From Acidobacteria bacterium RIFCSPLOWO2_02_FULL_67_21 (GTDB taxonomy: Bacteria > Acidobacteriota > Vicinamibacteria > Vicinamibacterales > UBA2999): a stretch of 34,458 nucleotides of DNA. The stretch is from NCBI GenBank assembly GCA_001767195.1, contig MEKU01000004.1, positions 24,736 to 59,193 of the forward strand, given 5' to 3'. This document shows, in pieces, positions 1 through 34,458 of the stretch. Within the stretch, counting starts at the first letter, position 1; every line of letters begins with the position of its first letter. The notes beneath the pieces are model-generated. The model ran no database searches, was not told the origin of the DNA, and worked only from the letters and a program-made list of their open reading frames with translations. A program made the position numbers and the translations under genes.

Positions 1-60
1 CAGGTACGCGCCGAGCCGTGCCGCGGCGTCCCGAGCGGGGGAGAACGTCAGGAGCTTCAT
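1..60 (-). CDS. N-terminus of a protein resembling the fumarylacetoacetate hydrolase (FAH) family, truncated by window edge
   Basis: Reverse complement from 60 reads MKLLTFSPARDAAARLGAYL; ATG overlaps the TGA of the upstream alpha/beta hydrolase (ATGA, 57-60). FAH call rests only on the MKLLTF-type N-terminus. Confidence 0.45.
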   Translation of the reverse strand, partial: MKLLTFSPARDAAARLGAYL

Positions 61-902
61 GGCAGCGACTCCAGAAACTCGTCGAGAGCCAGGTTGTACG
101 CGGTCGGGTTCTCGAGGCTGCTGACGTGGCCCGTGTCCTGAATGACACGCAGGTGCGAGCCTCTGATGGCGCGGTTGAGCGCCGGCCCTGCGCCGGACGG
201 AATGAACCCATCGTCGCTTCCGGTCGTGATCAACGTCGGCACGTCGATGGATCCCAGCACGGCGGTCTCGTCCGCCCTTGCCGCCATCGCCTCGAGCGTC
301 GCGGCGTTGGCGTCCGCGCTGACCGTCAGGTTCATCATCGTGACCGCGTCGAGCACCCAGGGGCGGCGCTCGAGGGTCCGGGGCGATAGTCGCTTCGGCG
401 CGCCCGTGCGGACGAACTCGGCCAGCCCATGCTGCCGGATCGCGGCGATCTGGGCGCGGCGGCGCGCCACGATCTCGTCCGAGTCGTGCTCGGCCTTGGT
501 GTTGCTGAGCACGAGCGCTCCGATCCACGAGGCGTCGCGGGCCCACATCCGCAGCGCGAGGTAGCCGCCCATCGAGATGCCGGCGACGATCGCGCGCTGC
601 AGTCCCAGCTGGGCGAACAGCTCGAGATAGGACTCCGCGATGCGATCGACGGTGTGCGCCCCGGGCTCGAACGTCGAGTCCCCATGGCCCGGCATGTCGG
701 GTGCGACGACCCGGTAGCCCTTCTCGAGGCAGTGCGTGAGCTGCGGAAACCACATGGCCTTGGTATGGCCGAAGCTGTGGAGAAAGACGATGGGGCGCCC
801 GGCGCCGCTGTCGTAGTAGGCGATCTCGACGCCGCTGGAGACGCGCCGCCTGTTCACGCGCGCTCCCGGGTCTTCTGTGGTCCGTGGTACAAGATTCGTC
901 AA
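57..902 (-). CDS. alpha/beta hydrolase (enol-lactonase / meta-cleavage hydrolase-like)
   Basis: 281 aa; nucleophile elbow GISMGG, oxyanion region FLHSFGHTKAMW, late D (GSDDGF) and H (DTGHVSSLENP). Confidence 0.9.
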   Translation of the reverse strand: MTNLVPRTTEDPGARVNRRRVSSGVEIAYYDSGAGRPIVFLHSFGHTKAMWFPQLTHCLEKGYRVVAPDMPGHGDSTFEPGAHTVDRIAESYLELFAQLGLQRAIVAGISMGGYLALRMWARDASWIGALVLSNTKAEHDSDEIVARRRAQIAAIRQHGLAEFVRTGAPKRLSPRTLERRPWVLDAVTMMNLTVSADANAATLEAMAARADETAVLGSIDVPTLITTGSDDGFIPSGAGPALNRAIRGSHLRVIQDTGHVSSLENPTAYNLALDEFLESLP

Positions 903-923
903 TTATGCGTGAACTCAATTCTC

Positions 924-973
924 TTGCCCCCTTCTCCCCTCGCCCCCTTGCCCCCTTGCCCCCTCGCCCCCTT
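924..973. repeat. C-rich low-complexity repeat (CCCCCTTG/CCCCCTCG units); G-rich on minus strand
   Basis: cttgcccccttctcccctcgcccccttgcccccttgccccctcgccccc directly read, in the 903-987 divergent intergenic region. Confidence 0.85.
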
Positions 974-987
974 CGCGCGGAGCTCCC

Positions 988-1983
988 ATGTCCAGACTGC
1001 CATTGAGCTTTGCCTGCGGCCCGTACGACCGCATGGAGGCGTTGCGGTACGGCCAGATCGAGGTCGAGGGGATCGACCTGCGATTCATCCCGATCCAGGC
1101 GCCCCGCGAGATCTTCGATCGGATGGTCGGCGGGCGGGAGTTCGACGTCTCCGAGCTGTCGCTGGCCGAGTATGTCAGCCTCGAGGCCGGGGGCGACAAT
1201 CCGTTCATCGCCATCCCGGTGTTTCCGTCCAAGGCGTTTCGCCACAGCTTCATCTGCATCAACCGGCAGGCGGGCATACAGGGCCCCAAGGACCTGGCGG
1301 GCAAGCGGATCGGCACGCCGCTCTACACGATGACGGCGGCCATCTGGATTCGCGGCGACATGGAGAACATCTACGGCGTCGATCTGTCGGGCGTGCGGTG
1401 GGTTCAGGGAGCGATGGAGAAGCCGGGCACGCACGGCCGGCCGCCGGCGCCGCCGAAACTGCTCAAGCCGATTGCCATCACGCCGAACACATCGGACAAA
1501 TCACTGTCCGACATGCTGGCCGACGGCGAGATCGACGCGGTGCTCGGCTCGCGGATGCCGGAGTCGGTCCGCACGCATCCCGACAAGGTGACGCACCTGT
1601 TTCCGAATTTCCGGGAGGAAGAGAAGCGGTACTACCAGCAGTACCGGATCCATCCGATCATGCACCTCGTCGTGATCCGGAAGGACGTCTACCGGCAGCA
1701 CCCGTGGATTGCGCAGAGCCTGTTCAAGGCGTTCGTGGCGGCGAAGGACTGGGCGGTGCAGATGATGTATTTCTCGGGGGCCCAGCGCTACATGCTGCCG
1801 TGGCTGTTCGACGACCTGCGGGAGGTCGACGAGATCTTTGGAGGCGATCCGTGGCCGTACGGCCTGGAGGAGAACCGCCCGACGCTGGCCGCCTTCATGC
1901 GGTACATGCGGCAGCAGGGGTTCATCCGCGAGGAGCTGCCGCTCGAAAGCCTCTTCGCGCCGCTTCATGGGCGCGTGACGTGA
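988..1983 (+). CDS. 4,5-dihydroxyphthalate decarboxylase-like protein (periplasmic-binding-protein fold)
   Basis: 331 aa, MSRLPLSFACGPYDRMEALRYGQIEVEGIDLRFI...PREIFDRMVGGREFDVSELSLAEY; characteristic of this family. Confidence 0.8.
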   Translation: MSRLPLSFACGPYDRMEALRYGQIEVEGIDLRFIPIQAPREIFDRMVGGREFDVSELSLAEYVSLEAGGDNPFIAIPVFPSKAFRHSFICINRQAGIQGPKDLAGKRIGTPLYTMTAAIWIRGDMENIYGVDLSGVRWVQGAMEKPGTHGRPPAPPKLLKPIAITPNTSDKSLSDMLADGEIDAVLGSRMPESVRTHPDKVTHLFPNFREEEKRYYQQYRIHPIMHLVVIRKDVYRQHPWIAQSLFKAFVAAKDWAVQMMYFSGAQRYMLPWLFDDLREVDEIFGGDPWPYGLEENRPTLAAFMRYMRQQGFIREELPLESLFAPLHGRVT

Positions 1984-1986
1984 CGC

Positions 1987-2026
1987 TGTTCCCCTTGCCC
2001 CTTGCCCCCCGCCCCTTGCCCCCTCG
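1987..2026. repeat. second C-rich low-complexity repeat, same units as 924-973
   Basis: gttccccttgccccttgccccccgccccttgccccctcg, between convergent stops at 1983 and 2029. Confidence 0.8.
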
Positions 2027-2028
2027 AC

Positions 2029-2493
2029 CTACTGGACGCGCGTGAGCTGCCCGCGCGCGAAGCCGCCGGGATTGAGCGGTGAGTGCACGTTGAAGTAATA
2101 GCCCGCGGGGTTGGCCGTAATCGCCTGCACGAGCGCGGCATCCGCCGGTACGCTCGCCTTGAACTCGACCGTGCCGTCCGCCAGCGCCACTGGTGCGGCG
2201 CTGACGATTCCGGTGCTCAGGACCACCGGCCCATTGACACCGGCGGCTCCGGGGTGAATGTGCGCGCCGACAATCCTGGTGTCAGCCGGGAAGTTGGTGA
2301 GCTGGAAGTAGAAATGCGCGGTGCTGCCGTCGAACGCGATCTGCGCGGCGCCGCGTCCCGTCGATTCCGCGTTGCCGACCGGCGGCACTTCGTTGGATGG
2401 GCTGAGCACCGCAGAGAAGACGAGCGGCGGCGTCGAAGGGCTCGCCGGATTGTCGTCGCAGCCGCCGCAGAACACCGCCAGGGCCAACACCAT
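2029..2493 (-). CDS. CHRD-domain secreted protein (probable lipoprotein)
   Basis: FSAVLSPSNEVPPVGNAESTGRGAAQIAFDG...ADTRIVGAHIHPGAAGVNGPVV...GGFARGQL is a CHRD signature. Start at 2493 (MVLALAVFCGGCDD) or an upstream in-frame GTG inside the REP repeat. Confidence 0.85.
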   Translation of the reverse strand: MVLALAVFCGGCDDNPASPSTPPLVFSAVLSPSNEVPPVGNAESTGRGAAQIAFDGSTAHFYFQLTNFPADTRIVGAHIHPGAAGVNGPVVLSTGIVSAAPVALADGTVEFKASVPADAALVQAITANPAGYYFNVHSPLNPGGFARGQLTRVQ

Positions 2494-2503
2494 CGTCGCC
2501 GGG

Positions 2504-2582
2504 GCTCGGCTGAAGCCGAGCACTACGTACGCGTGCGGTACGGAGTACGCGGGCAGTACGTAGTGCCCGGCTTCAGCCGGGC
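2504..2582. repeat. Paired inverted GTAG-type REP elements
   Basis: Minus copy 2504-2526 (GTAGTGCTCGGCTTCAGCCGAGC), plus copy 2560-2582 (GTAGTGCCCGGCTTCAGCCGGGC). Confidence 0.85.
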
Positions 2583-2585
2583 CCG

Positions 2586-3116
2586 TTACGGCCGCTGACT
2601 GGCCGGCGGCACCAGGCCGTTCAGACGCAGGTACACCACCATCTGGCCGTAGATGTCCTGCGAGTGCGCGATGGCGAAATACGCAATGCGCGCGCGCGTC
2701 GCCTGGCCCATGAAGCGCGGCCCCATCACCGCCTCCGCCAGCTGCTGATCGCTGAACTCCTTGAGCGCCGCGGCGCCGAAGTCGAACGACTGCTCGAGCG
2801 CCCGCAGCGCGCCGGCCTTGTCGGTCGCCTTGGTATTGACCGCGGGGGCCGTCGTCTTGGCACCCAGCGTGCCGAGCAGCCCGAGGTTCACCCCGGCGAC
2901 GTGCGTGATCTGCTCCGCATAGCTGCGCTGGGCCGGGGTCGCCTTGAAGCCGAACTTGTCCTCCGGCATCTCGGCGGCAATCTTCATCATGAGATCCTTC
3001 TGCGCCGCCCAGTCCTTCTGGAGGTCGCCGGCCAGCGTGACGCCCTGAGCGGACGGCCGCGCGAGCGACGCAAGGACCAAGGCCACACCGAACAACATCC
3101 GACATCCAAGCTTCAT
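2586..3116 (-). CDS. secreted DinB-superfamily protein
   Basis: MKLGCRMLFGVALVLASLARPSAQG signal peptide; DinB-like helices ending HSQDIYGQMVVYLRLNGLVPP; GGAGG Shine-Dalgarno upstream of the 3116 ATG. Confidence 0.8.
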   Translation of the reverse strand: MKLGCRMLFGVALVLASLARPSAQGVTLAGDLQKDWAAQKDLMMKIAAEMPEDKFGFKATPAQRSYAEQITHVAGVNLGLLGTLGAKTTAPAVNTKATDKAGALRALEQSFDFGAAALKEFSDQQLAEAVMGPRFMGQATRARIAYFAIAHSQDIYGQMVVYLRLNGLVPPASQRP

Positions 3117-3239
3117 CAAGTCCTCCCGAGAAACAGGTGTGACGACAACCGTCAATCCGACGGATCATACCCTGAGACGCCTCGCCGCAGCTGCAGCCGG
3201 CAGGGTAGTCTTGATGCGCACGTTCAGGAGGCGACGCGC

Positions 3240-4091
3240 ATGACACATGTGTTCCACCCCACGGATTTTTCCCCGGCAAGCGATGTGGCGTTCGCCCACG
3301 CGCTCAAGCTGGCGCTCGTCAGCGTCGGGGCGCTGACGGTCTTTCACTACGCGCACCGCGACGAGGCGGAGCAGGAGCAGCATGAATTTCCAGCCGTCCG
3401 CGACACGCTGACGCAGTGGGGCCTGCTGCCGCCGGACAGCCCGCGGACCGCCGTGGGGGCGACGCTCGGGATTCACGTCCGCAAGGTGGCCATTGGCGGG
3501 GACGACCCCATCGACGCGATCTCGAGCTACATCGACAGGCACCCGGCTGACCTGATTGTGCTCGCCACGCATCAGCGAAGCGGCGTCGCCCGCTGGCTGT
3601 ACCGCGAGGTGGCGGCGCCGCTCGCGCGCCGCCTCCAGGTGCCGGCGCTCTTCGTCCCTCCAGACGTGGACGGATTCGTGGACATCAAGACCGGCACCGT
3701 GCGCCTGCGCCGCATCGTCGTCCCGGTCGACAGGCACCCGAACCCCGGCACCGTGATCGACGCGCTGCCCGGATTCATCGCTTCGCTCTCGGCCGGCCCG
3801 GTCAGCGTGGACCTCGTGCACGTCGGCACCGCCGCGACGATGCCGCATCTCCGCCTTCCGGAGGAGGGCGGCAACATCACCTGGACGACGCGCGTGGCGG
3901 AGGGACCGGTGCTGGAGGAGATCCTGCGCTCCGCGGCGGTACCGCCGGCGGATCTGGTGGTGATGTCTACCGAAGGCCGCCGCGGCTTCCTGGACGCCCT
4001 GCGCGGCAGCACGACCGAGCAGGTCGTGCGGACGGCGGGCTGTCCGGTGCTCGCGATCCCGGCGGCCGCGGTGGAAGCCGCTCCTGTGTGA
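3240..4091 (+). CDS. tandem universal stress protein (two Usp domains)
   Basis: ILIPTDFS-like VFHPTDFSPAS start; LIVLATHQRSGVARWLYREVAAPLAR and second-domain LVVMSTEGRRGFLDALRGSTTEQVVRTAGCPVL. Confidence 0.88.
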   Translation: MTHVFHPTDFSPASDVAFAHALKLALVSVGALTVFHYAHRDEAEQEQHEFPAVRDTLTQWGLLPPDSPRTAVGATLGIHVRKVAIGGDDPIDAISSYIDRHPADLIVLATHQRSGVARWLYREVAAPLARRLQVPALFVPPDVDGFVDIKTGTVRLRRIVVPVDRHPNPGTVIDALPGFIASLSAGPVSVDLVHVGTAATMPHLRLPEEGGNITWTTRVAEGPVLEEILRSAAVPPADLVVMSTEGRRGFLDALRGSTTEQVVRTAGCPVLAIPAAAVEAAPV

Positions 4092-4107
4092 TCGTCGCTT
4101 CCACGTT

Positions 4108-4176
4108 GCCACAGAGTCACAGAGACACAGAGAAAAATTGGACTCAAGAATCTCTGTGGCTCTGTGTCTCTGTGGC
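4108..4176. repeat. CACAGAG-type imperfect palindrome (family B)
   Basis: GCCACAGAGTCACAGAGACACAGAGA...TCTCTGTGGCTCTGTGTCTCTGTGGC, between convergent genes. Confidence 0.85.
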
Positions 4177-4190
4177 CCGTCACGTTTTGA

Positions 4191-5369
4191 CTACGGGCGC
4201 GGGGGCGGCAGCAGTGCGCCCCTCGGCGCGCCCATGCCCTTGACGACGAACCGCTGGAACCGCCGGCCGTCAAAGTTCTCGCCCACGTAGAGGTTCCCGC
4301 GGCTGTCGGCCGCCAGCGCGTGCGGCACGTTCAGGAACCCGCCGAAGATCCCCTGCTGGCCGATGCGGTCGACCACCTCCAGCGTGTCGCGGCGGAGGAT
4401 CCAGACGTGATGGTTGGCGCCGTCGATCACGTACAGGAAGCGCTGGTCGGGCGAGAAGGCGAGCCCTGACGCGGCGCCGGCCAGCAGCGTCCTCCGCGCG
4501 ATGAACCCCTCGCGTACGAACGCGCCGTCGGTCTTGAAGACCTGAATGCGGTTGTTCGGGCGATCGGCGACGTACACGAATCCGTCCTTCGAGACCGCCA
4601 CATTGTGGGGCAGCCGGAATTGCCGGGCCGGGGGTGCATCCGGATTGTAGGGACCCAGGTCGGTGTCGTCCGGCGCGTTGCCGTACGCGCCCCAGAGACG
4701 TTTGACGGCCAGCGTGTCGATGTCGAGCACGATCACGCGGCGGTTCCGGTAGCCGTCGGCGACGTAGAGCTCGTTGGCGGCGGGATCGACCGTCAGATTC
4801 GCCGGGCCGCCGAGATTCTCGCGATCGGCGCTCCCCTTGCCGCGGCCCTGTCGCCCGAACTGCGCGAGGAACCTGCCCTGCCGGGTGAACTTGAGGACAT
4901 GGGCGTCTTTCGCGCCGCTGCCGCCGATCCAGACGTTGTCCTTGTGGTCCACGACGATGCCATGTTCGATCTGCGGCCATTCGTAGCCGTCGCCCGGGCC
5001 GCCCCACGACGCGACGAGCGTGCCGGCCTGATCGAACTCGAGCACGGGCGGCGCCGGGATGCAGCAGTCCGCTTTCGGCGGCGTGTCGTCCGCTCCAGCG
5101 AACCGTTCGTTCGCCTGCAGCGGGGCAGGCCGATGCAGCACCCAGATGTGATCGCGGCCGTCGACGGCCATCCCGCCGATGGCGCCGATCGCCCACTGCG
5201 CGGGCAGCGGCTGCGGAAACGTCGGGTCGTACTGGAACGTCGGCACGCTCGCGCGTGATGGCGCCTGCGTGAAGAGAACCGCCTGCGATGCGATCGCCGC
5301 CGCCGCGATCGTCACCGCTCGAAGCACACGGGATCGGGGCATCATCCGTCTCCTTGTCTGCCGGCTCAT
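4191..5369 (-). CDS. secreted NHL-repeat / peptidyl-alpha-hydroxyglycine lyase-like beta-propeller
   Basis: NHL repeats (LYVADGYRNRRVIVLD, FVYVADRPNNRIQVF, LYVIDGANHHVWIL); N-terminal signal. True start may be at about 5345-5348. Confidence 0.85.
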   Translation of the reverse strand: MSRQTRRRMMPRSRVLRAVTIAAAAIASQAVLFTQAPSRASVPTFQYDPTFPQPLPAQWAIGAIGGMAVDGRDHIWVLHRPAPLQANERFAGADDTPPKADCCIPAPPVLEFDQAGTLVASWGGPGDGYEWPQIEHGIVVDHKDNVWIGGSGAKDAHVLKFTRQGRFLAQFGRQGRGKGSADRENLGGPANLTVDPAANELYVADGYRNRRVIVLDIDTLAVKRLWGAYGNAPDDTDLGPYNPDAPPARQFRLPHNVAVSKDGFVYVADRPNNRIQVFKTDGAFVREGFIARRTLLAGAASGLAFSPDQRFLYVIDGANHHVWILRRDTLEVVDRIGQQGIFGGFLNVPHALAADSRGNLYVGENFDGRRFQRFVVKGMGAPRGALLPPPRP

Positions 5370-5385
5370 TGTAGGCGCGTGTCCA

Positions 5386-5841
5386 TCAGCGACCGGCTGA
5401 CGCCTGGAGGTCCGACGTGCAGTGCGGGCACCGCGTCGCCTTGACCGGGATCGTGGTCGCGCAGAACGGGCAGTCCCGGCTCGTCGGCGCCGCCGGCGGC
5501 TCGCGTGCGCTCATGATGCGGTTGACCGGCTTCACCATGAGAAAGACGCTGAAGCCCACGATCACGAAGCCGATCGCCTCGTTGATGAACTGACCGTACG
5601 CGATGACGGGAATCCCCTGCGCCTTCGCTTCGGCCAGCGAGGCGGGGATGCCCTTCGAGGCATCGAGCACGTGAAACAGGCTCGAGAAATCGACCCGGCC
5701 CGTGATCAGGCCGATGGGCGGCATCAGGATCCCGTCGACCAGCGTCGACACGATCCGGCCGAACGCCGCGCCCATGATGACGGCGACCGCCAGGTCCATC
5801 ACGTTGCCGCGGGCGATGAATGCACGGAACTCTTTCAACAT
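5386..5841 (-). CDS. mscL: large-conductance mechanosensitive channel MscL with C-terminal zinc ribbon
   Basis: MLKEFRAFIARGNVMDLAVAVIMGAAFGRIVSTLVDGILMPPIGL is MscL; C-terminus CPFCATTIPVKATRCPHCTSDL has two CxxC pairs. Confidence 0.93.
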   Translation of the reverse strand: MLKEFRAFIARGNVMDLAVAVIMGAAFGRIVSTLVDGILMPPIGLITGRVDFSSLFHVLDASKGIPASLAEAKAQGIPVIAYGQFINEAIGFVIVGFSVFLMVKPVNRIMSAREPPAAPTSRDCPFCATTIPVKATRCPHCTSDLQASAGR

Positions 5842-5860
5842 CGATGCCTCCAGGGCAGGA

Positions 5861-5883
5861 GCCCGGCTAAAGCCGGGCACTAC
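5861..5883 (-). repeat. GTAG-type REP element
   Basis: GCCCGGCTAAAGCCGGGCACTAC (reverse GTAGTGCCCGGCTTTAGCCGGGC). Confidence 0.85.
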
Positions 5884-5918
5884 GGTATCGAAGCCGGTGT
5901 GCGGGAGTTTATGCTTAG

Positions 5919-6581
5919 ATGCGGAACATGGCACGTCGATCTGTCTGGGTGAAGGTCCTCGTCTTCGCCGCGGTGCTCGCGGTGCTGGTGTTTCTGTTCC
6001 TCCGATCCGTGCGGACGACGCGGACGGCGCCGTTCGTCGTCGAGCGGGGCATGCTGACCGGCTGGACGCTCGCGGCACGGCCGGGTGGCGACGCCGCGAC
6101 GGCGTGGCTCGGGCTCGGCGCCCCGGAGCGCCTGGCGCCGCCGCTCGGGCGGGAGATCTTCGGGCGCACCGCCGAGTCGCTCGCGTTTCCGTCGGAGCCG
6201 GTGATACCGCTGCTGCTGCAGGCGGAGTTCGACGCCGCGTTTGACGGCCCCGGGATGCCTGACACGATCCTGCGGCTCGCGCGGGATGCCGGGCTCGAGT
6301 CGGGCGTCTGGACGCCGCGCTGCATGGGGTACCGCCGGATCAGCGAGCCCGGCGGGACGAGAAGCGTGTACTTCCTGCTGTTCGAGGGGACGCGGTTCGA
6401 GCGCTTCCGGGATCGGCTGGCGGATCTGCTGCGCGCCGAAGGGCGCGACGCCTCGCGCTTCGATCCGCGGGGGCTCTCACCGGTATTGATGGTGGCGGGC
6501 GGCGACGGCGACTTCGGCCGCTGGATCCCGCTGCGGGCGGATCCAGCGACCGACTGCCTGGCGCCGGTTGAGGTGGAGTAA
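5919..6581 (+). CDS. membrane-anchored hypothetical protein
   Basis: N-terminal TM (VLVFAAVLAVLVFLFL) and a 180-aa soluble part; intergenic context on both sides; no family recognised. Confidence 0.65.
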   Translation: MRNMARRSVWVKVLVFAAVLAVLVFLFLRSVRTTRTAPFVVERGMLTGWTLAARPGGDAATAWLGLGAPERLAPPLGREIFGRTAESLAFPSEPVIPLLLQAEFDAAFDGPGMPDTILRLARDAGLESGVWTPRCMGYRRISEPGGTRSVYFLLFEGTRFERFRDRLADLLRAEGRDASRFDPRGLSPVLMVAGGDGDFGRWIPLRADPATDCLAPVEVE

Positions 6582-6606
6582 GGCGGGCCTGAAGGCCCGC
6601 CTCTAC
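6582..6606. terminator. strong hairpin between convergent genes (REP-variant-like)
   Basis: GGCGGGCCT-GA-AGGCCCGCC followed by TCTAC; reverse strand reads GTAGAGGCGGGCCTTCAGGCCCGCC. Confidence 0.6.
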
Positions 6607-6622
6607 GGATTATCTCAGGACG

Positions 6623-8413
6623 TTATCTAAACTCGACCTTGGCGATCTTCTGCGTGCCCGTGTACGGGATCCAGAGCACGGGACGCGCGCCGCTGCTGTC
6701 CACGACCATGTGCCGGCTGTTGGTGCCGCGCGACGGCAGCGGATAGCGCGTGAACTGCTCGGTCTCCGGGTTGAACTTGAAGAACACGTCGCCGTTGGCG
6801 GCCGTGACATACGCCATGTGATTCTTGTCGACGACGATCTTGTACGGGTGGATGTAGCGGCCATCGGGCAGGTCGTACTCCTTCAGCTGCCGCGTGCGGA
6901 TGTGGGTGCGCGCAATCTTCCCTGCCCAGTAGTAGCCGCTGTACATGTAGTCGCCGTTGGGGTCGACGCCCATCCGCCGCGGCCCCTTCTGGTACAGCGA
7001 GGCCACCATGTTCCAGCCGCCGCCCGCCCGCTTGTCGTTCTGCGCGTCGGCCGGCAGCATCGGCTCGTCCAGCGGTGCAAGCCGGATCTCGCTGATGTCG
7101 TCGGTGCGTGAGTCGACGATCCCGATGCGGTCCGCGCCGAGCTGGTGGAACCAGACCCGTTCTTCGCGGTCGATCACCATGTCGTACGTGCGGCCGTACG
7201 GCGTGACCGCGCGGTACTCCTTGTACTCGCCCGTCTTCGGGTCGACGCGGAAGAGGCCGTTCGGCTGCGATCCCCAGAGGAAGCCCTTCGAATCGACCTG
7301 CTTTCCGTTGGCAAACCCACCCCCGAGCCCCTGCGGCCTGGGGTAGAAGCGGAGCTTCTGCGTCGCAATATCGAGCCGGTAGAGGGTGCCGAACCAGATG
7401 GCGCCGCTCGGGTCGTTGGTCGAGCCGATGCCCGAGTAGTAGATGTTGCCGTCGCTGCCGAGCGCGACGTCGTGGATCGTGCCGCCTTCCTGTTCGTCCG
7501 ACCGGGTGGCCAGGAACCAGTCGGCGCCGCTGCGGTACTCGTTATACGGCGGCGGCGTTTCCTCGACGATCGTTTCTCCGTTCCGGTACGAATACCGCTG
7601 CGTCCTGCCGGTGCGAGGATCGAGGCGCCCCACCTCCGCCCGGTCTCCGGTGACGTCGTATTCGGTCACCACAATGCGCGTCGCCTCGCCGGTCGGCCGC
7701 GGGAACGGCTTCGGCGTCATGGCCAGCGGCTCGGGTCCCGCCACCCGCGTCAGATACGAAATGATGTCCTGCTTCCGGTGCTCGAAGAGCTGCTGCTGCA
7801 CGCCCATCGGCTTGCCGCTGGCGTCGAGCACCGGCGGGTCGTACTTGCCGCCGCCGGGCCTCTCGGGCGGATCGCCCGCCGCAATGAGCCTGCCCATGTG
7901 GTTGACGATGATCTCCCAGCCGGCGCGGTCGAACCGCTTTTCCAGCACGAAGCCGGGCTGATGACACGTGCTGCACGTGTTGATGAGAATCCGCTTCATC
8001 CGGCCCGGCACGCCGCGATCTTCCGGCGTCAGATCGGGAAGGCTGTTCAGCCACTCCACGTCCGAGAGCTGCCGGACGTAGTTCTGGACCGGCTTCATCG
8101 TGAAGTCGCGCTGCGCCTTCTGCCCCGACATGAGCGGCTGCTCGCCGGCCTCGCGTGCAAAGCCGACCGCCTGCGCCCAGACGCGGTATTTTCCGTTCGG
8201 GAGCTGGGGAAACGCGTACTGGCCGGTGCGGTCGGTCCAGACCGATGTCGTGATCGTCGACCCCTCGGCTTTCGCCGAGATCGTGACCCCCTCCATCGGC
8301 TGGCCGTCGGCGCCTTTGACCGTGCCGGTCAGGACGCCGCCGGACGGAGTCTGGGACGCCGCCACCACGCCGAATGAGAGGACGGCCGCAAGGATGATGA
8401 ATGGATGTCTCAC
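6623..8413 (-). CDS. secreted CarboxypepD_reg / c-type heme / Vgb-like beta-propeller protein
   Basis: GVLTGTVKGADGQPMEGVTISAKAEG; heme motif CSTCH; propeller repeats such as GNIYYSGIGSTNDPSGAIWFGTLYRLD and ERVWFHQLGADRIGIVD. Confidence 0.85.
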   Translation of the reverse strand: MRHPFIILAAVLSFGVVAASQTPSGGVLTGTVKGADGQPMEGVTISAKAEGSTITTSVWTDRTGQYAFPQLPNGKYRVWAQAVGFAREAGEQPLMSGQKAQRDFTMKPVQNYVRQLSDVEWLNSLPDLTPEDRGVPGRMKRILINTCSTCHQPGFVLEKRFDRAGWEIIVNHMGRLIAAGDPPERPGGGKYDPPVLDASGKPMGVQQQLFEHRKQDIISYLTRVAGPEPLAMTPKPFPRPTGEATRIVVTEYDVTGDRAEVGRLDPRTGRTQRYSYRNGETIVEETPPPYNEYRSGADWFLATRSDEQEGGTIHDVALGSDGNIYYSGIGSTNDPSGAIWFGTLYRLDIATQKLRFYPRPQGLGGGFANGKQVDSKGFLWGSQPNGLFRVDPKTGEYKEYRAVTPYGRTYDMVIDREERVWFHQLGADRIGIVDSRTDDISEIRLAPLDEPMLPADAQNDKRAGGGWNMVASLYQKGPRRMGVDPNGDYMYSGYYWAGKIARTHIRTRQLKEYDLPDGRYIHPYKIVVDKNHMAYVTAANGDVFFKFNPETEQFTRYPLPSRGTNSRHMVVDSSGARPVLWIPYTGTQKIAKVEFR

Positions 8414-8425
8414 GTGCGTTCTCCT

Positions 8426-8785
8426 CTACCGGACTTTCAGGTAGGCGATGAGATCGTCGAGATCTCCGCCGGTAATGCTGTAACGGAAGGCCGGCATCAG
8501 CCCCGGAATCCCTTCCTGGACCGTACGCCGCACGGTGGCTTCGTTTGCAGTCGGCCTCTTGAAGAAACCGACCAGATCCGTGGACGCCTGAATGCCTTGT
8601 GCCTTCTTCTGGCCCGACGGGACGTGGCAGAGCGGACACCGCTGCAGGAACAGCGCCTCGCCCTTCTTCTGCTGATCGGTCAAAGTGGGAACGGTCGGCG
8701 ATCCGGCCTGCGCGGCAAGCGAGGCGGGCGCGGCAAGCGTGCCGGCCAGCAGGGCGACGAGAACGACACGACGGACGTTGGGCAT
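8426..8785 (-). CDS. small c-type cytochrome
   Basis: 119 aa from ATG at 8785 (AAGGAG SD); signal peptide; CPLCH heme motif; C-terminal GGDLDDLIAYLKVR. Confidence 0.88.
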   Translation of the reverse strand: MPNVRRVVLVALLAGTLAAPASLAAQAGSPTVPTLTDQQKKGEALFLQRCPLCHVPSGQKKAQGIQASTDLVGFFKRPTANEATVRRTVQEGIPGLMPAFRYSITGGDLDDLIAYLKVR

Positions 8786-9173
8786 ACCTGCTCCTTGGAA
8801 CCCGGGTGCCTGGGACGCCTGTATATGGCGTGCCGGCGGCGCCGAGTCAACAGGAAAATGCGGGCCGCCAGGGGGCGTCCCCTCGGCGTGGTATTGCATC
8901 CCGAACTCGTCTGTGCTGAAAGTGAGGAAGGATGCGACACGGAGCGCCGCGGACGTGACAGGGGTTCCATGGACGGTCGGGTGGACGATTGGCGGGAGCA
9001 TCCTTGTCCGGCCGTTGCGCACGGGGGCTGCAACTGTGGCTCGCGCCGTGCGGGAGGTCGCCCCACGCCGCCGCATTCGCGTGTCACCGATGAGCGGCGA
9101 GTGGCTGCGCCAGCATCAGGCCAACGAGCCGAAACATCCCCGGGACGGCGGCTGACCCTTCATCACGTGAGGC

Positions 9174-9359
9174 ATTGACGCTCGGGTACCGCTTCCGATC
9201 GCGTCGTGTCCTGTCGTTGCCGTACCCGCGATGCGCGCGTGAACCTCGACCGTGGGTTACGGCGCGGGTAACTGCTTACCAGGCTCGCAGAGGGCCGCGA
9301 GACGACTCCTTCGAGACGCGCGGAATCCACGCGCGACACGGTATTGACCGGCGGGTACC
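9174..9359. promoter_or_regulatory. duplicated 17-bp motif ATTGACNNNCGGGTACC (9174-9190 and 9343-9359)
   Basis: ATTGACGCTCGGGTACC and ATTGACCGGCGGGTACC, 14/17 identical, upstream of the cupredoxin gene. Confidence 0.35.
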
Positions 9360-9414
9360 ATCCTTGCCCAGCGCCGCGCGTGAGGAGCCGTCACTGGTCT
9401 CCGGCGAGGTGCTC

Positions 9415-9849
9415 ATGTTTCATTGGACCGGGCTCGCCACCGCTGCGGCCGCGGCGCTCGCGCTGGCGGCGTGCGGTGGCGACGGGAACTCCAGCACGCC
9501 GACCGCTCCATCGACGGACGGTGGCGTGGGCGCCACGGTCGTAATTACCGCAAGCGGCGTCAGCGGCTCGACGCCGCGAGTCGGGCTCGGCCAGCGCATT
9601 CGGTTCACCAATAACGATTCGCGGCCGCACCAGCTGCTCTCGACGCCCCACGGCAGTCACACCGATTGTCCGGCGCTCAACGAGATCGATCTGCTCTCAC
9701 CGGGGCAGAGCCGGGACTCCGGCGTTCTCAACGTCCGGCGTGGATGCGGATTCCACGACCATCTGAATCCGGACGACCAGCGCTTTCGCGGGCAGGTGCT
9801 GGTGGGACTGAGCGAGAACGATCCCGTTCCGCCGGATCCGGATTACTGA
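9415..9849 (+). CDS. cupredoxin/plastocyanin-like lipoprotein
   Basis: Lipobox LAAC; IRFTNNDSRPHQLLSTPHGSHTDCP and GCGFHDHLNP supply His/Cys/His copper-ligand-like residues. Confidence 0.75.
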   Translation: MFHWTGLATAAAAALALAACGGDGNSSTPTAPSTDGGVGATVVITASGVSGSTPRVGLGQRIRFTNNDSRPHQLLSTPHGSHTDCPALNEIDLLSPGQSRDSGVLNVRRGCGFHDHLNPDDQRFRGQVLVGLSENDPVPPDPDY

Positions 9850-9855
9850 ACCAGC

Positions 9856-9897
9856 GTAGTGCCCGGCTTCAGCCGGGCTGAAGCCCGGCGCCACGTA
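9856..9897. repeat. GTAG-type REP (three-arm form)
   Basis: GTAGTGCCCGGCTTCAGCCGGGCTGAAGCCCGGCGCCACGTAC between convergent stops. Confidence 0.85.
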
Positions 9898-9904
9898 CGA
9901 AACG

Positions 9905-11467
9905 TCAGTCTGTGGCCGCGGACGTCGCCGCGTTCGAAGCACGGAAGGCATCCCACTCGCGCTTCCCGCGCTCGAACAGGCGCAGGATCCGGTCGCTGCC
10001 GCGGAACTCGGCGAGGATGGCGGCCTGGCGGCTCGCGCGCTGCGTGACCAGCACGTAGCCGAGCGTCGTCGCCATGATGGTGCCCTCCTCGGTCCTGGTG
10101 GCCTCGAACTTCGAGCGGAAGTCGCGAAGGACCGCGTCGAAGGCCGGCCGGTCCCATTCCTCGAGCGGGACGTCCAGCCGCAGGAAGTCGTTCAGCACCT
10201 GCGCGTACTCCGCGCTGGGCGGCAGGTGCCAGAACGCGATGTCGGGGCCGAGTGCGGCCACGTGGGACGGAAGGTAGATCGCCGCGCCGGCGGGCACCCG
10301 CTGTTTCAGCGCGGGATTGTAGCGGCGCACCTCGTCGGTCGAGAGCTTCGCGGCGCGAACGACCTCGGTCAACGTGACCGCGCGGCGCGCGCGCATCCCA
10401 TAGATCCGCTCCTGGGGCGTCGTGGCGATCAGCTGGGCGACATTGGCCGCGTTGCCGAAGACCATCTCGGCATAGAGCGCGGAGCGCACGCCGTAGGTGC
10501 CGTACACGTCACGGAAGGTCCTGGGCGACAGCTGGCGGAGATCGCGGGCGAACGCGGACCCGAGAAAATACCGTTCGCGGTTGTCGGCGCCGCCGAGCCG
10601 CTCGCCGTTGATCAGCACGCGGCCGACGTTGGTGCCGCCGGTGTGATGCTCCGACAGCGCCGGCACGAAGCTGCCGTACTTGGTGGCCAGAATCGAGAGA
10701 TAGGCGGCGCAGTACGGCGCCTGGGTCGTCTGGTTGTAGCCCTCGATGGCGTGGGGTGCCAGCCGCTTCATGACGTTCCAGTTCCGCAGCAGCCACTGGC
10801 AGAAGCCGAGCGCGCGCGCCTCCGAGCGCACGGTGCCGTTGAGGCCCGACTCGACGATGGCCTGTGCCAGCCCGACTTCCGCGGGCACGCCGAATCGCTC
10901 GTAGATGGCGCCCCACTCGGCGAGGAACGCGCCGTACCGCCGCGCATTGGGCCGCAGCGACAGCCCGCGCGTGGCGTTCTGGATCAGCGGGCCGACGGAC
11001 GGCTCCAGCAGCCGCGCGAGCTCATCCCGCCGCTGTTCCAGGCGGGCCGGCAGGCGCCGTCCGTCCAGGAGCGGGGCGAGCGACGGATCTTCCCATGCGG
11101 CCTCGCGCGACCAGTTGCCCCTGGCGGGCACGGTGACGATCAGCCGTCCGTCCACCCCACTGCCGAACGCGATCAGGCCGTCCGGAATGGTGAAGATATG
11201 GCGCCAGAAGCGGAACGCCGGCCGGAAGCGCTGCAGGGTCTCGAAGTCGATCGTGAGGCGAGCGGTCGCGTGCTCCCGCACCAGGGTGGCAAACGAGGGC
11301 GACGCGGCGGGAGTTTCAGCCAGCCCCGCGAGAGCCTGCCGGCGCCCCGCAACGGGCTCACTGGTCTGCGCCGCTGGCAGCTCGATGGCTGCGCCCAGGA
11401 CGCACGCAGCCATCGCCGTAAGCGCCAAGCGTGTCGTCGTCGTTCTCACGATGAATCTCCGCGGCAC
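9905..11467 (-). CDS. lytic transglycosylase (SLT) with LysM-like region
   Basis: IYERFGVPAEVGLAQAIVESGLNGTVRSEARALGFCQWLLRNW; LysM-like VTLTEVVRAAKLSTDEVRRYNPALKQRVPAGAAIYLP. Confidence 0.82.
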   Translation of the reverse strand: MPRRFIVRTTTTRLALTAMAACVLGAAIELPAAQTSEPVAGRRQALAGLAETPAASPSFATLVREHATARLTIDFETLQRFRPAFRFWRHIFTIPDGLIAFGSGVDGRLIVTVPARGNWSREAAWEDPSLAPLLDGRRLPARLEQRRDELARLLEPSVGPLIQNATRGLSLRPNARRYGAFLAEWGAIYERFGVPAEVGLAQAIVESGLNGTVRSEARALGFCQWLLRNWNVMKRLAPHAIEGYNQTTQAPYCAAYLSILATKYGSFVPALSEHHTGGTNVGRVLINGERLGGADNRERYFLGSAFARDLRQLSPRTFRDVYGTYGVRSALYAEMVFGNAANVAQLIATTPQERIYGMRARRAVTLTEVVRAAKLSTDEVRRYNPALKQRVPAGAAIYLPSHVAALGPDIAFWHLPPSAEYAQVLNDFLRLDVPLEEWDRPAFDAVLRDFRSKFEATRTEEGTIMATTLGYVLVTQRASRQAAILAEFRGSDRILRLFERGKREWDAFRASNAATSAATD

Positions 11468-11527
11468 GCCGTCTGGGCCACGGCGCCCTAAATAGCGCTT
11501 TCGATTATGCGGGAGTGATCCAGGATG

Positions 11528-12550
11528 TCAAGCGCCGCCATCCAGGCGGCGGCCGTTCCCCTCGTCGAACAGGTGCAGCCGCTCGCGCGGGAGCGCCACC
11601 GCGACGTCGGCGCCGACCGGCGGCGGTCGATCGGGCACGAGTGCGAGAAGAACCGGGGCGCCGGGCGCCGACAGGCGCAGATGGACGAGGCTGTCGTGGC
11701 CTCGGGGCTCCACCACGTCGACCGTGGCACGCAGCGGGCCTTGGGCGCCGAGTACCACATCCTGAGGCCGGATCCCCGCAAGGACCCCGGGACGCGCGCC
11801 GGCCATCAGGATCGGCGCCGGCAGCAGGTTCATCGGCGGCGCCCCGATGAAGCGCGCGACGAAGGCATTGGCGGGCCGGTGGTACACGTCGAGCGGCGGC
11901 GCCGCCTGCTCGATCGCACCGTCGCGCATCACCACGACCCGGCTGCCGAGCGTCATGGCCTCTTCCTGATCGTGCGTCACGTGAACGATCGTCGCGCCGA
12001 TCGTCCGATGCAACCGGCGGAGCTCGGCACGCGCCTGCGCCCGCAGTGAAGGATCGAGATTGGAGAGCGGCTCGTCCAGCAGGAAGGCCTTCGGTTTGCG
12101 CACGATCGCCCGTCCGAGCGCCACGCGCTGCCGCTGGCCGCCCGAAAGCTGCGCCGGCCGACGGCCCAGCAGCTCCGTAATGGCCAGCGCCGCCGCCACA
12201 GCCTCCACCTCGCGCACGATGATCGCGCGCGCCACGCCGCGCGCGCGCAGCCCGTAGGCCAGATTCTCACGGACCGTCATGTGCGGGTACAGCGCATAGG
12301 TCTGGAAGACCATCGCGACGTCGCGGTCCTGCGGCGGCAGCCCGGTGACGTCGGTGCCGCCGATGGTGATGGCCCCGGCCGTGAGCGGTTCGAGCCCCGC
12401 AATCAGCCGGAGCAGCGTGCTCTTGCCGCATCCGGACGGACCGACGAGCACGAGGAACTCGCCATCGGCCACGTCGAGGTCGACGCCCGCCACGGCCACG
12501 TGCCCGTTGGGGAACGTCTTGGCGACCCGGTGCAGGCGAATCTCGGCCAT
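11528..12550 (-). CDS. sugar ABC transporter ATP-binding protein (MalK/UgpC type)
   Basis: Walker A GPSGCGKST, signature LSGGQRQRVALGRAIVR, Walker B AFLLDEPLSNLD, C-terminal TOBE-like region. Confidence 0.95.
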   Translation of the reverse strand: MAEIRLHRVAKTFPNGHVAVAGVDLDVADGEFLVLVGPSGCGKSTLLRLIAGLEPLTAGAITIGGTDVTGLPPQDRDVAMVFQTYALYPHMTVRENLAYGLRARGVARAIIVREVEAVAAALAITELLGRRPAQLSGGQRQRVALGRAIVRKPKAFLLDEPLSNLDPSLRAQARAELRRLHRTIGATIVHVTHDQEEAMTLGSRVVVMRDGAIEQAAPPLDVYHRPANAFVARFIGAPPMNLLPAPILMAGARPGVLAGIRPQDVVLGAQGPLRATVDVVEPRGHDSLVHLRLSAPGAPVLLALVPDRPPPVGADVAVALPRERLHLFDEGNGRRLDGGA

Positions 12551-12555
12551 CGCTG

Positions 12556-13374
12556 CTATCCCTTGGTGGCGCCGGCCGTCAGGCCTGCAACGATCCGCCG
12601 CTGCAGCGCGAGCACGATCAGTACCGCCGGAGCCGTGGCGAGCGCCGCCGCGGCCATCACCTGTCCCCACGGCACCTGATAGCGGCCACGGAACAGCGCC
12701 ACGGCCACCGGCACCGTGTGGTGCTCCGGCCCGAGCATGAACGAGAGCGCGAACAGGAACTCGTTCCAGCAGTACAGGAACGTCAGGATGGCGGTGGCGC
12801 CGAGGGCTGGCGCGGCCAGCGGCAGCACGACGGTCCGGAGTACGCGCAGGCGCGACGCGCCGTCCAGCATCGCGGCCTCCTCGATGTCGCGCGGCAGCTG
12901 GCGGAGAAAGGCGGTGAGCATCCAGACCGCCAGCGGTGTCGAAAAAGTCAGGTACGGCAGCACCAGTCCTGGATAGGTGTCGAGCAGGCGCAGCTCGCGC
13001 AGCACCAGATACAGCGGCGGCACGATCGAGATCTGCGGAAACATCGACACCGCCAGGATGAACGCCAGCAAGAGGGATTTGCCTCGCACCCGGAGGCGTG
13101 CGAGCGGATAGGCACAGAGTGCCGCAACCGGCACGGCCAGAAGCGTGGTCGCCCCGGCCACGAGCAGCGAGTTCCGAATCGGGATCAGGAAATCGCGTTC
13201 GCCGACCAGCGCCCGGTAATGCTCGAGCGAGAGGGCCGTCGGCACGAGCGGACGGGCGCCAAAGAGCTGTGCCTCCGGCGTCAGCGCCGCCGTCGCGATC
13301 CAGTAGATCGGGAACAGCAGGACGCCCAGCAGGGCCAGCTGTGCCGCGCGCATCGCCGCGGTGCGCCCCGTCAT
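12556..13374 (-). CDS. carbohydrate ABC transporter permease (MalG-type)
   Basis: Multiple TM segments; EAAMLDGASRLRVLRTVVLPLAAPAL EAA loop. Confidence 0.93.
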   Translation of the reverse strand: MTGRTAAMRAAQLALLGVLLFPIYWIATAALTPEAQLFGARPLVPTALSLEHYRALVGERDFLIPIRNSLLVAGATTLLAVPVAALCAYPLARLRVRGKSLLLAFILAVSMFPQISIVPPLYLVLRELRLLDTYPGLVLPYLTFSTPLAVWMLTAFLRQLPRDIEEAAMLDGASRLRVLRTVVLPLAAPALGATAILTFLYCWNEFLFALSFMLGPEHHTVPVAVALFRGRYQVPWGQVMAAAALATAPAVLIVLALQRRIVAGLTAGATKG

Positions 13375-14285
13375 GCCGGCTCCTTCTCGACGAGCGAGCG
13401 GCCGAGCGCGCGTACCCAGACGAGCGCGAACGCAAACGTCAGCAGAAACACGGAGATCGACAGGGCGGCGCCGTAGCCGAACCGCAGCCGCTGCATCACG
13501 GTCGCGAACGCGTAGAGCGACAACGGTTCGGTGGCCGTTCCCGGGCCGCCGCCGGTGAGCACGTACGCGAGATCGAAGATCCGCAGGGCGTCGAGCATCC
13601 GGAACGCGGCGGCGACGACGACGGCGGGCGCCAGGAGCGGCAGCGTAATCGTGAACAGCCGCCGCGCTGCTCCGGCGCCATCCACGCGCGCCGCTTCGTC
13701 GAGCGAGGGATCGATCGCCTGGAGACCGGCCAGCAGCAGGAGCGCGACAAAAGGGGTCGTCTTCCAGATGTCGGCGACGACGATCGGTACCCAGGCGGCC
13801 CAGGGATGCACGAACCAGTCAAAGGAAGCGGCCACGACGCCGGCATCCCGAAGAGTCGTCGACACGAGCCCTCCCTGGGACTCGAAGAGGAAGCGCCAGA
13901 CGAGCGCCGCGACGACCGTGGGCACGGCCCACGGCAGCAGCACCATGGCGCGGATGGGACCACGTCCCCGCGTGACGGAGTGCATCAACAGCGCAAAAGC
14001 GACGCCGAGCACCAGCTCGAACGCGACGCTCACGATGGCAAAGCCGAGCGTGTGGACGACGGCGCCGCGGAAACGCGCGTCCTGCGCCGCTTCCACGAAA
14101 TTGTCCAGGCCGCTGAACGGCCGGCCGAGCCACGGCAGCCGCAGGTCGTGGACGTGCAGCGCTTCCCAGGCCGTCATGCCGATCGGAACGATGGCCACCA
14201 CGATCATCACGAGGAATGCAGGGGCCATGAGCAGCCACGCCACACGCGCGTCCGTGCGATCGAGCCGGCCGGCCGGACGGTTCAT
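13371..14285 (-). CDS. carbohydrate ABC transporter permease (MalF/UgpA-type)
   Basis: EAARVDGAGAARRLFTITLPLLAPAV EAA loop; 4-bp ATGA overlaps with neighbours. Confidence 0.93.
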   Translation of the reverse strand: MNRPAGRLDRTDARVAWLLMAPAFLVMIVVAIVPIGMTAWEALHVHDLRLPWLGRPFSGLDNFVEAAQDARFRGAVVHTLGFAIVSVAFELVLGVAFALLMHSVTRGRGPIRAMVLLPWAVPTVVAALVWRFLFESQGGLVSTTLRDAGVVAASFDWFVHPWAAWVPIVVADIWKTTPFVALLLLAGLQAIDPSLDEAARVDGAGAARRLFTITLPLLAPAVVVAAAFRMLDALRIFDLAYVLTGGGPGTATEPLSLYAFATVMQRLRFGYGAALSISVFLLTFAFALVWVRALGRSLVEKEPA

Positions 14286-15553
14286 GGCGCAGTGCCCGGG
14301 GCGGCCAGCCCGCTGCGGGCCAGGAGCATCCGGATCTCCGCTGCCGCGTCGCGCAGCGCGGTGGCCGGCGTCTCTTGGCCGCTCAGCGCGCGATGGAGGT
14401 GCACCTGCAGGATCTCGGACAGCTCGCTGTAGACGGGCGTCACTGGCCGCGGCCGCGCCGCGGCCAGTGCGGCCCGCACCTGGTCGAGGGGGAGCGGCAG
14501 GGCGTCGGCCAGTGCCGGAGCCTCGTAGAGCGACTGCCGCGCGGGGAGCTGGCTGACGAATCGGGCGCGTTCGAGCATCTGCTCGGGAGCCGTGAGGAAT
14601 GCGACCAGATCGCGCGCGAGCGAGGGGTTCGCGCTGTGCGCGTTCACGGCGAGCTGCGCCCCGCCGAGGGCTGCCGTGATCTCTCCTCCGGCGGCCGAAG
14701 GGAATGGCGCAATGGAGTACCGGCCCGCCACGCGGGAACGCGCCGAGTCCGCCAGCAAGGTCCAGGCATAGGGCCAGTTGCGCATGAACATCGCGTCACC
14801 ATTCTGAAACGCGAACCGCACCTGTTCTTCCTGCCACGTCAGCGCCGACGGCGGGACGAACCCCCGGGGGCCGAGCGCATCGCGCATGAAGGTGAGCGCC
14901 CTCACGGCGGCCGGCTCGTCGACGGTGACACGGCCGTCGGGTGCGAGTATGCGGCCGCCGAACGCGCCGAGGTGTTCGAGAAAGACGGTCACCAGCCCTT
15001 CGTAGCGCGCTCCCTGCCAGACGAGCCCGAAGGGCACGGCGCCGGTGCTGACGGCGTGGCGCGCCGCGTCACCCAGCTCAGGCAGCGATCGCGGCGCCTC
15101 AGGCAGCAGATCGGTCCGCCAGTAGAGCAGGCCGACGTCGACAAACCAGGGCGCCGCGTACAGCCCGCCGTTCCACTGCGCGGCCGCGAGGGCCGCCGGG
15201 AGAAAGTCGCCGACGTCGGGCAGCGCGTCATCGAGCGACATGATCCAGCCCGCGGCGGCGAACTCGGCCGTCCAGATCACATCGAGCTGCAGGACATCGG
15301 GGTGCCGTACGCGCGCGTTGAGCCACTGAACGTACAGCTGGTGGCGCTGGTCGGCCGCATCGGGCGTCACCCGAAGCTCGACGCGGACGCCGGGGTGCCG
15401 CTCCTCGAATCGCGCGAGCTGACTGCGCACGAGGGTGCCTTCGGTCCCGAGGGCGCTGCCCGAGAACGTCAGCGGCTCGGGCCCCTCTGGGAGACTGCAC
15501 GCCGCGCCTGCGCACGCGAGGAGCAGAAGCAGCCGCACCGATCGCGAGGACAT
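14282..15553 (-). CDS. extracellular solute-binding lipoprotein of the ABC transporter
   Basis: Signal and lipobox LLACAGAAC; family-1 solute-binding features (FEERHPGVRVELRVTPDAADQRHQLYVQWLNA); operon with permeases. Confidence 0.93.
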   Translation of the reverse strand: MSSRSVRLLLLLACAGAACSLPEGPEPLTFSGSALGTEGTLVRSQLARFEERHPGVRVELRVTPDAADQRHQLYVQWLNARVRHPDVLQLDVIWTAEFAAAGWIMSLDDALPDVGDFLPAALAAAQWNGGLYAAPWFVDVGLLYWRTDLLPEAPRSLPELGDAARHAVSTGAVPFGLVWQGARYEGLVTVFLEHLGAFGGRILAPDGRVTVDEPAAVRALTFMRDALGPRGFVPPSALTWQEEQVRFAFQNGDAMFMRNWPYAWTLLADSARSRVAGRYSIAPFPSAAGGEITAALGGAQLAVNAHSANPSLARDLVAFLTAPEQMLERARFVSQLPARQSLYEAPALADALPLPLDQVRAALAAARPRPVTPVYSELSEILQVHLHRALSGQETPATALRDAAAEIRMLLARSGLAAPGTAP

Positions 15554-15589
15554 CGGTCAATGATGCGCGCAGCGGCGCCGATTGCCAAT

Positions 15590-15618
15590 TTGACAACCAT
15601 AACCGGGTGCAGCATTCT
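15590..15618 (+). promoter_or_regulatory. candidate sigma70-like promoter
   Basis: TTGACA (15590-15595), 17-nt spacer, CATTCT (15613-15618), 23 nt before the ATG at 15641. Confidence 0.4.
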
Positions 15619-15640
15619 TCGGCTCTGGCGAGGAGGGAAT

Positions 15641-16651
15641 ATGCAGTCGAGATGGGCGATCGCAGGAGTGCTTTGTTTGGCCTCGAGCGTGGCGCTGTCG
15701 GGTCAGGGGCAAGGAGGTCGGGGCGCGGCAGCCCCTCAGGCGCCGCTCAAGGAAACCGTCGCTCCTGATATTCCAGGCGTCGTCAAGGGCGGCACACCGG
15801 TGCAGATCGTCAAGACCGGCTTCGCGGCAACGGAGGGGCCGATTGCCATGGCGGACGGAAGCCTCCTGCTGACCGAGGCTGCGGCCAACCGGGTCAACAA
15901 GATCGACAGGGACGGCAACGTCACCGCCTTTCTCGAGAACACGAATGGCACCAACGCCCTGGCCTTCGACGCCAAAGGGCGGCTGATCAGCGTCGACCGG
16001 GCGCCGGGGAAGATGCAGATTGCCGTCATCTATCCCCGCGGCAGCGAGGCCGTGCTGGTGAACGGTTATGAAGGGCGTCCGTTCGGCGGGCCGAACGACC
16101 TGGTCGTGGATCGGCGCGGCGGCGTCTACTTCACCGAGCCGGGGCCGGGCGGCGGCAGGGGCGCGGCGCCACCACCAGAGCCCCCGCTGCCGTCGAGCGT
16201 CTACTACGTGCCGGCGGGACGCAACGCGGCCGTCAAAGTGGCCGACGGGTTCCGCCCGAATGGTATCCAGCTCAGCCCGGACGAGAAGACGCTGTATGTC
16301 AACGACACGGGCGGCGAGTACCTGCTCGCGTTCGACGTCCGTCCCGACGGGACCGTCGGAAGTCAGCGGCAGTTTGCGAAGTACGAAGGGGTCCGCAAGA
16401 CCGAGACCGGGTTTGCCAGCGGCGCCGACGGCCTGGCCGTCGACAGCGAGGGCCGGGTCTACATTGCGGTGCCCGTCGGCGTGCAGGTCGTCAGTCCGAA
16501 GGGGATGACGCTTGGGGTCATCCCGCTGCCCGGTTCCCCGCAGAACCTGGCGTTCGCCGGGCCGGACAAGAAGACGCTCTACGTGGTCGGCCGCGGCAAC
16601 GTGTACAAGATTCAGATGCAGGCGCAGGGCTACAAGGGACGCGCGAAGTAG
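15641..16651 (+). CDS. secreted SMP-30/gluconolactonase-like beta-propeller
   Basis: AGGAGG SD; signal peptide; TEGPIAMADGSLLLTEAAANRVNKID, PNDLVVDRRGGVYFTEPG, RPNGIQLSPDEKTLYVNDTG. Confidence 0.9.
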   Translation: MQSRWAIAGVLCLASSVALSGQGQGGRGAAAPQAPLKETVAPDIPGVVKGGTPVQIVKTGFAATEGPIAMADGSLLLTEAAANRVNKIDRDGNVTAFLENTNGTNALAFDAKGRLISVDRAPGKMQIAVIYPRGSEAVLVNGYEGRPFGGPNDLVVDRRGGVYFTEPGPGGGRGAAPPPEPPLPSSVYYVPAGRNAAVKVADGFRPNGIQLSPDEKTLYVNDTGGEYLLAFDVRPDGTVGSQRQFAKYEGVRKTETGFASGADGLAVDSEGRVYIAVPVGVQVVSPKGMTLGVIPLPGSPQNLAFAGPDKKTLYVVGRGNVYKIQMQAQGYKGRAK

Positions 16652-16658
16652 GGAGCAT

Positions 16659-18515
16659 ATGGAGCGTCGCAAGAAGAAAATCAGCCGCCGCGCGTTTGTC
16701 GGCCGGGCGGGGCTTGGCGCCGCCGCGTTCGCCGGCGTGGGCGCGATTGGCGAACCCGCAGAGGCGCAGGCGCCGCGGAGCAGCGCCGGGTCGCCGATTC
16801 CCGCGAAATGGGATCTCGAGGCCGATGTTGTCGTGATCGGGTCGGGCGCATGCGGCCTGCCGGCGGCCATCCGCGCGGCCGACCAGGGCGCGTCGGTCGT
16901 TGTCGTCGAGGCGAACTACGACATCGGCGGTCACGGCATTCTCAACGGCGGACAGGTGCCGCTCGGCGGCGGCACCAGCGCCCAGAAGAAGCACGGCATC
17001 GTGGATTCTCCCGAGGTCCTGTTCAAGGACCTGACCGACTGGTCGGTCGTGGAGATCAACGGGATGCCGGAGTACCGGTACAACGACCGCGCCGTGCAGC
17101 GCGCGCTCGCCGATCGCGAGGCGCAGGCGTACGAGTTCCTGGTCGAGAACGGGGTGGTGTTCGATCCGGATCGGGCCCCGGGCGTGAGCGGTGGGCATGC
17201 GATCGGCATCTCGGCGCCGCGGGAGCACTACGCGGCGCGCTGGACCAAAGGACAGGGCGCGGAAAGTCCCGCCGGCGCGGCGGGCACCAACATTTATCGG
17301 CCGCTCGAGAACAGCGCGAAGAAGAAGGGTGTGCGCTTCCTGCTCAACTACCACATGGATGCGGTCGTCCGCGAAGCGCCCTCGTCCGGCCGCGTGCTGG
17401 GGGTCACCGCGAGCTACACGCCAAAGCTCCAGCCCGGCAGCACGACCCCGATGCGGCCGTTCCGGTCCGACGGTGTGATCCAGATGGCGGCCGCGACGGT
17501 GACGGTGAAGGCACGGAAAGCGGTGATCATCGCCACCGGCGGCAGCAGCAGCAACGTGAACTTCCGCCGCATGTTCGACAGCCGTCTGACCGACGTCTAC
17601 CCGGTCGCCGGAGAGCCGTACTCCGCGCAGGATGCCAGCGGCGAGCTCGCCGGGATGGCGATCGGCGCCTCGCTCTGGGGGACGGCCAACCAGACGCTCG
17701 AGCGGAACGGCGCGTTCCGCAAGCGGCCTGTCATCGGCGCGCAGTACATCTATCCGGTCTGGAGGCCCTCGAGCCCCATCTTCCCGTTCGCGCGGGCGAG
17801 CGGGCTGCAGGTGGCCGACTGGCAGGACGTGATTCTGGTCAACCAGGTCGGCAGGCGCTTCTACAACGAGCTGGCTGAGGGATGGCCCTACGGCACGCAT
17901 CACGGGTTCCTGGATCCGTACGTCCAGGGTGACTGGCGCAACATGCGCCGGATCACCTACAAACCGGACGGCTTCCTCGACGCCGTGCTCGCGCCGAACG
18001 AGGGCTCGCACCCGCCCGACTTCGAGGCTGGTCCGATCTGGGCGATCTTCGACGCCGACGCGATCCGCCGCGAGAAGTGGGAGCCGACGCCGCCACATAT
18101 CGATCCGAAGTTCTTCTTCAGCGCGCAGACGCTTGGCGAGCTGGCACGCGCCATCCGCGGGAACCCGTATCAGCGGGTCGATATGCCCCCGGCCGGCCTC
18201 GAGGCCACCGTCGCGCGCTACAACACCATCGTCGACTTCGGCTTCGACCCCGACTTCGAGCGGCCCAATCCGACACACACGATTCAGACGCCGCCGTTCT
18301 ATGCGGCGTGGGCGACGCCGGTCGTGCACGATACGTATGCGGGGCTGCGGATCAACATGAAGTGCCAGGTCGTCGACATCAAGGGCCAGGTGATTCCGGG
18401 CCTGTACTGCGGCGGCGAGTCGGCCGGCGGCTGCAGCCAGCATGGCCAGGGGCGCTGCATCACGCAGGGGTACATTGCCGGCACCGAAGCCGCGGGAGAG
18501 CGGAGCTGGACGTAG
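16659..18515 (+). CDS. Tat-exported FAD-binding flavoprotein dehydrogenase (fumarate reductase / ketosteroid dehydrogenase superfamily)
   Basis: Twin-arginine SRRAFVGRAGLGAAAFAGV; dinucleotide site DVVVIGSGACGLPAAIRAADQGASVVVVEA; C-terminal GLYCGGESAGGCSQHGQGRCITQGYIAG. Confidence 0.9.
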   Translation: MERRKKKISRRAFVGRAGLGAAAFAGVGAIGEPAEAQAPRSSAGSPIPAKWDLEADVVVIGSGACGLPAAIRAADQGASVVVVEANYDIGGHGILNGGQVPLGGGTSAQKKHGIVDSPEVLFKDLTDWSVVEINGMPEYRYNDRAVQRALADREAQAYEFLVENGVVFDPDRAPGVSGGHAIGISAPREHYAARWTKGQGAESPAGAAGTNIYRPLENSAKKKGVRFLLNYHMDAVVREAPSSGRVLGVTASYTPKLQPGSTTPMRPFRSDGVIQMAAATVTVKARKAVIIATGGSSSNVNFRRMFDSRLTDVYPVAGEPYSAQDASGELAGMAIGASLWGTANQTLERNGAFRKRPVIGAQYIYPVWRPSSPIFPFARASGLQVADWQDVILVNQVGRRFYNELAEGWPYGTHHGFLDPYVQGDWRNMRRITYKPDGFLDAVLAPNEGSHPPDFEAGPIWAIFDADAIRREKWEPTPPHIDPKFFFSAQTLGELARAIRGNPYQRVDMPPAGLEATVARYNTIVDFGFDPDFERPNPTHTIQTPPFYAAWATPVVHDTYAGLRINMKCQVVDIKGQVIPGLYCGGESAGGCSQHGQGRCITQGYIAGTEAAGERSWT

Positions 18516-18528
18516 ACCGTTGTGTCTC

Positions 18529-18573
18529 GTAGTGCCCGGCTTCAGCCGGGCTGAAGCCGGGCGCCACGTACGA
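18529..18573. repeat. GTAG-type REP (three-arm form)
   Basis: GTAGTGCCCGGCTTCAGCCGGGCTGAAGCCGGGCGCCACGTACGA. Confidence 0.85.
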
Positions 18574-18601
18574 GAATTGCGAAGAATCCAGGAGACGCGA
18601 A

Positions 18602-20137
18602 ATGCGCAGACACGTGCTGTTGGTGACTTTGGGGCTGCTGGCGTTCTGGGCCGCCGGGGCTCTGCAGGCGCAGGTTGACGATCCGCTACCGAATCACGTC
18701 GAGAAGCGCGGTCTGGTGGTCGAGGTTCAGGACCTCGCACGCCTGCCCGACTCGCGCGGCCGGCATCCCGCCGATCAGGATGTGGCGCCGGCGGCATGGG
18801 CGCGCGTCAGCTACGTGCGCGACCTGCCCGACGGCCGCCGCTTCGCCAACGATTCCCGCGGCACGCTGTACCTGCTGGACGCGAACAACCGTCCGTCGCC
18901 GTATCTGGACTTCGGCGCGGCGTTTCCGCTCACCGTCTACAACCGGCTCGAGAGCGGGTTCATCGGGTTCGCCTTCCATCCCGAGTTTGCGAAGAACGGA
19001 CTGCTCTACACCGTGCACGGTGAGCGCGGCCCGGGCAACCCCGGAACGGTGAACTTCATCCCGCCCGGCTTCACGCTGAACCAGGTCACGTACCACAACG
19101 TGATCACCGAGTGGCATGCGGCCAATCCGGCGGCGGACACGTTCCAGGGCACCCGGCGCGAGCTGCTGCGCGTCGGCCACATCGTGCAGAACCTCACGCA
19201 TCCGATGGGGCACCTCGATTTCAATCCGACCGCGAAGCCTGGATCACCGGACTACGGCCTGCTGTACACGAGCGGCAGCGATCTCGGCTTCAGCAACGGC
19301 GGCGGCCCGCACGCGAGCAACCCGGGCCAGACGCAGCGGCTCGACACGGTCGTCACCGCGATCCTTCGGATCGATCCGCGCAGTCCCTCGGCGTCTGGCG
19401 GGACCAAAGGGCTCGGCGACTACACGATTCCGGCGATCAACAAGTTCCAGGCCGACGGGGACCCGAAGACGCTTGGCGAGATCTACGCCTACGGCTTCCG
19501 CAACGCCCACCGGCTCTCCTGGGATCTCACGACCGGCACGATGTACGCCTCTGACATCGGGATGAACCAGATCGAGGAGGTCAATATCGTCCGCGAAGGC
19601 GAGAACTACGGCTGGATGCGCCGCGAGGGCTTCTTCGAGAACGGCGTCACGCGGCCCGGCGGCGCGCTCAACCAGCTCTTTGCGCTGCCCGCGGACGTGC
19701 TGTCGGGGAAGACGAAGGACGAATTCACGTATCCGGTGGCGGTCTACGACCACCACGACGGACAGGCCATCACCGACGGCTTTGCGTACTACGGCCGCAT
19801 CCAGGCGCTGCGCGGCAAGTTCGTCTTCGGCGACATCACGCGCGGCCGCATCTTTGCCGCGGACCTGGCCGCCATGAAGGCGGCTGACGACGGTGTGCCG
19901 CAGACGGTGGCGCCGATCGAGGAAGTGCAGCTCTACGTGCGCGGGCCGAACGGCACCCGCGTCTACATGACGTTCCGCGAGCTGATCGAGAAGACGATGG
20001 GGATGACGATCCTGCGCGCGGACCTCCACATCAGCCGCACGCGCGACGGCGAGCTGCTGATTCATTCCCGCCAGGACGGGACGATCCGGATGCTCGTCCC
20101 CGACTCGGGCGGTGCCGCCACCGCGTCGCTGCGCTAA
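18602..20137 (+). CDS. secreted PQQ-dependent sugar (sorbosone/glucose) dehydrogenase-like protein
   Basis: ESGFIGFAFHPEFAKNGLLYTVHGERG, LGEIYAYGFRNAHRLSWD, MYASDIGMNQIEEVNIVREGENYGWMRREG: soluble GDH/sorbosone dehydrogenase signatures. Confidence 0.88.
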   Translation: MRRHVLLVTLGLLAFWAAGALQAQVDDPLPNHVEKRGLVVEVQDLARLPDSRGRHPADQDVAPAAWARVSYVRDLPDGRRFANDSRGTLYLLDANNRPSPYLDFGAAFPLTVYNRLESGFIGFAFHPEFAKNGLLYTVHGERGPGNPGTVNFIPPGFTLNQVTYHNVITEWHAANPAADTFQGTRRELLRVGHIVQNLTHPMGHLDFNPTAKPGSPDYGLLYTSGSDLGFSNGGGPHASNPGQTQRLDTVVTAILRIDPRSPSASGGTKGLGDYTIPAINKFQADGDPKTLGEIYAYGFRNAHRLSWDLTTGTMYASDIGMNQIEEVNIVREGENYGWMRREGFFENGVTRPGGALNQLFALPADVLSGKTKDEFTYPVAVYDHHDGQAITDGFAYYGRIQALRGKFVFGDITRGRIFAADLAAMKAADDGVPQTVAPIEEVQLYVRGPNGTRVYMTFRELIEKTMGMTILRADLHISRTRDGELLIHSRQDGTIRMLVPDSGGAATASLR

Positions 20138-20163
20138 ATGGGTTCGACCTCCGACCCCATTTA
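20135..20163. repeat. TAAATGGG palindrome (family C)
   Basis: TAAATGGGTTCG-ACCTC-CGACCCCATTTA; 12-nt arms with one mismatch. Confidence 0.85.
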
Positions 20164-20632
20164 TCCGCTTCGCGCTCACCTGGTCCGGATGCTCGACTGG
20201 GACGAGGCGCACGTCGGGTTCGACAAGGCGGTCGCCGGTCTTCCGCCCGATCGGCGCGGCGCCCGGCCGGCCGGGTTCGACCGCTCGCCGTGGCAGCTCC
20301 TGGAGCACATGCGAATCGCGCAGGAGGACATCCTCGACTTCTGCGTGAACGATCGCTATGTGCACCGCCGGAAGTGGCCGGACGACTACTGGCCGGCGGC
20401 GCCCGCTCCACCGGGCGCCGGAGCGTGGGACGCCAGCATCGCCGCCTTCAAGGCCGATCGGGAGAAGCTGAAGGAGCTGGCGCGCGACGAGCGCATCCCT
20501 CTGTTCTCGACCGTTCCAACCGGCAGCGGACAGCAGACGTACCTGCGCGCGCTGCTGCTCGTCCTGGACCACAACTCCTATCATCTGGGCCAGCTCATCG
20601 CTGTCCGCCGCGCACTCGGGCGCTGGCCGTAG
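20138..20632 (+). CDS. DinB-superfamily protein
   Basis: DinB helices; metal-ligand pattern LEHMRIAQEDIL and HNSYHLGQL. Start codon lies inside the palindrome. Confidence 0.85.
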   Translation: MGSTSDPIYPLRAHLVRMLDWDEAHVGFDKAVAGLPPDRRGARPAGFDRSPWQLLEHMRIAQEDILDFCVNDRYVHRRKWPDDYWPAAPAPPGAGAWDASIAAFKADREKLKELARDERIPLFSTVPTGSGQQTYLRALLLVLDHNSYHLGQLIAVRRALGRWP

Positions 20633-20731
20633 GGACGGCGGGTCCAGGGCTCGATGTTTTCCGACTCACCCTGGAGCCGCCCCACATACGCCGGCTTGGC
20701 TGCCGGGGCATTTCGCGGGAGGATAGGCTCG

Positions 20732-22078
20732 ATGCCAGGGCGACCGATGCCTGCCGTGGACCGTGCACCCCTCGTCAGCCGGTTTCTGCAACTCCGCGAA
20801 CGCTCGCGCCGGCTGTTCGATCTGCTGACGCCGGACGCGTACTACATCCGTCCGATCGCGCTCCGCCACCCGATCGTCTTCTATGAAGGCCATCTGGCCG
20901 CGTTCAGCTTCAACACCGTCGTCAAACGGGCGCTAGGCCAACCGGGAATCGACGCGCACCTCGAGCAGCTGTTCGCCCGCGGGATCGATCCGGAAGACGT
21001 CCACGCGCCGGCCGCATCGAAGGAACGATCCGGCTGGCCGTCGCGGGAGCAGGTACGCGCCTTCGTGGACGAAGCCGATCGGCGTGTGCTCGAGGCGCTC
21101 TCCACGGGGCCGATCGAACAGCCTGGACATCCGCTCCTCGATCGCGCACAGGCGGTCCATGCGATTCTGGAGCACGAGGCGATGCACCAGGAAACGATGC
21201 TGTACATGTGGCACCAGCTCGCGCACGAGCAGAAGCGGCCGCCGGCCGGTGCCGCGATAAAGATCGGCGGCCCGCCGCCGCCGCAGGAGAGCATTGCGGT
21301 TCCGGAAGGCCGCACGACGCTCGGCGCGAGGCGCGGAGAGATCCCGTTCGGGTGGGACAACGAATTCGAAGCCGTCGACGTCGAGGTGCCGGCGTTCGTC
21401 ATCGACCGGCACAACGTGACGAACGCCGCGTTGCTCGAGTTTGTCGAGGAGGGCGGCTATCACGACCCGCAGTGGTGGACGCCTGAGGCCTATGCGTGGC
21501 TCCGCGCCGAAAGGATGGAACACCCGCGATTCTGGATATCGGACGAGGGGCGGTGGTGGTGGCGTGGGATGTTTCAGCGGGTGGCGCTTCCGGAGGCGTG
21601 GCCGGTCTATGTGAGCCACAGCGAAGCGTCTGCCTACGCGCGATGGCGCGGCGGACGGCTGCCGACGGAGGCAGAGTATTGCCGGGCGGCGTACGGGACA
21701 CCGGCCGGCGTCGAGCGCCCGTATCCGTGGGGCGACGATCCGCCTGACGCCGCCCGCGGCCACTTCGATTTCGCCGGCTGGGATCCGCACCCGGTGGGGG
21801 AGCACCCCGCGGGACGCAGCGCGTGGGGCATCGACGATCTGGTCGGCAACGGATGGGAATGGACCTCGACGGTCTTTGCGCCCCTTCCCGGATTCACGCC
21901 GCTGGCGTCGTATCCTGAATACTCGGCCGACTTCTTCGACGGCCGCCACTACGTGATGCGAGGCGCTTCGTGCGCCACCTCACGCGATCTGGTGCGCCGC
22001 AGCTTCCGCAACTGGTTCCGGCCGCTGTACCCCCATGTCTACGCGGCGTTCCGCTGCGTATCGGACCGAGCCGCATGA
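20732..22078 (+). CDS. egtB: ergothioneine biosynthesis EgtB-like sulfoxide synthase (DinB_2 + FGE-sulfatase)
   Basis: RHPIVFYEGHLAAFSFN, HEAMHQETMLYMWHQL (Fe-binding HxxxHxE), FGE domain VGNGWEWTSTVF and RRSFRNWFRPLYPHVYAAFRCV; start chosen from the GGGAGGA SD. Confidence 0.9.
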   Translation: MPGRPMPAVDRAPLVSRFLQLRERSRRLFDLLTPDAYYIRPIALRHPIVFYEGHLAAFSFNTVVKRALGQPGIDAHLEQLFARGIDPEDVHAPAASKERSGWPSREQVRAFVDEADRRVLEALSTGPIEQPGHPLLDRAQAVHAILEHEAMHQETMLYMWHQLAHEQKRPPAGAAIKIGGPPPPQESIAVPEGRTTLGARRGEIPFGWDNEFEAVDVEVPAFVIDRHNVTNAALLEFVEEGGYHDPQWWTPEAYAWLRAERMEHPRFWISDEGRWWWRGMFQRVALPEAWPVYVSHSEASAYARWRGGRLPTEAEYCRAAYGTPAGVERPYPWGDDPPDAARGHFDFAGWDPHPVGEHPAGRSAWGIDDLVGNGWEWTSTVFAPLPGFTPLASYPEYSADFFDGRHYVMRGASCATSRDLVRRSFRNWFRPLYPHVYAAFRCVSDRAA

Positions 22079-23046
22079 CGCCCGGGACGCGGCTCGCGCC
22101 GGGCCGGACGCTCACCGATCGCGACATCGAGGAGATTCACTACTACCTGGCGCAGACGCCGCGGCAGTTGCCCTCGCGCCTGCTGTACGACGCGCTCGGG
22201 TCGACGCTCTTCGAGGCCATTTGCCTGCTGCCGTGGTACCGGATCACGCGCGCGGAGAAGGCTTTGCTGGCCCGGCATGGTGCGGCCATCGCCAGGCGGA
22301 CCCCGCCGACCGAGCTGGTGGAGCTGGGATGCGGCAACGGACAGAAGCTCGTCACGCTGCTGCGCGCGCTGGGCTGGCCGCCTGCCGACGTGCACCTGAT
22401 CGATGTGTCGCGCGAGGCGCTCGACCGGACCACCCAGATGGTGGCGGCCGAGGGCCCCTCCCGGGTGCACGCCGTTCACGCGTCCTACGAAGAGGGGCTC
22501 ATGCACCTGCCGTCCACACCGGACGGCGGTTGTCGTCTCGTGCTGTTCCTGGGATCGAACATCGGCAACTTCGACCCCCCGGCCGGGGCCGCGTTCCTTC
22601 ATCTCGTCCGACGAGCGCTCGGTCCGAGCGACGCGCTGCTGCTCGGCGTCGACCTGGTGAAGCCGCACGACGATCTGATGCTCGCCTACGACGATCCGCT
22701 GGGTGTGACGGCGGCCTTCAACAAGAACCTGCTTCAGCGCCTCAATTCCGAAATCGGCGCCACGTTCGATCTCGACGAGTTCGAGCACCTGGTCCACTGG
22801 AATGCCGGCGCGTCGAGAATCGAGATGCACCTGGTCAGCCGCCGGCGACAGGACGTTCGTGTGCCGGGAGTCACCGGACCGCTGGCGTTCACGCTCGAGC
22901 CGGGCGAGTCGATCTGGACGGAGAGCTCGTACAAATACGAGCCAGACGCCGTCCGGACGCTCGTCGAGTCCGCCGGTTTCGACCTGCGCGCGCGCTGGAT
23001 CGACGACGAGGCGCGCTTTCTGCTCGCGCTCTGCGAGGGGCGGTAG
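22075..23046 (+). CDS. egtD: L-histidine N-alpha-methyltransferase EgtD
   Basis: YDALGSTLFEAICLLPWYRITRAEKALL, ELGCGNGQKLVTLLRAL, LFLGSNIGNFDPPAGAAFL; ATGA overlap with egtB. Confidence 0.95.
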   Translation: MTPGTRLAPGRTLTDRDIEEIHYYLAQTPRQLPSRLLYDALGSTLFEAICLLPWYRITRAEKALLARHGAAIARRTPPTELVELGCGNGQKLVTLLRALGWPPADVHLIDVSREALDRTTQMVAAEGPSRVHAVHASYEEGLMHLPSTPDGGCRLVLFLGSNIGNFDPPAGAAFLHLVRRALGPSDALLLGVDLVKPHDDLMLAYDDPLGVTAAFNKNLLQRLNSEIGATFDLDEFEHLVHWNAGASRIEMHLVSRRRQDVRVPGVTGPLAFTLEPGESIWTESSYKYEPDAVRTLVESAGFDLRARWIDDEARFLLALCEGR

Positions 23047-23093
23047 GAGGAAGACGACGAAATGAGGAACCGCTTCGCGACCCCCGTCCGAAA

Positions 23094-23124
23094 TAGATGG
23101 GGTCGGGACTCCCGACCCCATCTA
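23094..23124. repeat. TAGATGGGG palindrome (family C)
   Basis: TAGATGGGGTCGGG-ACT-CCCGACCCCATCTA; perfect 14-nt arms. Confidence 0.9.
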
Positions 23125-23145
23125 ATCCGCTCGCTGGAGGCGTTC

Positions 23146-24666
23146 ATGGCGGGCATCGTCCTTTCCCGCGGCAGGCTGCTGTCGGCTGCCGCCGTTCTCC
23201 TCGCTGCGCCCGCTCTGGCAGGCGCGCAGACCTGCGAGTCGATCTCGTCGCTGCGGCTGCCGTCCACCACCATCACGTCCGCAGCGTCGGTTGCGGCCGG
23301 CGCGCTCGGCCGGGCCGCGGCCGCCCTGCAGAATCTCCCCGCGTTCTGTCGCGTGGAGATGACCATTGCACCGACGCCCGACTCCGACATCACAGTGGAA
23401 GTCTGGATGCCGGCGAGCGGCTGGAACGGCAAGTTCCTGGCGGTCGGCAATGGCGGCTGGGCCGGCAGCCTCAACACCGCGGGGCTCGCCGCCGGGATCC
23501 GGCGCGGGTATGCCACCGCGAGCACCGACACGGGCCACACCGCCGGAGCGGGCGGTGGCGGCGGACCGTGGATGCAGAACCGCGAGAAGCGCGTCGACTT
23601 CGGCTACCGCGCCGTCCATGAAACAGCCGAGAAGGGCAAGGCGGTCGTCAGGACGTTCTACGGGAGCGCCGCCCGGCTGGCGTACTTCGACGGGTGCTCG
23701 GGCGGCGGCCGTCAGGGCCTGAAGGCGGCGCAGCGATTTCCGGCAGATTTCGACGGGATCGTCGCCGGCGCGCCCGCGCTCAACGCGACCGGCCGCGCCG
23801 CCTTCGCGATGTCGATTGCGCAGACCGTCCACGCCGACGCCGCCAGCTTCATACCGAGCTCGAAGTTTCTCCTCATTCACAAGGCCGTGCTCGACGCCTG
23901 CGACGCGCGCGACGGCGTCGCCGACGGCGTGCTCGAGAATCCGAAGGCCTGCGCCTTCGATCCCGCCGTCTTGCAGTGCACGGCGGGCGACGGCGCGGCG
24001 TGCCTGACGCCGGCCCAGGTGGCCTCGACGCGGGCGATGTACGCGCCGCTCGCGCACGCGCGATCGAAGGACCGCCTCTTCCCGGGCCTCTCGCCCGGCA
24101 GCGAGCTCGGATGGACGACATTCGCCGGGCCCGAGCCGTTCGAGATCGCCCGACAGATGTACGAGTTCATGGTCTTCAACGATCCCGAATGGAACTTCAA
24201 GGCGCTCAATTTCGATTCCGACATGGACCGTGTCCGGACGATCGAAGCCGGCGTCATCGACGCCAGGGACCCGAACCTCGCGCCGTTCGCCGCCCGCGGC
24301 GGCAAGCTGATTCAGTACCACGGGTGGGCCGATCCGCAGATCCCGGCGCTCAGCAGCGTCGAGTACTACGAGTCGGTCGTGAAGACGAGGGGCGGCACAG
24401 GCCGGGTGCACGACGCGTATCGGTTGTTCATGGTGCCCGGCATGGGCCACTGCGGCGGCGGCAGCGGGACGTCGACCTTCGACATGCTCGGCGCGCTGGA
24501 GCGCTGGGTCGAGCAGCGGCAGCCCCCGGATCGCATTCCGGCTGCACGGATTCTGAAGGGCGTGACCGACCGCACGCGCCCGCTCTGTCCGTATCCGCAG
24601 GTCGCCCGCTACACGGGGACGGGCAACACTGACGACGCGGCGAATTTTTCGTGTGGGCCACCATAA
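23146..24666 (+). CDS. tannase / feruloyl esterase family protein
   Basis: Signal peptide; nucleophile GCSGGGRQGLKAAQRFPADFDGIVAGAPA; GMGHCGGG; the CS-D-HC motif of the tannase family. Confidence 0.93.
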   Translation: MAGIVLSRGRLLSAAAVLLAAPALAGAQTCESISSLRLPSTTITSAASVAAGALGRAAAALQNLPAFCRVEMTIAPTPDSDITVEVWMPASGWNGKFLAVGNGGWAGSLNTAGLAAGIRRGYATASTDTGHTAGAGGGGGPWMQNREKRVDFGYRAVHETAEKGKAVVRTFYGSAARLAYFDGCSGGGRQGLKAAQRFPADFDGIVAGAPALNATGRAAFAMSIAQTVHADAASFIPSSKFLLIHKAVLDACDARDGVADGVLENPKACAFDPAVLQCTAGDGAACLTPAQVASTRAMYAPLAHARSKDRLFPGLSPGSELGWTTFAGPEPFEIARQMYEFMVFNDPEWNFKALNFDSDMDRVRTIEAGVIDARDPNLAPFAARGGKLIQYHGWADPQIPALSSVEYYESVVKTRGGTGRVHDAYRLFMVPGMGHCGGGSGTSTFDMLGALERWVEQRQPPDRIPAARILKGVTDRTRPLCPYPQVARYTGTGNTDDAANFSCGPP

Positions 24667-24758
24667 CGTGAGGGAAGCTCTCGATGACCGAAACCGGCTG
24701 ACCCGTCGTATACTCCCTCAGCTGCGGTCAGAGACTGTAGGAGCCGTTTCATGCACTC

Positions 24759-24849
24759 GTAGTGCCCGGCTGTAGCCGGGCTGACCACCTTCGCCAAGGC
24801 TACGGTGGTCCGCCGAAGCTTCACGCGAAGGCGGAAGCCCGGCACTACG
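24759..24849. repeat. composite (nested) repeat: REP ends flanking a second palindromic module
   Basis: GTAGTGCCCGGCTGTAGCCGGGC ... AAGCCCGGCACTACG bracketing GACCACCTTCGCCAAGGCTACGGTGGTCCGCCGAAGCTTCACGCGAAGGCGGA. Confidence 0.8.
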
Positions 24850-24859
24850 TTGCGAATTA

Positions 24860-27013
<2,154 letters not shown>

Positions 27014-27015
27014 AC

Positions 27016-27474
27016 GTGAAAACAGACACCCGAGACGGGCCACAGAGGCACAGAGGCACAGAGAAAATCTGGCTCTGTGTCTCGGTGTCTCTGTGGCTTC
27101 TGATCGGCACCGTGGCGATCGGTCAAACCGTGTGGGACGGCGTGTACACCGAGGCCCAGGCCACGCGCGGAGAGGCGACCTACAACGAGCGCTGCTCGGC
27201 CTGCCACGGCACGGAGCTCGAAGGGGGCGACATGACGCCGGGATTGACGACCGGCATGTTCACGTCGAACTGGAACGAGTTGACCGTCGGCGATCTGTTC
27301 GAGCGTATCCGCATTACGATGCCCCTTGACAATCCCAGTTCGCTGTCGCGCCAGCAGGTGGCCGACGTCGTCGCCTTCCTTCTCAAGGCCAACAAGTGGC
27401 CGGCGGGGGAGAGCGAACTGCCGCGCGAGACGTTCGCGCTCAAAGAAATTAAGATTCTGAGCCTCAAGCCGTAG
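27016..27474 (+). CDS. c-type cytochrome, probably co-translated with the PQQ dehydrogenase
   Basis: GTG at 27016, 2 nt after the upstream stop; 152 aa; CSACH heme motif; ...SLSRQQVADVVAFLLKANKWPAGE. Confidence 0.85.
   Translation: MKTDTRDGPQRHRGTEKIWLCVSVSLWLLIGTVAIGQTVWDGVYTEAQATRGEATYNERCSACHGTELEGGDMTPGLTTGMFTSNWNELTVGDLFERIRITMPLDNPSSLSRQQVADVVAFLLKANKWPAGESELPRETFALKEIKILSLKP
27039..27097. repeat. CACAGAG-type imperfect palindrome (family B), inside the cytochrome coding region
   Basis: GCCACAGAGGCACAGAGGCACAGAGA...GGCTCTGTGTCTCGGTGTCTCTGTGGC. Confidence 0.85.
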
Positions 27475-27518
27475 TCCGGCGGCATTCAGCCGCCCAGCGC
27501 ACTGGGAGTAGATTCGTC

Positions 27519-30417
27519 ATGAAGTCGATTATTCGATTCGTTGTCCAGATCGCACTGCTCACCGCCGTGCTCGCGGGGCTGCCAGCGGCCGGCTACGCGC
27601 AGGAAGCCACGATGAGCGGCACCGTGAGCGATTCAACCGGCGGCGTGCTGCCGGGGGTTACCATCACGGCCGTGCACGAGGCGTCCGGCAATACCTTCGA
27701 AACGGCGACCGATGAGCGCGGAATCTACCGGATTCCGCTCCGCATTGGCGGGTATCGCGTGACCGCCGCGCTCGCAGGCTTCGCGACCGTGACGCGCACC
27801 GGGCTCGAAGTCCTCGTAGGGCAGCAGACGACGGTGAACCTGCAGATGGCCCCCTCGTCGCTGCAGGAATCGGTGACGGTGACGGCCGAAGCGCCGCTGG
27901 TGGACGTGTCGCAGTCGCGCGCGAGCGGTAACGTCGGCTCACGCCAGATGTGAGGAGCTGCCGGTGAACGGCCGCAACTGGCAGGATCTGGCGCTGCTCG
28001 CGCCTGGCGCGCGGGTGAATGCGGTCGTGCAGGTGGCCGTGTCCGGCAACGGCATGCAGGGCAACTACCACGTCAACCTGGACGGCCAGCAGGTGACCCA
28101 GAACACCGGCGGCGGGCTCGGTGCCTTCGGGCAGCCCCGGTTCAGCCGCGATTCGATCGCGGAGTTCGAGTTCGTCGCCAACCGGTTCGACGCCACGCAG
28201 GGCCGGTCGGCCGGCGTGCAGGTGAACGCCATCACGAAGTCGGGCACGAACGCGTTTGCCGGAACGGCATCCGGGTACTTCCGGGACGATCGGTTCAGGG
28301 CTGAAGACTTCATCCAGCGCCGCGTGCTGCCGTATTCGGACCAGCAGTACAGTTTCACCGGCGGCGGGCCGATCGTCCGCGACAAGTTTCATTTCTTCGC
28401 CAACTACGAGTACGAGCGCGAGCCGCAGACGCTCACCTCGTCCAGCCCGTTTCCGAGCTTCAACATCGATCTGAGCAGCGTGAGGACGGTCGATCTGAGC
28501 GGCCTGCGGCTCGACAACCAGTTCTCGCCGCGTATGCGCTATTCCATGCGTGCGTCCCACTACGAGGAAGTGATTCCCAACGAGAGCGCCGGCGGGGCGG
28601 TGCGTCATCCGTCGACCGGCCTGATGCGGAAGCTGTCGGGCGATCAGATCATCAACACGTTCACGCAGGTGCTCAGCAACCGGTCCGTGAACGAACTCCG
28701 GGCGGGGTGGCTTGGCTACACGTGGCGCCTGGAAACCATGCTCGACGTGCCGAACCCCATCTATCAGGTGCCCGGCCTGGAAGACCAGGTCGGCCCACCC
28801 GTGATTCAGCTGCGCGGCTACACGATCGGCGGCGGCAATGCGAACACGCCGGAGCGGATGGGGAACAACACCTGGTCGATTCGCGACGACTTCACGCGAT
28901 CCTTCGATCTCGGCGGACGCATGGACGTGAAGCTCGGCGGCGAGTACCTGTTCGTCGATCACTATATCTATCTGTGCCGGTTCTGCATGGGCGTACTCGA
29001 CGTCCAGAACGGTCCGATTCCGGCCAACATCGAGTCGCTGTTCCCGGTGTGGAACGATCCCTCCACGTGGAACATCAACGCGCTGTCGCCCCTCTCCCGC
29101 CGGTTCCAGATGGGGATCGGTAACTTCCAGTTCTACCCGCCACGGCACGTAGGCGCGTTCTGGGTGCAGGACGACTGGGCGATCTCACCGAAGGTGACGC
29201 TGAATCTCGGCGTCCGTTACGACGTCGCAAAGGGCATCTGGGGCGAGGATTACGAACTGCTGCCATTTGTGAAGAAAGGCGCTCCGATCGACAAGAACAA
29301 CATCGGTCCGCGCGTCGGCATGGCGTACAGCCTGGACGATCGCACCGTCATTCGCGGCGGCTGGGGCAAGTACTTCGGCGACATGAGCGACCAGCCGACC
29401 CACGGCCTCGTGGGCTATGTCGAGAGCTTCGTGCCCGAAGTGAATTACGACCGCCGGGCCGACTTCGCGATCAATCCCTTCAACGGTCCGACACCGAGCT
29501 ACCAGGAGATCGCGCAACGGCAGTGCCCGGTGAACCCGGCGCCGAACTGCGTGCGCCAGAACCTGCTGTCGCACATGGTCGGGCCGGTCAACGAAACGAC
29601 CTACAGCTATCAGACGTCGATTGGCGTGCAGCGTCAGCTCGCCGCGTCGATGGCGGTCGAGGCGGACTACGTCTCCACCCGGAGTCGCGCGGAGGTCTAC
29701 ACGCACAATATCAATCTGAGCTACAACCCCGCGACCGGTGTGAACTATCCGTTCACCGACATCAGCCGGCGTCCCTTCCCCGACTGGGGCGTCGTGGAGC
29801 CGTACTATCCGGACGGCTGGACGAACTACCAGGCACTGCAGATGGCGTTCTCGAAGCGCTTCAGCAACCGCTGGCAGGCGTCGGCCACCTACCTCCTGTC
29901 GTCCACGAAGGACGGCACGCCGCCTCCCCGCACAGGCCTGTACGATGTTGTGACGTTCCCGGTAGCGGAGGACCTGGGCGGTGAGTACACCTACGCCGGC
30001 TCCGATCAGCGGCACCGGGCCGTCTTCAACGGCATCTGGGACATGGGATACGGCTTCCAACTGAGCGGCGTCTACTTCTACGGCTCCGGTCTCCGTTACG
30101 GAACGACATACGGCGGCGACCTCCGCGCCTACGGGACCGGACGTGGTGCCCGTCTGCGCCCGAACGGGACGATCGTGCCGCGGAATGATCTTGTCGGCGA
30201 GCCGAACCATCGCATGGACATGCGGGTGCAGCGGCGCTTCGGTATCCGCCGCGTGCGGGTCGACGGGATTCTCGAAGTGTTCAACGTGTTCAACCGTGAG
30301 AACTATGGCTCGTACACGACGCAGGAGAGCAGTGCCAGCTACGGGCGCCCCTCGCAGAATCTGAACGTGGCGTACCAGCCGCGGATGCTGCAGCTCGGTT
30401 TCCGTGTGGCGTTCTGA
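27519..30417 (+). pseudogene. Oar-like TonB-dependent receptor with CarboxypepD_reg domain, interrupted by a single-base frameshift at 27951
   Basis: 27519-27953 encodes signal, CarboxypepD_reg and plug start (...SRASGNVGSRQM*); 27964-30417 continues NGRNWQDLALLAPGARVN... to ...NLNVAYQPRMLQLGFRVAF. Removing one T at 27951 restores RQMEELPVNGRNWQDL. Confidence 0.85.
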
Positions 30418-30428
30418 GGGAGATTGAT

Positions 30429-32102
30429 ATGCGTATCGTAACCGTCGCACTGTCGCTGGGCATCGCCGTGCTGTGTGCCTCGGTCCGGCCTCAGGCCGCC
30501 GATGCCGTGATCCGTGGAGTGGTGGCCGATTCGGCCGGCAAGCCGATCGCCGGCGCGCTCGTCAAGGCGACGCTCGGCAGCAAGAGCGTGTCGCGCTACA
30601 CGGGCGCGGACGGCCGCTACGAGCTGACCGTCGCCCCCGGGACGTACGCGCTCGTCGCGGAGGCGTTCGGGTACGCCACCGAGCGGCGCTCGCGGGACTC
30701 CGCGGCCGATGGCCCCGCGAACTTCTCCCTCGGATCGAGCTGGAGCGTGACGCAGTTTACCGGCGCCGACATCGACCGGCTGATCCCGGACGATCACGCG
30801 CCGGCTCAGCTGCTCAAGTCGACGTGCATCAACTGCCACGCGCTCGACGTGATGCTGCGGCGGCGCGGCTCGACGGCCGCGCAGTGGCGGGCCTACGTCG
30901 AGAAGCAGATGCCGCTCCGCTACGGCCGAAACTTCGGCGCGAGCGAGGCGGAATGGAAAGTCATCACCGGCGAGCTGGAGCGCTGGTTCGGGCCCAAGGG
31001 CCAGTATTTCGGGCCCGGCGCCGAGCCGCCGAAGCCGGAGCAGGTCCGCCGTCCGACGATGGCCCCCGAAGTGGCCCGCGCGACCTTCCTTGAATACACG
31101 CTGCCGAACCCGCGGAGCATGCCGCACAGCCTCGCGGTCGACCAGGCCGGACGCGTCTGGATTGCCGGTTGGGACAATCCGACCAACGCGGTGCTTCGCT
31201 TCGATATCGCGACGGAGCAGTTCAAGACGTACCCGGTGCCGACGCCGAATGCAGTGCCGCATACACCGTGCGTCACGCGGGACGGCCGCGTCTGGATGGC
31301 GCTCAACGCCCGCGGCACCGCGAAGGTGGCGCTCATCGACCCGAAGACCGATCAGCTCGTGGAATTGAAATGGGACGCCAAGGGGCCTGGCACGCACAGC
31401 TGCCAGGAAGACAGGGAGGGCAACGTCTGGTTCTCCTCGCTCGGTGAAAGCGACGAGGGATTCTACGTATACAACCCGAAGACGTCGCAGTTCCGGAGCT
31501 ACAAGTACCGCCTGCCGAGCGCCTATCCGGCCGGGTCGAAGGCGCTGCGCGATACCGCCGAAGGGGACGCCCCGCCGCAGCAGGTGCGCGCAGGGATGTA
31601 CGACGTGGACGTCGATTCGGGCGGCGCCGGGTGGGGCGGCGCGTACTCGATGGGCATGATCGTGCGGGTGGATCCGAAGACCGGCGATACGAAGGAGTAC
31701 TACCCGCCCGATACGCCGCAGATCCGCGGGGTGTTCGTCGATTCGCAGGACACCGTCTGGTTCGCCGCCTTCGACAGCCACAAGATCGGCAAGCTCAACC
31801 CGAAGACGGGCGAAATGAAGTTCTACCAGCCGCCGACCGAGAAGGCCGCGCCGTACAGCTTCGTGGAAGACCGGCGCCGCGGCGTTCTCTGGTTCGGCGA
31901 CCTGAACGGCAACAATCTCACGCGATTCGACCCACGGACGGAGACGTTCATCGAGTATCCGTTCCCGAGCCGCAACGTCAACCCGCGGCTCGGCATCGGC
32001 ATCGACCCGCAGGGCCGGATCTGGTTCACGGAGTTCCTCAACGGCCGGATTGGCGTGCTCGATCCGGGCGACCTGCCGCGCACAGCGGTGATCGCTCGGT
32101 AA
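30429..32102 (+). CDS. secreted CarboxypepD_reg / c-type heme / Vgb-like beta-propeller protein (paralogue of 6623-8413)
   Basis: VIRGVVADSAGKPIAGALVKATLGS; CINCH; propeller repeats GRVWIAGWDNPTNAVLRFD, GRIWFTEFLNGRIGVLD. Confidence 0.87.
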   Translation: MRIVTVALSLGIAVLCASVRPQAADAVIRGVVADSAGKPIAGALVKATLGSKSVSRYTGADGRYELTVAPGTYALVAEAFGYATERRSRDSAADGPANFSLGSSWSVTQFTGADIDRLIPDDHAPAQLLKSTCINCHALDVMLRRRGSTAAQWRAYVEKQMPLRYGRNFGASEAEWKVITGELERWFGPKGQYFGPGAEPPKPEQVRRPTMAPEVARATFLEYTLPNPRSMPHSLAVDQAGRVWIAGWDNPTNAVLRFDIATEQFKTYPVPTPNAVPHTPCVTRDGRVWMALNARGTAKVALIDPKTDQLVELKWDAKGPGTHSCQEDREGNVWFSSLGESDEGFYVYNPKTSQFRSYKYRLPSAYPAGSKALRDTAEGDAPPQQVRAGMYDVDVDSGGAGWGGAYSMGMIVRVDPKTGDTKEYYPPDTPQIRGVFVDSQDTVWFAAFDSHKIGKLNPKTGEMKFYQPPTEKAAPYSFVEDRRRGVLWFGDLNGNNLTRFDPRTETFIEYPFPSRNVNPRLGIGIDPQGRIWFTEFLNGRIGVLDPGDLPRTAVIAR

Positions 32103-32119
32103 ACGATATCGCGCCCCGC

Positions 32120-32326
32120 CTACCGCTTGATGCTCTTGCCCACGTCCTCGATCGAACGGCCCACGCGCCGGCGCGCGCGGCCGAAGCCCTCGCGCAGACG
32201 GCCCTTCGCCTCGTCGACCTCACCCTCGGCCCTCATCCGTTCATCGTCGGTCAGGTCGCCGACCGCCTGCCGCACCTTCCCGCGCAGCTGCTCGCCGCGC
32301 CCTTTCAGCTCATCGCGGTTCCTCAT
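32120..32326 (-). CDS. CsbD family stress protein
   Basis: MRNRDELKGRGEQLRGKVRQAVGDLTDDERMRAEGEVDEAKGRLRE; GGAGG 5 nt before the ATG at 32326. Confidence 0.9.
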   Translation of the reverse strand: MRNRDELKGRGEQLRGKVRQAVGDLTDDERMRAEGEVDEAKGRLREGFGRARRRVGRSIEDVGKSIKR

Positions 32327-32383
32327 GTGTTCCTCCATGTTCACGAGCTGAAAGAGCAGGATGCGTGCCTCAAACGGACCGGC

Positions 32384-32423
32384 GTAGTGCCCGGCTTTAA
32401 GCCGGGCTGAAGCCCGGCACTAC
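32384..32423. repeat. GTAG-type REP (complete inverted pair)
   Basis: GTAGTGCCCGGCTTTAAGCCGGGCTGAAGCCCGGCACTAC. Confidence 0.88.
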
Positions 32424-32564
32424 GTACGAACTCACGCGGCTGGATCCAAGGCAAATAACGACTCGGTTCGGACACGAGCGGACTTGAGCGGTCGCGGACC
32501 CTCTGGAACGAAAATCGCTATAGCAAAGCGTGAAAAACCACCCTATATTGTGGTCGCGCGAGCT

Positions 32565-33014
32565 ATGACCCCAATACTCGCCAGACTGGTCGCCCTGACG
32601 GATGAGGCCCAGACCGCGCTCGGCGGGCGCCGGGAAGTCCCCGTCTCCCGGTGGCCATTCAGGGTCGGTCGGCACCGGCGCCAATTGGTCGACGGGGATG
32701 CTGCCGTCGGCCAGGAGCGCCGAGGTGACAGCGAGCCAGCGGAGAACGACTTGTACCTCCGGGAAACCAACGGAGGCCATTCTCTGCACATCTCCGGCAC
32801 CCATTTCCAGATAGGGCTGGAAAGCGACGGCTTCGTGCTCGTCGATCGCGGCAGCGCGTGCGGGACGATCGTGGCGGGGCGCCGGGTTGGCGGCCACCGG
32901 CGCGGCGGATTCGCCAGGCTCCGCGACGGTGACGAAGTGGTCGTCGGCACCAGCAAGTCGCCCTACGTGTTTCGCTTCGCGGTGGACGATCCCGCCGGGC
33001 TCGGGCACGCCTGA
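32565..33014 (+). CDS. FHA-domain protein
   Basis: WPFRVGRHRRQ...NDLYLRE...SLHISGTHFQIGLESDGFVLVDRGSACGTIVAGRRVGG...RLRDGDEVVVG. Confidence 0.78.
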   Translation: MTPILARLVALTDEAQTALGGRREVPVSRWPFRVGRHRRQLVDGDAAVGQERRGDSEPAENDLYLRETNGGHSLHISGTHFQIGLESDGFVLVDRGSACGTIVAGRRVGGHRRGGFARLRDGDEVVVGTSKSPYVFRFAVDDPAGLGHA

Positions 33015-33072
33015 GTTCAGCGGACCACCTGCCGGTTCAGTGTCGCCCCGCTTCTTCGTATAATCGCGTCCG

Positions 33073-34242
33073 ATGGCTCGCCTTCGTGTCAGGCATGCCG
33101 GATGGCCGCTTGCGGCGGCCCTCGTCTGGCTGGTGGCCGCGGCCGCCCGTGGCGGCCCCGCCGGGACCGCCCCTCCGGAGCGGCCGGAGTCCCGGGCCCA
33201 GTTCGCAGTAGATCCTCGTCCCGTCGAGCCGGCCACCCCGTGGAATCCGGAGACCGTCGACGCGGCGGCACAGTCGCTCCCCCGGCTGCACAGTCTGCTC
33301 GTCAGCCGCGGCGGCGAGCTTGTGTTCGAACGCTACTACAACGGCGCTCGCCGCGACCGGCCGGCCAACATCAAGTCGGCATCGAAGAGCGTCATGTCGG
33401 CCCTGGTCGGGATAGCGATCGACCGCGGGCTCATCCCCTCGCTCGAGACGCCCATCGTGCGCTACTTCCCCGAGCTGGCGCAGGATCCGGACTCGCGCAA
33501 GCGCGCGATCACGGTCGAGCATCTCCTGGCCATGCGGCCGGGTCTCGAAGGGACGAGCAACCGGAACTATGGCGCCTGGGTGACGAGCCGCAACTGGGTG
33601 CGGCATGCGCTCGCCCGTCCGATGTTTGCCGCTCCGGGCGAGGAGATGGAGTACAGCACGGGCAACACGCACCTGCTCTCGGCGATCCTCACCAAAGCCA
33701 CCGGCCGGAGTACGTGGGAGTTCGCCAACGAAGCGCTGGCGCGCCCCCTCGGGTTCTCGCTGCCGCAATGGCCCCGCGATCCGCAGGGCATTTACTTCGG
33801 CGGGAACGACATGCTGATGACGCCGCGCCAGATGCTGGCGTTTGGCGAGCTGTATCTGAACGGTGGACGCGGCGGAGCGGGCGCCGCGGCCGCGCAGATC
33901 GTACCGGAGGCATGGGTGGAGCGGTCGTGTGAAGGTCGCACGCGCACCCGTCGCCCCGGGAATCCTGTCTTCGACGCGGGCCGCGGCTTCGATCCGATGC
34001 GCGACCGCCGGTACGGGCATGGATGGTGGGTGCACGACATCCGCGACCGGGAGACCTGCTTTGCGTGGGGCTACGGCGGGCAGTACATCTTCGTGATGCC
34101 CGCGCTCGATCTGGTCATGGTGACGACCTCGTCGCCCGACGTCAGCGACGAGCGCCGGGGCCACCGGCGGGTCGTGTTCGAGATTCTCGACCAGATGGTG
34201 GTGGCGCCCCTCGCCACACGCACGCCGGGCCAGACGAATTAG
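33073..34242 (+). CDS. secreted class-C beta-lactamase-like serine hydrolase
   Basis: SxxK in IKSASKSVMSALVGIAIDRG; MEYSTGNTHLLSAIL (YxN-type); signal peptide. Confidence 0.9.
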   Translation: MARLRVRHAGWPLAAALVWLVAAAARGGPAGTAPPERPESRAQFAVDPRPVEPATPWNPETVDAAAQSLPRLHSLLVSRGGELVFERYYNGARRDRPANIKSASKSVMSALVGIAIDRGLIPSLETPIVRYFPELAQDPDSRKRAITVEHLLAMRPGLEGTSNRNYGAWVTSRNWVRHALARPMFAAPGEEMEYSTGNTHLLSAILTKATGRSTWEFANEALARPLGFSLPQWPRDPQGIYFGGNDMLMTPRQMLAFGELYLNGGRGGAGAAAAQIVPEAWVERSCEGRTRTRRPGNPVFDAGRGFDPMRDRRYGHGWWVHDIRDRETCFAWGYGGQYIFVMPALDLVMVTTSSPDVSDERRGHRRVVFEILDQMVVAPLATRTPGQTN

Positions 34243-34458
34243 CTGGCGATTCGTAGGAACCACCGTTCGATCAGGACGTGGCGCGTGAACGCCCGCGATC
34301 GCAGCAGAGCCCGGCCGGCGGCCCTGACGGCGGCCGCGAGCGGCTTCGGCGCCGGTCGTGCCGCAGGATAGCGCCTCCGCAGCTCGGATTCGTATTCACC
34401 AAGGTCTTCAACCCGGACGCGGCCGCCTGCCGCGGCCAGCGTCTCCGCGGCGAGCCGG
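34239..34458 (-). CDS. C-terminal fragment of a protein, possibly FAD-dependent oxidoreductase-like
   Basis: Reverse strand open to window edge: RLAAETLAAAGGRVRVEDLGEYESELRRRYPAARPAPKPLAAAVRAAGRALLRSRAFTRHVLIERWFLRIAS*; stop overlaps the convergent hydrolase stop. Confidence 0.45.
   Translation of the reverse strand, partial: RLAAETLAAAGGRVRVEDLGEYESELRRRYPAARPAPKPLAAAVRAAGRALLRSRAFTRHVLIERWFLRIAS

Follow-up and report, generated by a model that had tools for sequence, protein, structure and literature searches.

The analysed stretch of DNA, referred to below as the window, comprises 34,458 nt of the forward strand of contig MEKU01000004.1 (positions 24,736-59,193; assembly GCA_001767195.1) of Acidobacteria bacterium RIFCSPLOWO2_02_FULL_67_21, which is assigned in GTDB to Acidobacteriota; Vicinamibacteria; Vicinamibacterales; UBA2999 and is represented by a draft genome of 107 contigs and 4.19 Mb (hereafter G000). 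The features relevant to this work are the following.

24860..27013, plus strand: PQQ-dependent dehydrogenase (quinoprotein beta-propeller), the upstream gene; stop TAG 27011-27013; Pfam PF01011, E 4.7e-173
27016..27474, plus strand: c-type cytochrome gene, 152 aa by translation; GTG start, stop TAG 27472-27474
27016..27123, plus strand: region coding for a predicted signal peptide, MKTDTRDGPQRHRGTEKIWLCVSVSLWLLIGTVAIG, proposed from composition; possible cleavage AIG/QTVWDG
27039..27097, no strand assigned: CACAGAG palindromic repeat element, in frame, coding for P9-W27; 72.6 bits to covariance model R1
4108..4176, no strand assigned: second full CACAGAG copy; 87 bits to R1

The dehydrogenase, whose stop is located where the initial sequence-only reading had placed it, additionally matches the TIGR03074 profile below the cutoff of that profile. 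The cytochrome begins two bases past this stop, matches PF13442 (E 3.7e-10) and PF00034 (E 2.6e-7), and meets the criterion for a c-type cytochrome, with a CxxCH haem site (CSACH) within the cytochrome c domain. Further downstream, adjacent frames at 27519-27953 and 27964-30417 encode a carboxypeptidase-regulatory domain with a signal peptide and the remaining TonB-dependent outer-membrane barrel, respectively; the codon-model frames overlap, and the two appear to be parts of a single receptor gene that a frameshift or an assembly error has divided.

The palindrome at 27039-27097 consists of three 8-nt units per arm (CACAGAGN, CTCTGTGN) separated by a 9-nt loop, and its left flank, GACGGG at 27034-27039, agrees with the family terminus described below. 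Five exact CACAGAG/CTCTGTG units are found in this palindrome and six in the copy at 4108-4176, which occupies the spacer between a stress-protein gene (end at 4091) and an NHL-repeat gene (4191-5369, minus strand). In total, the window contains 12 unit matches compared to 3.4 expected, a number reached in none of 100 shuffles. The RNA fold of the cytochrome palindrome has a predicted free energy of -51.9 kcal/mol (z -8.0 against shuffles). A separate short tandem array of CCCTTGCC-like 8-mers is located at 921-977 of the window.

The second copy was correctly recognized in the sequence-only reading, but the notion of a two-copy repeat did not survive genome-wide analysis: the covariance model detects about 51 distinct places in G000 at E<=1 (102 matches on the two strands), a unit pattern search allowing at most one mismatch yields 108 + 102 matches, and half elements also occur. 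The model has matches in 26 of the 43 family genomes and in 46 of 149 genomes sampled from the phylum. The element, with the terminal consensus CTCTGTGGC(C/T)CGT(G/C) on both sides, therefore meets the criterion for a dispersed palindromic repeat of the REP-like/MITE-like kind. The criterion for GTAG REP/RAYT elements is not met, because CACAGAG lacks a GTAG terminus and the RAYT gene of this genome, a Y1 (RAYT-like) transposase gene (L389, G000:C10:14767-15093), is flanked by GTAG-tagged REPs instead; a role of this RAYT as the mover of CACAGAG is accordingly unsupported. The GTAG REP (CGTAGTGCCCGGCTTCAGCCGGGC) is itself a dispersed palindrome with copies in the window at 2502-2604, 5853-5888, 9855-9900, 18528-18573, 24758-24853 and 32384-32429. 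Comparison with Rfam yielded only sub-threshold microRNA hairpins, which were taken as chance matches, and the CACAGAG units were not found in the literature searched. A second palindrome family, CACGAAG, built of 9-nt units (CACGAAGNN), is present in 27 of the 43 family genomes, including G000.

The cytochrome precursor (MKTDTRDGPQRHRGTEKIWLCVSVSLWLLIGTVAIGQTVWDG) starts with the layout MKTDTRDG-PQRHRGTEKIWLCVSVSLW-LLIGTVAIGQTVWDG, in which residues 9-27 (P9-W27) are encoded by the palindrome. The repeat thus supplies the later part of the predicted n-region and the hydrophobic core up to its midpoint, whereas the second half of the core (LLIGTVAIGQ) is not repeat-derived, which bears out the earlier claim that a basic n-region and about half of the core of an in-frame export signal come from the palindrome. 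By our own metric, which is not SignalP, the n-region before the core has a net charge of +2 and the best 12-residue hydropathy is 2.32 at residue 24, so that the Sec-type criterion, a positive n-region ahead of a hydrophobic core of at least 7-12 residues, is met. The core is only moderately hydrophobic, with S, W, C and T among its residues, and the n-region is long (17 residues). The small residues at -3/-1 (A-I-G/Q) agree with cleavage by inspection only, without a predictor or N-terminal data. Besides GTG 27016, the in-frame starts are GTG 27085 (within the repeat), 27112, 27130 and 27142, the last three of which lie past the repeat and would each produce a protein devoid of a signal peptide; upstream, the only candidate is GTG 26650, deep within the dehydrogenase gene and with an anti-coding codon score. 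Hence, as originally suspected, no repeat-free start yields an export signal. The hairpin begins about 15-20 nt past GTG 27016, and its action in the mRNA at the start region is only plausible.

Alignment of the dehydrogenase/cytochrome junction in relatives, which had been proposed as a check in the sequence-only reading, favours a replaced signal peptide. In two species from another genus of the same family (G011 and G026), the two genes remain adjacent; the dehydrogenases are 80% and 78% identical to that of G000, and the mature cytochromes are identical at 81/114 and 80/114 positions, i.e. 70-71%. The G000 signal peptide, by comparison, matches those of the orthologues at just 8/28 and 5/38 residues. 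G011 carries a plain signal peptide, MTGTRARRVLGAWVVAAFAVVSFAAAAS, with an ATG overlapping the dehydrogenase stop. In G026, the peptide MNHEEHEGLEGIPGGRPHPLYLQAFVIFVAFVVSIVCVSLAVAAS, with a net negative n-region, is encoded over its first two thirds or more by a CACGAAG palindrome, one of about 30 in that genome. Inspection by eye of another ten junctions, taken from a named genome collection, revealed no repeat-coded signal peptide. Judging from these sequences, the simplest history would involve two independent takeovers of one gene junction by two different repeats. Insertion into the cytochrome gene is nevertheless inferred from 70%-identical orthologues rather than observed, because no close species with an empty site has been seen.

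The recurrence of such peptides, which was not part of the sequence-only reading, was assessed on both strands for 58 CACAGAG copies from G000, 48 CACAGAG copies from other family genomes, 31 CACGAAG copies from G026 and 60 CACGAAG copies from an out-of-sample set fetched afterwards; outside G000, the sample consisted of high-scoring model matches. Among these 197 copies, the repeat codes for part or all of a predicted N-terminal export signal in 34 genes from 11 genomes (8/58, 12/48, 3/31 and 11/60 in the four sets, respectively), including cytochromes, solute-binding proteins, lipoproteins, barrels, SurA-like proteins and M16 peptidases. The eight cases in G000 are the cytochrome at 27016-27474, lipoproteins L208 and L235, cytochromes c L209 and L240, SurA-like L224, barrel L251 and M16 peptidase L253. 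Examples of fused peptides are listed below.

L263: MRRATETQSHRVKLFVVVLCVSVSLWPVSAQ
L265, ankyrin protein: MRRATEAQRHRVRLCVSVTLCLCGLSLAAQ
L266, lipoprotein: MVKNLLCVSVTLWLVIVFAGC
L224, SurA-like: MIKRTLWLCVSVASFVVVDAS
L253, M16 peptidase: MRFSGRLCVSVALWLVFGGVIAGAQ
L404, solute-binding protein: MGVRPRRTRRSRRHAERVFAFFVPFVAIFVIFVSFVARASAQ
L314, VWA protein: MNHEGREEHEFRRGCVIFVIFVFFVVSASAQ

In L208, L235, L391, L417 and L431, the repeat supplies just the start or the n-region. No N-terminal fusion to a clearly cytosolic protein was seen among the 197 copies with classes assigned by hand; many copies directly precede cytosolic genes, with the gene starts past the repeat. In G000, fused genes comprise 8 exported and 0 cytosolic proteins compared to 3 and 13 for unfused ones (Fisher, p 2e-4; hand-assigned classes). 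Fusion and location were assigned manually throughout, except under a criterion blind to signal peptides, namely, the absence of ATG, GTG or TTG for 15 codons past the repeat. This criterion selects ten genes (L262, L263, L264, L314, L322, L404, L409, L423, L424 and L434), all ten of which have a strong hydrophobic core across the end of the repeat, and most of which carry Pfam domains found in exported proteins. The location of one of them, the methyltransferase-like L409, is unproven. L409 (G002) and L428 (G027) are one gene, with a CACGAAG-derived hydrophobic N-terminus ending in VAAQ in both genomes. Copies with gene starts past the repeat, such as those at the guaB-like L211, accA-like L234 and NuoC-like L221 (names by inspection), were rejected as fusions, and the cyclopropane-synthase-like methyltransferase L230 was left uncounted, since a start past the repeat is possible.

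Several of these genes could be followed across genomes. The signal peptides of 16 relatives of the M16 peptidase L253 are not repeat-built, and the CTCTGTG arm is used in G000 only; the G009 relative has a degenerate repeat farther upstream. Repeat units are present in the 5' region of the SurA-like gene in G000, G011, G026, G002, G009, G022, G027 and, weakly, G012, and absent in the others, with distances and unit variants differing between genomes. The signal peptide of L280 (G002), a homologue of barrel L251, is likewise repeat-coded; at L251:2070-2092 (G000:C19), the CACAGAG palindrome at the signal peptide of the barrel protein is interrupted by a run of N, an assembly gap. The criterion for elements resembling the Rickettsia palindromic elements (RPEs), a palindrome in frame in conserved genes, is met, but at N-terminal export signals and in one possible internal case, L261 (G013), where CACAGAG at L261:1521-1577 is read in frame between hydrophobic segments of an apparent integral membrane protein without a Pfam match, possibly an internal insertion of the RPE kind.

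The suitability of palindromes for this role, likewise not anticipated in the sequence-only reading, appears to stem from their coding properties. Over six frames of 40 full copies, the mean Kyte-Doolittle value is -2.26 for the first 24 nt and +1.70 for the last 24 nt, and 67% of the readings are stop-free. By a simple rule, 27% of the repeat readings are signal-peptide-like, compared to 2.5% of random chunks of the window and 4.3% of random palindromes. Because the share is still 22% for palindromes whose arms were shuffled at their real composition, composition and palindromy do most of the work. The 8-nt-unit CACAGAG elements are alike in all three frames; in the 9-nt-unit CACGAAG, it is the F-V frame that is hydrophobic, and most fused cases use this frame.

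The explanation that we consider quite likely is that insertion of a dispersed, presumably mobile, CACAGAG palindrome where the PQQ dehydrogenase and cytochrome c genes meet in their operon supplied part of the predicted Sec signal peptide of the cytochrome, in-frame translation of the element giving rise to the later part of the n-region and to the core up to its midpoint. An arm rich in charged and polar codons has a reverse complement rich in hydrophobic codons (L, C, V, F, S, W), and it is due to this property that the palindrome would work as a signal peptide: reading through the element would yield a hydrophilic, often basic stretch, a turn and a hydrophobic stretch, which is the signal-peptide layout. 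Insertions in most coding sequences would presumably be purged, and those on signal peptides, for which charge and hydrophobicity suffice and which are later removed, may be tolerated or useful and so persist. Coding in frame by a dispersed repeat, the plain and differently repeat-built peptides of the orthologues and the recurrence at exported proteins are observations; export, cleavage and selection as a filter are, like the insertion, inferences.

The most resilient competing possibility, although an unlikely one, is that the palindrome is kept for a role in RNA or DNA, such as transcript stability or processing between operon genes, with signal-peptide coding being a by-product of little space. 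Many copies are indeed intergenic, stem free energies are -46 to -52 kcal/mol, and fused copies are as strong as others (medians -45.9 and -42.3, p 0.2), with no greater hairpin erosion of the fused copies found. Such a role would leave it unexplained why exported proteins are the partners in the N-terminal fusions found and why most in-gene CACGAAG copies use the hydrophobic frame; it does not, however, exclude the insertion of a ready signal peptide, and both could hold. Less probable is initiation within the repeat at GTG 27085, yielding the short MSLWLLIGTVAIGQT... without a charged n-region, in which case the repeat would give the start codon and half of the core. This possibility draws on L240, which lacks any other canonical start in the vicinity and would open with the same MSLWL, and on lipoproteins L208, L235 and L266, which look best with GTG starts within the repeat, but 27085 is buried in the strong stem and the resulting peptide has no positive charge, whereas GTG 27016 lies outside the main stem and, at two bases past the dehydrogenase stop, suits translational coupling. 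Slightly more doubtful still is a start-codon artefact or a decayed gene, i.e. that the repeat destroyed the signal peptide, the open frame is incidental and export of the cytochrome was lost. About two thirds of the readings of the repeat are naturally stop-free, several copies are located just ahead of genes that start past the repeat, and there are no expression data; nonetheless, the mature cytochrome is intact, with its haem motif, a full-length domain and a coding score of 46.8 over 125 codons, reading through the repeat in frame gives a basic part followed by a hydrophobic one, which is the correct order, and 33 other genes are alike, ten of them without a start for 15 codons past the repeat. 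The reverse derivation, in which the repeats arose from older signal peptides, or came to resemble these low-complexity, hydrophobic sequences by convergence, is hardly credible, given that the majority of copies are outside genes, that the palindromes share nucleotide-level units and a terminal consensus, and that repeat-free orthologues carry unrelated signal peptides.

The preferred explanation, insertion of a palindrome that supplies an export signal, has isolated precedents. In enterobacteria, RU-2/YPAL forms a signal peptide in Yersinia YPO1552, and RU-1 (ERIC) forms membrane fusions (Delihas 2007, PMC2759123; review PMC2229807); the signal peptides of homologues elsewhere bear no relation to the repeat (PMC2759123; PMC2229807). 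These are single, mostly small or hypothetical proteins with elements of 127-168 bp, whereas in Acidobacteriota the exported proteins concerned are many and conserved, the palindromes are short and of two unrelated kinds, orthologous genes are affected repeatedly, and there is a palindrome-based reason. RPEs are similar to CACAGAG and CACGAAG in being palindromic repeats in frame in protein-coding genes, but reside within metabolic and other proteins, stay as peptide inserts and span 105-150 bp (Ogata et al. 2000, reviewed in PMC2229807 and PMC10969869), whereas the in-gene copies described here cluster at the predicted cleavable export signal and consist of about 60-80 bp of 8- or 9-nt units. 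REPs tagged with GTAG or CGTC (PMC3733652) are likewise short dispersed palindromes, some of them intragenic, and CACAGAG termini are often CGTC or CGTG; CACAGAG differs in that its units are repeated 2-3 times per arm and in the absence of a GTAG tag, and the GTAG REPs of G000 are a separate family that, unlike CACAGAG, flanks a RAYT gene. The question of how whole signal peptides arise at N-termini by insertion was also addressed in a survey of their gain and loss in Enterobacterales, in which a search for transposable elements close to these N-termini was negative (PMC5952966), whereas here the source repeat is visible. Thus, despite the isolated precedents in Yersinia and Rickettsia, repeats as a recurrent source of signal peptides appear to be new.

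Turnover of signal peptides is rapid, and where they come from is seldom visible. In the present case, the donor sequence is recognizable, on one gene twice independently, and a simple coding reason predicts which repeats can serve, so that sequence data and reporter fusions can be used to test where export signals originate. A practical warning is that repeat-coded starts may be trimmed by gene callers. We lean, if only slightly, towards the broader proposition that palindromes with one polar-coding arm are ready-made signal peptides that recurrently replace or create export signals, sometimes in the same gene independently, such that a fraction of the signal peptides of a genome is derived from mobile DNA. 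If this is true, export signals would be recurrently replaced or created wherever such repeats spread; in Acidobacteriota, these would be at least two families.
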